A DNA stretch of 64,000 nucleotides, from the NCBI RefSeq assembly GCF_001281315.1, contig NZ_CP012479.1, positions 1,798,001 to 1,862,000 of the forward strand, in the 5' to 3' direction. The notes under the pieces were generated by a model, which saw only the letters and a program-made list of their open reading frames with translations, was not told the origin of the DNA and did not search any database. This stretch comes from Arthrobacter sp. ERGS1:01. Its GTDB lineage: Bacteria > Actinomycetota > Actinomycetes > Actinomycetales > Micrococcaceae. The position numbers and the translations under genes are program-made. This document shows, one piece after another, positions 1-64,000 of this stretch (positions within the stretch are counted from its first letter, which is position 1; the number at the start of each line of letters is the position of its first letter).

Positions 1-1395
1 CTTTTTACCTCGCGAGAGCTGTCCCCCGTCGAACTGCTCGACGCCGTTGTTGCGCGAACCGCCCTCGTGGAACCTGGTGTGAACGCACTGAGCGAACAAA
101 TGCTCGACGAGGCCTACGGCGCAGCCCTGATTTCCGAGGCGAGGTTCGCCACCTCGGACCGGGTGCAGCGACCGCTCGAGGGCATACCGCTGCTGCTCAA
201 GGAGGAACAGCCCATTGCCGGCCGGACCAGCGAGGAGGGCTCGCTGACCGAACAGGGAACCATTGCCGATACCAGCCATCCGATCGTTGAGCGGATCTAC
301 GCCGCAGGAGCCGTGGTCCACGGGCGCACCACCACCCCGGAATTCTGCTGCGCGCCCTACACCCACAGCAAATTGTGGGGCGTCACCCGCAATCCCTGGA
401 ACCTTGACCTCACCCCGGGAGGCTCCTCCGGCGGTTCGGGGGCCGCGCTGGCAGCGGGGGAAACCCTCCTGGCCACGGGCTCGGACATCGGCGGATCCAT
501 CCGCATCCCGTCCTCCTTCTGCGGCCTTGTCGGCTTCAAACCGCCCTTTGGCCGGGTGCCCGGCATGGCGCCCTTCAACCAGGACACCTACTGCGCCGAC
601 GGCCCCATGGGCCGCAGCGTGGCCGACGTCGCCCTGTTGCAAAACGTGATCGCGGGACCCCATTCATCGGACCAGGCGTCACTGCGCCCCGCCTATGTAC
701 TCTCCACCCCCAACGCCGCTGCCGCCGTCGGTATGCGGGTTGCCCTGTGCATGAACCTCGGCGACTACACGGTGGACCCTGCCATTGAGGCAAACACCCG
801 GATCGCGGCGGAAGCGTTGCGCAGCGCCGGCGTCATTGTCGAAGAGGTCGACCTGCCCTGGACCCGCAAGCAAATCGTAGAGACCGCGTGGGCACATTTC
901 GGTGGCATCATGGGACCGTTCATCACCGAGATCGCCGGTGCGAACAGTGACCTGCTGATGCCCTACACCCTCGACTTTGCCAGGCGCGCCGCACGGGCCG
1001 CGTCCTTCGCCGAGGGCCTGGTTGGAGAGGCCGCCCTTTACGAACCGCTGGGCACGCTCTTGGAGAACTATGACGCCCTGCTCTGCCCCACCCTCGCAAC
1101 CCAGGGCATGGCCGCCGACTTTGCGGACCCGGCGGGGCTCGTCGACGTCGGAGCCGAACAGGTGAATTGGATCGAGTCGGCGCTGACGGTCCCCTTCAAT
1201 GTGGTGGGCAGGGTCCCCGTGCTCGCCGTCCCGTCCGGAATCGCACCCAACGGGATTCCGACGGGCGTCCAAATCGTGGGCCGCAGCTATGACGATGCCA
1301 CCGTGTTCACGCTCGGGGAGGCGCTTGAGAAGACGCTCGGCCTGACCACCTCGGCCACCTGGTGGCCGAGCCTCGAGGCCGCGGTGAGCCGGTAG
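1..1395 (+). CDS. Amidase-signature hydrolase, 5' end outside the window
   Basis: This is an amidase-signature enzyme that should hydrolyse a carboxamide; the substrate cannot be predicted. The frame is already open at base 1, and the first visible residues (LFTSRELSPVELLDAV) look like the usual amidase N-terminus, so only a few residues are probably missing. About 464 residues are visible, close to family length. The signature core is present: a lysine in LLLKEEQP near visible residue 67, the Gly/Ser-rich PGGSSGGSGAALAAG, and GSDIGGSIRIPSSFCG, which together supply the Ser-cisSer-Lys triad. It converges on an oxidoreductase gene, and a strong hairpin separates the two. Family assignment is firm; the physiological role is open. 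Confidence 0.9.
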   Translation, partial: LFTSRELSPVELLDAVVARTALVEPGVNALSEQMLDEAYGAALISEARFATSDRVQRPLEGIPLLLKEEQPIAGRTSEEGSLTEQGTIADTSHPIVERIYAAGAVVHGRTTTPEFCCAPYTHSKLWGVTRNPWNLDLTPGGSSGGSGAALAAGETLLATGSDIGGSIRIPSSFCGLVGFKPPFGRVPGMAPFNQDTYCADGPMGRSVADVALLQNVIAGPHSSDQASLRPAYVLSTPNAAAAVGMRVALCMNLGDYTVDPAIEANTRIAAEALRSAGVIVEEVDLPWTRKQIVETAWAHFGGIMGPFITEIAGANSDLLMPYTLDFARRAARAASFAEGLVGEAALYEPLGTLLENYDALLCPTLATQGMAADFADPAGLVDVGAEQVNWIESALTVPFNVVGRVPVLAVPSGIAPNGIPTGVQIVGRSYDDATVFTLGEALEKTLGLTTSATWWPSLEAAVSR

Positions 1396-1418
1396 GGGCT
1401 TGGATTTCCCCGAACCAA

Positions 1419-1466
1419 GGGAGGTGGTTGCAGGCTCACCCGGAGCTTGTAACCACCTCCCTTTTT
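1419..1466. terminator. Bidirectional rho-independent terminator
   Basis: The 18-base arms at 1419-1436 and 1444-1461 pair with only G-U wobbles around a 7-base loop. Five T residues (1462-1466) follow on the plus strand. It lies between the convergent amidase and oxidoreductase genes. Confidence 0.85.
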
Positions 1467-1483
1467 GCCGGCGTCGGGGGCGC

Positions 1484-2929
1484 TTAGGAATCGAATCCCA
1501 TGCCGATGGCGTCCATGGTCTTGAGCAGCAGGCCGCGTTCGCCTTCACGGCGGTCCGCCTGGGCAAGGGCGCCGGTCATGAGCTGGACCCCGATCCACGC
1601 TGCCGGTTCCGGCGGGAACGGCAATGGCTTCTTGCGGACCATTTCCAGTTCGGTGATTTCGGTTATCTTTCCGGAGAGCAGGTCCAGCATCACGCGTCCG
1701 CCGAAGCGGGAGGCCCCCACGCCCAGGCCGGTGAATCCTGCACAGTAGGCCACCTTGCCGTTGTAGGCGAGGTCAAAGAAGGAGAAGAACCGGCTGCAGG
1801 TGTCAATGGCCCCGCCCCACGCGTGGGAGAAGGCCAGTCCCTGAAGGTCCGGGAACGTGGCGAAGAAGTGCGCCGCCAGTTTTGTGTAGGTGCTCTCACG
1901 GTTGTAATGGTCGGGACTGACCTTGCCGCCAAAATGGTAGACGGCGTCATAACCGCCGTAGAGGATCCGCCAGCCGCCGTCTTTATCAATGATGGGCCGG
2001 GAGTAATGGAATCGGTTGTTCAGGTCGGTGAGCCCGTGCGGCGTTTCCCAGCCGATCGCGGCGCGCTGTTCATCGTTGAGTGGTTCCGAGACCAGGACGT
2101 AGTCATAGACCGGTACCGTCATGAGCGCGTGGCGCTTGAGCAGGGACGGGAAGACGTTCGTCGCCAGGGCCACTTTTCTGGCAACCACCTTCCCCTGGGC
2201 GGTGGCAACTTCGATCCTGCCGTTTGATTCGTCCAGTGAGGTTGCCTTGGATTGTTCAAAGATGCGCACCCCGAGTTTCTCGCAGGCGGCAAGCAGTCCC
2301 CAGGCAAGTTTGGCCGGGTGCACCAGGACCGTGTCGTCGCGGCTCCACAGTCCGGAAATGAAGGCATCCGAGCGGATAACGGTATCCAGCGCCCCGGCGT
2401 CAAAGTACTCCTTATTCTCCACCCCGCCTTCCTCGCGCAGCCACGCATCCTGGTGCGGCTCGGTCGCGACCGCCAAGGTGCCTTCCTGGATAAGGTCGCA
2501 ATCGATGCCATGGCGCGCGATAGTTTCAATGAGCCCCGCGAGGTTCTCCAGGCCCAGTTCCGTCAGCCGCGCGTTTTCCTTGGGTAGGTGCGCCTCTCCA
2601 TTGGACTCGCCGTGGACCAGGCTCGCCTCACAGAATCCACCGTTGCGTCCGGAGGCTTCGGAGGCAATCCACCCGGCCTCCAACAACACCACGTCGAGCT
2701 CCGGGTCCCGCTCCTTGGCCTGCAGGGCGGTCCACAAGCCAGTGTAGCCACCGCCCACCACCAACAAATCGCAGGTGATCTGCGCACGCAGCGGTGCGTG
2801 CGCGTCGGGACGGAGCGGGGAATCCAACCAATAGACCTCACGCTTGGTAGCGCGCAGGGACTGCGCAACAACCGCCGCATCCATGGTCTTCTCGGCATTC
2901 TCATAGAAGGTTGGCGTTGTTTTGGGCAT
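1484..2929 (-). CDS. FAD-dependent oxidoreductase, DAO family
   Basis: The product is a 481-residue D-amino-acid-oxidase-fold flavoprotein of the kind that oxidises amines or amino acids (gamma-glutamylputrescine oxidase-like). The dinucleotide-binding motif VVGGGYTGLWTALQA lies near residue 60, followed by LLEAGWIASEASGRNGG, which is typical of the family. The C-terminal YCAGFTGLGVGASRFGG is the second FAD contact. The ATG at 2929 is chosen because GGAGAG lies 7-8 bases upstream; the frame stays open further upstream but without ribosome-site support. No transporter or regulator is adjacent, so the substrate is unknown. A palindrome overlapping a promoter-like TTGACA about 190 bases upstream may control it. 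Confidence 0.88.
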   Translation of the reverse strand: MPKTTPTFYENAEKTMDAAVVAQSLRATKREVYWLDSPLRPDAHAPLRAQITCDLLVVGGGYTGLWTALQAKERDPELDVVLLEAGWIASEASGRNGGFCEASLVHGESNGEAHLPKENARLTELGLENLAGLIETIARHGIDCDLIQEGTLAVATEPHQDAWLREEGGVENKEYFDAGALDTVIRSDAFISGLWSRDDTVLVHPAKLAWGLLAACEKLGVRIFEQSKATSLDESNGRIEVATAQGKVVARKVALATNVFPSLLKRHALMTVPVYDYVLVSEPLNDEQRAAIGWETPHGLTDLNNRFHYSRPIIDKDGGWRILYGGYDAVYHFGGKVSPDHYNRESTYTKLAAHFFATFPDLQGLAFSHAWGGAIDTCSRFFSFFDLAYNGKVAYCAGFTGLGVGASRFGGRVMLDLLSGKITEITELEMVRKKPLPFPPEPAAWIGVQLMTGALAQADRREGERGLLLKTMDAIGMGFDS

Positions 2930-3455
2930 GATCGTTTCTCTCCGTGAATAGTGATGTTCGACCGGTGCCACACACCCATCCATCGGATTCGGGCGGCCGG
3001 CCCTGGCTGAGGCCAAAGGCAATAGTTGCGGGAGTTCCCGTCCGGGGTGCGCGCGGATCATGACCGAACGCGAATCGCCCCACGTCTCATGAAAATACAT
3101 AACAAAAGAAATGTCAACGCTGTTGACTATATGGATCCGAAAGGCGAATTCAACCGGATAGTTGACCCCTCATCAGACCGGGGAGCCTGATCGCATGGCC
3201 AACATGACAGCCGGAGACTCGACCCTCCGCGACTTCCTCACGCGCTTCGCCTTCTTCGAATGACCTGGCGGCAAAGGGGCCCGTGTGACCGCACGGGTTC
3301 CGATCGCCGTCGAGGATTTCACGAGACACCCAAACGTGCCCACGGTAGAATCTGAATCAACTGCGGGCAACGTGATGCGCTCACCAAGCCCCCACCATTT
3401 CTGGTTGGCGCGGCGGAGGCCCACCCGGCCAGGCGGTCCGAGGAGAGTGGCCCAA
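2930..3455. other. Divergent intergenic region, no convincing gene
   Basis: This is the spacer between the divergent oxidoreductase and DHFR-like genes. It contains a GTCAAC/GTTGAC palindrome at 3113-3127 and an AT-rich stretch at 3091-3135. A 22-codon ATG frame at 3195-3263 has no ribosome site and no recognisable product, so it is not called. Nothing else was identified. Confidence 0.6.
3112..3127 (-). promoter_or_regulatory. Candidate operator over a -35 box
   Basis: GTCAAC-N3-GTTGAC is a perfect 6-base inverted repeat (3113-3118 and 3122-3127). Read on the minus strand, its outer half forms TTGACA (3117-3112), a consensus -35 element facing the oxidoreductase gene. Binding by a dimeric regulator would cover that box. 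The regulator is unknown. Confidence 0.4.
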
Positions 3456-4034
3456 ATGTCCAGTTATACCTTCGACGTCTTCAGCAGCCTTGACGGCTAC
3501 GGCTCATCCGATGAATGGGGAGGCTATTGGGGCAAGCAAGGTCCCGAACTCCTTGCCCGGCGCGCCGACCTTTACGTCGAGGACCAGCTCATGGTGTTTG
3601 GTCCGGCCACCTACCGCATGTTTTCCGGATTCATCACCTCCGGCATGGAGCTCGACCCCTGGGTCCTGCGCATGAGCGAATTGCCGAAGGTCGTCATCTC
3701 ACGGTCGATGCCCCTGGATGAGCCGTTGCCCTGGCCAAATACCACCGTCATGCGCGGCGACGCGGTCGACGTCGTTGCGAGGCTCAAGAAGGAATCCGAT
3801 GTTCCGCTGCGGTCCCATGGAAGCTTGTCGATGAACCATGCCCTGATGGCCGCCGGCCTGGTCGATAGGATCCAGATGACCATCTTCCCCGTCATCACGG
3901 GAATCACGGGAGAGGATCCGGTCCTAGGGGGTGCCGCGGAGTTCGATCTCGAGCTGCTCGAAGCCCTGACCCTGGACGGACGCAGCCAGGAACTGAGCTA
4001 TGCGCCGACTGTGCACCCGGTAGGGCCGCGCTAA
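3456..4034 (+). CDS. Dihydrofolate-reductase-fold protein (RibD C-terminal-like)
   Basis: This 192-residue protein resembles the DHFR/RibD C-terminal-domain family of small NADPH-binding reductases. It has the N-terminal strand SYTFDVFSSLDGYGSS, the LMVFGPATYRMFSGF segment, the KVVISRSMPLDEPLPWPNTTV strand-loop, and a late FPVITG segment. Members of this single-domain family are widespread in actinobacteria and mostly uncharacterised, so neither folate nor riboflavin metabolism should be assumed. The ATG at 3456 is preceded by AGGAGAG at 3441-3447; the frame extends further upstream without support. It stands alone on the plus strand. Confidence 0.85.
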   Translation: MSSYTFDVFSSLDGYGSSDEWGGYWGKQGPELLARRADLYVEDQLMVFGPATYRMFSGFITSGMELDPWVLRMSELPKVVISRSMPLDEPLPWPNTTVMRGDAVDVVARLKKESDVPLRSHGSLSMNHALMAAGLVDRIQMTIFPVITGITGEDPVLGGAAEFDLELLEALTLDGRSQELSYAPTVHPVGPR

Positions 4035-4143
4035 CCCCAGAGGTCGACGGCGGCGGCCAGCATGGTTCAACAGGGATCGGCCCGGCGAAGCAATAGTCCC
4101 CCACATTTCTCCTCATCTCCGCGCCGGGTGGGAGCATGGTGAT

Positions 4144-4890
4144 GTGACCATCTTTGGCCTTCGTCCGTTGCCGGCCGGACCCGTGGAGTTGCATGACGCG
4201 CGGCGCCGTCGTCGGTGGACCGTGCAGCTGGAGCCCTTTGCGATGGGGACGGCACCGGTCACCGCGGCCCAGTGGGCGCAGCTGATGGGTGAGGACGGCT
4301 CGGGAGGACAGGCGCCGGCAGTGAATCTCAGCTGGCTCGACGCCATCAACCTGTGCAACGCCGCGTCGGAGGAAGCGGGCCTTGTTCCCGCGTACCACCT
4401 GAACGACGGAGAGGTGGCCTGGCGGCTGGACGCGCCCGGATACCGGCTGCCAACCGAGGCCGAGTGGGAATACGCGTGCCGCGCCGGCACCGACGGGCCG
4501 CACTACGGATCCCTGGAGCTCGTTGCGTGGACGGCTGGCGACGAGGTGGAGTCCCCACAGGACGTCGGATTGAAGCAGCCCAACGACTTCGGGCTCAGCG
4601 ACACCCTCGGCAACGTCTGGGAGTGGTGCTGGGACCTGCTCGATCCCGCCAGGTACGGGGATTACCGGGTGTTCCGCGGCGGAGGGTTCGCCGACAAACC
4701 GTGGAGCGTTCGCGCATCGACGCGCCGGGGAGGCGCGCCCGGGATGAGCCACCCCGATGTCGGCCTGCGATTGGCACGCGGAGCGTTCGAGGCCGGCCAA
4801 GCGGCACAAGGGTGGTCGGCCGCGGCGGACACCGAACGCGGCACAATTACCGGGATGCTGCCATCAGGCTGGACACCCCGACGATCGTAA
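4144..4890 (+). CDS. SUMF1/FGE-fold protein without active-site cysteines
   Basis: The 248-residue product has the formylglycine-generating-enzyme fold. Typical blocks appear in order: FAMGTAPVTAAQWAQLM, YRLPTEAEWEYACRAG, DTLGNVWEWCWDLL, VFRGGGFADKPWSVRAS and PDVGLRLA. In true FGEs two cysteines lie between the RGGSW-like block and the final GFR. Here that stretch (RASTRRGGAPGMSHPDVG) has none, so sulfatase maturation is unlikely. Related cysteine-free proteins bind ligands or act in other modifications. The start is GTG at 4144, with GGTGGGAG upstream. No sulfatase gene is visible nearby. The last 30 or so residues are not conserved-looking. Confidence 0.82.
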   Translation: MTIFGLRPLPAGPVELHDARRRRRWTVQLEPFAMGTAPVTAAQWAQLMGEDGSGGQAPAVNLSWLDAINLCNAASEEAGLVPAYHLNDGEVAWRLDAPGYRLPTEAEWEYACRAGTDGPHYGSLELVAWTAGDEVESPQDVGLKQPNDFGLSDTLGNVWEWCWDLLDPARYGDYRVFRGGGFADKPWSVRASTRRGGAPGMSHPDVGLRLARGAFEAGQAAQGWSAAADTERGTITGMLPSGWTPRRS

Positions 4891-4942
4891 GAGCCGGCCA
4901 GTACCCGCGAGGGGCCACGACCACCCAAAAACGCCCTGCCCC

Positions 4943-7123
4943 TTACGGTCCTTCCGCGGTAGGGGTCGTGAGGATGGCGAGTTGCGCGGTGGTCCGGGTC
5001 ATCGCAACATAACGGTCGACCGCACCTTCTATGCCCGTACCAAAGCTGTCCGGGTCAAGGAGCACCACCAGGTCAAATTCCAGCCCCTTGGCCAATTCCG
5101 GCGTCAGGATGCGGACCCTTTCCCCGTACCCGTCCGCGGCAGGTGCGCCCTCCCCCGCTATGACGCAGGCAATCCCGTCGTCCTGCGCAGCCAGCCAGTC
5201 GTCGAGGATCGTGCCCAGCTCCGCTGTGGAGCCGTGGCGCACGGGAATGCCGCTGCTGCGGATGGAGGCAGGCACATTGGCGTCCGGCAGGGCGGCCCTG
5301 ATGACCGGCTCGGCGGCCGCCATGACTTCCGACGGCGTCCGGTAGTTGATGCCCAGGCTCGCCATGGTCACATTGGCCACTCCAACGCGATCGAGCCGTT
5401 CCTGCCACGACTCCGTGAATCCGTGCCTTGCCTGGGCGCGGTCCCCGACGATGGTGAAACTCCGGGACGGGCAACGGAGCAGCAGCATCTGCCATTGCGC
5501 ATCCGTCAACTCCTGCGCCTCGTCGACGACGATGTGCGCGAACGGGCCCGCTAGCAGGTCCGGGTCCGTTCCCGGCAGTGCATTCGCGCCTGCCAACTTT
5601 TCCTGTATGTCCTGCCCCCGCAGCATGGTCATGACCATGAGTTCGGAGTCGTCGGCGGCGATCAAGTCATCGACCACCCGGTCCATGAGCTCTTGTTCGG
5701 CCGCCGCAGTGGCCGCCTGCCGCCGTTTGCGACGGGATGCCTCGGGGTCGCCGAGCCGATGGCGGGCCGCGTCGAGAAGGGGCAGGTCCGCGACCGTCCA
5801 GGCCTGGGGCTCAGTCCGCTGGAGCTTCGTGACCTCTTCCGGCCGGAGCGAGGGGGCGCATAGCCGCAGGTAGGCCGGCACCGTCCACAGGTCGCCAACA
5901 ATGTCGGGGTAGTCGAGCAACGGCCAGGCCCGCCCAAACGCTCCCGCAAGATCCTCATCCCGGGCCAGTGCCCTGCGGAGCAGGCCCTCCGGGACGTCGT
6001 CGCCGTCGTACTTGTCCAGCAGAATCGTCAGCAGCTCCTCCCAAACCTCGTCGCGCGCCTCGTTGTGCGGCGTCCCCGGGGCAGGGGCATCGAAGGCTTC
6101 TGCCCAATCGTCGGAGCCGAGCCAGAAGTCGGCATACGGCGTCCGGACCTCCATCCCCCGGGTGGGCGGCTGCTCGTAAAAGCTGGCGGCCCGCTCGATC
6201 GCCTTGACCATGGTGACCGAGGACTTCAGGACGGCAACGTCCGGATCACTTTCGAGGACAGCGGCTGCGCCTTCGGGGACCAGGTCCCGCAGGGTGCAGA
6301 TCTGGACGCCCTCTTCGCCGAGGCTGGGGAGGACGTCGGCAACGTAGGCGAGGTAGGGCTGGTGCGGCCCCACAAACAGCACACCGCCGCCATGGCGGCC
6401 GATCCGCGCGTCGGAGTAGATAAGGTACGCGGCCCGGTGCAGGGCGACGACGGTCTTTCCCGTGCCCGGACCACCGTCGACGACGAGGGCGCCACGGGAG
6501 CCGGCCCGGATGATGAAGTCCTGGTCGGCCTGGATGGTGCCAAGCACGTCCCGCATCCGGGCCGAACGGCTGCTGCCCAGGCTGGCGATGAACGCCGACA
6601 GGTCCTCGAGGGCGGCGTCCCCGTCGAGCCCGTCAGCGGTGAACGCCTCGTCCCAGTAGTCGTTGATCCGCCCGCGCGTCCAGCGGTACCTGCGCCGGCT
6701 TGCAAGGCCCATCGGATTGGCATGGGTTGCCCCAAAGAACGGCTCGGCTGCCGGTGACCGCCAGTCGATCAGGAGGCGGCGTCCCGCGGTATCGGTCAGG
6801 CCGAGCCGGCCGATATAGAGGGGCTCAGGGGCATCCGTGCCAACGATCCGGCCAAGGCACAGGTCCAGGCCGAAGCGGCTGAGCGCTCGCAGGCGGGCGG
6901 ACAGTCGGCGAATCTCGATGTCCCGTTCCACCGCCTCCTGCCCGGATCGGCCGGGCGCCTTGCGGGCGGCGTCGAGGCGGTTGCCCAAGTCGGCGATGGA
7001 TTCCTCGAGGCTTTCCGCAATGGCGGCAAAGTGCTGGTCGTCGACGCAGATCAGGGCGGGGTCGGCCTTGGGTGAGAGGCGGGCGGGAAGGTCGAATGCG
7101 CTGGTGGACAAGGGCACGTCCAT
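4943..7123 (-). CDS. helR: HelR-type RNA polymerase-associated helicase-like ATPase (rifamycin protection)
   Basis: This 726-residue protein belongs to the UvrD-like HelD/HelR group. HelR proteins of actinobacteria remove rifamycins from RNA polymerase and rescue stalled enzyme. An N-terminal alpha-helical segment (about residues 25-90) fits the coiled-coil arm that enters the polymerase channel. Walker A is GGPGTGKT at 217-224 and Walker B is IVVDEAQELTDAQW. A motif with GINYRTPSEVM and a C-terminal KGLEFDLVVLLDP follow, as in superfamily-1 helicases. The start ATG at 7123 has AGGAG three bases upstream. Assignment to HelR rather than general HelD rests on overall sequence character plus the rifamycin-associated element upstream (7238-7266). 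It ends convergently 52 bases from the FGE-like gene. Confidence 0.85.
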   Translation of the reverse strand: MDVPLSTSAFDLPARLSPKADPALICVDDQHFAAIAESLEESIADLGNRLDAARKAPGRSGQEAVERDIEIRRLSARLRALSRFGLDLCLGRIVGTDAPEPLYIGRLGLTDTAGRRLLIDWRSPAAEPFFGATHANPMGLASRRRYRWTRGRINDYWDEAFTADGLDGDAALEDLSAFIASLGSSRSARMRDVLGTIQADQDFIIRAGSRGALVVDGGPGTGKTVVALHRAAYLIYSDARIGRHGGGVLFVGPHQPYLAYVADVLPSLGEEGVQICTLRDLVPEGAAAVLESDPDVAVLKSSVTMVKAIERAASFYEQPPTRGMEVRTPYADFWLGSDDWAEAFDAPAPGTPHNEARDEVWEELLTILLDKYDGDDVPEGLLRRALARDEDLAGAFGRAWPLLDYPDIVGDLWTVPAYLRLCAPSLRPEEVTKLQRTEPQAWTVADLPLLDAARHRLGDPEASRRKRRQAATAAAEQELMDRVVDDLIAADDSELMVMTMLRGQDIQEKLAGANALPGTDPDLLAGPFAHIVVDEAQELTDAQWQMLLLRCPSRSFTIVGDRAQARHGFTESWQERLDRVGVANVTMASLGINYRTPSEVMAAAEPVIRAALPDANVPASIRSSGIPVRHGSTAELGTILDDWLAAQDDGIACVIAGEGAPAADGYGERVRILTPELAKGLEFDLVVLLDPDSFGTGIEGAVDRYVAMTRTTAQLAILTTPTAEGP

Positions 7124-7237
7124 GACTCCTACTGTGAATTGGCTACGCCGGACCCCGGCAACCGTTGTTGCGACAGGGGGTATTCGCCGGGGTTTTCGGC
7201 CAACCGGCCTCGGCGTTGGGTATCAATTCTGCGCCCA

Positions 7238-7266
7238 ATGGGGGGCCTTGCGGCAAGGCCCCCCAT
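7238..7266. promoter_or_regulatory. Rifamycin-associated element (RAE) upstream of helR
   Basis: A perfect 13-base inverted repeat (left arm ATGGGGGGCCTTG, spacer CGG, right arm CAAGGCCCCCCAT) lies 114 bases before the helR start. Its core CTTGCGGCAAGGCCC matches the published 19-base actinobacterial RAE, which sits upstream of rifamycin-inactivating and rifamycin-protection genes; the left half has one extra C. No T tract follows on either strand, so it does not look like an intrinsic terminator. The match is made from memory of the consensus. Confidence 0.85.
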
Positions 7267-7268
7267 GC

Positions 7269-7274
7269 GTTATA
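7269..7274 (-). promoter_or_regulatory. Possible -10 box of helR promoter
   Basis: On the minus strand TATAAC lies two bases upstream of the RAE. A start point about 7 bases downstream would fall inside the RAE, placing the hairpin at the 5' end of the helR mRNA. No clear -35 is visible, so this is tentative. Confidence 0.35.
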
Positions 7275-7317
7275 TGTTTAAAAGGGAGAGGTGCACGTTT
7301 TGCCTACCCGGCGCCCG

Positions 7318-8532
7318 CTATTTGCCGGTCAGCAGCTCCTTCAGGTAGTTGCTCGGGCTGCGGGTCCCGAACGCGGCTCCGAGGACTTCGCGAAGTGCCT
7401 CGGCGTTCTCGCCCGGTGCCAACAACGCGGCTTGCGCGCGGGTCGCCAGGAGCATCCGGCGTCCGGCTTCATGCCGTGCGGTGTGGTAGTCCTCGAGGCT
7501 TTCGCGAGGTGCCCCGTCGGCCAGGACGGCGGCGAACCGGGCGGCGAGGTCGACGGCGTCGAGCATCCCTGTGTTCAACGCCGAGCCGCCCGCGGAAAAC
7601 ACGTGTGCGGCGTCACCGGCGAGGAACACCCGGCCCACCCTGTACCGTTCGGCCAGCCGGCTGTTGGAGCGCGTGGCTCGCAGCCATTGCCCGTCGCTGA
7701 TGGGCAGCTCGGCGCCGAGCACGCGCCGGATGCTGGCTTGCAGTTCCGCGAGGTCGATGTGTTTGGCCGGTTCCTGCCCGTTCCGCGGCTCACTGGTGCT
7801 GATGACGTACAGATCCTTGGGCGCGGTCTTGTCCAGTCCGGCGGCCGGGGCCAGTGAGATGCTGCCCGTGGGCGTGATGTTGGGCTGGAACAGGACCAGG
7901 CGCTTCCCGTCGGGAAGTTCGACGGCGTTCTTCCCCACCACCAGTGCGCCGGCGGGAATCGTGACGCGGCCAATCCGTGCCAGTTGCTCGCCGGTGATGC
8001 CGGGAAAGTCCACGCCAAGGTGGTGCCGGACCAGGCTGTGCGCCCCGTCGCAGCCCACAAGGTAATCGGCTTCCACAGAATAGGCTGCCCCGTCGGCGGC
8101 GACGTCAACGCGCACCTTGCCGCCGTCATCGGTGAACCCGGTAACCTCGTGCCCGCGCCGGATCTGTGCACCGGCGGCCACGGCGTGGCGTTCGAGCAGT
8201 TCCTCCAGGCCGCGCTGGGGAATGGGCAGCACCTTCAAGGCCCCCTTGCCCAGCGGATTCAGCTTGAGCCGCAACGGCCCGAACCCGTAGCGGGGCAACG
8301 GGAACGCGCGCAACCCCTTCTGTCCGCGGGACAGGCCGCGGGCCGCCATCACGTTCACAATCTCCCCCACCAGGCCGTTGCCCTTGGGCATGGGGCTCGG
8401 TTCCGCCAGGCGCTCCAGGACCAGTGCGGGAATTCCGGCACGTCCCAGTTCATTGGCAAGCATCAGCCCCACGGGGCCCGCGCCGACGATTATGACCCTT
8501 GCTGCGTCGTTGCGCACCCCGTCCACATCCAT
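7318..8532 (-). CDS. FAD-dependent aromatic-type monooxygenase (PheA/TfdB-like)
   Basis: The 404-residue flavoprotein is a class A monooxygenase that should hydroxylate an aromatic or polyketide-like substrate. It has the Rossmann motif VIIVGAGPVGLMLANELG near residue 14, the DG motif VGCDGAHSLVRHHLGVDF near the middle, and the GD motif VFLAGDAAHVFSAGGSALN. These are the three hallmarks of the family. The ATG at 8532 is preferred because GGAGAG lies 10 bases upstream. An alternative ATG at 8616 overlaps the stop of the upstream transporter (TAATG) and would add 28 residues. It is likely co-transcribed with that transporter. Rifampicin monooxygenase belongs to the same superfamily, but this protein is shorter and the substrate cannot be read from sequence. 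Confidence 0.85.
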   Translation of the reverse strand: MDVDGVRNDAARVIIVGAGPVGLMLANELGRAGIPALVLERLAEPSPMPKGNGLVGEIVNVMAARGLSRGQKGLRAFPLPRYGFGPLRLKLNPLGKGALKVLPIPQRGLEELLERHAVAAGAQIRRGHEVTGFTDDGGKVRVDVAADGAAYSVEADYLVGCDGAHSLVRHHLGVDFPGITGEQLARIGRVTIPAGALVVGKNAVELPDGKRLVLFQPNITPTGSISLAPAAGLDKTAPKDLYVISTSEPRNGQEPAKHIDLAELQASIRRVLGAELPISDGQWLRATRSNSRLAERYRVGRVFLAGDAAHVFSAGGSALNTGMLDAVDLAARFAAVLADGAPRESLEDYHTARHEAGRRMLLATRAQAALLAPGENAEALREVLGAAFGTRSPSNYLKELLTGK

Positions 8533-8615
8533 GATTTTCCCGCTCTCCGCCGTCGTGACCCCCAGCATCTCACCAAGTACGCCGTTTTGCCGGGCCGTCG
8601 CAGGGATCCGGTTCA

Positions 8616-9839
8616 TTACGCCGTTCCGGCAGCCTCGCCAACCGTTGGAGCGACCGGTGCCATAAACAAGGTGCCTTCGATGACGCTGGCGTGGAAGGTG
8701 CGGACCGCGACGACCAGCCAGGCGAGGACCAGGAATGCGTAGCCGGCGACTGCCATCACCGAAAACGCCGCAAGATGCGTGTGTGCGGCCAGGCCGGACA
8801 AGCCCGTCACGCAGGTACCCACGGGGAAGGTGAAGGACCACCATGTCAGCGAGAACGGCAGTCCCCGGCGGGCGGTGCGTATGGTGATGGCCCCGGCGAG
8901 GGCCGCCCACAATAGCGCAAAGCCGAGAACGGGAACACCAAGGAGCACGCCGAATGCCTCCATGGCACGGGCCAGGCCTCCGGACACCGCAAGGTGGGCG
9001 TTGCCGCCAAGCAGGTTTGCGGCCGTGATGGACTGCCCCAGCGGGCCCAACACGATCCACAGCGTGGGCACGGCCGCGGCGGCACCGATGCCGTGGGTCG
9101 CCAGCCGGTTCCAAATCAGCGTGATGATGATGACCGACGCCACCAGGCTCAGCCCGAACATCGCATATGCGGCCATGAGCAGGGTTAGTCGCGGCTGCCC
9201 GGCCGGAACATAGGGCAGCAGCAAGGCGCCGGTCGCGGCGGACACCATGGGCGGCACCACCGGCATGAGCCAGCCACCAAATGCGGCGCCGGATCCACGC
9301 TCGTGGCGGGTGAACTGCAGGTACGGCACGGCCACGGCGCAGGCCAGCCCAAGGAGGGTGCCCACGGTCCACAGTGCGACGTCGATCCCCAGTGCCAGCG
9401 GTTCGCCAAGGACGTCCTTTCCCAGCAGGAGCGTCCCGGCGCCGATGGTGAGCAGGGCCATGGGCGCCGCACCGTAGAAGTGCGCCATGACGGGATGGTT
9501 GTGGTGGCCCAGCACGGTGTCGCAGAACCGGATCCAGTGCACCACGGTGGCTGCAGAAAGCAAGAGCAGCAACACCGACGCCAGTCCCCACACGAGGGTG
9601 GCGGCAAGCCGCAGGCCGGGGAATTGCAGCGGCAGGGTCGCCGCGGCATTCGCCACGATGCCTGTGCCCATGATCGTGGCAAACCAATTGGGGGTCAGGT
9701 TGGAAAACATCTCCCCCGGTGCGCCCAGCCGGCGCAGCACCAGCCGGCTGCGCGGCACCGTCCGGCCGTTCGGCGCAGACGCTTTCCGTACACCGTGTTC
9801 CTGATCCGTCTCCAGCAGTAAGGTTCCCATGCCTTCCAT
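8616..9839 (-). CDS. TDT-family transporter (TehA/SLAC1 fold)
   Basis: This 407-residue integral membrane protein belongs to the tellurite-resistance/dicarboxylate transporter family. About ten hydrophobic segments follow a 45-residue polar N-terminus. The family start NLTPNWFATIMGTGIVANAA, a central HPVMAHFYGAAPMALLTIGAG and the late SLTWWSFTFPVGTC are recognisable. Family members move anions such as malate or sulfite, or give tellurite resistance. It is read divergently from a LysR gene, an arrangement that usually means LysR control. An inverted repeat in the 96-base gap is the likely operator. The monooxygenase follows directly downstream. Confidence 0.88.
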   Translation of the reverse strand: MEGMGTLLLETDQEHGVRKASAPNGRTVPRSRLVLRRLGAPGEMFSNLTPNWFATIMGTGIVANAAATLPLQFPGLRLAATLVWGLASVLLLLLSAATVVHWIRFCDTVLGHHNHPVMAHFYGAAPMALLTIGAGTLLLGKDVLGEPLALGIDVALWTVGTLLGLACAVAVPYLQFTRHERGSGAAFGGWLMPVVPPMVSAATGALLLPYVPAGQPRLTLLMAAYAMFGLSLVASVIIITLIWNRLATHGIGAAAAVPTLWIVLGPLGQSITAANLLGGNAHLAVSGGLARAMEAFGVLLGVPVLGFALLWAALAGAITIRTARRGLPFSLTWWSFTFPVGTCVTGLSGLAAHTHLAAFSVMAVAGYAFLVLAWLVVAVRTFHASVIEGTLFMAPVAPTVGEAAGTA

Positions 9840-9882
9840 GCTTCCGGCCCAGGCCGCGACGCAGTAGGAGGCATAGACTTGT

Positions 9883-9908
9883 CAGGACACAAGCCCCACT
9901 TGTGCCTG
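9883..9908. promoter_or_regulatory. Candidate LysR operator
   Basis: CACAAG-N5-CTTGTG (9888-9893 and 9899-9904) extends outward by four more paired bases with one bulged A. It lies in the gap between the divergent transporter and LysR genes, where a LysR regulator would bind. Confidence 0.5.
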
Positions 9909-9935
9909 ATCCTTCACCGCCCCGGAGGCTGGTCA

Positions 9936-10877
9936 ATGCTGAGTCCGCGAATGCCCGAACTGTCCGCCCTGGAAATGTTGGCCGCCGTCCATTCCCTCGG
10001 ATCCCTGTCGGCAGCCGGAAAACTCCTGGGACTGTCCCAGCAGGGCGTGTCATCACGGATGAAGAACCTGGAGGCGCAGATCGGTGCCGTGCTGCTCACC
10101 CGGACCCCGCGCGGCTCAACGCTGACCGAGACCGGCACCCTGGTTGCCGTGTGGGCTGCTGATGTCCTTGCCGCGGCCGAACGCCTTGACACGGGAATTT
10201 CGTCCCTGCGTGCCGAGCGTGCCCGGCAACTCCATGTGGTGGCCAGCCAAACCATTGCCGAGCACCTGCTGCCCCGCTGGCTGGTGGCCCTGCGCCGGCA
10301 ACAGGAGTCCCACGGAATTTTTCCCACAGTCGTGGAGTTGACGGTCACCAACAGCGAAGTGGCCGCAGAGATGGTCCGGTCGGGGGCCGCGGCCATCGGC
10401 TTCATTGAAAGTTCCCGCCTGCCCGGCGACCTTGCCTCCGCAACGGTCCAGCACGACGAACTCACCGTCGTCGTCGCACCCGGACACCCCTGGGCTCGGC
10501 GGACGGCACCGCTCACCCCGGCAGAGCTTGCCGGGGCTGGGCTGGTAAGCCGGGAGGTCGGCAGCGGGACCCGCAACGCGCTGGAAGTGATCCTTGCCGC
10601 CCATGATCCGGGCCTGGCACTTGCCGCTCCCGTCGCGGAATACACGACGACGGCGGCGGTGCGGTCTGCGGTCGCTGCCGGAACCGGGCCGGGCGTGCTG
10701 AGCGTGTGGGCCGTCAGGGACGATCTGGACCTGGGCCGGCTCGTCTCCGTGCCCGTGGCCAGGGTGAAATTGCGCAGGCCGCTCACCGTCCTTTGGACTT
10801 CCGGCGCCCTGCCGCCTGCAGGGCCTGGGCGGGACCTTGCCGCCATCGCGGCCGCACCAACTCCCCCGCCGCGGTGA
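9936..10877 (+). CDS. LysR-family transcriptional regulator
   Basis: The protein has 313 residues. The N-terminal winged helix-turn-helix covers about residues 5-65 (ELSALEMLAAVHSLGSLS, then GLSQQGVSSRMKNLEAQIG), followed by a periplasmic-binding-protein-like effector domain. It is likely to control the divergent transporter-monooxygenase pair and itself. The ATG at 9936 is chosen for the CGGAGG site 7 bases upstream. The effector is unknown. The effector-domain segment VSREVGSGTRNALE is a common LysR ligand-pocket signature. Confidence 0.92.
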   Translation: MLSPRMPELSALEMLAAVHSLGSLSAAGKLLGLSQQGVSSRMKNLEAQIGAVLLTRTPRGSTLTETGTLVAVWAADVLAAAERLDTGISSLRAERARQLHVVASQTIAEHLLPRWLVALRRQQESHGIFPTVVELTVTNSEVAAEMVRSGAAAIGFIESSRLPGDLASATVQHDELTVVVAPGHPWARRTAPLTPAELAGAGLVSREVGSGTRNALEVILAAHDPGLALAAPVAEYTTTAAVRSAVAAGTGPGVLSVWAVRDDLDLGRLVSVPVARVKLRRPLTVLWTSGALPPAGPGRDLAAIAAAPTPPPR

Positions 10878-10963
10878 CGCGCCCAGTCCCGTCAGCGGAT
10901 CTACACTTGTCGTAGCGGTGCAGCTGCTGCGCGTTGCCCGCCGTCCCGAAAGGATGCGTTCCG

Positions 10964-11752
10964 ATGAGCGAAGCCACTGCGCCGGGTGAGGCGCCGGTCT
11001 TGGACGTCAACGACCTGCACGTCGCCTATGGAAGCCGCACGGTGGTCAACGGCATCAGTTTCCAGATCGACCGCGGCGAGATCTTTGGCTTGCTGGGTCC
11101 CAATGGGGCGGGAAAGACCAGCACACTCAGCGCAATTGAGGGACTGGTGGCGCCGGCGTCGGGCAGTTTGCTGGTGGATGGCATCGACGTCCGCCGCAGG
11201 CCGTTGGAAGCCAAGTCGCGCCTGGGGGTGCAGCTGCAATCCTCCAGCTTCCAGGCCGAACTGAGCATCGTGCAGATTGCCGAACTCTATGCGGGCCTCT
11301 ACGGGCTGCGGCTCTCCCGGGCCCAAATTTCCGAAGGCATGCGCACCATCGGGCTCGAGGAGGAAACCTCCAAACGGTTCAAACAGCTTTCCGGCGGGCA
11401 GCAGCAACGGCTCGCCCTATTCGTCGCAGCCATCCACGAACCGCTTTTGCTCCTGTTGGACGAGCCGACCGCCGGGCTGGATCCCCAGTCCCGCCGCGGC
11501 TTGTGGCGAAGAATTGAACACCTTCGCGGCGAAGGGAGGAGCATTTTGCTCACCACACACTCCATGGAGGAGGCCCAAGCGGTCTGTGACCGGGTGGGAA
11601 TCATCGACCACGGAGCACTGCTGACGCTGGGCGCACCAGCGGAGCTCATCGACAGACACGGCAAGGATCCACGGGTGTTGGACGTGGCCCACGGCGATGT
11701 GACCCTGGAAGATGTGTTCATTGGACTGACGGGAAGTGAGTTCCGTGACTAG
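10964..11752 (+). CDS. ABC transporter ATP-binding protein, drug-export type
   Basis: This 262-residue ATPase carries Walker A GLLGPNGAGKTSTL, signature LSGGQQQRLALFVA, Walker B LLLLDEPTAGLDPQ and the H-loop LTTHSMEE. It closely follows the DrrA/CcmA type of exporter ATPase. The start ATG at 10964 has GAAAGGA upstream. It overlaps the next gene, a membrane permease, so the two form a two-gene export system. Substrate is unknown; such pairs often export antibiotics or lipids. Confidence 0.93.
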   Translation: MSEATAPGEAPVLDVNDLHVAYGSRTVVNGISFQIDRGEIFGLLGPNGAGKTSTLSAIEGLVAPASGSLLVDGIDVRRRPLEAKSRLGVQLQSSSFQAELSIVQIAELYAGLYGLRLSRAQISEGMRTIGLEEETSKRFKQLSGGQQQRLALFVAAIHEPLLLLLDEPTAGLDPQSRRGLWRRIEHLRGEGRSILLTTHSMEEAQAVCDRVGIIDHGALLTLGAPAELIDRHGKDPRVLDVAHGDVTLEDVFIGLTGSEFRD

Positions 11753-12512
11753 CACGAACCTCGCACCGCAGCCGCTTGGCCTGGCCATGCGTTCCCTGCT
11801 GCGCGCCGATTTCATCGTCCTGGTGCGAAGCAAGGTGGCGGTCACCCTGAGCATCCTCCTGCCGGTCGTGATCCTTGTTGTCACGTCCTTCAGCAAGTCC
11901 CAGTCCCGGCTCGGTGGCACCGACGTGATCGTTGGCCTTGCCCTGACCCTGGGACTGCTCACCTCATGCCTGCTGGGCTACACCCTGGCGATCGCCCACG
12001 ACCGCGAGATTGGCGTGCTCGAAAGGCTGCGGGTGACGCCCGCACCAACGTGGATGATCATGACCAGCCGGCTCATCGTCCAGGTGGCCACCAACCTGGT
12101 GAGCTCCATCATTGTGGTCGTGGTCGGCGCCATTTTGCACGGACTAACCCTCACGGCCGGCCAATTCCTCCTGATCCTCGCCATCGCAGTCCTCGGCGCC
12201 GCCGTGTTCCTCTCCATCGGCCAGGCCCTGGTCGGCCTGGTTCAATCCGCGGGCGCCGTCAACGCGATTGGCCGGTTCCTGATGATCATCCTGCTGCTCC
12301 TGGGCCTGCTGGGCGGAACCGGGATCCTGGGAGACGCGATGAAAACTGTTGCCGATTGGTCACCCGTTGGCGCTTTGATGATCCTTTTCGCCAAGGCATT
12401 CGATGAATCTGCCTGGAACAGCCAGGACACGTTCGCCCTGCTGGCCTGCGCCGGGTACGTCATCGTCTTTGCCTATATCGGCATCCGCTGGTTCCGCTGG
12501 AACTCCCGGTGA
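11736..12512 (+). CDS. ABC-2 type transporter permease
   Basis: The protein has 258 residues and about six membrane segments, in the ABC-2 (DrrB-like) arrangement. The pattern includes the intracellular EIGVLERLRVTPAP motif, which resembles the coupling region of drug exporters. It overlaps the upstream ATPase gene by 17 bases and should work with it. GTG at 11736 and GTG at 11745 are both possible starts; the second has GGGAAG at a better distance. The C-terminal RWFRWNSR is the usual charged end. Confidence 0.9.
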   Translation: MSSVTSTNLAPQPLGLAMRSLLRADFIVLVRSKVAVTLSILLPVVILVVTSFSKSQSRLGGTDVIVGLALTLGLLTSCLLGYTLAIAHDREIGVLERLRVTPAPTWMIMTSRLIVQVATNLVSSIIVVVVGAILHGLTLTAGQFLLILAIAVLGAAVFLSIGQALVGLVQSAGAVNAIGRFLMIILLLLGLLGGTGILGDAMKTVADWSPVGALMILFAKAFDESAWNSQDTFALLACAGYVIVFAYIGIRWFRWNSR

Positions 12513-12752
12513 CCCGGTTCGGTAGCCCGAGGGACTCTCGCCGAGCCCGGATAGTGCTTGGAGGGTTGCGGCGTCCTTGCGTTTAGCCATTTCGCGGTAA
12601 AGCGCCTCGGTTTGCCCGCCGAGTTCCTCAAGCGCGGCTACGGCGTACAGGCCCATGCCCTCCGGGTAGCTGACCGTGACGGTTACGTTGATCGTCTCGC
12701 CCGTCGGGATTGCGACGTCTAGATCAATTTCGAACGGAACGGATTCGCCCAA
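12513..12752 (-). pseudogene. Truncated small gene of unknown function, TTG start
   Basis: A frame beginning at TTG 12752, with AGGAG 6-7 bases upstream, encodes about 80 residues (MGESVPFEIDLDVAIPTGE, then a segment with EELGGQTEALYREMAKRK). No stop codon is found before the frame runs antisense into the ABC permease, where it loses gene-like composition and ends at 12360. The best reading is a gene that lost its 3' end at a recombination junction next to the permease stop. Function is not recognised. It could instead be a genuine 130-residue gene overlapping the permease, which is less likely. Confidence 0.4.
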
Positions 12753-13117
12753 TGCGGGCTCCTGTCGTGAAAGTTTGCTGTTCTTGGGTTACCAATGAGT
12801 TTCGGAGCGAGTTTAAATATAGATTGGATTAACTAATTCGGTAACACGGTGTCCACCATGTAAATGTGCCCGGCGATGGCGCCGAGGTTCCGCGCCATCA
12901 AGGGCGCAGCGCCGTGATTCCAGACTTTCCGCGAAAGCGGATATATGACTCCCTCCAATCCGCAAATGCGGTGTTCGGTGCCGATTAGGTGTGGAGCTCC
13001 TCCAGTTTGGCGCCCTTTGTGCTTGGGTGACTTCTTCGTTGACGACGGCGCGTGCGGGACCGACGGTCCAGGCAGGCAAGGCCGCGCCCCGTCCAGGGCT
13101 CATTCGATTGTGGCCGT
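12753..13117. other. Gene-poor island with AT-rich stretch and twin small palindromes
   Basis: This stretch holds no convincing gene. Bases 12800-12845 are distinctly AT-rich for this genome. Two short hairpin-forming sequences lie at 12928-12941 and 12959-12972. Overlapping open frames on both strands (12813-13127 and 12945-13133) have neither ribosome sites nor recognisable products. Together with the truncated neighbour it looks like the scar of an insertion or deletion. Confidence 0.5.
12928..12972. repeat. Two TCCGC-N4-GCGG palindromes 31 bases apart
   Basis: TCCGC-GAAA-GCGGA (12928-12941) and TCCGC-AAAT-GCGGT (12959-12972) are near-copies spaced by 31 bases, about three helical turns. 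This is the layout of paired operator sites, but they could also be small RNA hairpins. No regulator is assigned. Confidence 0.5.
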
Positions 13118-13123
13118 TAGGAT
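13118..13123 (+). promoter_or_regulatory. -10 box for a leaderless transcript
   Basis: TAGGAT ends six bases before the GTG at 13130, so transcription would begin at the start codon. No ribosome site is present, which agrees with leaderless translation. Confidence 0.5.
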
Positions 13124-13129
13124 TCAAAA

Positions 13130-13663
13130 GTGATGTCCCAAAATGACTTGACCAGCCCCGGGCCGATTGCCCCCCAAGCTGAAGCCGTTGAAGTACGTCC
13201 CATGGAGCCCGTCAACGAGGCGGAGACTCTCCGGGAGGCAGCAGGAATCTGGGCCCGTGCGAAGGCGTGCCGCGACGGGGATCCGGCACCGGCGTCCGTC
13301 GAGGCGACGCTGCCGGGTATTCAACGCCGGATGGCCTTGGGCGGTGCGCAGCTCCTGCTCGCAACGAGCCTGGGGCGCGGTGTCGGGTTCGCACTGTTTG
13401 CGCCGCGGGGAAAGGACCTGGAGATCTTCTACCTCGCCGTTGACCCCGATGTCTGGGGCAACGGGGTCGGCAGCAAGCTGCTGGATTGTGCGCAGGACCA
13501 TGCCCGCGCACTGGGAAATACCGGCATGGAACTGTGGGTCATCGACGACAACCATCGTGCGCTGGAGGTTTACGAGCGGAACGGTTTCCTTCGCACCGGC
13601 GACATAGAGCGTGACCCGTCCTCCGGGCGGATTGAACACCGTCTGGCCAAACAATTGGACTAG
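13130..13663 (+). CDS. GNAT-family N-acetyltransferase
   Basis: This 177-residue acetyltransferase has the acetyl-CoA-binding motif A (AVDPDVWGNGVGSKLLDCA) and the motif B region with ALEVYERNGFLRTGDIE. The substrate cannot be predicted. The first GTG, immediately followed by ATG at 13133, sits six bases after a -10-like TAGGAT, favouring a leaderless start at 13130. Its upstream neighbour is a degraded island. Confidence 0.88.
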   Translation: MMSQNDLTSPGPIAPQAEAVEVRPMEPVNEAETLREAAGIWARAKACRDGDPAPASVEATLPGIQRRMALGGAQLLLATSLGRGVGFALFAPRGKDLEIFYLAVDPDVWGNGVGSKLLDCAQDHARALGNTGMELWVIDDNHRALEVYERNGFLRTGDIERDPSSGRIEHRLAKQLD

Positions 13664-13785
13664 CTGCGAAAGTCCGGGCGGGTCGCCGGCACGCGTGTCC
13701 TTCCGATTCATACGCTCCGCTTGCGCCAGACTGGTCAGGAGGCGAACCCGCCACGCCAGACCACCATCATGAAAAGGTACCTGCC

Positions 13786-14106
13786 ATGAGCGAATTCCCG
13801 TCGTCCAACCAGCCCGGCGAGTACGTGGGCGCACCGCAGCCCTACCTTCCGCCGGACTACGGCGGCCTCAACACCGCGCCCCGGCCGCGCATGAGCAAGA
13901 TGGCCATCTGGGGCTTCGTGCTGTCCTGCGTGAGCGTCTTCATCCTCCCGTTCCTGTGCCTGGGAGGCCTGATCTTCAGCGTCAGGGGCCTGAGGGAGGC
14001 CCGTAGCGGCGGCGCCCGCGGCTACGGACTTGCCGTAGCCGGAATCGTCGTCGGGATCATCAGCGCCATCCTCTACGTACTGTCCCGTTTTCTTACGCTG
14101 CACTGA
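13786..14106 (+). CDS. Small DUF4190-like membrane protein
   Basis: The protein has 106 residues: a Pro/Tyr-rich cytoplasmic N-terminus of about 35 residues, then two membrane segments (AIWGFVLSCVSVFILPFLCL and AVAGIVVGIISAILYVLSRF). Between them is the GLREARSGGARGYGLA loop common to the DUF4190 family. AAAAGG lies upstream of the ATG. Function is unknown in the family. Confidence 0.8.
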   Translation: MSEFPSSNQPGEYVGAPQPYLPPDYGGLNTAPRPRMSKMAIWGFVLSCVSVFILPFLCLGGLIFSVRGLREARSGGARGYGLAVAGIVVGIISAILYVLSRFLTLH

Positions 14107-14127
14107 GGGACGACGCCGGGCAGGAGA

Positions 14128-14661
14128 CTACCGCTGAGGCAGCGTCCGGTTTCGGGATTCGGCCGCACGCACCATAAAGACATCCACGGGATCTTCGCTT
14201 TCCACCGTGAATCCATGCCTTTCATAGAGGCGCCGGGCCGGGCTTCCGCGCAGGACGTTCAATTTGATCGGCCGGATGTCGCTGCCCGACTCCAGGACGG
14301 CGGCAAGCACGCCGGCGCCGATGCCCCCTCCCTGGTGTGCCGCGGCAAGGTAGAAGTGTTCCAGCCACCGGGCGTCGGTTTCGTCTCGCATTGCGATGCA
14401 GCCCGCGGGTACACCCGAAACTTCGATAATTGATGTGTGCTCCGGGGTGAAGCCGTCCAGGAATCGCTGGCGCACCCGGACGGGATCGAACCGGCCCAGG
14501 CGTTCAAGATCGGCACGCATCACAATCGCCCGAAGCTCCGCGATCCATCCGGCGTCCGCCGCGACCGCTGCGCGAAGCGTCCACTGGGGCGCGCCGGAAT
14601 CCTTGCCGACCGTCCGGGAATCGTCAGCTGCTGGGCGCTCGGGCGTACTTTTGGAATCCAC
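14128..14661 (-). CDS. GNAT-family N-acetyltransferase
   Basis: This 177-residue protein has an acetyl-CoA-binding segment (HQGGGIGAGVLAAVLESG) and a C-terminal RRLYERHGFTVESEDPVDVF typical of GNAT enzymes. The GTG at 14661 gives a natural N-terminus, and AAGAAT six bases upstream could be the -10 box of a leaderless transcript. The frame remains open upstream into the downstream part of the VOC gene, without support. Substrate unknown. Confidence 0.82.
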   Translation of the reverse strand: MDSKSTPERPAADDSRTVGKDSGAPQWTLRAAVAADAGWIAELRAIVMRADLERLGRFDPVRVRQRFLDGFTPEHTSIIEVSGVPAGCIAMRDETDARWLEHFYLAAAHQGGGIGAGVLAAVLESGSDIRPIKLNVLRGSPARRLYERHGFTVESEDPVDVFMVRAAESRNRTLPQR

Positions 14662-14702
14662 CCCAACATTCTTGCACCCGCCGGGAGGCCTTACGGACGG
14701 GG

Positions 14703-15176
14703 CTAGCCGTCGTAGGCGGCCTGCAGTGCGGCGATGTCCAGCCTGCGCATGCCCATCATGGCCGCCATGGCGCGCTGGCTTCCGGCCGGATCCGGGCCGT
14801 TCAAGACGCCGGGCAGCATGCGCGGCACCAGCTGCCAGGACACGCCGAACTTGTCCTTGAGCCAGCCGCACTGACTCTCCTGGCCGCCGTCGGCCGTCAG
14901 CGCGTCCCATTTAGCGTCAAGAGCGGCCTGGTCGTCAAAGTTCAGGGTGAAGGAGATCGCCTCGTTGAACACGAACTCGGGACCCCCGTTCAAGCCCTGG
15001 AAGCTGCGACCGTTCAACTCGAAGGCCACCGTCAGCGCCGTTCCCGCCTCACCGGGGCCACCCTCACCCCACCGGGCAACATCGGTGATCTTCGAGTTTG
15101 GGAATAGCTCCACATAGAAAGTGGCCGCCTCTTCGGCCCGGCCGTCAAACCACAAACAGGTGCCAATCTCATCCAT
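14703..15176 (-). CDS. VOC-superfamily protein (PhnB-like)
   Basis: The 157-residue protein belongs to the PhnB/3-demethylubiquinone-methyltransferase-like branch of the glyoxalase/VOC superfamily. Diagnostic parts are TCLWFDGRAEEAATFYVELF, SFQGLNGGPEFVFNEAISF, and CGWLKDKFGVSWQLVPRMLP. No activity can be assigned, since the family covers many roles and is not in fact a methyltransferase. The ATG at 15176 is preceded by AAAGGG. It probably shares a transcript with the downstream acetyltransferase. Confidence 0.85.
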   Translation of the reverse strand: MDEIGTCLWFDGRAEEAATFYVELFPNSKITDVARWGEGGPGEAGTALTVAFELNGRSFQGLNGGPEFVFNEAISFTLNFDDQAALDAKWDALTADGGQESQCGWLKDKFGVSWQLVPRMLPGVLNGPDPAGSQRAMAAMMGMRRLDIAALQAAYDG

Positions 15177-15311
15177 GCCGCCACGCCCTTTCGCCGGTTC
15201 CGGGCTGCTGCCCTTGCTGTGCATGCTAGGCGGGCCCCTCCGAGCCATCAATGGTTACCAGCCGGTAACCTAAGGCGCCCGTGCGGCAAAGGACCCCGGG
15301 TCTTTTGCGAC

Positions 15312-15317
15312 TAAACT
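15312..15317 (+). promoter_or_regulatory. -10 box for a leaderless transcript
   Basis: TAAACT ends seven bases before the GTG at 15325, and no ribosome-binding site is present. Confidence 0.5.
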
Positions 15318-15324
15318 TGGTCCG

Positions 15325-15717
15325 GTGACTGAAACCTCCATTACCCCCTCCATCAAGACGCTCCCCTACGCCGTTGTCATGGACATCGTGCTCGTGGTGA
15401 TCTTCGCCGTCTCCGGACGCAGCTCCCACCACGAATCCCTGAGCGTTGGCGGCGTTTTCACCACGGCCTGGCCGTTCCTGGCCGCCCTCGCGGCCGGCTG
15501 GCTGATCACCCGCAACTGGCGGGCGCCCGTCCGCCTCTGGCCCAATGGCGTGTGCATCTGGCTCATCACGGTGGCCGGCGGCATGGCCTTGCGGATCCTC
15601 TCCGGCGAAACGGCAGCCTTGCCGTTTGTTGCCGTCACCATCGTGGTGCTGGCGCTGTTCCTGCTCGGCTCCCGCATGATCGCCACACTTGTGACGCGTC
15701 GCACCGCACGACGCTAA
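15325..15717 (+). CDS. DUF3054 membrane protein
   Basis: This 130-residue integral membrane protein has about four hydrophobic segments. The pattern AVVMDIVLVVIFAVSGRSSH near the N-terminus and FTTAWPFLAALAAGWLITR after it are characteristic of the DUF3054 family found in actinobacteria. Function is unknown. It starts with GTG, apparently leaderless, and is followed after 80 bases by the Lrp-domain gene. Confidence 0.85.
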   Translation: MTETSITPSIKTLPYAVVMDIVLVVIFAVSGRSSHHESLSVGGVFTTAWPFLAALAAGWLITRNWRAPVRLWPNGVCIWLITVAGGMALRILSGETAALPFVAVTIVVLALFLLGSRMIATLVTRRTARR

Positions 15718-15797
15718 ATAGTGTTTCAATTGGGTTACGATCGAAGCGTAAAACCATCGCCCTCCGGCGATTCCCCAGACACGACAAGGACCCACCC

Positions 15798-16079
15798 GTG
15801 ATCACCGCTTTTGTCCTGATCAAGACCGACGCCTCAAGGATTCCCGAAGCAGCCCAGGAGATCTCCGAGCTTGCCGGCATCAGCGAAGTCTATTCCGTGA
15901 CGGGGGAATGGGACCTGATTGCCATCGCCCGCGTCGCCAAGCACGAAGACCTGGCCGACGTCATTGCCGACAAGCTGTCCAAGGTAACCTCCGTGGTCTC
16001 CACGACGACGCAGATTTCCTTCCGCGCCTACTCCCAACACGATCTGGACGCAGCCTTTTCCCTCGGCTTCGACCACTAA
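15798..16079 (+). CDS. Stand-alone Lrp/AsnC ligand-binding-domain protein
   Basis: The 93-residue protein consists only of the Lrp/AsnC effector (RAM) domain: ITAFVLIKTDASRIPEAAQE at the start, then a GEWDLIAIARV strand. The helix-turn-helix of full Lrp regulators is absent. Such small actinobacterial proteins form the Lrp-like oligomer and may sense amino acids. The start GTG at 15798 has AAGGA seven bases upstream. The gene ends two bases before the cutC-family gene, so they are probably co-translated. Confidence 0.87.
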   Translation: MITAFVLIKTDASRIPEAAQEISELAGISEVYSVTGEWDLIAIARVAKHEDLADVIADKLSKVTSVVSTTTQISFRAYSQHDLDAAFSLGFDH

Positions 16080-16081
16080 CC

Positions 16082-16822
16082 GTGCGGATGCGCCTGGAGA
16101 TTGCTGTCCAAGACGTAACCGGCGCAGTCCTTGCGGCCCGCCATGGCGCCGACAGGATCGAACTTTGCTGCGCTCTGCAGATGGGCGGACTGACCCCGTC
16201 GCAGGGCCTGCTCTCCAGCGTCCACGACGCCGAGCCCGGGCTGCCCATCCACGCCCTGATCCGGCCCCGGCCCGGCAACTATGTCTATGACGCGGCCACG
16301 GTCCGGCTGATGGCCGCCGAAATCGCCGCCGTGCGGGACGCCGGCGCCGGCGGAATCGTCATCGGGGCATTGACCGCCAACGGCGCGCTCGACTATGCCG
16401 TGACGGAACGGCTGGTCGCGGCCGCCGACGGCCTCCACATCACTTTTCACCGCGCCATCGACCACCTGGGCCAGGCCGACGCCGTCGCTGCCGTGCCGCG
16501 GTTGGCGGAGCTGGGCGTGCAACGAATCCTCACCTCGGGCGGTGCGTCCCGCGCGGGCGCCGGGCTCGGGCAGCTAGCCGCCATGGCCGGGGCTGCCGCC
16601 GGACACCTGGACATCATGGCCGGCGGCGGCGTGGACATTGCCGACTTTGCCGTCTTCCATGCGGCCGGCCTGCGGGACGTCCACCTCTCCGCCAAGCGGG
16701 TCGTGGGCCTGGGCCGGCCGCAGCCGGTGACCTCCGCGGCCCTCGCCGAGGATCCGAGCTACTTTGCCACCGACGCCGAGCTGGTGTCGCTGGCGGCCAG
16801 CACCGTGGGCGCCCTGGTCTAA
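16082..16822 (+). CDS. cutC: CutC-family protein
   Basis: This is a 246-residue TIM-barrel protein of the CutC family, named for copper homeostasis although its biochemical role is unsettled. The conserved beginning LEIAVQDVTGAVLAARHGAD, the RIELCCALQMGGLTPSQGLL segment, HALIRPRPGNYVYD, ITFHRAIDHL, RILTSGGA and IMAGGGV are all visible. GTG at 16082 or ATG at 16088 may start it; translational coupling to the upstream gene would explain the lack of a ribosome site. Confidence 0.88.
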   Translation: MRMRLEIAVQDVTGAVLAARHGADRIELCCALQMGGLTPSQGLLSSVHDAEPGLPIHALIRPRPGNYVYDAATVRLMAAEIAAVRDAGAGGIVIGALTANGALDYAVTERLVAAADGLHITFHRAIDHLGQADAVAAVPRLAELGVQRILTSGGASRAGAGLGQLAAMAGAAAGHLDIMAGGGVDIADFAVFHAAGLRDVHLSAKRVVGLGRPQPVTSAALAEDPSYFATDAELVSLAASTVGALV

Positions 16823-16858
16823 AGCGGACGGTGCCCCGGAATCCTGGATGGCGGCTGC

Positions 16859-17923
16859 CTAGATTGTGCCCGTGCTGAGCCCAACCCAGCGCTTGAGCAC
16901 ATTGGCCGCGGCCCCGCCGTCGATGGCGGCCTCGGCCCGGGCCGCCGCGAAGCGCATGCGCTCCACCAGGCTTCCGGAGGCCAACCGGTCGTAGGCCACC
17001 AGGCCCGCGGCAGCATTGAGGACCACGGCGTCACGGATCGGCCCCCGCTCACCGTCCAGGACCCGGCGCACCACCTCGGCGTTGTAGGCCGCGTTTTCGC
17101 CGCGCAGGTCCGCGATCGTGGCCCGCGGGATGCCAACATCCAACGGGTCGAAGAGGCTCTCGGTGACGGAATTGTCCCGCACCTCCCACACGGTGGAGGG
17201 GCCCGTCGTCGTCAATTCATCAAGGCCGTCGCTGCCCCGGAAGACCAGGGCCCGCACGTTGCGGGCCGCCAGGACCCCGGCCACCAGGGGCGCCATGCGC
17301 GAATCCGCGACGCCGATGGCGGACGCCACCACGTGCGCGGGGTTGGTCAGCGGGCCAAGGAAGTTGAAGGCCGTGGGGACGCCGATCTGGCTGCGGGCAG
17401 TCGCCGCGTACCGCATCGACGGGTGGAAGTAGTTGGCAAAGCAGAACGTGATGCCTACGTCGGTGGCGGCGCGGGCCACCAGCTCCAGCGGCATGTCCAG
17501 GCGAACCCCCAGGGCCTCGAGCACATCGGCGGACCCTGCCGCCGACGACGCCGCCCGGTTTCCGTGCTTGACCACCATGGCGCCTGCACCGGCACACACC
17601 AGTGCCGCCATGGTGGAAATGTTGACGGTATTCAGCCGGTCGCCGCCCGTGCCAACAATGTCCAGGGCATCCCCGTCAATCGCCAACGGCCGGGCATTGG
17701 ACAGCATGGCCTCAACCAGGCCCCGCACCTCGGCAACGGTCTCCCCCTTGCCACGCAACGCGACCAGGAAACCGGCAATCTGCACATCCGTGGCATTGCC
17801 CGCCATAATGGTGTTCATGGCCCACTCCGTCTGGGCCGCGGACAAGTCCTCCCCCGCAATCAATGCGGCAATGAGATTCGGCCAGGTGGGCGCGGCTGTC
17901 AGCGGTACGTCTTGAGGGTTCAC
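16859..17923 (-). CDS. trpD: Anthranilate phosphoribosyltransferase
   Basis: TrpD transfers phosphoribose from PRPP to anthranilate in tryptophan synthesis. The PRPP-binding [20 protein letters not shown] and the [20 protein letters not shown] loop are intact, as are [10 protein letters not shown] and [18 protein letters not shown]. The product has about 354 residues, near normal. The start is uncertain: GTG at 17923 gives a natural N-terminus, but its GGAGG lies directly against the codon; an ATG further upstream is possible. It stands alone, away from other trp genes, next to ctaE. That position is known in actinobacteria. Confidence 0.93.
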
Positions 17924-18073
17924 CCTCCAAATATTAGACGAAACGGCGGCACCGGAACCCAATGTGACCATTGACACCGACAGTGTGTTGTGCATACGCA
18001 ACTGGGTTAAGGCTGAGAATCTGCCGGAATTTCGCAAGTTTGTAGAAAAAGATCCCGGAAACGGCATTTCGCG

Positions 18074-18109
18074 TTGGGAAGTCTGGAGTTTTATAGACAT
18101 AATGTCTAT
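18074..18109 (+). promoter_or_regulatory. ctaE promoter with palindrome abutting the start codon
   Basis: TTGGGA (18074-18079), an 18-base spacer and CATAAT (18098-18103) form a plausible promoter whose start point would be the GTG at 18110. The -10 box is inside a perfect 17-base palindrome, ATAGACAT-A-ATGTCTAT (18093-18109), which touches the start codon. Confidence 0.5.
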
Positions 18110-18748
18110 GTGACAACTGCGACCCATGCCCCCAGTACCCCGGCGCATCCGACGCTGAATCGACCCAACATGGTTTCCGTAGGAACCGTAGTTTGGTTGT
18201 CCAGTGAGCTGATGTTCTTCGCCGGCCTTTTTGCCATGTACTTCACGCTTCGTTCCACCACGGGTGGACTCTGGGCGGAAGAAACGGCCAAGCTGAACTT
18301 CCCCTTCGCCCTGGTGAACACCCTCGTCCTGGTTTCCAGCTCATTCAGCTGCCAGATGGGTGTGTTTGCCGCGGAGAACCTTCAGCCGCGCCGCACCGGC
18401 CGCCGCTTCCAGTTCTCCCGTTGGGGAATGACCGAGTGGTTCCTGCTGACCTTTGTTCTGGGCTCCATCTTCGTTGCCGGTCAGTCGACCGAGTACGCGA
18501 TGCTGACCTCGGAGCACATCACCCTTAACGCCAACGCATACGGCTCCGCGTTCTACATGGCAACGGGCTTCCACGGCCTCCACGTCATCGGCGGCCTCAT
18601 CGCGTTCCTACTCATCATTGGCCGCGCCTACGCTGCAAAGAAGTTTGGACACTTCGAAGCGACAAGCGCGATCGTTACCTCGTACTACTGGCACTTCGTG
18701 GATGTTGTGTGGATCGGCCTGTTCTTGGTCATCTACGTGCTGAAGTAA
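18110..18748 (+). CDS. ctaE: Cytochrome c oxidase subunit III
   Basis: This 212-residue membrane subunit of the aa3 oxidase has five or so membrane helices. Conserved segments include [20 protein letters not shown], a GQSTEY loop, [16 protein letters not shown] and [14 protein letters not shown] near the C-terminus, all typical of subunit III. The start GTG fits a leaderless mRNA; a longer frame from 18074 lacks support. It heads ctaE-qcrC-qcrA-qcrB, the usual actinobacterial order, because subunit III and the bcc complex form one supercomplex. Confidence 0.95.
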
Positions 18749-18838
18749 GCTGACCTACAGTTTTCTTCTACGCGAGGCAGAATTAGCATTTGCGGCTCTC
18801 ACTCGGGGCTGCTGGATATAGATCAAAGGAACCACCAA

Positions 18839-19627
18839 GTGAAGGCACTTTCGCAGAAGCGACGTCATCCGCTGGCTGCACTAGCGTTGCTAGTGATGGG
18901 GCTAATGCTGACCGGTGGGCTGTACGCCGTTGTCACAACGGTGAATGCGGCCAAGGCCGATACCACCACCTTTACCGCGCAGCAGGTCCAGGAGGGCGAG
19001 AAGCTCTTCGTGGCCAACTGCGCCACCTGCCACGGCGTTGGCGCCTCGGGCACCTCCAACGGGCCTTCCCTGGCCGGCGTCGGCGCAGCAGCCGTCGACT
19101 TCCAGGTTGGCACGGGCCGCATGCCCATGCAGATGCAGGGACCCCAGGCTCGTGAAAAGCCCGCCCAGATGAACGCGGATCAGACCCGCGAGCTGGCCGC
19201 CTACGTGGCAACCCTGGGCAACGGCCCGGCACTGCCCGAGGAACAGTACATCGACGGCAAGGGCGACGCCGCCGTCGGCGGTGAATTGTTCCGCGTCAAC
19301 TGCGCCATGTGCCACAACGCCGCAGCTGCCGGTGGCGCCCTGACCCGAGGCAAGTTCGCTCCCTCCCTGGCAGGCGTCTCCAACAGCCACATCTACAGCG
19401 CCATGGTCACCGGACCGCAGAACATGCCCGTGTTCAACGACGCGAACATCACGCCGGAGAACAAGCGCAACATCATCACGTTCCTGGACACCATCGAGAA
19501 CCAGGGTTCCCCCGGTGGAGCCAAGCTCGGCTCGCTGGGCCCGGTCTCCGAGGGCCTGTTCGTCTGGACCGCAGTCCTGGGTGTCATCATCGCTTTCACC
19601 ATCTGGCTGACGTCCCGGACCTCCTAG
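18839..19627 (+). CDS. qcrC: Dihaem cytochrome c subunit of the bcc complex
   Basis: QcrC is the 262-residue membrane-bound dihaem cytochrome c that passes electrons directly to the aa3 oxidase in actinobacteria, which lack a soluble cytochrome c. Haem motifs are CATCH at 61-65 and CAMCH at 155-159. An N-terminal hydrophobic segment (about residues 11-32) and a C-terminal one (FVWTAVLGVIIAFTIWL) anchor it, with the haem domains outside. The GTG start has AAAGGA eight bases upstream. Confidence 0.96.
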   Translation: MKALSQKRRHPLAALALLVMGLMLTGGLYAVVTTVNAAKADTTTFTAQQVQEGEKLFVANCATCHGVGASGTSNGPSLAGVGAAAVDFQVGTGRMPMQMQGPQAREKPAQMNADQTRELAAYVATLGNGPALPEEQYIDGKGDAAVGGELFRVNCAMCHNAAAAGGALTRGKFAPSLAGVSNSHIYSAMVTGPQNMPVFNDANITPENKRNIITFLDTIENQGSPGGAKLGSLGPVSEGLFVWTAVLGVIIAFTIWLTSRTS

Positions 19628-19723
19628 TTCCGGACACAAGATTTTTGGCTGCCGACCGCAGCCGCGAGAAACATACATTACGACCCCGGGATTGCACCGG
19701 GATAAGAGAAGGATGAGGGGATT

Positions 19724-20752
19724 ATGGGCAACCATAGTGACGGCTCGCCGACAGGCTCGGACGCCGTAGCTAAGGCTGGTCACGAAGAGGTGGATAAGTT
19801 CCAGGACCCGGGACTTCCTCCGCATCGTTTGCGACTGGCCGACACGGATCCCAAGGCAGCAAAGCGGTCCGAGCGCCAGGTGGCGATCCTTTTCGGGATC
19901 TCCATCGTTGGCACCCTGCTGTTCTTCTATGCCTACTTTGGCATTCGACTGGACGACACCATCGCCACTTTGCGCCTGCAAAACATGAGCCTGGGCCTTG
20001 GCATCGCCTTCGCCATGCTCGGCATCGGCACCGGTATCGTGCACTGGGCACGCGCCCTGATGCCCGACCACGAAGTCTCCGAGGAACGCCATGAGCTGCG
20101 TCCCGAGGCAGACCGTGTTGCCGCCGTCAAGATCGTTGACGACATCATCGAGGAAACCGGCATCAAGCGCCGCCCGTTGATCCGCAACACCCTCATCGGC
20201 GCGATGGCCCTGGCCCCGCTGCCGGCCATCGCCATCTTCCGCGACCTGGGCCCGCTGCCGGGCAACACCCTCCGCCACACCCTGTGGAAGGAAGGCGAGC
20301 GTCTGGCACGCGACCCCGACGGCACCCCCATCAAGGCCTCGGACGTCACCATCGGTTCGGCATTCCATGTGATCCCCGAGTCCCTGAACTCGCTGGAGTC
20401 CGGCAAGCTCAACGCGAAGGCCAAGGCCGTCGTCCTGCTGATGCGCCTGAACCCCGAGGACCTCAAGCCGTCTCCCGGCCGCGAGGACTGGTCCTACAAC
20501 GGCATCGTCGCCTACTCGAAGATCTGCACGCACGTCGGCTGCCCCGTGGCACTGTACGAGCAGCAGACGCACCACCTGCTGTGCCCGTGCCACCAGTCGA
20601 CCTTCGACCTGACACAGGAGTGCAAGGTCATCTTCGGACCGGCCGTTCGCCCGCTGCCCCAGCTGCCCATCAAGGTGGACAGCGAAGGCTACCTGGTCGC
20701 CCAGAGCGACTTCCACGAACCTGTTGGACCGAGCTTCTGGGAGCGTGGCTAA
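19724..20752 (+). CDS. qcrA: Rieske iron-sulfur subunit of the bcc complex
   Basis: This 342-residue protein has an N-terminal region with three hydrophobic segments, as in actinobacterial QcrA, and a C-terminal Rieske domain. The cluster ligands are in CTHVGCP and CPCHQSTF (about residues 268-291), each giving Cys and His to the 2Fe-2S centre. It lies 96 bases after qcrC and four bases before qcrB, so all three are probably on one mRNA. Confidence 0.96.
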   Translation: MGNHSDGSPTGSDAVAKAGHEEVDKFQDPGLPPHRLRLADTDPKAAKRSERQVAILFGISIVGTLLFFYAYFGIRLDDTIATLRLQNMSLGLGIAFAMLGIGTGIVHWARALMPDHEVSEERHELRPEADRVAAVKIVDDIIEETGIKRRPLIRNTLIGAMALAPLPAIAIFRDLGPLPGNTLRHTLWKEGERLARDPDGTPIKASDVTIGSAFHVIPESLNSLESGKLNAKAKAVVLLMRLNPEDLKPSPGREDWSYNGIVAYSKICTHVGCPVALYEQQTHHLLCPCHQSTFDLTQECKVIFGPAVRPLPQLPIKVDSEGYLVAQSDFHEPVGPSFWERG

Positions 20753-20755
20753 ACC

Positions 20756-22429
20756 ATGAGTACTGCAACGCAAACACCGTTTGAGCCCAAGACGTCCACC
20801 GGACGCATCACGAACTTCGTCGACCAGCGTGTTGGCGGTTCGGGCATGCTGCGTGAATTCGGCCGGAAGGTCTTCCCCGACCACTGGTCCTTCATGTTCG
20901 GTGAAGTGGCCCTCTACGCCTTCGTCATCCTGCTGCTCTCGGGCACGTTCCTGACGTTCTTCTTTGATCCGTCCATGGCGGAAACCCACTACACGGGTTC
21001 CTACGTCCCGCTCAAGGGCGTCGAGATGTCGGTGGCGTACAGCTCCTCGCTGAACATCTCCTTCGACATCCGCGGCGGCCTGCTGATGCGCCAGATCCAC
21101 CACTGGTCGGCCTTGCTGTTCGTGGCCGCGGTCTCCGTGCACATGCTCCGCGTGTTCTTCACGGGTGCGTTCCGCAAGCCCCGTGAACTGAACTGGGTTG
21201 TCGGCGGCGTGCTGCTGATCCTGTCCATGGCAGCAGGCTTCACCGGTTACTCGCTCCCCGATGACCTGCTCTCCGGTAACGGCCTGCGCATCATCGACGG
21301 CGTCATCAAGTCGATCCCCGTGGTCGGCACGTACATCTCCTTCTTCCTCTTCGGCGGGGAGTTCCCGGGCACGGCCATCATCGGCCGCCTGTACATGATG
21401 CACATCATGCTGGTTCCGGCCATGCTCCTGCTCATGATCGCGATCCACTTGTTCATGGTGGTCGTTCACAAGCACACCCAGTACCCCGGCCCGGGCCGCA
21501 ACGACCGCAACGTCGTCGGTTACCCCCTCGGCCCGGTATACGCCGCCAAGGCCGGTGGATTCTTCTTCATCGTCTTCGGCGTGATCGCCCTGGTTGCCGC
21601 ACTGTTCACGATCAACCCGATCTGGAACTACGGCCCCTACGACCCCTCCCCCGTATCCGCAGGCACCCAGCCTGACTGGTACATCGGTTGGGTTGACGGC
21701 GCCCTGCGCCTCATGCCGGGCTGGCTGTTCAACATCCCCATGGAATGGGAAATCCCGCTTCCGTGGGGCGTGAACTCGCTAACCTTGAACGTGCTGATCC
21801 CGGCATTGATCCCGGCCGGCCTGGTCTTCACCCTGCTGTTCACCTACCCCTGGATTGAGCGCTGGGTAACCCGCGACGACCGCGAACACCACGTTCTCGA
21901 CCGCCCGCGCAACGCCCCGACCCGTACGGCGATCGGTGTTGCAGGCTTCATCTTCTACTGCGTCATGTGGGCAGCTGCCAGCTCCGACTTGATCGCAACG
22001 CACTTCCAGGTGTCCTTGAACGACGTCACGTACTGGCTGCGTGCGCTGTTCTTCATCGGCCCGATCCTTGGCTTCATCGTTGCCAAGCGCGTAGCCCTGG
22101 CGCTGCAGCGCAAGGACCGCGAGATTGCCCTGCACGGCCGTGAGACCGGACGCATTGTGCGCCTGCCGCACGGTGAGTTCCAGGAAATGCACGCCCAGGT
22201 CGACGAGTACAAGCGCTACAAGCTGGTTGGCTTCGAGTCCCCCATCCCCGAGGATGGGATCCCGAACGAAAACGGCATCGTCACGAAGAAGGAAAACTGG
22301 CGCGGCAAGCTCAGCCACTTCTTCTTCGAGGACCGTGTTGCCCCGGCCACCCCGGCCGAGTTGGCAGCCGGCCACGGCCACCACGAGGCCATCGAGTCTG
22401 GTGACGAGAGCAAGACGATCACGCACTAG
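20756..22429 (+). CDS. qcrB: Cytochrome b subunit of the bcc complex
   Basis: QcrB is the 557-residue cytochrome b that oxidises menaquinol. Haem-binding histidines lie in RQIHHWSALLFVAAVSVHML and in MLLLMIAIHLFMVVVHKHTQ. The quinol-site segment GYSLPDDLLSGNGLRI and a PEWY-equivalent TQPDWYIGWVDG are present. A C-terminal cytoplasmic tail of over 100 residues follows the last helix, as in other actinobacteria. This gene ends the operon before a strong terminator. Confidence 0.97.
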   Translation: MSTATQTPFEPKTSTGRITNFVDQRVGGSGMLREFGRKVFPDHWSFMFGEVALYAFVILLLSGTFLTFFFDPSMAETHYTGSYVPLKGVEMSVAYSSSLNISFDIRGGLLMRQIHHWSALLFVAAVSVHMLRVFFTGAFRKPRELNWVVGGVLLILSMAAGFTGYSLPDDLLSGNGLRIIDGVIKSIPVVGTYISFFLFGGEFPGTAIIGRLYMMHIMLVPAMLLLMIAIHLFMVVVHKHTQYPGPGRNDRNVVGYPLGPVYAAKAGGFFFIVFGVIALVAALFTINPIWNYGPYDPSPVSAGTQPDWYIGWVDGALRLMPGWLFNIPMEWEIPLPWGVNSLTLNVLIPALIPAGLVFTLLFTYPWIERWVTRDDREHHVLDRPRNAPTRTAIGVAGFIFYCVMWAAASSDLIATHFQVSLNDVTYWLRALFFIGPILGFIVAKRVALALQRKDREIALHGRETGRIVRLPHGEFQEMHAQVDEYKRYKLVGFESPIPEDGIPNENGIVTKKENWRGKLSHFFFEDRVAPATPAELAAGHGHHEAIESGDESKTITH

Positions 22430-22445
22430 CGGATCTTGGCAATAA

Positions 22446-22484
22446 CAGTGAGGCGGTTCCCGAAAGGGAACCGCCTCACTGCTT
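22446..22484. terminator. Rho-independent terminator after qcrB
   Basis: Perfect 16-base arms (22446-22461 and 22466-22481) enclose a GAAA loop, with TTT following. It separates qcrB from the convergent GntR gene and may serve both. Confidence 0.85.
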
Positions 22485-22580
22485 TAACATCACCGATCCG
22501 CGAAGAGCGGGTGGGCCGGTGCGCAATGCACCCCCCACTCCCCCACAGACGGCCGGGCCGGCCCCGAACGGACCGCCACG

Positions 22581-23359
22581 CTAGTACGGGCGTCGCGGGC
22601 GCACGCCGGGGCGTTGGAGCGGCACACGCAGCTTGTATCGGTCCGCCCGGTAGAAGGAGATGGAGTAGTCCACGGTGGAGCGGGAGACGAAAGCGTGCCG
22701 CTCCATGCGCAGGACCGGCGCACCGACGTCGACCTTCAACAGCCGGGCAATCGACGGGGTGGCGGCGTTGGCCTCCACGATGTCCTCGCCCCACTCAATG
22801 ACGAGCCCATAGCGTTCGCTCAGCAGGTTGTAGAGGGACGTTGGGGGCCCGCGTCGAGGATGCCGGGCACGCGCCAGGCTGGGATGAAGTTTTCATCCAC
22901 GCTCATCGGCTCCTCGTCGGCCAGCAGGAGCCTCCTGAAGCGAATGACCGCCTGACCCTCATCCATGGAAAGTTCACGCGCCAGGCGGGCCGTGGCGGGT
23001 ATTTGCTCGAAGGACAGCGTCCGGGCGGCGGGGCGCATGCCGCGGCGCTGCATCTCCTCGGAGTACGACGTCAGTTTCACCTGCACGTCGAGCTTCTGGT
23101 GAGAAACAAACGTCCCCACTCCCACGACGCGTTCCAGCAGGTCCTCTTCGACGAGCGCCTCGATTGCATGCCGGACGGTCATCCGGGCCACGCCAAAGTG
23201 TTCGGCCAAATCACGTTCGGAGGGAAGTTGCGCTCCCGCCTTTGAATGGTGGGTCAGGTAGCCGCGCAACAGTTCGCGAAGCTGCACATGTACGGAGACC
23301 GTGGACTCGCGTTCGAGCCGGCCGGGGACGTCGCTTGCCGGCGGCAGTAAATAGCCCAT
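22581..23359 (-). pseudogene. GntR-family regulator (HutC/UTRA type), single-base frameshift
   Basis: A winged helix-turn-helix (about residues 20-85; LPSERDLAEHFGVARMTVRH) is followed by a UTRA effector domain, as in regulators of amino-sugar or sugar uptake. The frame breaks at a run of five G (22843-22847, C on the coding strand). After the break the first frame ends within seven residues at TGC TGA. One additional C would join it to the second frame, which encodes the rest of the UTRA domain through VSRSTVDYSISFYRADRYKL, giving 259 residues. It may therefore be an assembly error rather than a dead gene. The start ATG at 23359 has AAGGAG five bases upstream. It is divergent from ptsH and so likely controls it. 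Confidence 0.85.
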
Positions 23360-23440
23360 GAAACTCCTTAAGTGACCATAGACAGCCTAAAACACGACTA
23401 CTCTCAATACGTAAAGCATCTTTTGACCAAGGAGTTAGCA

Positions 23441-23728
23441 ATGTACACCCGGAAAGCCACGATCGCGGCAAGTGTGGGCTTGCACGCCCGGCCTGCCGCA
23501 GTCTTTGTCCGTGCCGTCAACCAGACCGGCCTGCCCGTCACCCTCGCCAAGGAGGGCCTGACGCCGGTGGATGGCCGCTCACTGTTGGAGGTCATGACGG
23601 CGGACTTCCTGTGTGGCACCGAGGTGGAGCTTGCGGTGAATTCCGCCGAGTTCGACGACGCCGTGGTCCGGGAAGCGGTGGACCGCCTTGCGGAGCTGCT
23701 GTGCACCGACCTGACCGACCCCGCGTAG
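23441..23728 (+). CDS. ptsH: Phosphocarrier protein HPr
   Basis: HPr relays phosphate from Enzyme I to sugar-specific EII proteins. The 95-residue sequence has the phospho-histidine motif GLHARPA near residue 17 and the serine-site loop VDGRSLLEVM. AAGGAG at 23429-23434 precedes the ATG. Neither ptsI nor EII genes are near. It is divergent from a GntR regulator, so its control probably follows that regulator's ligand. Confidence 0.95.
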   Translation: MYTRKATIAASVGLHARPAAVFVRAVNQTGLPVTLAKEGLTPVDGRSLLEVMTADFLCGTEVELAVNSAEFDDAVVREAVDRLAELLCTDLTDPA

Positions 23729-23760
23729 GGCCAGCTGCGGCCACAACAAACCCGGACACA

Positions 23761-23808
23761 GCAAAAGGGACTGCCCACTACTTTTCAGTAGTGGGCAGTC
23801 CCTTTTGC
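23761..23808. terminator. Bidirectional terminator between ptsH and ctaF
   Basis: Perfect 21-base arms (23761-23781 and 23788-23808) enclose a six-base loop. Each arm ends in CTTTTGC or its complement, giving T runs on both strands for the convergent genes. Confidence 0.9.
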
Positions 23809-23841
23809 TATTGGCACCAACGGAAGCTTGTCCGCCAAGGC

Positions 23842-24243
23842 CTAGTGCGCGTGGTCACCGCGGCTGTATTCGTAAACCCAGCCGATGAGGGCGATCGCGG
23901 CAAGGCCGGCGCCGATGAACAGGATCCACCAGCCGACAGCCAGGCCGAGGAACCCGGTGGCGCATGCCAGGCCGAGGACCAGCGGCCACCAGCTCCAGGG
24001 GCTGAAGTGGCCCTGCTCGCCGGAACCCTCATGGATTTCGGCGTCGACCCGGTCCTCGGGACGCGGTCCCACACGGTTGCCCGTGTAGTGCAGGTAGATG
24101 CCGATCATCAGAACCAGGCCGGCAACCAAGTAGATCCCCAGGTAACCGACGTGCTCGTGCCACTGGACCATGAATCCGTAAACCGTGGCGACGGGGATGA
24201 AGAACACACCCATCAGGATGAAGAACCAGGCTTCAATTTTCAC
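23842..24243 (-). CDS. ctaF: Actinobacterial cytochrome c oxidase subunit IV
   Basis: The 133-residue protein has four membrane segments, beginning [20 protein letters not shown], and is the small aa3 subunit specific to actinobacteria. Its central charged loop with [20 protein letters not shown] and the following [14 protein letters not shown] are conserved features. The GTG at 24243 overlaps the ctaD stop codon (GTGA), so translation is coupled. It is the last gene of ctaC-ctaD-ctaF. Confidence 0.93.
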
Positions 24244-25946
24244 TTGCCAGCTCCCTTCGATGCTGCGGCCACGGGTGCCGGCTGGTAGTGCGGGGCCAGC
24301 TCGGGATGGTGAAGATCCAGGGCGGGTCGCTCGGAACGGATGCGCGGCAGCGAGGTGAAGTTGTGACGCGGCGGCGGGCAGGAGGTTGCCCACTCGAGTG
24401 AGGCACCGAAGCCCCACGGATCGTCAACTTCGACCTTCTTGCCGTTGCGCCAGGTGATGTAGACGTTCCAGAACCACGGGATCATGGACGCGCCGAGCAC
24501 GAACGAGGAAATCGTGGAGAACTGGTTCATCCAGGTGAAACCATCCTGGGGCATGTAGTCGGCGTAGCGACGCGGCATGCCCAGGACACCGAGCCAGTGC
24601 TGGATCAGGAACGTGCCGTGGAAGCCGAGGAACAGCATCCAGAAGTGGATCTTGCCGAGGCGTTCGTTGAGCATGCGCCCGGTGAACTTGGGCCACCAGA
24701 AGTAGAAGCCGGCGAACATGGCGAACACCACGGTGCCGAACACCACGTAGTGGAAGTGGGCGACCACAAAGTACGTGTCCGAGACGTGGAAGTCCAACGG
24801 CGGGGACGCCAGGATGATGCCGGTCAGGCCACCGAAGAGGAACGTCACCAGGAAGCCGAGGCTCCACAGCATGGGTGTCTCAAAGGTGAGCGAACCGCGC
24901 CACATGGTGCCGATCCAGTTGAAGAACTTCACACCGGTGGGCACCGCGATCAGCATCGTCATGAAGGAGAAGAACGGCAGCAGTACCTGGCCGGTGACGT
25001 ACATGTGGTGGGCCCACACGGTCACGGACAGGGCGGCGATGGCGATCGTTGCAAAGACCAGGCCCTTGTAGCCAAAGATCGGCTTTCGACTGAAGACCGG
25101 GAAGATCTCCGAGACGATGCCGAAGAACGGCAGCGCAATGATGTACACCTCGGGGTGGCCGAAGAACCAGAACAAGTGCTGCCACAGCATGGCGCCACCA
25201 TTTTCCGGATCGAAGATATGCGCCCCGAAACGGCGGTCGGCACCCAGTGCGAACAGTGCGGCAGCCAGCGGCGGGAACGCCATCAGGACCAGGATGGCCG
25301 TAACCAGCGTGTTCCAGGTGAAGATCGGCATGCGCCACATGGTCATGCCGGGGGCACGCAGGCAGATGATGGTGGTGATGAAGTTGACGGAACCAAGGAT
25401 GGTACCGAAACCCGACAGGGCCAGGCCAAACACCCACAAGTCGCCACCGACGCCGGGGCTGAAGGTGGTGTTGGACAGCGGCGCGTAAGCGAACCAGCCG
25501 AAGGCGGCAGCACCCTGGGGGGTGATGAAGCCGGAGACGGCGATGGTGCTGCCGAACAGGAAGAACCAGAAGGCCAGTGCGTTCAGTCGCGGGAACGCGA
25601 CGTCGGGGGCACCGATTTGCAACGGCATGATGACGTTGGCGAAGCCGGCGAACAGCGGCGTTGCAAACATCAGCAACATGATCGTGCCGTGCATGGTGAA
25701 CAGCTGGTTGTACTGGTCCTTGGTCTGCAGGATCTGCATACCGGGCTCAAACAGCTCCGCGCGGATGATCAGCGCCATGACGCCGCCCACGCAGAAGAAG
25801 ATGAACGATGCGATCAGGTACATGTACCCGATCGTCTTGTGGTCGGTGGAGGTGATCCAGTTGACGACGATGCGTCCCTTGGATACGGGAACCACCCTTG
25901 GTGCAGCCGAATTCACTTCGGTTGCCGAGTACTCGAGCGTAGACAC
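24240..25946 (-). CDS. ctaD: Cytochrome c oxidase subunit I
   Basis: CtaD is the 568-residue catalytic subunit of the aa3 oxidase, with twelve membrane helices. The low-spin haem ligand is in [12 protein letters not shown], the Cu-B and cross-linked His-Tyr pair in [18 protein letters not shown], further Cu-B histidines in WAHHMYVTG, and the haem ligands in [10 protein letters not shown]. The proton path residues around GSV and QHWLG are in order. It lies 13 bases after ctaC and overlaps ctaF. Confidence 0.97.
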
Positions 25947-25959
25947 TTTCCTCTTCCCC

Positions 25960-26829
25960 CTACTTCTCTAGGAGATCAGGGTTGCGGTCGTACTTCGCAC
26001 CCAGTGATCCGGTCTGGCCCTTTGCCTTCAAGGCAACGAGGTGGGCGTCAAATTCTGCCTGGGTCACTACCTTGACGCGGAAGAGCATTTCGGAGTGGTA
26101 TTCGCCACACAGCTCAGCACACTTGCCGTCGTACGTGCCAAGGGCAGTAGGCGTCAGCGTCATGTAGTTTGTCTTGCCCGGAAGCATGTCCTTCTTGTCC
26201 AGGAAGGCCGGAACCCAGAAGGAGTGGATGACATCGCGGGAGTTCAGCTGCAGCTCAACGCTGCGGTTGACGGGCAAGTACAAGGTGGGAAGCGTGGACT
26301 TGTCGAACGTCTTGCCGTCCAACTGCGCCTGGACGCCGGTGTCGTACACGGCTTCCTTGACGTCGTTGCCCTGCAAGTAGTTGAAGTCCCACGACCACTG
26401 CTTGCCGCGGACGTCGATGGTGACGTCGGGGTTGGCCACGCGGGCGTTGATGGACTGCTGCTGGGTGTCGGTGAAGTGGAAGAACACCAGCACCATGAAC
26501 AAAGGCACCAACACATAAAAAACCTCCAACGGGAGGTTATAGCTTGTCTGACGCGGGAAGCCGGTGGCACCCTTGCGACGACGGTAGGCGATGATGCACC
26601 AAATGATCAGACCCCACGTGATAAGGCCGATGATCAGTACGGTGATCCAGGTATTAACCCACAGATCAATGATCCCCGCCGTGTGGTTGGTCGTTTCACG
26701 CGTGGATGGCAACCAGCCATTTTTACTCTCTGCCGTACATCCAGACAAAGCTAACGCTCCGGCAATCGCCAGCCCCGCGATGGGGATGACTTTTGCGCGT
26801 CGGCTGCCGGTTCGGTCCTGCGAACTCAC
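25960..26829 (-). CDS. ctaC: Cytochrome c oxidase subunit II, lipoprotein
   Basis: The 289-residue subunit II has a lipoprotein signal ending in the lipobox LSGC near residue 30, then two membrane helices and the Cu-A domain. The Cu-A ligands are in [12 protein letters not shown] near residue 240, with the earlier His in [10 protein letters not shown]. The start GTG at 26829 has GAGGAAGGG upstream. It opens the ctaC-ctaD-ctaF operon. Confidence 0.96.
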
Positions 26830-27013
26830 AGACGGCCCTTCCTCTTGTTACTGCGCACCGTGCCGGCTGTGAGCCTCCGGTGCGAATGGGGTTTTACTAC
26901 TCGATGTAGAGCTTACCGCTAGAGCACGCAAAAAGCGTACAAAACCCACCGTGCGTCGGCAGCAAAAAACTTGGATCTGCCGGTGGCATCTACACCGAGA
27001 ATAAAAGCTTCGG

Positions 27014-27397
27014 TTAGTGGAACGAATCACCGCAGGCGCAAGAGCCCCCGGCGTTGGGGTTGTCGATCGTGAAACCCTGCTTGGAAATGGTGTCTTCGAA
27101 GTCGATGCTGGCACCGTCCAGGTAGGGCACGCTCATCTTGTCGATGACAACTTCGACGCCGTCAAAGTCGCGTACGGCGTCGCCGTCCAGGAGTCGCTCG
27201 TCAAAGTAGAGCTGGTAGATCAGGCCGGAGCAACCGCCGGGCTGCACGGCGACGCGCAGGCGGAGATCGGTGCGGCCTTCCTGCTCCAGCAGGCTGCGGA
27301 CCTTGCCGGCGGCAACGTCGCTGATCTGGACGCCGTGGGCGGGCAGCTCGGTCGCGTCAACGGCGGCGGTGGTTTCTTCATGGACATGTGCGGTCAT
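27014..27397 (-). CDS. erpA: HesB/IscA-type iron-sulfur carrier
   Basis: This 127-residue A-type carrier hands Fe-S clusters to apoproteins. The three conserved cysteines are in GGCSG and in the C-terminal CACG. The segment QISDVAAGKVRSLLEQEGR starts the domain after a 20-residue polar extension. Its position directly upstream of ctaC fits a role in maturing respiratory Fe-S proteins such as the Rieske subunit, although this is inferred. The name erpA is the usual actinobacterial label. Confidence 0.9.
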   Translation of the reverse strand: MTAHVHEETTAAVDATELPAHGVQISDVAAGKVRSLLEQEGRTDLRLRVAVQPGGCSGLIYQLYFDERLLDGDAVRDFDGVEVVIDKMSVPYLDGASIDFEDTISKQGFTIDNPNAGGSCACGDSFH

Positions 27398-27432
27398 GGC
27401 ATTTCCTTACGTGGGGTAACAAGTACATGCTA

Positions 27433-27519
27433 CGTCGAGCCCGGCAGGGGCGCTAACTATGCAAACCAAGGCCGGGGCAAATGTGTTCCCCGCGGCGGGC
27501 GCCCCTGCCGGGCTCGACG
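27433..27519. repeat. Long perfect inverted repeat between peptidase and erpA genes
   Basis: Arms of 21 bases (27433-27453 and 27499-27519) are perfect complements and enclose 45 bases that contain a smaller GGGG/CCCC hairpin. It lies just after the M20 peptidase stop on the minus strand. No T run follows, so it may be a factor-dependent terminator, an mRNA-end hairpin, or a small mobile palindrome. Confidence 0.8.
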
Positions 27520-27529
27520 CAGCGGCCGG

Positions 27530-28954
27530 CTAACGGGCCGAGTTCATGGCGCTCATCAGGAACGCCTGGGCCGTGATGGCCTTTTCAAAGTCGCCCAGGT
27601 GCAGGGATTCGTTGGCGCTGTGGGCCCGGGAGTCGGGGTCTTCAACGCCCGTCACCAGGATCTGTGCGGCCGGGAACATCTCGTTGAGGTCCGCGATGAA
27701 CGGGATGGATCCGCCCATGCCGCTTTCGACGGCGGGGACGCCCCAGGACTCCCCCAGCGCCCACAGCGCCGTCTGGGCGGCCGGCGCGCTGGTGTCGGTG
27801 GCAAATGCCTGGCCGGCCTCACCGGGGGTGAACGTGACGCGGGCGCCAAACGGTGCGTGCTTTTGCACGTGCGCATCCACCGCAGCCATGGCCTCCTCCG
27901 GGTTCTGGCCCGGCGCCAGGCGCAGGCTGAACTTGGCCCGGGCCGCCGGCAGCAGGGTGTTCGAGCTCATGGCGACGGACGGGATGTCCATGCCGATGAT
28001 GGACAGCGCCGGTTTGTCCCACAGGCGGGAGGTGATGCTGCCGGTGCCCGCCAGGCGGACGCCGTCGAGCACGGCGGCGTCGCTGCGGAACGTCTCCTCG
28101 GGGTAGTCCAACTGGGCGTGCTCGTTGCGGGCCAGCCCTTCGATCGCGACGGAGCCGTCGTCGTCGTGGAAGGTGGCGATCAGGCGGGACAGCAGAGTCG
28201 GGGCGTCAAGGATGGGTCCGCCAAACATGCCCGAGTGGACGGCGTGGTCAAGGACGCGCACCTCCACGGTGCCGTCCACCAGGCCGCGAAGGCTCGTGGT
28301 CAGGGCGGGAACGCCCACCTTCCAGTTGGAGGAATCGGCGACGACGATGACGTCGCCCTCGAGCAGTTTGTGGTGGGTCTCCAGGAAGCTGCGGAACGTC
28401 GGCGAACCGGCCTCCTCCTCGCCTTCGATGAAGAAGGTGACGCCCAAGCCGAAATCGGCGCCCAGCACCTCGTTGAGGGCGCGCATCGAGGCAATGTGCG
28501 CCATGATCCCGGCCTTGTCGTCGGCTGCGCCGCGGCCAAAGAGCCGCCCGTCGCGTTCCGCGGCGGTGAAGGGTTCGGTCTCCCACAGGGTCAGGTCGGC
28601 GGGCGGCTGCACGTCATGGTGCGCATAGAGCACCACCGTGGGGTATCCGGGTGCCGCGGGCTTGCGGGCCACGACGGCGGGACCGCCGGGGGTGCCGTCG
28701 TCCTTGTTGACGCGCAGGATCTGCACGTCCTCAAGGCCTGTGCTGCGGATCAGGGCGGCCACGGCCTCGGCGCTGATGTCGAGCTGTTTGGCGTCGAAGG
28801 CATCCCAGGCGATGCCGGGGATGGCGACCAGGTCAACGAGCTCGGACACGGTGGCCGCAAAGTTTTGCGCCACACTGTTGCGGAGTTCCGCAACGGGGAC
28901 GCCTGCACCGATGGGAGCGATCGGGGCAGCATGCAACGGGTTATTTTCAGTCAT
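27530..28954 (-). CDS. M20-family metallopeptidase (dipeptidase)
   Basis: This 474-residue enzyme belongs to the M20 (carnosinase/DapE-like) zinc peptidases. Metal ligands are in LYAHHDVQPPA, GRGAADDKAG, and FFIEGEEEAGSP, followed by a central dimerisation domain and a final AHSANESLHL histidine. It should cleave small peptides in the cytosol. It starts with ATG at 28954 and is read away from a DUF3043 gene. Confidence 0.92.
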   Translation of the reverse strand: MTENNPLHAAPIAPIGAGVPVAELRNSVAQNFAATVSELVDLVAIPGIAWDAFDAKQLDISAEAVAALIRSTGLEDVQILRVNKDDGTPGGPAVVARKPAAPGYPTVVLYAHHDVQPPADLTLWETEPFTAAERDGRLFGRGAADDKAGIMAHIASMRALNEVLGADFGLGVTFFIEGEEEAGSPTFRSFLETHHKLLEGDVIVVADSSNWKVGVPALTTSLRGLVDGTVEVRVLDHAVHSGMFGGPILDAPTLLSRLIATFHDDDGSVAIEGLARNEHAQLDYPEETFRSDAAVLDGVRLAGTGSITSRLWDKPALSIIGMDIPSVAMSSNTLLPAARAKFSLRLAPGQNPEEAMAAVDAHVQKHAPFGARVTFTPGEAGQAFATDTSAPAAQTALWALGESWGVPAVESGMGGSIPFIADLNEMFPAAQILVTGVEDPDSRAHSANESLHLGDFEKAITAQAFLMSAMNSAR

Positions 28955-29012
28955 ATACGCAACCCTACCGTCGAGTATTCCGCACCGGTCAAGGGCGCGG
29001 CCCGGATCAAGG

Positions 29013-29018
29013 TATCCT
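29013..29018 (+). promoter_or_regulatory. -10 box for a leaderless transcript
   Basis: TATCCT ends six bases before the GTG at 29025. The intervening bases contain no ribosome-binding site. Confidence 0.45.
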
Positions 29019-29024
29019 TTACGG

Positions 29025-29645
29025 GTGTTTGGACGTAAGAAAGATCAAGCCCCCGCCCCGCAGGCTGCGCCTGCCCCCGACGAGTCGATGGACAGGTCCA
29101 AGGACCCCCGCTCGGCCAAGGGTGTGCCCACTCCGTCCCGCAAGGCGCAGGAGGAGGCACGTAAGCGCCCCCTGGTGCCCAACGACCGTGCGGCCGCCAA
29201 GGTTGCCGCCCGTGACGCCCGCCGCGAGGAGCAGGCCCGGATGCGCCGCGCCCTGGACACCGGCGAGGAGCGCTTCCTACCCATCCGCGACAAGGGCCCG
29301 CAGAAGCGTTACGCCCGTGACTTCGTGGACGCCCGCTTCAGCCTCGGCGAATACGTCATGTTCATCGCGCTGGCGATCGTGGTGCTGACCGTGGTCATTC
29401 CGACCCGCAACGCCGACGGATCCGCCAACAACACACAGATCTACGTCTTCGGCCTGTTCTGGGTCATGGTGGCCGGTGTGGCGATCGACGCCTGGCTGAT
29501 GTCGCGCAAGCTCAAGCGCAAGCTCATCGAGAAGTTCAAGTCGGTGGACCAGGGCGTCGTTTGGTACGGCACCATGCGGTCCCTGCAGTTCCGCCGCCTG
29601 CGCCTGCCCAAGCCCATGGTCAAGCGCGGGGAATGGCCCAGCTGA
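29025..29645 (+). CDS. DUF3043 membrane protein
   Basis: The 206-residue protein is the DUF3043 family, restricted to actinobacteria. A long charged N-terminal half (FGRKKDQAPAP through a KAQEEARKRPLVPNDRAAA stretch) is followed by two membrane segments and a basic C-terminus with KLKRKLIEKF. The N-terminal domain contains RALDTGEERFLPIRDKGP, a hallmark of the family. Function is unknown. It starts with GTG, apparently leaderless. Confidence 0.88.
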   Translation: MFGRKKDQAPAPQAAPAPDESMDRSKDPRSAKGVPTPSRKAQEEARKRPLVPNDRAAAKVAARDARREEQARMRRALDTGEERFLPIRDKGPQKRYARDFVDARFSLGEYVMFIALAIVVLTVVIPTRNADGSANNTQIYVFGLFWVMVAGVAIDAWLMSRKLKRKLIEKFKSVDQGVVWYGTMRSLQFRRLRLPKPMVKRGEWPS

Positions 29646-29756
29646 TCCACGTGCCCTAACGACGCCGGTTCCCTCCTTCTGGACGGGGCCGGCGTCGTGC
29701 TTTAAGTCGCGTCTTCCACTAAGTCGTGCCGTGACCGGCCACACACCCTCGGCCGC

Positions 29757-29762
29757 TAGGCT
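29757..29762 (+). promoter_or_regulatory. -10 box for a leaderless transcript
   Basis: TAGGCT ends six bases before the ATG at 29769. No ribosome-binding site is visible. Confidence 0.5.
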
Positions 29763-29768
29763 GGGACC

Positions 29769-30773
29769 ATGGAATATCGCTACCTTGGCCGTTCAGGCCT
29801 GAAGATCACCGAAATCACCTACGGCAACTGGCTCACCCACGGCTCCCAGGTGGAGAACGACGTCGCCACCGCCTGCGTGCGGGCCGCGCTCGACGCCGGC
29901 ATCACCACCTTCGACACGGCCGACACCTACGCGAACGGCGCCGCCGAAACTGTGCTGGGAACCGCACTGGCCTCCGAACGCCGCGAGTCCCTGGAAGTGT
30001 TCACCAAGGTCTACTGGCCTGTGGGCCCGAAGGGACCCAACGACACCGGGCTCTCCCGCAAGCACATCATGGAGGGCATCAACAATTCACTGCGACGTCT
30101 GAACATGGACTATGTGGACCTGTACCAGGCGCATCGATTTGACTACGAAACCCCGCTTGAGGAGACCATTGGCGCGTTTGCCGACGTCGTCCGCCAGGGC
30201 AAGGCGCTGTACATTGGCGTCAGCGAATGGAATGCCCAGCAGCTGCGTGACGGGCAGGCGCTGGCCCGCGAGGCGGGCTTTGCGCTCGTGTCCAACCAAC
30301 CCCAGTACTCGGCGTTGTGGCGCGTCATTGAACCCGAGGTGATTCCGGCTGCCAAGGAACTGGGCATGTCCCAGGTGGTGTGGTCGCCCATGGCCCAAGG
30401 CGTGCTGAGCGGCAAGTACCTGCCCGGACAGGCCGCCCCCGCCGGCTCGCGCGCCACGGACGAGCACGGCGGCAAGAACATGATCAGCGCACTCCTGGAC
30501 GACGAGATCCTCAGCAACGTCCAAAAGCTCAAGCCGATCGCCGACGAGCTGGGCCTGAAGATGTCCCAGCTGGCCATCGCCTGGGTGCTGCAGAACGACA
30601 ACGTGGCGACCGCACTGGTTGGCGCCTCACGCCCGGAGCAGGTGGCCGAAAACGTCGCCGCGTCCGGGGTGAAGATCCCGGCCGAGCTCATGGCAGCCAT
30701 TGACGCCGCACTGGCGCCGAGCATCATCAACGACCCCGCCAGGACGGTCAGCCCGCCCACCCGCGTGGCGTAA
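29769..30773 (+). CDS. Aldo/keto reductase
   Basis: This 334-residue TIM-barrel oxidoreductase resembles the Kv-beta/YghZ-type aldo/keto reductases. The catalytic Asp and Tyr are in FDTADTYANGAAE, Lys in VFTKVYWP, and His in DLYQAHRFDYETP. The NADPH-binding C-terminal VLQNDNVATALVGASRPEQ is complete. Its substrate is unknown. The start ATG lies six bases after a -10-like sequence. Confidence 0.92.
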   Translation: MEYRYLGRSGLKITEITYGNWLTHGSQVENDVATACVRAALDAGITTFDTADTYANGAAETVLGTALASERRESLEVFTKVYWPVGPKGPNDTGLSRKHIMEGINNSLRRLNMDYVDLYQAHRFDYETPLEETIGAFADVVRQGKALYIGVSEWNAQQLRDGQALAREAGFALVSNQPQYSALWRVIEPEVIPAAKELGMSQVVWSPMAQGVLSGKYLPGQAAPAGSRATDEHGGKNMISALLDDEILSNVQKLKPIADELGLKMSQLAIAWVLQNDNVATALVGASRPEQVAENVAASGVKIPAELMAAIDAALAPSIINDPARTVSPPTRVA

Positions 30774-30806
30774 CGGACTGACCCGGACCGTTCCCCGCAT
30801 GATTTG

Positions 30807-30849
30807 GCGTGGGTTTTGCGCACAACAGTGTTCTACGCAAAACCCACGC
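30807..30849. repeat. 14-base inverted repeat between aldo/keto reductase and pyrD
   Basis: Arms GCGTGGGTTTTGCG (30807-30820) and its complement (30836-30849) enclose a 15-base loop. It lies between two convergent genes and could end both transcripts, but no T run follows. Confidence 0.75.
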
Positions 30850-30913
30850 TGAGTCCTGCGGGGGAACAGCTCAGCAGGCCGCCCGAGCAGTCGGGCGGCG
30901 AGGGGTCAGGCCG

Positions 30914-31981
30914 CTACTTGCGCAGCTTGGCCAGTTCCTTGTTGATGCGGGCAGCCCAGAACGGTCCTTCGTACAAGAAGGCCGTGTAGCCCTGCACCAG
31001 GGTGGCGCCGGCGTCGAGGCGTTCCTGCACCTCGGCGCCGGTCTCCACGCCGCCCACGGAGATCAGGGTCAGCGAATCTCCCACGGCCGTCTTGAGCTGG
31101 CGCAGCACGGCCAGGGAACGCGCCTTGAGCGGGGCTCCGGACAAACCGCCGGCACCCTTCTCCTCCACCATGGCGGCCGGGCTGGCCAGGCCGTCACGGC
31201 TGATGGTCGTGTTCGTGGCGATGATGCCGTCGAGCTTGAGGTCGAGGGCCAGTGCTGCCACGTCGGCAATGTCCTCATCGGAGAGATCCGGGGCGATCTT
31301 CACCAGCAATGGCACGTGCCGGCCAGCGGCCGTGTCCGCGGCCTCGCGCACGCCCGTCAGGAGCGGGCGGAGGGTTTCGACGTTTTGCAGCAGGCGCAGT
31401 CCCGGCGTGTTGGGCGAGCTGACGTTGACCACCATGTAGTCGGCCGACGGCGCCAGGGTGCGGGCGCTGACCAGGTAGTCCTCCAGCGCATCCTCAAGTT
31501 CCACCAGCTTGGTCTTGCCAATGTTGACGCCCACGATGGGCCGCACGGCCGGGTAGCTCTTGCCCAACTCCGCCAACGCCTTGGCCAGGCGCGGCGCAAC
31601 GGCGGCGGCGCCGTCGTTATTGAAGCCCATCCTGTTGATGACGGCGCGGTCCTCGACCAGGCGGAACAGCCGCGGTTGCGGGTTGCCGGGCTGGGCGGCA
31701 CCCGTAATGGTGCCCACCTCCACGTGGCCAAAGCCAAGGTTGGCCAGGGCGTTGATGCCGTGCCCTTCCTTGTCGAAACCGGCGGCCAGGCCAAACGGTG
31801 TGGGGAACGTCATGCCGAACGCCGTTGTCTGCAGGGTCGGCGACGGGGCGAACATGCGGCGCAGCACGGCGCCGGCACCCACCGTGTGGGCGGTCTTGAT
31901 CAGGGTGAACCCGATCTTGTGCGCCCGTTCGGCGTCCATCCAGGAGAAACAGAGCCGGAAGAAGGTGGGATAAATTCGCAT
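30914..31981 (-). CDS. pyrD: Dihydroorotate dehydrogenase (quinone), class 2
   Basis: PyrD oxidises dihydroorotate to orotate, passing electrons to menaquinone at the membrane. The 355-residue sequence has the class 2 amphipathic N-terminus (MRIYPTFFRLCFSWMDAERA), FMN contacts in GLAAGFDKEGHGINAL and GVNIGKTK, and the catalytic-base loop VVNVSSPNTPGLR. C-terminal SVGGVETGAEVQERLDAGA is also present. The ATG at 31981 fits the family N-terminus, although the AGGAGG site is unusually close (one base). It is divergent from the FAD dehydrogenase gene. Confidence 0.94.
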   Translation of the reverse strand: MRIYPTFFRLCFSWMDAERAHKIGFTLIKTAHTVGAGAVLRRMFAPSPTLQTTAFGMTFPTPFGLAAGFDKEGHGINALANLGFGHVEVGTITGAAQPGNPQPRLFRLVEDRAVINRMGFNNDGAAAVAPRLAKALAELGKSYPAVRPIVGVNIGKTKLVELEDALEDYLVSARTLAPSADYMVVNVSSPNTPGLRLLQNVETLRPLLTGVREAADTAAGRHVPLLVKIAPDLSDEDIADVAALALDLKLDGIIATNTTISRDGLASPAAMVEEKGAGGLSGAPLKARSLAVLRQLKTAVGDSLTLISVGGVETGAEVQERLDAGATLVQGYTAFLYEGPFWAARINKELAKLRK

Positions 31982-32056
31982 GCCTCCTAGTTTTCCGTCT
32001 TGGCGGCGCAACTGCAAAACGCACCCAGCCACCGGACGCACCCTCCCAACAGGCGC

Positions 32057-32062
32057 TAGCAT
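32057..32062 (+). promoter_or_regulatory. -10 box for a leaderless transcript
   Basis: TAGCAT ends six bases before the ATG at 32069, with no ribosome-binding site between. Confidence 0.5.
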
Positions 32063-32068
32063 GGCGCC

Positions 32069-33732
32069 ATGGGAAGCAATGGAGCACAGACGCAATTGCG
32101 GGCCGACGTCGTGGTGGTCGGCGCGGGCCTTTCCGGACTGGTCGCCACGGCCGAGGCATACAACGCAGGCCGCACGGTGCTGGTGCTCGACCAGGAGCCG
32201 GAGGCGTCGCTGGGCGGGCAGGCCCATTGGTCCTTTGGCGGGCTCTTCCTGGTGGACTCCCCCGAGCAGCGCCACCTCGGCGTCAAGGACAGCGTGGAAC
32301 TGGCCATGGGCGACTGGTTTGGCTCGGCCGGCTTCGACCGGGCCGAGGACCATTGGGCGCGCCAATGGGCGGAGGCCTATGTGAACTTTGCCGCCGGCGA
32401 GAAACGCCAGTGGCTCCACGCACTGGGCGTCCGGTTCTTCCCGCTGGTGCAATGGGCCGAGCGTGGCGGTTACGACGCCGAGGGCCACGGCAATTCCGTG
32501 CCACGCTTCCACGTGGTCTGGGGCACGGGCCCCGGCATCCTGGAGCCGTTCCTTGCCAAGATCGCCGAGGGTGTTGCCGCGGGCAAGGTTCGCCTTGCCT
32601 TCCGCCACCGTGCCACGGAGCTGGTGTTCGACGACGGAGCCGTCACGGGCGTCCGCGGTGAAGTCCTTGTCCCCTCCGGTGTGGAACGGGGCGTTGCGAG
32701 CAGCCGGGAGGTTTCCGGCGACTTCACGGCGTCCGCGGGCGCCGTCGTCGTCACCACCGGCGGCATCGGCGGAAACCACGCCATGGTGCGCTCCCAGTGG
32801 CCCGGCGGCGGGAGCCCCGGCTACATGCTCACCGGTGTCCCGGCATCGGTGGACGGGGAATTCCAGCAAGCGGTTGCTGCCGCCGGTGGAGCACTCGTCA
32901 ACACCGACCGCATGTGGCACTACCCCGAGGGCATCCACAACCCCGACCCCGTGTGGCCCAACCACGGCATCAGGATCCTCTCCGGGCCGTCCCCTTGTGG
33001 CTCGACGCCACCGGACGGCGCCTGCCCGTGCCGTTGTTCCCGGGATTTGATTCCCTGGGCACGTTGCGGCATTTGGGCACCACGGGACATGACCACTCCT
33101 GGTTCGTGCTGAACAAGACCATCATCAGCAAGGAATTCGCGTTGTCCGGATCCGAACAAAATCCCGACCTCACGGGCAGGGACGTCAAACTGCTGGCCAA
33201 GCGGGCGCTTCCCGGTGCCACGGGGCCGGTGCAAAAGTTCCTCGACCGCGGCATCGATTTCCTGCAGGCGGCCACTCCGGTGGAACTGGCGGGCAAGATG
33301 AACGCCCTCATCGGTGCCGACCTGATCGACCCGGACAGGCTGCACCAGACGATTGCCGCCCGGGACCGCCAGGTCCTGAGCGGCCTGGGGAAGGACACCC
33401 AGCTGAATGCGATCCGGGAGGCGCGCCGCTTCGCCACCGACAAACTCATGCGCGTGGTCCCGCCACACGCCATGATGGCGCCCGAACACGGCCCGTTGAT
33501 CGCCGTGCGCCTGTCCACGCTGACCCGCAAGAGCCTTGGCGGCCTGCAAACGGATCTGTCCTCCCGTGTGTTGGGGCCCGACGGCGCCGCCATCCCCGGT
33601 CTGTTCGCCGCGGGCGAGGCTGCCGGCTTTGGCGGCGGTGGATTGCACGGCTACCGCTCGCTGGAGGGCACCTTCCTGGGCGGCTGCCTGTTCTCCGGGC
33701 GCACGGCCGGCCGCAGCGCCGCAGCCGCATGA
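32069..33732 (+). pseudogene. FAD-binding dehydrogenase (KstD-like) with a single-base frameshift
   Basis: This is a flavoprotein of the succinate-dehydrogenase/3-ketosteroid-dehydrogenase-like group. FAD motif VVVVGAGLSGLVATAEAYN begins near residue 14; the C-terminal PGLFAAGEAAGFGGGGLHGY holds the second FAD contact. The frame breaks at CCCC 32991-32994 after GIRILSGPSP; adding one C restores LWLDATGRRLPVPLF and continues to the end, giving 554 residues. The out-of-frame tail after the break has no relation to the family. The break is either a mutation or an assembly error. It overlaps the hydrolase start at ATGA. Confidence 0.88.
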
Positions 33733-34706
33733 GCCGCCCCGCGCAGGTCTGGGCCACCGACATCCTCGGAGCTGATTACCAGTCCATGGCGTTGGAGGTG
33801 CCCCGCGCCGACGGCTCCCCCCGCCGGGCAACCCTGGTGCGGCACCGGCCGGAGAGCGGTACCACCGGAACCCGGCGTGCCGTGCTCTACCTCCACGGCT
33901 GGAGCGACTACTTTTACAACACCGGCCTGGCGGAGTTCTTCACGGGGCACGGCTATGAATTCTATGCACTGGATTTGCACAACCACGGGCGCAGCCTGGT
34001 GTCGGCCGAACTGGGCGGCTACGTGGACGACCTCGCCGACTATGACGAGGAGATCCTGCGGGCCCATTCGGTGATTTCCGACGACGCCGGCAGCGACCAG
34101 CCCCGCCAACTTGTCCTGGTGGGCCATTCCACGGGCGGCCTCATCGCCACCTTGTGGGCACACAAGTTCCCTGCCCTGGTCAGCCACCTTGTGCTCAACA
34201 GCCCGTGGTTGGAGATCCAGGGCGGCGCCGCGATCCGGCGTGCGGCCACTCCCCTGGTCCGGCCTGTTGCCGACTTCCGCCCGTTGACACGGATGCGGGT
34301 TCCCGAACGCACCTTTTATTGGCGCGGCATCAGCAAGGAGGCCTACGGCGAGTGGGCCGTGGACAGGCGGATGCGGCCCCCACAGGCCTTCCCGGTCCGG
34401 GCCGGGTGGATGCGGGCCATCCTGGCGGCCCAGCGAACCGTGGCCGGCGGACTTGGGCTGCCCATGCCGGTGCTGGTGCTTTTGTCCTCACGGAGCCTGC
34501 TTGGTCCCGTCTGGAGTGACGCCATGCTGCGGGCCGACGTGGTGCTCGATGTTCGCACCCTGGCGCTCCGCTCACTTTCCCTGGGCAACAGCGTGAGCGT
34601 GGAACGCATTGACGGGGCGCTGCATGAGGTGTTCCTTTCCACTCCCGCAGTTCGGGATGACGCCTACCGGCGGCTGGAGCGGTGGCTGCGCGGTTACGCG
34701 GGCTGA
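33729..34706 (+). CDS. Alpha/beta hydrolase, lysophospholipase-like
   Basis: The 325-residue serine hydrolase has the oxyanion region VLYLHGWSDYFYNT, nucleophile motif LVGHSTGG, and a late histidine in IDGALHEVFLST. It most resembles the monoacylglycerol lipase/lysophospholipase group. Its ATG overlaps the stop of the FAD dehydrogenase (ATGA), so the two are translated together. It ends directly against the stop of the convergent HNH gene, with no bases between. Confidence 0.88.
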   Translation: MSRPAQVWATDILGADYQSMALEVPRADGSPRRATLVRHRPESGTTGTRRAVLYLHGWSDYFYNTGLAEFFTGHGYEFYALDLHNHGRSLVSAELGGYVDDLADYDEEILRAHSVISDDAGSDQPRQLVLVGHSTGGLIATLWAHKFPALVSHLVLNSPWLEIQGGAAIRRAATPLVRPVADFRPLTRMRVPERTFYWRGISKEAYGEWAVDRRMRPPQAFPVRAGWMRAILAAQRTVAGGLGLPMPVLVLLSSRSLLGPVWSDAMLRADVVLDVRTLALRSLSLGNSVSVERIDGALHEVFLSTPAVRDDAYRRLERWLRGYAG

Positions 34707-36491
34707 CTAGAACGGGCAGGGTGCGTCAGACGGCTCTGGACCGTCGCCGTCGTTTTGACTGTGGAGGTATTCACGGCCCGTGGGCGTGATGGTCCTGGTG
34801 ATGCCCGGACCGGCCGGTTCCACTGTCCATCCGGTTATTGGATCGTCTTTGAGCCGGTGACAGTACCTGGACCGTGGACGCAGGTTCTCGACGCTCGTTT
34901 CGCCTTTGGGCAGCAGGGTGCCGTCGGGTCCGTATCTGTCTTGATGGAAAGGGATGGTGTGGTCGATGTCGCAGGAGCGGGCCGGGTGGTCGCAGCCGAT
35001 GCCTGTGCAGACGGGGTCGCGGAGGCGGACCAGGCGCACCATGTCCGCCGGCGGCTTATGCGACCCACGACCAATGCTCAGCCGGGTTCCCCTCTCGGGA
35101 TCTGTCAGGATGCGTTGCCAGGACTTGGCGCCGGCGGCCAGTTCCCTGGCCTGGTCTGCTGGAATGGGTCCGTATCCATCCAGATTTCCGGGTTCTTCGG
35201 TGTGTCCGAGCAGGGTCATGACGGGGACTTCGACGGCTACCTTGGCCGGAATCCTTGGAACGAAGGTGGAGTTACAGGGAGCCTGCCCATCCGTCGGCCC
35301 GAGAAACGCTCGATCAGGCCCTGCCACGTCGCTGCAATCACGATTGCCGCCATTGCGGCCCGGGTGCAGGAAGGCCTGGTGGATCAGGTCCAGGAAGCAG
35401 TCCGCCATGTAGTTGTCCAGGCTCCGAGATGGTCTCCCCGTAGGAGTCAGGGCCGTGCTGGGATTGCCCTCCCGTTGGGCGTTGAGCGCCCAGGCCTGCA
35501 ATGACTCAAACAACGCCAAGGCCGGAACGGCAGGAAGAACTGCGCCAATCTGCGCCATGGCATCCGGAAGCGGGGTGAACCAGACACGTCGTTGCACCGC
35601 GGCCCTGTTGTGACGTTCCGTCAGCGGCTCCGGATTATGCTTCTCGGCAAGGCGCCGAATCTTGCGGGTGAGTGAGGCCGGGTTCATGCGTGAGGCGCCG
35701 GGCAGGAACAGAGGCTCCAGCACGGGGAAGAGCGACTCGGGCACGTTTTCCAGTCCATGGCGGATCGCCCGGACGCGAACCGCGTCCAACAGTCCCTGCC
35801 TCAACAGGGCATGAGTGGCCGGCAGTGCACTGACGAGAGTCTCGGCGTCGTCCATGCGACGCGCGGCGGCACCTTCTCCGATCGCGTAGACCGCCATAAG
35901 TTCCCCGGCCGCCCAGAACGAGGTGTCCGGATGCCGGTCCCGGCGGGTTTCGCCCTCCAAGGGCGGCCGGCGGGCAGCAAAGGCCGCAAGGGCTGTCGCT
36001 TCCATGGCCTGGGCGAAGGCGGCAAGGCGATTTGCCGCGTGGGCGTAGTCGAGCAGGTCGTTGTCCGCCAGACCGGAAGGATCCAGGCCGTCCAGCGCAT
36101 CCGCGCCGGCCGCCGGCGTCCAACGGATACCGGCCGGATTATTGGGCCGGGGAGCTTTGGGATGGTCGGGGACGGACGCCCGCACCAACTCCAGCCGCCC
36201 CTGAACGTCCGTAGGCGGCAAAGAAACGTAGACCGGGGCCGCGTCCAGGCCGGTGAGCCCCGCCCATTCCTCGACCGTGGCCGCACGCGCCGGGCCAACC
36301 CACGTCACATTCTCCATCCGGGGGTCATCGGCAAAAGGATCGGTGGCGATCAGCCGGGCGAACACGGCATCAACACCAACGCCGGGCCCGTAAGCATCGG
36401 CCTCCGGCACGCGGCCGGGGCGGAGAAACGGAATCGACGGACCGGAGGGGCTGGAGCCCCTCTCTAAACCGGGCCGGTGGATGGTGCCCAT
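34707..36491 (-). CDS. DUF222 / HNH endonuclease domain protein (13E12 repeat family)
   Basis: The 594-residue protein belongs to the actinobacterial DUF222-HNH group, often called 13E12 repeat proteins in mycobacteria. The long helical DUF222 region precedes a C-terminal HNH domain with CTGIGCDHPARSCDIDHTIP and a zinc-site NLRPRSRYCHRLK. The group spreads as multicopy mobile-like genes, but its biology is unresolved. No inverted repeats or direct repeats mark its ends here. The 5' flank (36492-36560) is strikingly AT-rich. Whether it is an active homing element is unknown. Confidence 0.88.
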   Translation of the reverse strand: MGTIHRPGLERGSSPSGPSIPFLRPGRVPEADAYGPGVGVDAVFARLIATDPFADDPRMENVTWVGPARAATVEEWAGLTGLDAAPVYVSLPPTDVQGRLELVRASVPDHPKAPRPNNPAGIRWTPAAGADALDGLDPSGLADNDLLDYAHAANRLAAFAQAMEATALAAFAARRPPLEGETRRDRHPDTSFWAAGELMAVYAIGEGAAARRMDDAETLVSALPATHALLRQGLLDAVRVRAIRHGLENVPESLFPVLEPLFLPGASRMNPASLTRKIRRLAEKHNPEPLTERHNRAAVQRRVWFTPLPDAMAQIGAVLPAVPALALFESLQAWALNAQREGNPSTALTPTGRPSRSLDNYMADCFLDLIHQAFLHPGRNGGNRDCSDVAGPDRAFLGPTDGQAPCNSTFVPRIPAKVAVEVPVMTLLGHTEEPGNLDGYGPIPADQARELAAGAKSWQRILTDPERGTRLSIGRGSHKPPADMVRLVRLRDPVCTGIGCDHPARSCDIDHTIPFHQDRYGPDGTLLPKGETSVENLRPRSRYCHRLKDDPITGWTVEPAGPGITRTITPTGREYLHSQNDGDGPEPSDAPCPF

Positions 36492-36679
36492 GATTCTATT
36501 TTAGTACATATGAACGAGTAAATAAATAGCTACTAGAACTAAATATTATTGGCTGTGAACGAAGGCCCTTACCGATGCCCTACATCGCGCGAACTGCAGC
36601 GGCGCCACAATCCCTCGACCAGACTTTTCTTTCCCCGGTCACTAGGACGGTGAATTGATAAGCGGACGAGCCTCCGGCC

Positions 36680-37492
36680 TTAGGCCTTGGCGGCCGCGTC
36701 CACGGCACCGCCGTAGCGGCGGTCCCGGCGTGCGTATTCGTCCACGGCCGTCCACAAGGTGCGGCGGTCGACGTCGGGCCACAAGGTATCCATGAAGACA
36801 AACTCCGCATACGCGCTTTGCCACAGCATGAAGTTGGACAACCGCTGTTCGCCGCTGGAGCGCAGGAACAAATCGACGTCGGGAACATCCGGCAGGTACA
36901 TGTACTTCTGGATGGTCTTCTCCGTCACGGACCGCGGGCTGAGCTTGCCGGCGGCGACGTCTGCGGCCAGTGCGGCGACGGCGTCGGAAATCTCCGCCCT
37001 GCCGCCGTAATTAACACACATGGTCAACGTAATGGTGTCGTTGTCCTTGGTGTGCTCCTCGGCCACCTCGAGTTCCTTGATGACCGAGCCCCACAGCCGC
37101 GGCCGCCGCCCGGCCCAGCGGACCCGCACTCCCCAGGCGTCAAGCTGGTCGCGCTGGCGACGCAGCACATCCTTGTTAAATCCCATGAGGAAGCGGATCT
37201 CCTCGGGAGACCGCTTCCAGTTTTCGGTGGAGAAGGCGTACACGCTCACATACTTGATGCCCATTTCAATGGCGCCCGCCATGACGTCCAGCAGTGCCGG
37301 CTCCCCCGCCTTGTGGCCCTCAATGCGCGGCAGGCCGCGCTGGTTGGCCCAGCGCCCGTTGCCGTCCATGACGATGGCCACGTGGTTTGGCACGAGTTCC
37401 GCCGGGATGTCGGGCATGACGGCACCCGACTGGTGCGCCCAGGGGGCCACCACGGGCGGTTTCGCGCTGCTTCTGCTGCTTCGTTTGGCCAT
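36680..37492 (-). CDS. uppS: Undecaprenyl (polyprenyl) diphosphate synthase
   Basis: UppS, a cis-prenyltransferase, makes the lipid carrier for cell-wall synthesis. The 270-residue protein has the catalytic [17 protein letters not shown] motif, [28 protein letters not shown] and the C-terminal [20 protein letters not shown] region. The ATG at 37492 gives the natural start; it lies five bases after the recO stop. Confidence 0.95.
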
Positions 37493-37497
37493 GGGTA

Positions 37498-38250
37498 CTA
37501 CGCACGCTCCACAAGTCTGAGGGAACGCACAGTGCGTTCCAGATGCCATTGGACATAACCGGCCACAAGGCCGGCGGCCTCGTTCCGGTGAATCGATTCG
37601 GACGCGTCCGCCCCGGCCCAGTCACCGCTGAGCAGGCAGGCCAACAAGAACATGGTTTGCGGGGCAGGCGCGGGCGAGCCCGGGGGCCGGCACTCGTGGC
37701 AGACGGCGCCGCCCAGCGACGCGTTGAACGCCCCGTGCGGCCCGGGTTCCCCGCACCGGGCGCAGTCGCCAAAACTGGGAGCCCAACCGGCGATCGACAC
37801 GGCCCGCAACAGGTAGGAGTCAAGGATGAGTGCGGGCGCGTGGGCGCCGCGGCTCAGCGAGGCCAGGGCCCCCACCAGCAGCAGGTAGTGGGCGCCGGAG
37901 GTTTCGCCGTCGACGTCGGTGAGCCGTTCGGCGGTCTCCGCCATGGCCGCGGCCACCACGTAGCGGTCGTAGTTCGCGGCAATGTTGTCCCCGTAGCTGC
38001 CCTTGGCCACGGCCTGGGTGACGATGTCCAGCGTGCGGCCCTTGACGAGTTGCAGATCGGCCACCATGAACGGTTCCAGCCGGGCCCCGAACTTGCTGCT
38101 GGTGCGCCTGACCCCGCGGGCCACCGCCCGCAACTGGCCGTGGTGGTGGGTCAGCAAGGTGATGATCCGGTCCGCCTCCCCCAGTTTGTGGGTGCGCAGG
38201 ACGACGGCGTCATCCCGGTAGGTGCGCGCGGCGAAAGATTGATTGGACAC
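37498..38250 (-). CDS. recO: DNA repair protein RecO
   Basis: RecO loads RecA in the RecFOR recombination pathway. The 250-residue sequence shows the N-terminal OB fold ([20 protein letters not shown], then a [16 protein letters not shown] segment) and a C-terminal zinc site with [13 protein letters not shown] and CHEC. The GTG at 38250 is chosen with GGGAG nine bases upstream. It is followed by uppS, a conserved pair. Confidence 0.94.
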
Positions 38251-38302
38251 CCCTACATTCTCCCACCTTGTCCATGCACCCGCCTCCCCCCACACGCCGC
38301 GA

Positions 38303-38344
38303 AACGCCACGACCCCGCACACAAGGTGGCGGGGTCGTGGCGTT
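38303..38344. terminator. Hairpin between leuA and recO
   Basis: Perfect 16-base arms (38303-38318 and 38329-38344) enclose a 10-base loop. It lies just after the leuA stop on the minus strand and probably terminates leuA, with a short T run (TTT) after the distal arm. Confidence 0.75.
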
Positions 38345-38365
38345 GCAGCAGCGGGGAGGTGGGGG

Positions 38366-40129
<1,764 letters not shown>

Positions 40130-40165
40130 TCAACGTATTGGAAGCAAGGCCGGACAGCACAAACA

Positions 40166-40228
40166 CCGCAGCGAGGTGGGCCGTTGCTCCAGGTTGATCA
40201 TGTCAACGTGGTTGAGGCCTCGCCGCGG
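40166..40228 (-). ncRNA. Candidate LEU-element RNA structure in the leuA leader
   Basis: Within the leader, an 11-base arm inside the leader peptide (40228-40218) can pair with a downstream arm (40176-40166), ten of eleven pairs being standard and one G-U. Between them a GTTGA/TCAAC hairpin (40193-40207) encloses the leader stop codon. GGCC blocks at 40216-40219 and 40179-40182 add further pairing. A conserved pseudoknot called the LEU element was predicted upstream of leuA in actinobacteria; this has its position and style. Confidence 0.5.
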
Positions 40229-40245
40229 CAGCTAAGAAGAAGCAT
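40198..40245 (-). CDS. leuA leader peptide
   Basis: A 15-codon frame begins ATG CTT CTT CTT (MLLLSCRGEASTTLT) and stops 90 bases before leuA. Three consecutive CTT codons, unusual in this GC-rich genome, fit a leucine-sensing leader peptide. The upstream CTGGA is a weak ribosome site. A competing frame from the ATG at 40259 lacks clustered leucine codons. Confidence 0.6.
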   Translation of the reverse strand: MLLLSCRGEASTTLT

Positions 40246-40263
40246 TCCAGTGCGCACATTTTT

Positions 40264-40285
40264 ACCCTAGCACGGCCCGTAGGAT
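40264..40285. promoter_or_regulatory. Overlapping divergent promoters of leuA and the M13 peptidase
   Basis: Minus-strand TAGGGT (40269-40264) would start the leuA leader transcript, and plus-strand TAGGAT (40280-40285) the peptidase transcript. The -35 boxes are weak, so these are tentative. Confidence 0.35.
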
Positions 40286-40304
40286 GATAGTGAAAGAGCT
40301 CACT

Positions 40305-42329
40305 ATGTGGGCGGCACCGCCCGCCGACACCACGTCCGAAACGACCTTAGGGGACCCGATTCTCTTGACCCATTCCGGTATCAACCGCAGCAATATCGAC
40401 CCGGCCGTCCGGCCACAGGATGACCTGTATGGGCATGTGAACGGGAAATGGCTGGCCCGGGAAATCATTCCCGACGACCGCGCCATGACGGGCTCCTTTG
40501 TCACCCTGCGGGATGAGGCCGAGGCCGCCGTGAAGGCGATCATCGAACGCGCGGGCGAGGCGGCGGCAACCCCCGGCGCGGAGTCCGGCTCGGTCGCGGC
40601 AAAGATCGGCGACCTCTATGCCGGGTTCATGGATGAGGAAGCTGTTGAGGCTGCCGGCGCTACTCCCCTGGCCGGGAAGCTGGCGGCCATTGCGGGCACG
40701 GACTCGATCGCCGGCGTCGTGACCTTGATGGGCGAGCTTGACCGCGACGGCGGCGACGGCCTGTTTGGTGCCTACGTCAACAACGACGCCGGCAATCCGG
40801 ACCGCGCGCTGCTGCACGTCTACCAGGCGGGCCTGGGCCTGCCGGACGAGTCGTACTACCGCGAGGAGAAGTTCGCCGCGATCCGCGAGTCCTACCTTGC
40901 CCATTTGGAAACCATGCTGGGCCTGGCCGGCGTACCCGATGCCGCCGCGAAGGCCGCGCGGATCATGACGCTGGAGACCGAGATTGCCGCAACGCACTGG
41001 GACAAGGTGACCCTGCGCGATCCGCAAAAGACCTACAACCTGATGGACAAGGCCGACGCCCTGGACCTGCTGCCCGCGCTGGAGCTGTGGCTGGAGGCCC
41101 TGGGGGTCACCGCAGGGCAGTGTGCCGAGCTCGTCGTGGCCACGCCGGACTTCTTCTGGGGCCAGGCTGCGCTGCTGACCGAGGACCGGTTGGCCGACTG
41201 GCAGGCCTGGCTGGCCATGCGCACCATTTCCGCGGCCGCCCCGTACCTTGCCAGCGCGTTCGTCGACGCCAACTTTGCGTTCTACGGCACCATCCTGAGC
41301 GGCACCCCGTCGATCCGGGAACGCTGGAAGCGCGGTGTGGCCCTGGTCGAGGGAGTCCTGGGCGAGGCCGTGGGCCAGCTGTACGTGGCCGAACACTTCC
41401 CGGAGTCGCACAAGGCACGCATGGAGGTGCTGGTGGCGAACCTGATCGAGGCGTACCGCCAAAGCATCAGCGCCCTGACCTGGATGAGCCCGGAAACCAT
41501 TGCCAGGGCGCAGGCCAAGCTGGACGCGTTCACCCCGAAGATCGGCTACCCGTCCAAGTGGCGCGACTACACGGCGTTGGAGATCGTCCCCGGTGACCTG
41601 ATCGGCAACATCGAAGGCGGCAACGCCTTTGAACTGGCCCGCCAACTCGCCAAGATCGGGGCTCCGATCGATCGGGAGGAATGGCTCATGACGGCACAGA
41701 CCGTCAACGCCTATTACAACCCGACCATGAACGAAGTGGTGTTCCCTGCCGCGATCCTGCAACCGCCGTTCTTTGACGCCGACGCCGACGACGCCGCGAA
41801 CTACGGCGGCATCGGAGCCGTGATTGGCCACGAGATCGGCCACGGCTTCGATGACCAGGGCTCGAAGTTCGACGGCACGGGTGCCCTGCGCAATTGGTGG
41901 ACCGACGCCGACCGGGCAGCCTTCGAGGAGCTGACGGGCAAGCTCGTGGACCAGTACAACGCCCTCTCCCCCATCGCCGCTCCCGGCGAAAAGGTCAACG
42001 GCGAACTGACCCTGGGCGAAAACATCGGCGACCTGGGCGGGCTGGCCATCGGCTACAAGGCCTACGGCCTGAGCCTTGACGGTGCAGAGATCCCGGTGAT
42101 CGAGGGCATGACGGGCGCCGAGCGGTTCTTCTTCTCCTGGGCCGAATGCTGGCGCACCAAGATCCGCCACGAAGAGGCCGTGCGCCGCATTACCGTGGAC
42201 CCGCATTCGCCGTCGGAATGGCGCTGCAACGCCGTGGTGCGCAACCTCGACGCGTTCCATGAGGCGTTTGGCACCACGGAGGCCGACGCCCTCTGGCTGG
42301 ACCCGGCCGACCGGGTCAGCATCTGGTAA
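40305..42329 (+). CDS. M13-family metallopeptidase (PepO/neprilysin-like)
   Basis: This 674-residue zinc endopeptidase has the catalytic motif VIGHEIGHGFDDQG and the third zinc ligand in LGENIGDLGGLAIGYKAY, with the substrate-contact NAYYNPTMNEVVFPA. The N-terminal domain is helical, as in neprilysin, and no signal peptide is seen, so it is probably cytosolic. The start is uncertain: ATG at 40305 follows a -10-like TAGGAT, but TTG at 40365 with AGGGGA upstream matches related proteins (LTHSGINRSNID). Confidence 0.9.
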   Translation: MWAAPPADTTSETTLGDPILLTHSGINRSNIDPAVRPQDDLYGHVNGKWLAREIIPDDRAMTGSFVTLRDEAEAAVKAIIERAGEAAATPGAESGSVAAKIGDLYAGFMDEEAVEAAGATPLAGKLAAIAGTDSIAGVVTLMGELDRDGGDGLFGAYVNNDAGNPDRALLHVYQAGLGLPDESYYREEKFAAIRESYLAHLETMLGLAGVPDAAAKAARIMTLETEIAATHWDKVTLRDPQKTYNLMDKADALDLLPALELWLEALGVTAGQCAELVVATPDFFWGQAALLTEDRLADWQAWLAMRTISAAAPYLASAFVDANFAFYGTILSGTPSIRERWKRGVALVEGVLGEAVGQLYVAEHFPESHKARMEVLVANLIEAYRQSISALTWMSPETIARAQAKLDAFTPKIGYPSKWRDYTALEIVPGDLIGNIEGGNAFELARQLAKIGAPIDREEWLMTAQTVNAYYNPTMNEVVFPAAILQPPFFDADADDAANYGGIGAVIGHEIGHGFDDQGSKFDGTGALRNWWTDADRAAFEELTGKLVDQYNALSPIAAPGEKVNGELTLGENIGDLGGLAIGYKAYGLSLDGAEIPVIEGMTGAERFFFSWAECWRTKIRHEEAVRRITVDPHSPSEWRCNAVVRNLDAFHEAFGTTEADALWLDPADRVSIW

Positions 42330-42338
42330 TCAGCAGGA

Positions 42339-42378
42339 AAAAGTGATGGCCGCCGGATTTCCGGCGGCCATCACTTTT
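42339..42378. terminator. Bidirectional terminator between M13 peptidase and LCP gene
   Basis: Arms 42339-42357 and 42360-42378 are complementary over about 17 usable base pairs, with A and T runs at the outer ends serving both convergent genes. Confidence 0.85.
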
Positions 42379-42410
42379 GTCTTCTTGCCCCTACCGGGCC
42401 CTTGAGCCTG

Positions 42411-44009
42411 TTAGTACGTGTAGTAGGCCGGGTTGACCGTCAGGCACTCATTGTCCTGGGCCGCCGTGCTGGAGACGATCCCCTTCGGGACGACGATCTT
42501 GCCGTATTGCGTGCCGCTCGACCAGTCGGTTCCGATGACAAGCTGGACACCCGAAATGGTGGGGTCCGAGACGACGGCCGAGGTCGGGATCTTGAACATC
42601 TTGGCAACGTCCGTGGCGACGTCCTTCATGTCCGCCCCGTACAGGACCCGGGTCTTGTTGCTGGCGGCAATGTCGCCGGCGGACCAGGTGCCGGTGAATC
42701 CGGCCTTGGCCAGCGAGGCCATGATCTCCGTGGAGCGGTCGACGACGGCGGAGGCGTTGGCGACGCTGACCGCTTGGAGGGCCTTGTCGTACGCGGGGGC
42801 CTTGGTGGTCGGCGCAGCCGTGCTTGGCGTGGCCTGCGCGGTGGCGGTGCCGGTGGCCGACGCCGTCGAGCCGCTGCTGGGCTTCGGTGTCGCCTTGGGC
42901 TTGACCTTGGTCAGCGCGGTGTCGGTGCGCAGTGCGGCAAAGAACTGTCCCGCGGCCGGTTCGGCCAGCTGCACCCGGTTGATGTCATAGACATAGGGTT
43001 CGGTGGGCACGGTGACGAATGCAACGTTGGCCAGGTCGATCTTGGAGAGCCTGTTGGCGATGCCGATCATGGCCGGGATGTTCGCCAGGCCTTCGTCGAT
43101 GGTCAGGTTCTTCGTCACGACGTCGGCCAGGTTGTACAGCAGCGGGATGTTGGTCAGCGTGCCTTCACTCTTGACCTTGCGGACCATGGAGCCCAGGAAG
43201 TACTGCTGGGCCTTGATCCTGTCGAGGTCGCTGGAGACGCCGAAGGCATGGCGGGTCCGCAGGAAGGCGAGGGCTTGTTCGCCCTTGACTAGGCTCTTGC
43301 CGGCGGGCAGCCTCAGGAAGGAGCCGTCGACGTCGTACATCGCATGGTTCACGCACACCTGAACGCCGCCGATGGCGTTGGAGAGCTCCTTGACGGCCGT
43401 GAAGTCGGCCAGCATGAAGTGGTCGATCGTCAGGCCGGTGAGCTCGTTGATGGCGGCCACGGTACAGCCCGGACCCGCGGCCAGGGCGGAATTGAGCTGG
43501 CCCATCGCCTGGCCGGGCACGATCTGCCCCGTCACGGCGGACTTGCAGTCCGGGATCGGCACCATCAGGTCGCGCGGGAAACTCGTCACCGACACCTGGG
43601 AGTTGTCAGCCGAAATGTTCATGAGCAGCATGACGTCCGAGTTGCCTTCGCCGCCGGAGTCGGCCGTCGTACCGTACTCATCATTCTTGCCGGCACGCGT
43701 GTCCGTGCCGAGAATGAGGATCTGCAGGGATCCGGTGTCCTCGGCGGACGTCTTGGACTTGTTCCCGTTGACGCTCGCGTCCAGGGGTGCCGTGGTGACG
43801 TTCTGCTGAAGTTTCCACAGCATCGCCCCGGCGGTGCCCAGGCCAAGAACCAGCGCCCCACACAGTGTGACGGCGGTGATCTTCAGCCAGAGCGGAGCCT
43901 TGCGGCGCGGGCCGAAGTGCCGGCCAACGGGTGACGCGTCCCCCACAGGTTCACGATGTGAGGTGCCGGCAGCTTTATCTGCCGCCGTTTCGGCACGGCG
44001 TCGCCCCAT
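42411..44009 (-). CDS. LytR-CpsA-Psr (LCP) family cell-wall glycopolymer ligase
   Basis: The 532-residue enzyme attaches anionic or arabinogalactan-like polymers to peptidoglycan on the outer face of the membrane. A cytoplasmic basic tail and a single membrane segment (LKITAVTLCGALVLGLGTAG) are followed by the LCP domain with ILILGTDTRAGK, DVMLLMNISAD, SFPRDLMVPIP and FLRTRHAFGVSSDLDR. An Ala/Pro/Thr-rich linker leads to a LytR_C domain. AAAGG lies seven bases before the ATG at 44009. Confidence 0.92.
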   Translation of the reverse strand: MGRRRAETAADKAAGTSHREPVGDASPVGRHFGPRRKAPLWLKITAVTLCGALVLGLGTAGAMLWKLQQNVTTAPLDASVNGNKSKTSAEDTGSLQILILGTDTRAGKNDEYGTTADSGGEGNSDVMLLMNISADNSQVSVTSFPRDLMVPIPDCKSAVTGQIVPGQAMGQLNSALAAGPGCTVAAINELTGLTIDHFMLADFTAVKELSNAIGGVQVCVNHAMYDVDGSFLRLPAGKSLVKGEQALAFLRTRHAFGVSSDLDRIKAQQYFLGSMVRKVKSEGTLTNIPLLYNLADVVTKNLTIDEGLANIPAMIGIANRLSKIDLANVAFVTVPTEPYVYDINRVQLAEPAAGQFFAALRTDTALTKVKPKATPKPSSGSTASATGTATAQATPSTAAPTTKAPAYDKALQAVSVANASAVVDRSTEIMASLAKAGFTGTWSAGDIAASNKTRVLYGADMKDVATDVAKMFKIPTSAVVSDPTISGVQLVIGTDWSSGTQYGKIVVPKGIVSSTAAQDNECLTVNPAYYTY

Positions 44010-44053
44010 GGATGAACCTTTCATTAAGAACAAAGAACTCCATTGAGCTTACC

Positions 44054-44129
44054 GGCCGAGGCTGGGAAGATCCCCCATGCCTCGGCCCGCCCATGGAATT
44101 GGCGCACCGCGAGGGGGCGGTGCGCCAAT
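44054..44129. repeat. Two hairpins between LCP and era genes
   Basis: GGCCGAGGC (44054-44062) pairs with 44079-44087, and ATTGGCGCACCGC (44098-44110) pairs with 44117-44129. The second abuts the era stop codon and may end the era transcript, though no T run follows. Confidence 0.7.
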
Positions 44130-44130
44130 G

Positions 44131-45096
44131 TCAAAACCCTAGTTTAACCAGCTGTTTGGGGTCGCGCTGCCAATCCTTGGCTACCTTGACATGCAGGTCA
44201 AGGTAGATCTTGGTGCCCAGCAACGCCTCGATCGCATGGCGGGCGTTCGTGCCCACCTCGCGCAGCCGGGCGCCGCCCTTGCCAATGATGATGGCTTTTT
44301 GCGAGGGGCGTTCCACATACAGGTTCACGCGGACATCGAGCAGCTCGTGGCCCTCGGTGCGGCCCTCACGGGGCACGATTTCCTCGACCACCACGGCCAG
44401 CGAGTGCGGCAATTCGTCACGCACGCCTTCGAGGGCGGCCTCGCGGATCAGCTCCGCCACCATGACGGCCTCGGGCTCGTCGGTCAGTTCCCCGTCCGGG
44501 TACAGGGCCGGGGACAGCGGCATGAAGCCGGCGAAGACCCCGGCAAGGGTCTCCACCTGGAAGTCCTCCACGGCGGAGACAGGCACGACGGCGGCAAAAC
44601 CGTCCTCGCCCATGACCTCGCGGCCCAGTTTGTCCACGGCAATCAGCTGGTCGGTGACGGCCTGGCGGTCCACGGTGTCGGTCTTGGTCACAATGGCGAC
44701 CACCGGTTTCTTGCCGACGTTGGCCAATTGCTGGGCGATGAAGCGGTCGCCGGGGCCGATCTTCTCGTTGGCGGGCAGGCAGAAGCCGATCACGTCAACC
44801 TCGGAGAGGGTGTCGGCCACCAGGTCGTTGAGGCGCTTGCCCAGCAGTGTCCGCGGGCGGTGCAGCCCTGGTGTGTCCACCAGGACCAGCTGGAAGGTTT
44901 CGCGATGGACGATCCCGCGGATCGTGTGCCGGGTGGTTTGCGGCTTGGCCGAGGTAATGGCGACCTTCTGCCCGACCAGGGCGTTGGTCAGTGTCGACTT
45001 GCCGGCGTTGGGCCGGCCGGCAAGCACTGCGAAGCCGGCCCGGAACCCTTCATCCTTGGGTGCCGGCATGGCCAGCTTTCCCTTTTGCTTACTCAT
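44131..45096 (-). CDS. era: GTPase Era
   Basis: Era is a GTPase that binds 16S rRNA during 30S assembly. The 321-residue protein has GRPNAGKST at 27-35, LVDTPGLHRP, a TKTD base-recognition motif and a C-terminal KH domain (KAIIIGKGGARLREVG). AGGAG lies five bases before the ATG at 45096, which is inside the end of the upstream gene. It is the last gene of phoH-ybeY-corC-era. Confidence 0.97.
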   Translation of the reverse strand: MSKQKGKLAMPAPKDEGFRAGFAVLAGRPNAGKSTLTNALVGQKVAITSAKPQTTRHTIRGIVHRETFQLVLVDTPGLHRPRTLLGKRLNDLVADTLSEVDVIGFCLPANEKIGPGDRFIAQQLANVGKKPVVAIVTKTDTVDRQAVTDQLIAVDKLGREVMGEDGFAAVVPVSAVEDFQVETLAGVFAGFMPLSPALYPDGELTDEPEAVMVAELIREAALEGVRDELPHSLAVVVEEIVPREGRTEGHELLDVRVNLYVERPSQKAIIIGKGGARLREVGTNARHAIEALLGTKIYLDLHVKVAKDWQRDPKQLVKLGF

Positions 45097-46465
45097 GGTT
45101 ACTCCTGTGGTGTTCCTTGGTGGTGCGGGCGCCCGACGGCGTGTTGCCGTCGTGGTCGGCCAAATCTTGGGTGCGGGCTTCGGGCAACGAAACACTGCTG
45201 TTAATGCCATTTTCGACCTCGCCGATGGCGCTGGCAATAATGTGGCTGATCCGGTTTCGCGCCGGTTCCATGCGGTCCGCCACGAGGCGGATTCCGGACA
45301 CGTCCACGGTGCTGCCCACCGTGGGAATCCGGCCCAGATGCTTGGCCAGCAGCCCGCCTGCGGTGTCGACCTCGTCGTCGTCCAGTTCCTTGCCGAACAG
45401 TTCGCCGAGGTCATCCACGGCCATGCGGGCCCGGATGCGGTAGCGGCCCTGCCCCAGGCCCTGGACCTCCGGTGCCACCGAGTCGTACTCGTCGGCGATC
45501 TCCCCGACGATCTCCTCGATCAAATCCTCCAGGGTCACCAGGCCCGCCGTGCCGCCGTACTCGTCGACCACGATCGCGACGTGGGTCGACTCGACCTGCA
45601 ATTCCTTCAGGAGATCGTCAACCGGTTTGGATTCGGGCACGTAGCGAACGCTGCGGGCAAGGTTTTCCACCTTGGGCCGGGCGTCGCCGTCGCCCAGGCG
45701 GTGCATGGTGGCCACCAGGTCCTTCAGGTACAGGATCCCCAGAATGTGGTCGGTGCTTTCGCCAATGACGGGCACCCGGGAGTAGCCGGAATCCAGGAAC
45801 ACGTCCATGGCGTCCTCAAGGCTGGAGCCTTGTTCAATGCTGCGGATGTCCGTCCGCGGAACCATGACGGCACGCACCATGGTCTCGCCCAGGTCGAAGA
45901 CGCTTTGGATCAGTTCGGCCTCGTTGTCCTCGATCATTTCCGAATCGCTCGCGCGGTCCACAAATTCTCGGAACTCCTCCTCCGTGACGAAGGCGTCGTC
46001 GGTTCCGGGCGCGTCCTTGGCCACGGCGCTGCCGAGCTTGACGAACCATCCCGGAATTGGACCGAGGATCCTGAACAGGAAGTGCACCAGCCAGGCCGTG
46101 CGGCGCACCAGGGCGGCCGAGTGCAGGCGGCCAAGGCGGCGGGGCGAGACCCCCACCAGCACGAAGCCGATTGCCGCCATGATCACCGTGGCGACCAGGC
46201 CGGCCAGCCATTCGTTGTCCAGCAGGGCCATCAGGAACAAGGCCACTGCCACGGCGGCCGCCATCTCAAACCAGACCCGCCAAAAGCGCAGGGCGTTCAG
46301 GTGCGGCATGGGTGCGGCGAGGATCTTTGCCACCGATACACCCCTGCCGGAGGCGGCGTCGGCGTCGTGCCGGGGGAAGAAACTAAGCGCCGACTCAATG
46401 GCTGTCAGCAGTGCGGCGATGGCCGCGAAGATCACCCCCATGATCGGCAAGGCGACAATCGTCAC
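45089..46465 (-). CDS. CNNM/CorC-type CBS-domain membrane protein
   Basis: The 458-residue protein has an N-terminal DUF21 membrane domain of three or four helices, a pair of CBS domains ([18 protein letters not shown], then [20 protein letters not shown]) and a C-terminal CorC/HlyC domain with [20 protein letters not shown]. Family members are linked to magnesium or cobalt transport; many databases call them hemolysins, a misleading name. Its GTG overlaps the ybeY stop (GTGA), and its 3' end overlaps era by eight bases. Confidence 0.92.
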
Positions 46466-46935
46466 TGCATTGTCTCCCTGGGGGCGTCCTTGCCCAGGAA
46501 GCTGGAAAGCAATTCACGTTGCAGGCCGAACATCTCGGCCTTTTCCTCGGGTTCGGCATGGTCGTAGCCGAGCAGGTGCAGCACGCCGTGGGTGGTCAGC
46601 AGCAGCAGCTCCTCCTCCATGGAATGCCCGGCCGCCACGGCCTGTTCCTGTGCCACCACGGGGCAGAGCACAATGTCGCCGAGCAGGCCGGCCGGCGTCG
46701 GCTGTTCGGGCGTGCCGGGGCGCAACTCGTCCATCGGGAAGGAGAGGACGTCGGTGGGGCCCGGCTCGTCCATCCACTCGATGTGCAGCTTCTCCATGTT
46801 CTCCACGTCCGCCATGATGATGGACAGTTCCGTCTCCGGATGGACGTGCATCTGGGTCAGGATGTGCCGGACCAGCTTGACCAGCTCCTCCTCGCGAACA
46901 TCGACGCCGGACTCATTGTTAATTTCGATGCTCAT
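46462..46935 (-). CDS. ybeY: Endoribonuclease YbeY
   Basis: YbeY is the 157-residue zinc RNase that matures 16S rRNA 3' ends and assists ribosome quality control. The metal motif [16 protein letters not shown] is intact, with the preceding [10 protein letters not shown] and [11 protein letters not shown] regions. The ATG at 46935 overlaps the phoH stop (ATGA). Confidence 0.96.
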
Positions 46936-48047
46936 GGGGTGCGGTAATCCTTGGAGGTGGTGCGGTCGGGGACATTGCGTTCGGAAACGGTGTGCGGGCT
47001 GACGAGCGTGTGGTGCTCCTCATCCCAGTGGTTGTAGGCGTTGACTATGGCACCCACCAGGCGGTGGCGGACCACGTCCTCGGCGTCAAGGATGGAGAAG
47101 TTGATGTCCTCGACATCGCGCAGGATCTCCTCGACCACGCGCAGCCCGGAACGGGTGCCGCTGGGCAGGTCCACCTGGGTGATGTCGCCGGTGACAACAA
47201 TCTTGGAGCCAAAACCGAGCCGGGTGAGGAACATCTTCATTTGTTCCGGCGTCGTGTTTTGGGCCTCGTCGAGGATGATGAACGCGTCGTTGAGCGTGCG
47301 CCCGCGCATATAGGCCAGCGGTGCCACCTCGATGGTGCCGGCCGCCATGAGCCGCGGAATTGTCTCCGGGTCCATCATGTCGTGCAGGGCGTCATAGAGG
47401 GGCCGCAGGTACGGATCGATCTTGTCGCTGAGGGTTCCGGGCAAGAAGCCCAGCCGCTCCCCCGCCTCGACGGCGGGCCTGGTCAGGATGATGCGGCTGA
47501 CGTCCTTGCGCTGGAGCGCCTGCACGGCCTTGGCCATGGCCAGGTAGGTTTTGCCCGTGCCTGCCGGGCCAATGCCGAACACCACGGTGTTGCGGTCAAT
47601 GGCGTCGACGTAGTTCTTCTGGTTCAGCGTCTTGGGGCGGATGGTCCGTCCGCGGCTGGAGAGAATGTCCTGCGTGAGGATGTCCACCACCGAGGTGTCG
47701 GGCCGGGCCTTGAGCATGGTGGTCAGCTGCTCCCAGACCGCGGCACTCATGGTGGTGTTGCGGGCCACCATGGCGCGCGCCTCCTCCATGAGGTGCATGA
47801 TCCGCGGGACAACCGCGCTGGGGCCGGTGATGGTGAGGTCGTTGCCGCGGGCCAGGAAGGCCACCGACGGATACAGGCCCTCGACGATGCGCAGGCCCTC
47901 ATCCTCGGCACCGAGCGTGTCAACCATCTGGGTTCCGGAGGCAAAGTGCACAACCTCGGTGCGCGTGCCATCCACTGAATGCGGGAAAAACCGCCCAGTG
48001 CCGGGTTCCGGAAACTGTTCGTGGCGGCTTGCTGTTGTCTCTGGCAT
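46932..48047 (-). CDS. phoH: PhoH-like ATPase
   Basis: The protein has about 371 residues. Its C-terminal PhoH P-loop domain has Walker [16 protein letters not shown], Walker [19 protein letters not shown], and GDITQVDLP. The N-terminal part carries a KH-like RNA-binding segment, as in PhoH-like proteins upstream of ybeY, which act in RNA metabolism. The ATG at 48047 is the natural start, but its ribosome site is poor. It leads the operon. Confidence 0.9.
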
Positions 48048-48307
48048 AAGTTCGGCCGGTCCCGGCCTGCGTTTCTCTCCTCGGTGGTACCGGCAAAAAG
48101 CCGGTTGCTGTGCACTGTTAGGTCCTACGGTCAATCTTAGTCCACCGCGGCCGCGCCGTGGGGAATGGGCACCAGCTCCCGATCGCGCCCGGCGGGTTCG
48201 ACCGCGCCCCGATTAAGTCATACGTCACAATCGTGTTTCGATACGGTTTCAGTTCGCCGGGATTGGGCCAATTTCCCGGCATTTGCCGCCGTGACTGTGC
48301 CAAGCTT

Positions 48308-49447
48308 ATGGAGGTTCAAAGACATTTGGGGATGGTTTGGGCTAGAGAATCGCCGCCAACGCGGCCCCACGACATTCCACTGAACAGCGAGCACGTCATC
48401 CCCAGGTCTTCATCTCCGCAGCCGCCACGAACGCACGCCCGCGTGCCGGACGGCCGACTGCGGGCGGCCGCAGGACCCGCCCGTCGGCACCGTTCGGCGC
48501 TGTGGGCCGGAGTCGTACTGTCCCTTTCACTGGCGGTCACCGGCTGTTCGGCTTCCTCCACCGCGCACACCGACGCCTCCATGCCCACCTCGGGATCCGG
48601 TGCGAGCTCCGCGGCCGACGCCGCGGCCGGGACCGCCGGCCTTGTCACCAGCGCCCCTCTGGAAACACCCACTACCAGCCAGACGCTTCCGGTCTATTGG
48701 CTGGGCCACAGCAATGACTCGGTCTTCTTGTACCGGGAGTTCGTGGCGGCGCCCTCCACGGATGACCCCATCGTTGCGGCGTTGCGGGCCATGATGACCG
48801 AGCGCCCCAATGATTCCGACTACTTTTCGGTCTGGAACAAGCCCTCCCGGCTCGGTGCGTCGGTTTCGGCGAAGAATGTGATCACCGTTGACGTGTCCTC
48901 GGACGCCTTTGGCCAAAAAGTGGACCAGGGCATCGCCGAGCGGTCCGTGGCGCAACTGGTCTATACGGCAACGGCCGCGGCCGCGATGGCCGGGCTCATC
49001 GACTCCTCCACGACCATCCAGGTTTCCGTGCTCGTGGACGGCCACACCGGCTACAACGCCTTTGGCCACGTGCCGCTCACGAAGCCGCTGACCCGGGACA
49101 GCTCTTTCGTGGCCCCCGTCTGGATCATCGACCCCGCCGACGCTTCCACCTACTCGACCCTGCCGTTGCGGGTCAGCGGCCAGGGCATTTCCGCCACCGG
49201 CGTGCTGGGTTGGAGCCTGGCGGTTGTGGAAAACGGCAAGCCGGGCAAGGTGTACCTCTCCGGCACGGTGGCGGTCCCGCAGGGACCCAACGTGCTGGGC
49301 ACCTTCAGCTTCAACCTGGTGCCGCCGCTGGGCACGTACGAGTTGTCGGTTTTCATCCCCGACCCCGCGAACCCGGGCACCCGGCTTGGCGTGGATACCA
49401 AGGTGGTCACCCTGGGTGAGCGCGGCGCCGCCCCGAGTCCCGGCTAG
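48308..49447 (+). CDS. GerMN-domain lipoprotein
   Basis: This secreted lipoprotein has a lipobox LAVTGC after a hydrophobic stretch (LWAGVVLSLSLAVTG). It then has a GerMN domain (LPVYWLGHSNDSVFLYREF and GIAERSVAQLVYTATAAAAM) and a C-terminal immunoglobulin-like spore-germination domain (from PVWIIDPADASTYSTLPLRV to a GTYELSVFIPDP segment). It is probably anchored outside the membrane; the role in non-sporulating actinobacteria is unknown. The start is uncertain: ATG at 48308 or 48332, or a downstream GTG that would give a shorter signal peptide. Confidence 0.82.
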   Translation: MEVQRHLGMVWARESPPTRPHDIPLNSEHVIPRSSSPQPPRTHARVPDGRLRAAAGPARRHRSALWAGVVLSLSLAVTGCSASSTAHTDASMPTSGSGASSAADAAAGTAGLVTSAPLETPTTSQTLPVYWLGHSNDSVFLYREFVAAPSTDDPIVAALRAMMTERPNDSDYFSVWNKPSRLGASVSAKNVITVDVSSDAFGQKVDQGIAERSVAQLVYTATAAAAMAGLIDSSTTIQVSVLVDGHTGYNAFGHVPLTKPLTRDSSFVAPVWIIDPADASTYSTLPLRVSGQGISATGVLGWSLAVVENGKPGKVYLSGTVAVPQGPNVLGTFSFNLVPPLGTYELSVFIPDPANPGTRLGVDTKVVTLGERGAAPSPG

Positions 49448-49498
49448 ATTTCCCCAAGCCAAAACTTCCTGGGCCGGGACGTCCCCCGCCGGGGCTTC

Positions 49499-50272
49499 CT
49501 ACCAGCGCTGCAATTCGTGGCTGAGCAGCACCACGGCGGCCGGACCGGCCGTGGAGGACCGCAGCACGTGGTGGCCCAGCAGTGCCGTCTGCGCTCCGGC
49601 GGCCAGGAATGCTTCTACCTCCGCCGGGCTCATGCCGCCTTCGGGGCCAACGATCATGACAACCCGTGCCGGCTCGCCGCCGCCATCCCCCGCGCCTGCG
49701 CGCCAGGAGCGGACCACCCCGGGCAATGAGTTGACGGCGTCCTCGTGGAGGATCAGGGCAAGGTCGGCGGATCCGATGAGTTCGAGAAGCCCCGGTGTTC
49801 CCACCAGCTCCCCCACCCACGGGACCCGTGAGCGCCGGGCCTGCTTGGCGGCCGTGGCCACCACGTTGCGCCACTTGACCGGGCCCTTGACGGCCTTGTC
49901 CATCTTCCAGCGCACGATCGAGCGTTCGGCCTGCCAGGGCACGACGCCGTCGACGCCCAGTTCGGTGGCCGTCTCAATGGCAAGCTCGTCGCGGTCGCCC
50001 TTGGCGAGGGCCTGGACCAGGACAAGTTCGAACGGTTCGGCTTCGGCGCCGACGACGGTCTCGACGCGAACATCAAGGACACCGGCACCGGCGGCCGTGA
50101 CGGTGCACACCAGCCGCAGCCCCGCGCCGTCGCACAGGTCAACCGGCTCCCCCGGAGAAATCCTTTTGACGGTGACGGCGTGGCGGCCCTCGGCGCCGGC
50201 GAGGCTGAAGGAATCGCCGGCGGCCAGGGGTGCCAGTTCCGCCGGTTCGGCGTAGAAGACGGGGTTGCTCAC
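49499..50272 (-). CDS. rsmE: 16S rRNA (uracil1498-N3)-methyltransferase
   Basis: RsmE methylates U1498 in 16S rRNA. The 257-residue SPOUT enzyme shows the N-terminal PUA-like start (VFYAEPAELAPL, then LAGAEGRHAVTVKRIS) and the knotted SAM site IVGPEGGMSPAEVEAF with LLGHHVLRSSTAGPAAVVLL. GTG at 50272 lies six bases after dnaJ's stop, so it is co-transcribed with hrcA-dnaJ. Confidence 0.95.
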   Translation of the reverse strand: MSNPVFYAEPAELAPLAAGDSFSLAGAEGRHAVTVKRISPGEPVDLCDGAGLRLVCTVTAAGAGVLDVRVETVVGAEAEPFELVLVQALAKGDRDELAIETATELGVDGVVPWQAERSIVRWKMDKAVKGPVKWRNVVATAAKQARRSRVPWVGELVGTPGLLELIGSADLALILHEDAVNSLPGVVRSWRAGAGDGGGEPARVVMIVGPEGGMSPAEVEAFLAAGAQTALLGHHVLRSSTAGPAAVVLLSHELQRW

Positions 50273-50278
50273 GGTGCC

Positions 50279-51403
50279 TTAGAGGTTGCCGAGCTTGTCG
50301 CGCAGCTTGGCGAACATGCCGCCGCTGCTGACCAGCTTGCCTTCGGTGAACGTTTCCCCGCGCAGGGCGGCAAGCTGCTTGAGCAGATCCTCCTGGGCGG
50401 CGTCCGGCTTGGTGGGGGTTTCGACGTGGATGTGGACCTTCAGGTCACCACGGCCGTAGCCGCGCAGGTGCGTGACGCCAAGGTTGCGCAGGTTGATGAC
50501 CTCCCCTGCCTGGGTGCCCGGCTTGATGCTGATGGGCTGTTCGCCGTCGAACGTCTCCAGGGTCAGTTCCGTGCCCAGGGCCGCGGCCGTCATGGGCACG
50601 CTCAGGGTGGCGTGCAGGTCGTCGCCCTCGCGCATGAACGCGGGGTCGTTGTTGACCTTCATTTCGACGTACAGGTCGCCGGAGGGGCCGCCGGCCGGGC
50701 CGGCCTCGCCCTGGTTGGACAGCTGGATCCGGGTGCCCGTGGCAACGCCGGCCGGGACCTTGATGGTCAGGGTGCGGCGGCTGCGCACGCGGCCCTCGCC
50801 CATGCATTCGTTGCAGGGGTCCTCGATGCGGGTGCCGAAGCCCTGGCAGGAGTTGCAGGTAGCCAGGGTCATCACGTTGCCCAGGATCGAGCGCATGGGG
50901 CGCTGGATCTGGCCGCTGCCGCGGCAGACGTCGCAGGTGACGGGGTGCGTGCCGGGGCGGCAGCAGCTGCCCTCACAGGTGGTGCACGTGACGGCCGTGT
51001 CGATTTCAAGCTTCTTGTTGACGCCGAATACGGCCTCGCTGAGGTCCACGCGAACGGTGATGAGCGCGTCCTGGCCGCGGCGCATGCGCGACGCCGGGCC
51101 GTGGCCCTGGCCGCCCCCACCGAAGAAGGTCTCGAAGATGTCCTGGAACGCGAAGCCCTGGCCGTCGAAGTTGCCGGCGCCGCCGCCATTGCCGTTCTCG
51201 TTGCCGGTGGTGTCGTAGACCTGGCGTTTTTGCGGATCCGAGAGGACCTCATAGGCGTGCGTGACGGCCTTGAACTTGTCCTGGGCGTCCGGGGCGTCGT
51301 TGACGTCCGGGTGGAGCTTGCGGGCCAGCTTGCGGTAGGCCTTTTTGATCTCCTCCGGGGTTGCGTCGCGGGAGACACCCAGTGCGTCGTAGTGGTTGCT
51401 CAA
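50279..51403 (-). CDS. dnaJ: Chaperone DnaJ
   Basis: This 374-residue Hsp40 co-chaperone has a J domain with the HPD motif ([14 protein letters not shown]), a Gly/Phe-rich linker and a cysteine-rich zinc domain. The zinc repeats are [24 protein letters not shown] and CNECMGEG; the first has Cys where Gly is usual. Pairing with hrcA rather than dnaK-grpE marks it as the second actinobacterial DnaJ. It lies 51 bases after hrcA. Confidence 0.96.
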
Positions 51404-51454
51404 AGTCTTGCTCTCTTCTATGGAACGTGTACGAAGTTCGTCTTTGCTGGCCGG

Positions 51455-52468
51455 CTAGCCGGCCAAAATCCTGGACAGGTAGCGGGCCACGGCCCGAACG
51501 CTGGACATGGTGTTGGGGTAGTCCATCCGGGTTGGCCCCACCACGCCAAGTTTTGCGCTTTCCCCGGGGCCGTAGCTGGTGGCCACGACCGATGCCTCCG
51601 CCAGGGAGTCATGCGGGTTTTCCCGGCCAATGCTCACGGCCATGCCCAGGGAGTCCTGCGCCATTTGTTCAAGCAGGCGCAACAGCACCACCTGCTCCTC
51701 CAGCGCGTCGAGGACGGGGCCGATGCTCAGCGGGAAGTCAACATTGGAACGGGCGAGGTTGGCGGTGCCGGCAAGGACGATCCTGTCCTCGCGGGCGGCC
51801 TGCGCCAGCTGACCCAGGCCGTGCGCCAGCTTGTGCGCCACGTCCTTCTCGGTGGCCGGGACCAGTCCCGGAATCTGCTCCAGGGCGCCCGGCAGGGCGG
51901 CCACCGTCAGGCCGGAGACGGCGCCGAGGAATACCTGGCGGAGCCGGGCAAGTGCGGGGTCCTCAACCTCGACGCCGGCGTCGATCACGCACTGTTCGAC
52001 CTTGCCGGAGGCAAGGATCAACACGATCAAGACCTGCCGCGGACCCAATGAGACAAATTCAATGTGCCGGACCGTGGTCTTCGCCGAGCGCGGGTACTGG
52101 ACCACCGCCACCTGGTTGGTCAGTTGCGCGAGGGTGCGCACCGTGCGGTCAAGGACGTCGTCGAGATCGCTGGAACCGTCCAGCAGCACGGAAATGGCCC
52201 GGCGCTCAGCGGCGGAAAGCGGCTTGACGGAGGAAATCTGGTCGACGAAGAGCCTATAGCCCTTGTCGGTGGGGATGCGGCCGGAGCTGGTGTGGGGGGC
52301 GGCGATGAGCCCCTCCTCCTCCAGCGCGGCCATGTCGTTACGGATCGTGGCACTGGAAACGCCCAGCCGGTGCCGTTCAACCAGGGCCTTGGATCCGACG
52401 GGCTCGCGCGAATGAACGTAGTCCTCCACGATGGCGCGCAGCACTTCCAACTTGCGTGGTTCACTCAT
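51455..52468 (-). CDS. hrcA: Heat-inducible transcription repressor HrcA
   Basis: HrcA is the 337-residue repressor that binds CIRCE and controls chaperone genes. The N-terminal winged helix (RKLEVLRAIVEDYVHSREP, SATIRNDMAALEEEGLI) and GAF-like effector domain are complete. The ATG at 52468 is taken as the start, matching the family N-terminus SEPRKLEVLRAIV. A CIRCE element is 87 bases upstream, so it is autoregulated. Confidence 0.96.
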   Translation of the reverse strand: MSEPRKLEVLRAIVEDYVHSREPVGSKALVERHRLGVSSATIRNDMAALEEEGLIAAPHTSSGRIPTDKGYRLFVDQISSVKPLSAAERRAISVLLDGSSDLDDVLDRTVRTLAQLTNQVAVVQYPRSAKTTVRHIEFVSLGPRQVLIVLILASGKVEQCVIDAGVEVEDPALARLRQVFLGAVSGLTVAALPGALEQIPGLVPATEKDVAHKLAHGLGQLAQAAREDRIVLAGTANLARSNVDFPLSIGPVLDALEEQVVLLRLLEQMAQDSLGMAVSIGRENPHDSLAEASVVATSYGPGESAKLGVVGPTRMDYPNTMSSVRAVARYLSRILAG

Positions 52469-52554
52469 GCCTTGCACCTCCTTCGCGAACCTGGCGATTC
52501 CAGGGTTGTACGTTCCTGTAGGGCGGCTGGCCCCATGCGGCCAAAACAGCGCCG

Positions 52555-52581
52555 TTAGCACTCTACCCACTCAAGTGCTAA
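52555..52581. promoter_or_regulatory. CIRCE operator of the hrcA-dnaJ operon
   Basis: TTAGCACTC (52555-52563), nine bases, then AAGTGCTAA (52573-52581) match the CIRCE consensus at 17 of 18 arm positions. On the minus strand TTAGAC and TAGAGT with a 16-base spacer form a promoter overlapping it, so bound HrcA would block transcription. Confidence 0.93.
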
Positions 52582-52715
52582 GTCTAATACCTTCGGGCAA
52601 GCACCATTCCCGGCACGGCGCGCCAGCCCGGGCCCCGACCCGCTTGCTAGCATGGGTTTTTCAGCCAGCGGCGTACATGCAGCGCAGTACGAACACAACA
52701 AGAGCGAGCAGACAA

Positions 52716-53567
52716 GTGCACTACAACGATTGGGGTCCGCAGGACCTGGCCGCACCCAAGGCCCGGGTGCTCCGCAAGGTTCCGGCGGCGCGCGGCCTGG
52801 TGGTCGAGGACGTCCAGACCGGCTGGGTGGGCGCCGTCGTCAGGATTGAGAAGTCCGGCGGCATGCACATCATGGAACTGGCCGACCGGCGGGACAAGGT
52901 GCGGGCGTTTCCGCTGGGCTTTGGCTTCCTGATTGACGGAGAACCCGTCGAAGTGGTGGCCCCTGCTCCCGTCGCCGCGGCCCCGCAGAAGACCCGGACG
53001 GCGTCCGGCTCGGTCAAGGTTGAAGGGCTGCGCGCCCAGGTGGCCAAGGCCAGCCGGATCTGGGTGGAGGGAAAGCACGACGCCGAGCTCGTGGAGAAGG
53101 TGTGGGGCGACGACCTCCGGGTGGAGGGCATCGTCGTCGAGCCGCTGCGTGGGATCGACGATCTGACCGCCGCCGTGAAGGATTTCGCGCCGGGCCCCAA
53201 CCGCCGGCTGGGCGTCCTGGTGGACCATTTGGTGCCGAACTCCAAGGAATCGCGCATTGTGGCGGATCTCATGAAGTCCCCGGCCGCCCGTAACAATGTG
53301 CTGGTGGTGGGCCACCCCTATGTCGACGTATGGCAGGCCATCAAGCCGGCCACGCTGGGAATCCCGGCCTGGCCCGTCATTCCGCGCACCATGGAGTGGA
53401 AAGTGGGCATTTTGCGCGCTTTTGGCTGGCCGCACACCACCGCCGAGGACATTGGCCTGGGCTGGGCCCGGCTGCTGTCGCGGGTGAACAATTACGCCGA
53501 TCTTGAGCCGTCGCTGCTGGGTCGGGTCGAAGAGGTCATTGATTTCCTCACGGCACCCGTATCCTAG
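52716..53567 (+). CDS. DUF3097 protein
   Basis: The 283-residue protein is a DUF3097 family member, conserved in actinobacteria. It has an N-terminal RLVVEDVQTGWVGAVV-like segment (here RGLVVEDVQTGWVGAVVRIE), then a Toprim-like stretch from RIWVEGKHDAELVEKVWGDD to LGVLVDHLVPNSKESRI, with an acidic VEGKHD. A nucleic-acid role is suggested by that fold but is not established. The GTG at 52716 gives the family N-terminus. It is divergent from hrcA. Confidence 0.85.
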   Translation: MHYNDWGPQDLAAPKARVLRKVPAARGLVVEDVQTGWVGAVVRIEKSGGMHIMELADRRDKVRAFPLGFGFLIDGEPVEVVAPAPVAAAPQKTRTASGSVKVEGLRAQVAKASRIWVEGKHDAELVEKVWGDDLRVEGIVVEPLRGIDDLTAAVKDFAPGPNRRLGVLVDHLVPNSKESRIVADLMKSPAARNNVLVVGHPYVDVWQAIKPATLGIPAWPVIPRTMEWKVGILRAFGWPHTTAEDIGLGWARLLSRVNNYADLEPSLLGRVEEVIDFLTAPVS

Positions 53568-53626
53568 TTAATGCGCAGGCACGACGCCGGCGCGGCAGTA
53601 TTCGCAGGTTGAGAGGCAAGTTACAA

Positions 53627-54019
53627 GTGAGCAATCCGGTGCAACAATCCAATAATCCGGCCAAGCCCCCACTAACCCCGGCCGAAGACAAGCAGTGGGC
53701 CTTCCTGGCACACTGCGGCGGCATCCTTGGCTGCATACCGTCCGCGCTGATCTACAGGTACATGCGTGACCGCGGCCCGTTTACGGCCCAGGAATCCCGC
53801 GAGGCCCTGAATTTCACGCTGCCGCCCACCATCATTGCCGTGGTACTGAACCTGCTGGGCATCGTGGTCTCCGCCTTCGACCCGGGCGCCGGCACCCCGT
53901 TCTCCATGCTCGCACTGCTGATCTGGGTGGTTCTGACCGTCTGGTCGGTCATCGCGGCCATCCAGGTCAACAAGGGCAACCCCTATCGTTACGCCCTGAA
54001 CCTGCGCCGCATCAAGTAA
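53627..54019 (+). CDS. DUF4870 membrane protein
   Basis: This 130-residue small membrane protein of the DUF4870 family has the conserved PLTPAEDKQWAFLAHCGGIL start, FTAQESREALNFTL, and two or three helices ending with VNKGNPYRYALNLR. Function is unknown. The GTG at 53627 follows GAGAGG by about 10 bases. It lies 59 bases after the DUF3097 gene and may share its promoter. Confidence 0.85.
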   Translation: MSNPVQQSNNPAKPPLTPAEDKQWAFLAHCGGILGCIPSALIYRYMRDRGPFTAQESREALNFTLPPTIIAVVLNLLGIVVSAFDPGAGTPFSMLALLIWVVLTVWSVIAAIQVNKGNPYRYALNLRRIK

Positions 54020-54035
54020 CCGGGCAGCCAGGCCT

Positions 54036-54065
54036 GCGCTAGCCGATCGCGCGCTAGCCGATCGC
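54036..54065. repeat. 15-base tandem duplication at a stop codon
   Basis: GCGCTAGCCGATCGC occurs twice in tandem (54036-54050 and 54051-54065). The second copy holds the TAG of the lipoprotein gene on the minus strand, and the first repeats the same codons and stop. Confidence 0.9.
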
Positions 54066-54803
54066 GGCGAGGACTGCCTTGGCGGTGGCGCCGCTGGCCG
54101 CGTGGTCGCCCTTGATGTCAAAGACCAGTCCGGCTACCTGGACGACGTCGTTGCCGCCTTGGGCGATCGTGCCGTCGGCACCGGCGTAGGCCTTCCCGCC
54201 CACACCCGTGATGGGCACCGTAGGTGCCACCTGGGACGCGGATCCGTCGAGGCTGACCTTGAGCGCATCAAGCGCCACGGAACTCGAACTTGCGTAGACG
54301 GTGATGTTGAGCTCGGACTCAATGTCGGCGGCGGTGGTCCCGTTGCTGGTGTAGCTGCAGCTGGATATTCCGGTGCCTAATGCGTTTTCCTTGGCGTTCG
54401 TCAAGTCCAGTCCGGTGGTTTTGGACGCAGCCGCGGCGGGGAAGACGGCACAGACGTTGACGGCGTTCGCCGCCCCATTCGACCCACCGGATTGCGCGGG
54501 AGCCGACGCCGGCGTGGTGCTGTCCGCCGCGGAAGTGCTCGCAGTAGTGCTCGCGGCGGGGGCCGTGGTGGCGGCAGGGGCCTGGCCCGGATTTGTGCTC
54601 GTGGCGGCGGCTCCCCCCGAGGAGCATCCACTCACCAAGGCCAGACCCAGGACACAGGCTCCCATGGCGAGTACCCGGCGCTTGCGGCGAGGGGTGGTCG
54701 GCCGTGTCCTTGGCGGTTTGGTGGGCATGGTCAGTTCGGTAAGCATGCCGGCAACACTCATGTGCTCCGGTTCCGTGGGCCGGTCCGGGTATTCTGTGTC
54801 CAT
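54054..54803 (-). CDS. Secreted lipoprotein of unknown function
   Basis: The product is a lipoprotein with a Thr/Arg-rich cytoplasmic start, a hydrophobic segment (RVLAMGACVLGLALVSGC) ending in a lipobox, then a low-complexity Ala/Thr/Ser linker and a domain of about 130 residues with two cysteines (NVCAVFPAAAASKTTGLDL, SSCSYTSNGTTAAD). The domain is reminiscent of DUF3558-like lipoproteins but is not a firm match. The first ATG, at 54803, lies three bases after the LuxR-type gene, so the two are probably one operon; internal ATGs are alternatives. Confidence 0.75.
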   Translation of the reverse strand: MDTEYPDRPTEPEHMSVAGMLTELTMPTKPPRTRPTTPRRKRRVLAMGACVLGLALVSGCSSGGAAATSTNPGQAPAATTAPAASTTASTSAADSTTPASAPAQSGGSNGAANAVNVCAVFPAAAASKTTGLDLTNAKENALGTGISSCSYTSNGTTAADIESELNITVYASSSSVALDALKVSLDGSASQVAPTVPITGVGGKAYAGADGTIAQGGNDVVQVAGLVFDIKGDHAASGATAKAVLAAIG

Positions 54804-54806
54804 AAA

Positions 54807-56963
54807 TCAATGGTCGTTCCCGGGCAGCGCCGGCGGTAGTAGGGGAATGGCGGAGATCCGTCCCTCCTGCTGGGTGGACCAGTGGGCGGCCAGTGCCGTG
54901 CGGGAGTCGATTCCGAGGCGGCGGTAGATGTCGCCGAGGTGTTTTTCGATGGTCTTGGTCGAGACGTGCAGGGCTCGGGCGGCGCCGTCGTTGGTGTAGC
55001 CGCGGCTGATGAGGTCGGCCACCTGGCACTGCCGCGGGGTCAAGCGAAGGCGGGTCACTGAATCCTTGTCGCCGTCGGAGTGAAGGACCCGGGGCACCTC
55101 GGCCCGGGAGGGCAGATCGAGGACCTTGAGCACGCGGGCCACATGGCTTTGAACGGTGCGCGGCGATACCGCAAGTATGGCGGCGATCCGGATATTGGTG
55201 GCGCCCGTGAGGAGCAGTTCGGCCACCTCCCGTTCCCGGGGCGTCATGGGTGCCTGGGGCTCTCCGATCAGGCGCAGCCCGATGCTGCGCAGGTCGCGGC
55301 GGGCCAGCAACGCCAGCGATGTGGCTCCCAGCAGCGTTGCCTGGTCCCGGGCACTGGAGAGGGCAAGCCGGGCCGGCCAGGTGTCGGCCGCGTCGCCCAA
55401 CAGCGCCGAACCTGCCAGCAGCCGGGCGCGAGCCTCGTCGAGGTGGCCCGTGTTCCCGAGGGCAGTCACCGCGGCCTGCCCCGCCAGCACGGCCCCGGCC
55501 ACCACTTTGCCGTCGGCAACCGCCAATCGTGCCTCGATTCGTCCGATCGCGGCGGCGGCCATGCCCCCACGGGGCAACCCTGTCAGTGCCTCGGCGAGTT
55601 CACCCCACGCCCTGCCCGCCGGAATGTCGCCGAGGCTCAGTGCCGCCGTGACAAGCAGTTCATAGCCGTAGGCGCGGTCCACGAGCTGGATGTTCGGCAG
55701 CAGCGGGCCGCCCGCACCCCGCAAGAGGACGGTGGCCGCCGGCTGTCCGTGTTGAGCCGTCGCCAGTGCGTAGGCCGTGAGCACCATGGCACCGGCCACC
55801 AGGTAGCTGTGCGGGCATTGCGCCGCCAGTGCCTCGATGTCTGCGGCATGGTTGGCCACCTCCTCGTCATGGCCGTGCAGGGCGTCGAGGTAGGCGATGG
55901 AGCCCCGGACGATCAGTTGCAGCGCGAGCAGTCCGTGGCGTTGGGCTGCCTGTTCGACGTCCTGGGCCAGGGTGCCGGCCTCCGCGAGCCGTCCCTGGAA
56001 CAACAGGGCCCGGGCCAGGGTTTGGCCGGCGAAGACCGCCTCGGGCGGAGCGGTATCCGCCGAGGCAAGCCACACCCGACCGGCGACCGACTCGGCCAGG
56101 TCAAGCCGGCCAACCGACATGGCGGCCTCGGCCACAAGTGCCGCCGCCCAGTTTTCACCCGAAAGCTCCTCGTCGCTGAGCTCCAGGACCGCCGCGGCCG
56201 CAGATTCGGCGGAGGCGACGTCGGATCCGCCGCGCTCCAGCCCGCCCATTCCGGAGGACCATGCCGCCAAGGCCCGGAACAACAGGTGTTCGAAGCCCAT
56301 GGCCAGGCCGGCTTGGGCGTCGTCGTTCGCGGCAGTGAAGTCCGAATCGAGGATGCGTGCGAACGACCGCCCCGCCAGCAACCGGGCCCGGCGCGGTGAA
56401 GGCGCCTCCTCGCCGGCGAGGCCCGCGTCGACCAGGCGCCGGATTTCGGGAATGTCGCCGCGCAACATGGCGCGCTGCAAGGGTGCCTCGTCGGCGTGTG
56501 CGCAGGTTGCGCCGTGGATGGGGATCGGGCCGGTCATCCACGGCTTCAGATCGTGCTCCGCCCAGATCCTGGCCACAGCCCCCTTGCCGATCCCCGCCCT
56601 GGCCGCCAAGCTGCGGGTGCTCCAGTGCAATGCGCCGCCAGGGGGTGGTTCGGAGCGGGTCAGGCGGAGCACCTCGGCGATGGTGCTTGCGGGGATTTGC
56701 GGTCTACGTCCGCGGCCCGCGGCGATCACCCCGAGCCCGCCGGGACCGCCCTCCGCGAACCGGGCCCGCCAGCGGCGGACCGTGTCCGGGTGAACCGTGC
56801 AGGACCGGGCGATCCGCGCGTTCGCCACGCCGTCCGCCGCCATCAGCATGGCCCTTGCCTGCAGGATCACGCGGCCCGGCAACGCCGTGGACGCCGCCAT
56901 CGTGGTCAGTTCGGCGCGTTGCTCAGCGCTGACAACCAATGCCGGGGCCACCAAAGTTGGCAT
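54807..56963 (-). CDS. Regulator fusing an IS630-type transposase DNA-binding region to tandem LuxR HTH domains
   Basis: This 718-residue protein has three parts. Residues 12-142 read like the N-terminal half of an IS630 transposase: VNARIARS-like HTH (GVANARIARSCTVHPDTVRR), GRGRRPQI, then PPPGGALHWSTRSLAARAGI and IWAEHDLKPW, which is where the catalytic DDE domain would normally begin. That domain is absent. A helical, TPR-like centre (about 155-565) follows, with no Walker motif. The C-terminus has two LuxR-type HTHs: 573-628 (MTPREREVAELLLTGATN) and 640-700 (LTPRQCQVADLISRGYTN). It is expected to be a cytosolic regulator. A TACCGCGGTA palindrome lies just upstream of the start. Confidence 0.88.
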   Translation of the reverse strand: MPTLVAPALVVSAEQRAELTTMAASTALPGRVILQARAMLMAADGVANARIARSCTVHPDTVRRWRARFAEGGPGGLGVIAAGRGRRPQIPASTIAEVLRLTRSEPPPGGALHWSTRSLAARAGIGKGAVARIWAEHDLKPWMTGPIPIHGATCAHADEAPLQRAMLRGDIPEIRRLVDAGLAGEEAPSPRRARLLAGRSFARILDSDFTAANDDAQAGLAMGFEHLLFRALAAWSSGMGGLERGGSDVASAESAAAAVLELSDEELSGENWAAALVAEAAMSVGRLDLAESVAGRVWLASADTAPPEAVFAGQTLARALLFQGRLAEAGTLAQDVEQAAQRHGLLALQLIVRGSIAYLDALHGHDEEVANHAADIEALAAQCPHSYLVAGAMVLTAYALATAQHGQPAATVLLRGAGGPLLPNIQLVDRAYGYELLVTAALSLGDIPAGRAWGELAEALTGLPRGGMAAAAIGRIEARLAVADGKVVAGAVLAGQAAVTALGNTGHLDEARARLLAGSALLGDAADTWPARLALSSARDQATLLGATSLALLARRDLRSIGLRLIGEPQAPMTPREREVAELLLTGATNIRIAAILAVSPRTVQSHVARVLKVLDLPSRAEVPRVLHSDGDKDSVTRLRLTPRQCQVADLISRGYTNDGAARALHVSTKTIEKHLGDIYRRLGIDSRTALAAHWSTQQEGRISAIPLLPPALPGNDH

Positions 56964-56968
56964 ACCCC

Positions 56969-56982
56969 AATCTACCGCGGTA
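56969..56982 (-). promoter_or_regulatory. Palindrome and -10 box upstream of the IS630-LuxR gene
   Basis: TACCGCGGTA (56973-56982) is a perfect palindrome. On the minus strand it runs into TAGATT, a -10-like box five bases before the ATG, so the mRNA may be leaderless and the palindrome an operator. Confidence 0.4.
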
Positions 56983-57029
56983 TTTGCCGGTCAGCCGGGC
57001 CTTTGCCCCCACAGAACGCACCCGGGGAG

Positions 57030-58259
57030 TCAGTCCAGGAGCGCCCGGGTGACGGCGTCGCCGAGCAGGCGGCCCTTGAGCGTCAGGACCAGGGTGCCGG
57101 CGAACGCCTGCAACGGGTCAACGAGTTCCTGGGCGATGAGCCCGGCCACGGCCTTGCGTCCGGCGGGGCTGAGGGAATTGATCGCCAAGCCCTCGGCCAG
57201 CCGGGACGTGAGCATGATCCGTTCCATGGCGCGCGTGTCCGCGTCCAGGGTTTCGCGTCCTGCGGCCGGGGATTCACCCTTCTCGAGGCGGTTCGCGTAG
57301 GCGGTGGGGTGCTTGACGTTCCACCATCGCACGCCGCCCACGTGGGAGTGCGCGCCGGGGCCGATCCCCCACCAGTCGTCGCCGCGCCAGTAGGCGAGGT
57401 TGTGTTGGCAGGCGTCCTGCGGCGTGCGGGCCCAGTTGCTGACCTCGTACCAGCCCAGCCCGGCCTCGCTGAACAGTGAGTCGGCGAGCTCGTACTTGAC
57501 GGCGTGGTCGTCGTCGTCGATGTTGGGCACCTGGCCGCGGCGGATTTGGGCGGCCAGCTTGGTGCCCTCCTCCACGATCAGCGAATACGCCGAAATGTGG
57601 TCCGGCTCGTAACTCAAGGCCGTGCGCACGGACGTCTCCCAGTCCGCGATGGACTCCCCCGGCGTGCCGTAGATCAGGTCAACGCTGACGTTGAGCCCCA
57701 CCTCGCGGGCCCAGGCGACCGCCTGCGGCACCCGTTCGGGCTTGTGCGTGCGGTCCAGCACCTTCAAGACGTGCGGCACGGCCGATTGCATGCCGAAGGA
57801 CACCCGCGTGAATCCGCCGTCGCGCAGTTCCTGCAGGGATTCGCGCGTCACGGAATCCGGGTTGGCCTCGGTGGTGACCTCAGCGCCGTCCTCGATGCCC
57901 CACTGTTCGACGGCGGCCCCCAGGATCGCCGTCAGGTCGCCGGCGGGCAGCAGCGTTGGCGTGCCGCCGCCAAAGAACACCGTGCTCAACGGGCGGGCCG
58001 GGACGCCGGATGCCTCCAGCGCGCGGGCGGCAAACTGAACCTCCCGCACGGCCGTTGCCGCGTACGCGTCCTGGGACGCGCCTCCGCCCAGCTCGGTGGC
58101 CGTGTAGGTGTTGAAATCGCAGTAGCCGCACCGCACGGCGCAAAACGGGATGTGCGTGTAGAGGCTGAACTTGCGCTCCGAAGCCCCGACGGCAGCCTGC
58201 GCGGGCAGGATGCCGTCGGCCGGGGCCGGATCGCCAAGGGGCAAGGCGCTGGGTGTCAC
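57030..58259 (-). CDS. hemW: Radical SAM haem chaperone HemW
   Basis: HemW (formerly listed as coproporphyrinogen oxidase-like) inserts haem into respiratory enzymes. The 409-residue protein has the 4Fe-4S motif CAVRCGYC in [30 protein letters not shown], and TTEANPDSV, with the C-terminal HemN domain. The Cys spacing CxxxCxxC is intact. GTG at 58259 overlaps the lepA stop (GTGA). Confidence 0.93.
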
Positions 58260-60112
58260 TTTTTTGACTTGTCCTTCGAGGATTCGTCGGTGGTCAGGGC
58301 GGCGATGAACGCTTCCTGGGGGACCTCGACGCGGCCCACCATCTTCATGCGCTTCTTGCCTTCCTTCTGCTTTTCCAGCAGCTTGCGCTTACGGGAAATA
58401 TCACCGCCGTAGCACTTGGCCAGGACGTCCTTGCGGATGGCGCGGATGCTTTCACGGGCGATGATCCGGGCACCGATGGCGGCCTGGATGGGCACCTCGA
58501 ACTGCTGGCGCGGGATGAGTTCGCGGAGCTTGCCGGTCATCATGACACCGTAGGCGTAGGCCTTGTCGCGGTGGGTGATGGCGCTGAACGCGTCAACCTG
58601 TTCGCCCTGGAGCAGGATGTCGACCTTGACGAGGTCGGAGACCTGATCGCCGTCGGCCTTCCAGTCGAGCGAGCCGTAGCCGCGCGTCTTGGACTTCAGG
58701 ATGTCGAAGAAGTCGAACACGATCTCGGCCAGGGGCAGGCGGTAGCGGATCTCCACCCGGTCCTCGGAGAGGTAGTCCATGCCGCCAAGGATGCCGCGGC
58801 GGGTCTGGCACAGTTCCATGATGGCGCCAACGAATTCGCTGGGTGCCAGGATCGTGGCGGACACCATGGGCTCGCGCACCTCGGCGATCTTGCCCGACGG
58901 GTATTCGCTGGGGTTCGTGACGTGGAGGACCTTCTTGTCCTCCAACGTGACCTCGTACTCCACGTTGGGGGCGGTGGAGATCAGGTCGAGGTTGTGTTCG
59001 CGCTCCAGGCGTTCACGGGTGATTTCCAGGTGCAGCAGGCCCAGGAAGCCCACGCGGAAACCGAAGCCCAGGGCCGCGGAGGTCTCCGGCTCGTAGATGA
59101 GCGCGGCGTCGTTGAGCATGAGCTTTTCCAGCGCGTCGCGGAGCACCGGGTAATCGGTGCCGTCCAGCGGGTACAGGCCCGAGAACACCATGGGCTTGGC
59201 GTCCTGGTAGCCGCCCAGCGACTCCGTGGCGGGCTTGTGGAAGGTGGTGACGGTGTCGCCAACCTTGGACTGGCGCACATCCTTCACGCCCGTGATCAGG
59301 TAGCCCACCTCGCCGACGCCCAAGCCCTTGGCGGGGGTGGGCTCCGGGGAGCTGACGCCGATCTCCAGGAGTTCGTGAGTGGCACGGGTGGACATCATCT
59401 GGATCTTCTCGCGCGGGCTCAGGTTGCCGTCCACCACGCGCACGTAGGTGACCACGCCACGGTAGGTGTCGTACACGGAGTCGAAGATCATGGCGCGGGC
59501 CGGCGCGTTGGGGTCGCCCACGGGCGGGGGCAGCTCGCGGACAATCTGGTCCAGGAGTTCCTCCACGCCCATGCCGGTCTTGCCGGAGACCTGCAGTACG
59601 TCCTCGGGCTTGCCGCCGATCAGGTTGGCCAGCTCCGCCGCGTACTTCTCCGGCTGCGCGGCCGGAAGGTCGATCTTGTTCAGCACCGGGATGATGGTCA
59701 GGTTGTTTTCCATCGCCAGGTACAGGTTGGCGAGGGTCTGCGCCTCGATGCCCTGCGCGGCGTCCACCAGCAGGATCGCGCCTTCGCAGGCGGCCAGTGA
59801 ACGGGAGACCTCGTACGTGAAGTCGACGTGCCCGGGGGTGTCGATCATGTTCAGGCAGTACGCGGTGCCGTCCACTTCCCAGGGAATGCGGACAGCCTGG
59901 GACTTGATCGTGATGCCGCGCTCACGCTCAATGTCCATGCGGTCCAGGTATTGCGCCTTCATGTCACGCTGCTTGACCACTCCGGTGAGCTGGAGCATCC
60001 TGTCGGCCAGGGTTGATTTCCCGTGGTCGATGTGAGCGATGATGCAAAAGTTCCTGATGATCGCCGGATCGGTCGCGGCGGGCACCGGGGCAGTGCGGGC
60101 CATGGGTGACAC
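58256..60112 (-). CDS. lepA: Elongation factor 4 (LepA)
   Basis: LepA is a ribosome-bound GTPase that affects translation under stress and 30S assembly. The 618-residue protein has [27 protein letters not shown] and [13 protein letters not shown] in the GTPase domain. A LepA-specific C-terminus ends with [23 protein letters not shown] at 60112 has AGGAAC upstream; ATG at 60103 is an alternative. It is divergent from the PemK/MazF-like gene. Confidence 0.97.
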
Positions 60113-60297
60113 TAGGGTTCCTTACTGTTGCATGGACGCGACGAATACCGGTTGCTGAACCGGACCGCGCAGGGGTGGTGTCCGGCCCTTGAAAGGACGA
60201 ACACGCTTTGCCTCAAGTCTCCCACGTTTCGGCCCCCCATACAGAACCGTCCCGGCGCGCTGCGGGGCGCCTCGAGCCATCACGGGCCCGCATTGGC

Positions 60298-60303
60298 TAT
60301 CGT
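60298..60303 (+). promoter_or_regulatory. -10 box for a leaderless transcript
   Basis: TATCGT ends seven bases before the ATG at 60311, and no ribosome-binding site is present. Confidence 0.5.
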
Positions 60304-60310
60304 AAAGTCC

Positions 60311-60841
60311 ATGGCATCCACCTCCGACCGTATCTTTGGCCTGCTACGCGGCCTTGTTGGCGCGCTCCTGAAACCCGGCAAGGCCCCCGCGGCGCCGCGG
60401 CCTGCGCGAACGACGACGACGCCCGCTCGCGGCCCGGCGCGGCCGTACGCGGGCGACTTCACCGGCACCGCCACCGTGGCCTACTCCCCCAAGCCCGACG
60501 GCGCCCCCGACCCGGGTGAGATCGTGTGGACCTGGGTGCCGTTTGAGGAGGACCCCAGCCAAGGCAAGGACAGGCCGGTGTTGGTGGTGGCCCGGAACGG
60601 CAAGCGCCTGCTGGCCTTGATGCTCACGAGCAAGGACCACAGCAACGATCACCGCGGCAACAACGACTACGTCGAGATCGGCACGGGAGCCTGGGACCGC
60701 CAGGGCCGACCCAGCGAGGTCAAGCTTGACAGGGTCCTGCAAATTGCCGAGGGCGACATGCGCCGTGAGGGCGCGGTCCTCGACGCCCGGCGCTTCGCGG
60801 TAGTGGCCGACGGCCTGCGCCGCCGCCACGGTTGGAAATAG
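60311..60841 (+). CDS. PemK/MazF-family protein without adjacent antitoxin
   Basis: The 176-residue protein ends in a PemK/MazF-like fold (DPGEIVWTWVPFEEDPSQGK, then RPVLVVARNGKRLLALMLTS and VKLDRVLQIAEGDMRREGAV), the fold of mRNA-cutting toxins. An N-terminal extension of about 70 residues starts with a hydrophobic helix (IFGLLRGLVGALLKPG) and a Pro/Ala/Thr-rich linker. No antitoxin gene is next to it: neighbours are lepA and rpsT. It may be a domesticated nuclease or a non-toxic relative. Confidence 0.85.
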   Translation: MASTSDRIFGLLRGLVGALLKPGKAPAAPRPARTTTTPARGPARPYAGDFTGTATVAYSPKPDGAPDPGEIVWTWVPFEEDPSQGKDRPVLVVARNGKRLLALMLTSKDHSNDHRGNNDYVEIGTGAWDRQGRPSEVKLDRVLQIAEGDMRREGAVLDARRFAVVADGLRRRHGWK

Positions 60842-60863
60842 CGGGACGAAGGTGCCGATCTGC

Positions 60864-61013
60864 TAGACTTTTCAATGTGTGTGTCCGTGCAGGTCGGCGG
60901 TCACAACAGCTTGGCCAGACGTTCACCATAATTCGAGCATCCCCACGCCGCTGTCAACGGTCAAGCTACGCCCTCTACGACCGTATTTTCGTATCAAAAG
61001 AGAGTTATACAAC
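60864..61013 (+). promoter_or_regulatory. Promoter and leader of rpsT
   Basis: TAGACT (60864-60869) is the best -10 box upstream of rpsT, giving a leader of about 138 bases. Translational autoregulation is known for S20 in other bacteria, but no clear fold was recognised here. Confidence 0.4.
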
Positions 61014-61274
61014 GTGGCTAATATCAAGTCCCAGAAGAAGCGCATCCTCACCAACGAGAAGGCGCGTCAGCGCAACCTCTCGGTGAAGTCCGGCCTGAAG
61101 ACCGCTATCCGTGCAGTAAACACGGCAGTGGCCAAGGCTGACAAGGATGCAGCTACGGTTGCCCTGGTGAATGCAAGCCGTAAGCTGGACAAGGCTGTCA
61201 GCAAGGGCGTTATTCACGCCAACAACGCTGCCAACCGCAAGTCGGCCATCTCCAAGAAGGTTAACGCCCTCTAA
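61014..61274 (+). CDS. rpsT: 30S ribosomal protein S20
   Basis: The 86-residue S20 protein binds 16S rRNA early in 30S assembly. It starts [20 protein letters not shown] after a GTG initiator and continues with a [19 protein letters not shown] helix, all typical. AAAGAGAG lies upstream of the start. A strong terminator follows. Confidence 0.97.
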
Positions 61275-61301
61275 GAGAAGCTGATCTGCTTCGCAACTCA
61301 T

Positions 61302-61340
61302 ACGTTGGGCCCCCGCCATTGGCGGGGGCCCAACGTTTTT
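61302..61340 (+). terminator. Rho-independent terminator after rpsT
   Basis: Arms 61302-61317 and 61321-61336 are perfect 16-base complements with an ATT loop, followed by TTTTT. Confidence 0.92.
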
Positions 61341-61419
61341 AACGGCTTAGGTCTTTTGTGGACGCCGCCTTTTGTGCGCGCCGTACCTTTATGACCGCCG
61401 TCGTCCTACCGCCCGCGTC

Positions 61420-62427
61420 CTACCTCCGGGCCGAGGTGGCGATCAGCGTGACGGCGCGCTCCACGGCGTAGACGGGATCCTTGGCGGCACCCTTGACCTG
61501 GGCGTCGGCTTCCGCCAGCGCCTTGATGGCGGCGACGAGCGCCTCCCCCGTCCAGTGCCCGGCGTCGCGTCGCGCGGCATCGACCTGCCAGGGCGCCATG
61601 CCCAGGTCCCGGGCCAGTTGCGCCGAGCTTCCGCGGGCGGAGTGGACCCTGGCGACCTGGCGGATCTTCATGGCCAGGGCGGCCACGAGGGGTACGGGGT
61701 CCACGCCCGTGGCCAATGCGTGGCGAAGCGTGGAGAGCGCGAGGGGCCCGTTGCCGGCCAGGGCGGCATCGGCCACCTTGAAGGCCGTGGCCTCCACCCG
61801 GCCGCCATAGTACTTGTCCACGGCATCGACATCGACCATGCCGGTGGTGTCCGAGATCAGCTGCTGGCAGGCGGCCGCCAGCTCCGAGAGGTTCGCGCCG
61901 ACGGCGGCCACGAGGGCCCGGACGGCCGCGGCGTCGATGCGGCGCTTGGCCAGGCCGAACTCCGCACCCACGAACGCCGCCTTGTCCTGGTCTTTCTTCA
62001 AGGCCAGGCATTCGATGCGGGGGGCGCCGGCGGCCTTGAGTGCGTCAAGGAGCTTCTTGCCGCGTGTTCCGCCGCTGTGCGAGAGCGCCACGGTCACATC
62101 CGGCGCGGGATCCGCAAGATAGGCCAGCGCGTCGATCAGGAAGTCGTCCGTCATGGACGCGAGGTTCGCCACCTCGATCAGTTTTGGCTCGCTGAACAGG
62201 GACGGGCTGGCGATCATGCCCAATCGGCCGGCCGTGTAGCCGGCGGCGTCGAGCGTGGTGAGTTCGAGGTCGGGGTTTTGGGTCCGCAGCTTCTTGCGCA
62301 GGCCATCGACGGCACGGCTGGCGATGAAGTCCTCGGGGCCAAAGAACAGCACGACCGGTGCGATCGGCACGTCACGCCAATCGGCGGCCCCTGCCGCGCG
62401 GGGAGCGGATCTTGCTGCGGGGCTCAC
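61420..62427 (-). CDS. holA: DNA polymerase III subunit delta
   Basis: HolA is the clamp-loader delta subunit that opens the sliding clamp. The 335-residue protein has the actinobacterial start (APVVLFFGPEDFIASRAVDG), a central LIEVANLASMTDDFLIDALA segment and a collar domain with DKYYGGRVEATAFKVADAAL and GMAPWQVDAARRDAG. The start GTG at 62427 lies 71 bases from the comEC stop, and the conserved order comEC-holA supports the call. Confidence 0.92.
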   Translation of the reverse strand: MSPAARSAPRAAGAADWRDVPIAPVVLFFGPEDFIASRAVDGLRKKLRTQNPDLELTTLDAAGYTAGRLGMIASPSLFSEPKLIEVANLASMTDDFLIDALAYLADPAPDVTVALSHSGGTRGKKLLDALKAAGAPRIECLALKKDQDKAAFVGAEFGLAKRRIDAAAVRALVAAVGANLSELAAACQQLISDTTGMVDVDAVDKYYGGRVEATAFKVADAALAGNGPLALSTLRHALATGVDPVPLVAALAMKIRQVARVHSARGSSAQLARDLGMAPWQVDAARRDAGHWTGEALVAAIKALAEADAQVKGAAKDPVYAVERAVTLIATSARR

Positions 62428-62498
62428 GGAGTGGTTCCGATCGATGGTGTAGTCACTGCATCAACTCTGCCACCTTGCTCCGGGATTCCCAAAGCCGT

Positions 62499-64000
62499 TC
62501 ACAACCCCACCATGGCGGCAGTCCACAGCCCCGCGGCCAGCGTCGCAACCGCAGTCAACACGCCAAATTCGGTCAGGAACCGCCATCGCCGCGGAAGCCG
62601 TGCCCGGGCATCGCGGAGCAGGGCCCGAGCCCGGCGGCGTTCCACCACGGCAAGCAGAAATGCGACGACGGCGGAATTCATCAGGGCCATGAGGACCATG
62701 CCCGCCGGGCCCGCGGGCCACGGCAGGCTGGCGGCCGGAAGTGCCGACATCCATTGGGCCACCGTGCCCACCCACCACGCACCAACCCCGCTGATGCCGG
62801 CACAGACATCGGCCAGGAACGGCACAACGGTCGCCACGACCATGCCAAGGGTCCCCACCGTGGTCACCAAAGCAACCAAAGGGGCCGCTGCCATGTTGGC
62901 CGGGATGGTGTAGGGCGTGAATCTGGCCTGGAGGAGCACGATGACCGGGGCACAAAATAGTTGGGCTGCCAAGGGTATGGCCACGGCCTGGGCCAGCCAC
63001 GCCGGCATCCACGCCCCCAACCATTGGGCGCAACGCCTGCCCAACACGTGCAAGCCCAGTGTTGCCAAGACCGACAACGTGAAGGCATAGTCGACGGCCA
63101 GCCACGGATCCTCGACCAGCAGGACCACGATGCTGATGGACAGCAGGGCACCCACCCGACCCGGCCGGCCGCCGACCATGGCGAGAGCGCCCAGGCCGCC
63201 CATGACGGCAGCGCGCAGCACGCTCGGATCCGGGCCCACCACGGCCACGAACCCCAGCAACCCCAGGACCGCCAGCCCTCCCGCAAGGACACGGTGCACA
63301 CGCGCCGAGCGCAACATCAGCAGCACGGCGGCCAGGACGAGCGAGCAATTTTCGCCGCTGACGGCGGTCAGGTGCGTGAGCCCCACGGTCTTCATGGCCT
63401 GCGCCAGCGGCGGTGCCACCCCGCTCCGGTCCCCCATGACCATGCCGGGAAGCAGCCCCGCGGTGTCCTTCGACAGCTGGCCCCACACCCGGTGGGATGA
63501 GGACACCCAGGCCGCACGGATGGGCTGCGCCCAGGAACCGCCGCCGTGAACCTGCTGCGGTGCTGTTGCGGGCCGCAAATAGCCGGCCACTTTTTCCCGC
63601 AACCCCGCCGGCACGATCTTCCCGGCCGTGGTGGCCGTGGCGCCCTCGGGCACGTGCTCCCACGCCGCTCCCGCCACGACCCGAATCGCCAGTCGTCCGC
63701 TCATTTGCCGGCCGTGGGCGGTGGCCGTGCGCACCACTGCGTCGAAGATGAACTGGCGGGGACCCTGTGCGGTTTCCAGCGGCCGGGGCGAAGAGGTCAG
63801 CTGCAGGGTCAGGGACAGCTCTTCGCCCTCGGCTACAGCCCTGGCCAAGGGTTGGTTGGCGGAAACAAACTGCCGCACGCCGACCGACAGCAGCACCGTG
63901 GCCAGGACGCTCAGGGCAAGGATGGCCGCAGGCCCCGGGCCGGGACCCCGCCCGGCCGCACCCACGGCGGCGTCCCGGCGGCGCCGTCGCACCACCATGA
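62499..64000 (-). CDS. comEC: ComEC/Rec2-like competence membrane protein, may continue beyond the window
   Basis: ComEC forms the channel for DNA uptake. About 500 residues are visible, with the competence-domain motif LTHLTAVSGENCSL, an early periplasmic region (residues 40-160), and about nine later hydrophobic segments. The frame is open to the window edge; an ATG at 63998 may be internal. The metallo-beta-lactamase domain found at the C-terminus of many ComEC proteins is absent: the gene stops after the membrane domain. Confidence 0.88.
   Translation of the reverse strand, partial: MVVRRRRRDAAVGAAGRGPGPGPAAILALSVLATVLLSVGVRQFVSANQPLARAVAEGEELSLTLQLTSSPRPLETAQGPRQFIFDAVVRTATAHGRQMSGRLAIRVVAGAAWEHVPEGATATTAGKIVPAGLREKVAGYLRPATAPQQVHGGGSWAQPIRAAWVSSSHRVWGQLSKDTAGLLPGMVMGDRSGVAPPLAQAMKTVGLTHLTAVSGENCSLVLAAVLLMLRSARVHRVLAGGLAVLGLLGFVAVVGPDPSVLRAAVMGGLGALAMVGGRPGRVGALLSISIVVLLVEDPWLAVDYAFTLSVLATLGLHVLGRRCAQWLGAWMPAWLAQAVAIPLAAQLFCAPVIVLLQARFTPYTIPANMAAAPLVALVTTVGTLGMVVATVVPFLADVCAGISGVGAWWVGTVAQWMSALPAASLPWPAGPAGMVLMALMNSAVVAFLLAVVERRRARALLRDARARLPRRWRFLTEFGVLTAVATLAAGLWTAAMVGL

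Follow-up and report, generated by a model that had tools for sequence, protein, structure and literature searches.

Architecture of the fusion gene

The window, a 64,000-nucleotide stretch of DNA from Arthrobacter sp. ERGS1:01 (contig NZ_CP012479.1), carries a gene whose product begins like the DNA-binding region of an IS630 transposase (hereafter the head) and continues as a regulator with a TPR-type solenoid and two LuxR-type helix-turn-helix (HTH) domains. The features of the locus are listed below.

54807..56963, minus strand: fusion gene of 718 codons with an ATG start; the frame is open throughout; orthologue in Arthrobacter sp. GMC3 at L020:8001-9917
56523..56963, minus strand: IS630 bipartite DNA-binding region (head), residues 1-147; profile matches, identity to transposases and structure model
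56736..56876, minus strand: first HTH subdomain, PAI-like, residues 30-76; predicted helices 30-43, 48-55 and 59-76
56703..56717, minus strand: GRGRR linker between both HTH subdomains, residues 83-87; alignment of 22 rows
56556..56690, minus strand: second HTH subdomain, RED-like, residues 92-136; predicted helices; absent in the GMC3 orthologue
56484..56537, minus strand: fusion junction, residues 143-160; by-eye comparison of L041 with P0004; unfused relatives start nearby
55305..56498, minus strand: TPR-type helical solenoid, residues about 156-553; presumed sensor or dimer domain
55095..55250, minus strand: first LuxR (GerE) HTH, residues 572-623; Pfam
54876..55043, minus strand: second LuxR (GerE) HTH, residues 641-696; NCBIfam and PDB matches near 636-698
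56964..56995, minus strand: apparent IS630 left-end leader remnant with a worn inner terminal repeat and promoter; leader identity to L041 and L047
56969..56974, minus strand: TAGATT, a -10-like hexamer (TANNNT) 5 nt before the ATG; IS630 start comparison
54054..54803, minus strand: predicted lipoprotein gene, starting 3 nt past the fusion stop; probable operon partner

The preliminary description had proposed an IS630 head fused to tandem LuxR domains, and this layout was confirmed by the 718-codon frame from its ATG together with the Pfam and NCBIfam matches. Three Pfam families matched the head above cut-off, namely HTH_23 (residues 31-77), HTH_29 (36-87) and HTH_32 (61-133). For the NCBIfam model of the IS630 transposase, NF033545, positions 2-118 of its 299 aligned with residues 35-147 (E 1.2e-20; 74 bits, the full-length cut-off being 100), so the match ends short of the catalytic domain, and the DDE catalytic domain PF13358 (DDE_3) was not found in the fusion protein at E up to 1. 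The IS630-type region covers residues 1-147. The catalytic domain is gone, as had been claimed. The "helical centre" of the preliminary description is indeed helical and can be refined to a TPR-type solenoid; Pfam detected no AAA/STAND ATPase domain in the protein, and what precedes the LuxR domains is the head and the solenoid. GerE (PF00196) matched with E 7.5e-31 and its best stretch at residues 572-623, and with the second copy seen in the NCBIfam and PDB matches there are two LuxR-type HTHs in tandem.

The head has the layout of the Tc1/mariner and PAX type, with two HTH subdomains (by predicted helices) and a basic linker, GRGRR, of which G83, R84 and G85 are invariant across the 22 alignment rows. 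We take this linker to correspond in position to the minor-groove motif GRPR of Tc1/mariner transposases. The structure model of the head (ma89e917f4cb9) has a mean pLDDT of 82.5. The best three chains in a PDB profile search were the paired domains of Pax5, Prd and Pax8 (E 0.0098, 0.031 and 0.082), and the top 14 rows of a Foldseek search were, bar one, TnsB, Mos1, Tc3 and paired-domain chains, with no E value passing 0.001. In another comparison, single-HTH proteins (sigma factors, CRP) tied with the transposase and paired-domain rows.

IS630 origin of the head

The closest IS630 transposases were found outside the genus. The transposase of genome G425 (locus L041, 369-residue ORF) is 62% identical to head residues 1-146, and that of G927 (L047), shortened to a frame of 281 residues, is 65% identical to residues 1-147. 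Six Rhodococcus plasmid records, five annotated as IS630 transposase and one unannotated, are 61-62% identical to the head; these records matched the head only, and the fusion was not found in them. Within the genus and family, the IS630-like matches listed reach at most 47% identity over the head. Among the 84 head regions of a first tree, the 24 LuxR fusions fall within the IS630s; their clade of 25 (99/85) includes a single, long-branched GntR fusion. A second tree, of 80 rows, omits the GntR, MalT-like and P0061 rows and unites all 24 in one clade (96/82). A better score to an unrelated HTH family, which would have spoken against the IS630 assignment, was not seen, since the best specific match is IS630 and the tree places the head inside IS630.

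The junction can be read by eye. Where the DNA-binding region of IS630 L041 ends, its sequence is KPWKLDTFKISNDP, and the fusion protein P0004 has TPWKVDTFTFSNDP before it turns into the regulator. The transposase sequence stops near the start of the catalytic domain and the regulator begins at LQ-A-LLRGD; P0004, P0006 and P0009 have junction residues in common with the transposase, and the nearest unfused relatives begin at roughly the junction point. Sequence comparison supports the view that the protein is a chimera, in which an already existing regulator with a TPR part and two LuxR domains acquired, in frame, the left end of an IS630 element, and we hold its origin and anatomy as proposed here with high confidence.

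No intact terminal inverted repeats flanking the fusion gene were found, only a worn inner left repeat upstream of it. In a profile search of the window's own genome, no DDE_3 domain came up at E up to 0.001, and no IS end lay within 3 mismatches of the 23-base IS-end pattern. We therefore rejected the head as a recent or still mobile element, and we likewise rejected the regulation of resident IS630 copies, since none was found in the genome.

Leader and promoter

In six IS630 loci (L041, L047, L048, L049, L051 and L062), the left terminal repeat, which is CTAGTGGTCTGTC-like, starts 39-47 bases before the ATG, and right ends, read in seven elements, have a repeat that overlaps the stop codon of the transposase. 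These six leaders were compared first, with L041 and L047 as the main references since they are the nearest IS630s with DNA; on the fusion side, the window and GMC3 genes were used. Compared without gaps, the 32 bases before the fusion ATG agree at 19/32 with the L041 leader and at 20/32 with that of L047, and among the 1688 ATGs of the window only the fusion gene's own reaches these values. The other four leaders of the first set reach 6-12/32.

A wider check started from 28 IS630 head frames, of which 2 lacked a clear start. Over the remaining 26 leaders, identity to the window leader ranged from 4 to 20 of 32; L041 and L047 alone reach 19-20 and the others 4-17, the next best being L034 (17/32) and L030, L031 and L036 (16/32). 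Two distant leaders that lack a -10 box still reach 16 and 17 of 32. The GMC3 leader is 20/32 identical to that of the window; it matches L047 at 14/32, a value equalled or exceeded by 24 of the 1688 ATGs, and L041 at 11/32, which is not unusual.

The hexamer TANNNT lies 5 bases before the ATG in both fusion genes and 5 or 6 bases before it in the first six IS leaders (8/8 in all), a count that excluded leaders L050, L053, L058, L059 and L063. In the wider check, it was found 5-6 nt before the chosen start in 19 of 26 IS630 starts, and seven, L059 and L024 among them, had no box; in this set L063 repeats L062 and the start chosen for L028 looks wrong. The background in the window is 11 of 1688 ATGs. 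Transcripts that start at or near the start codon are common in actinobacteria, and the spacing of TANNNT fits such a transcript. A scan with the sigma-70 consensus found no promoter. The transposon's start codon was kept, as the preliminary description had supposed, and its leader apparently as well; the transposon promoter thus seems to have been carried along with the head.

Relatives of the regulator and trimming of the head

The relatives search matched 47 database proteins. Besides the window protein, 18 others (P0002-P0017, P0019 and P0020) align across the head, the TPR part and both LuxR domains, although P0008, P0014 and P0019 as annotated start 10-21 positions inside the head. In a TPR-LuxR tree of 44 proteins, one clade of 37 (98/99) contains every fused protein, and 7 unfused relatives (33-50% identity) fall outside it; for L021, the lack of a head was confirmed on the DNA. 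Within the clade, 24 proteins are fused, 3 carry a head remnant (P0021, P0025 and P0036), 4 begin inside the head and 6 are annotated without one (P0027, P0028, P0031, P0032, P0035 and P0037), for which start calling, contig ends or loss are possible reasons. Some of the shorter forms result from start calling, since P0030 is almost the same protein as the full-length P0016, and P0032 is almost the same as P0023. A single capture at the base of the LuxR fusion family is the most likely history. More distant unfused TPR-LuxR relatives (31-33%) occur at L042, L043 and L046, in L043 inside a 1603-codon open frame.

Arthrobacter sp. GMC3 (L020; by sequence the same as P0021, and also G013) has the fusion at the same locus, flanked by hemW and the lipoprotein gene. 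Its orthologue is an intact ORF of 638 residues (L020:8001-9917) from which residues about 85-144 have been lost in frame, a deletion that removes the head's second HTH together with most of the linker. This loss amounts to a natural deletion experiment. By eye, P0036 retains only about 15 N-terminal transposase residues, and P0025 has a head remnant that may be an effect of start calling. The relatives with a trimmed head indicate that the head is not indispensable. Misassembly of two separate genes, raised in the preliminary description as a way in which the fusion could prove false, is contradicted by the independent GMC3 assembly and by the 18 other proteins of the same layout.

Selection on the head

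We estimated dN/dS from one pair, the window and GMC3 genes, with the head taken as residues 1-82. The head gave 0.378 (bootstrap interval 0.21-0.67). Lower values were obtained for the TPR part (0.186), the LuxR part (0.140), hemW (0.056) and lepA (0.037), and the lipoprotein gene gave about 0.44. Across 63 IS630 transposases, a sample of those nearest to L041, 69 head positions reach a constancy of 95% or more. Of these, 67 are kept by the consensus of 22 LuxR fusions, 59 by that of four LacI-type fusions and 58 by the window protein, which departs at 11. In the two recognition helices, the mean residue frequency in fusions and transposases is 0.82 against 0.80 and 0.91 against 0.91. From dN/dS and residue conservation together, we conclude that the head is constrained, but less so than the rest of the protein. 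The preliminary description had argued from the uninterrupted frame that the gene is under selection or recent; an open frame alone proves no selection, but the dN/dS of this one pair and the conservation do point to it. The sequences thus support purifying selection on the head since its capture. As in known host-transposase fusions, a transposase region stands in frame with a regulator and is under selection, judged here by dN/dS from one pair. The 67 positions kept and a dN/dS of 0.38 also suggest that DNA binding was retained, and we consider that the head probably still binds DNA.

Distribution and neighborhood

The fusion is rare. A look across other Micrococcaceae, put forward in the preliminary description, found it in 2 of 345 family genomes, and within the genus it was present in 2 of 23. 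In the class, order and phylum samples, which overlap, it was present in 1 of 394, 1 of 396 and 1 of 396 genomes, always the window's own; the candidates scored per genome were the best 2 in these samples and the best 3 in the family. The 27 genomes of the class of G927 yielded no further fusion. A scan of 84,980 species genomes, a set from which the window's own genome may be absent, with two peptide patterns recovered GMC3, an unfused Jatrophihabitans relative and two weak LuxR matches. Most of the 47 matched proteins come from metagenome-type sources with short contigs, and a few lie on long contigs.

The lipoprotein gene was found in 2 of the 23 genus genomes, exactly the two with the fusion, which suggests that both act as one module. 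Its product is weakly DUF3558-like, below the cut-off, and profile searches gave no convincing family or PDB match. A gene for a DUF4870 protein (53609-54019) lies between this module and a DUF3097 gene.

Heads of this kind on other regulators

Residues 1-150, searched against proteins of about 395-1256 residues, had 36 matches, LuxR fusions among them. Four of the others (P0049, P0054, P0059 and P0060) are true IS630 transposases with PF13358. Another four, P0050-P0053, one of them from Actinoplanes sp. NPDC051411, are LacI-type fusions that retain the LacI HTH and the sugar-binding domain; P0055 is a single GntR-type fusion with an IS630 head; and P0056-P0058 are MalT-like proteins in which two tandem IS630-type heads are combined with an ATPase domain, a TPR part and a LuxR HTH. 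Between the head and the GntR-type regulator of P0055, an apparent degenerate remnant of the catalytic domain was seen by eye. P0061 (705 residues) has an IS630-type head and a C-terminus that Pfam does not name and that looks like an M29-type aminopeptidase by eye.

The LacI fusions form a separate clade in both head trees (100/100). An unfused LacI relative in G554 (L066) is 75% identical over residues 163-513, and its frame of 352 residues starts just before the LacI HTH. Derivation of the LuxR and LacI heads from a single capture is not favored by the tree and not rejected (AU p 0.115). The MalT-like heads are long-branched too and lie in a remote part of the IS630 tree, where they join one long-branched IS630. 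The idea that a transposase half was captured as a regulator is supported, with the correction that the event was not a one-off, like heads being found on LacI, GntR and MalT-like regulators.

Proposed mechanism and alternative explanations

Overall, we provide a putative mechanism for the captured head on the TPR-LuxR regulator, an explanation that we consider likely as a whole. The TPR solenoid would sense a ligand or a protein, as do domain III of MalT or Rap/NprR, and thereby control dimerization, and the LuxR domains would bind operators in target promoters and touch RNA polymerase. The head would provide a second, independent grip on DNA, whose first natural site would be the transposon end in the gene's own promoter. 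With such a site, the protein would be expected to bind its own promoter, to autoregulate there, and to loop to other sites or cooperate at them. The operon that it forms with the lipoprotein gene downstream would be the most likely target. That it autoregulates through the old IS end is possible but less likely than not.

The alternative that deserves most weight, although we judge it unlikely, is that the head is a passenger: the IS end would have given a promoter and a start codon, and the transposase residues would be tolerated, contributing at most to solubility or dimerization while eroding. The trimming of the head in GMC3, P0036 and apparently P0025 fits this explanation, as do its evolution at about twice the rate of the rest of the protein and the apparently kept promoter leader, and PMC12062965 says "is not involved" of a captured HTH in F-box A2 proteins. 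Against the passenger explanation stand a dN/dS with an interval under 1 (in one pair), a fusion consensus with all but two of the IS-constant residues, recognition-helix frequencies equal to those of the transposases, and 18 other proteins in which the head and the whole regulator stay together. We therefore favor the captured head as a working part of the regulator.

Silencing or sensing of IS630 elements, or of genes with their ends, through the head is improbable. The head has near relatives among IS630 transposases, and other genomes of the genus and family contain more distant IS630s, but the host genome searches gave neither DDE_3 nor an IS end within 3 mismatches, and the close IS630s (61-65%) lie outside the genus, the genus and family matches listed being at most 47% identical. 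We give still less credence to the view that the head is a common winged or paired HTH with a separate origin and only IS630-like: generic HTH profiles match too, but such an origin is very hard to reconcile with 62-65% identity over residues 1-146 or 1-147, the junction residues, the leader and the nested tree. The least credible explanation of all is an assembly artefact or an accidental run-on of two genes, for which we found no evidence and against which stand the independent GMC3 assembly, with the same neighbors and fusion, and the 18 further proteins of this layout.

Comparison with known systems

The fusion protein shares with the transposases of the IS630-Tc1-mariner group its start, apparently its leader, the bipartite DNA-binding region and the first junction residues, whereas it has no DDE domain and no intact terminal repeats that we could find, and a regulator is attached. 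LuxR regulators of the LAL/MalT type have in common with it a MalT-like TPR solenoid before a C-terminal LuxR HTH; the fusion differs in its two LuxR HTHs, its transposase head and the absence of a detected ATPase domain. TldR is likewise a bacterial regulator made from a transposon protein (PMC13418256). As a nuclease-dead TnpB, it is RNA-guided and belongs to another protein family, and it is not known to involve a domain fusion of the IS630-regulator kind.

PAX proteins likewise combine a Tc1-type transposase DNA-binding region with a regulator that retains a DNA-binding domain besides it, and the likeness of the paired domain to Tc1-like transposases suggests its derivation from one, according to PMC4901127. 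In contrast to PAX, whose partner is a homeodomain, the present fusion is bacterial, arose in a separate event and has a TPR-LuxR regulator as its partner. In host-transposase fusion genes such as SETMAR and KRABINER, described in PMC12062965, a transposase-derived DNA-binding region has likewise been joined to a host regulator, and this has happened repeatedly; those genes are eukaryotic, whereas the partners here are bacterial one-component regulators.

Significance

Among the papers listed from the open-access literature, judged by title and opening of the abstract and with most subscription papers outside this scope, we found none on a bacterial IS630-regulator fusion. P0004 and P0013 bear automatic labels such as "response regulator/transposase", so the chimera is present in databases. 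A review of recruitment in prokaryotes (PMC8987985), as far as its accessible part goes, names phage-type Xre and antitoxin types among transcription factors and gives no transposase example.

Capture of transposase DNA-binding regions is a recognized route to new transcription factors in animals. The LuxR fusion family provides a case from bacteria in which the IS630 kin are close, the junction is readable and the promoter apparently kept, with unfused relatives as the "before" state and with several kinds of partner regulator. The family allows direct tests of how a transposase head becomes part of a regulator, in genomes small enough for full site mapping. As a broader proposal, to which we give slightly less than an even chance, bacteria may repeatedly build transcription factors from the left ends of IS630 elements, which would supply a promoter, a start codon and a paired-type DNA-binding region together. 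If so, a regulator joined downstream would be expressed at once, and would gain a second grip on DNA and self-control through the old transposon end. Such genes would then be the bacterial counterpart of PAX genes, with LuxR, LacI, GntR and MalT-like fusions as examples.
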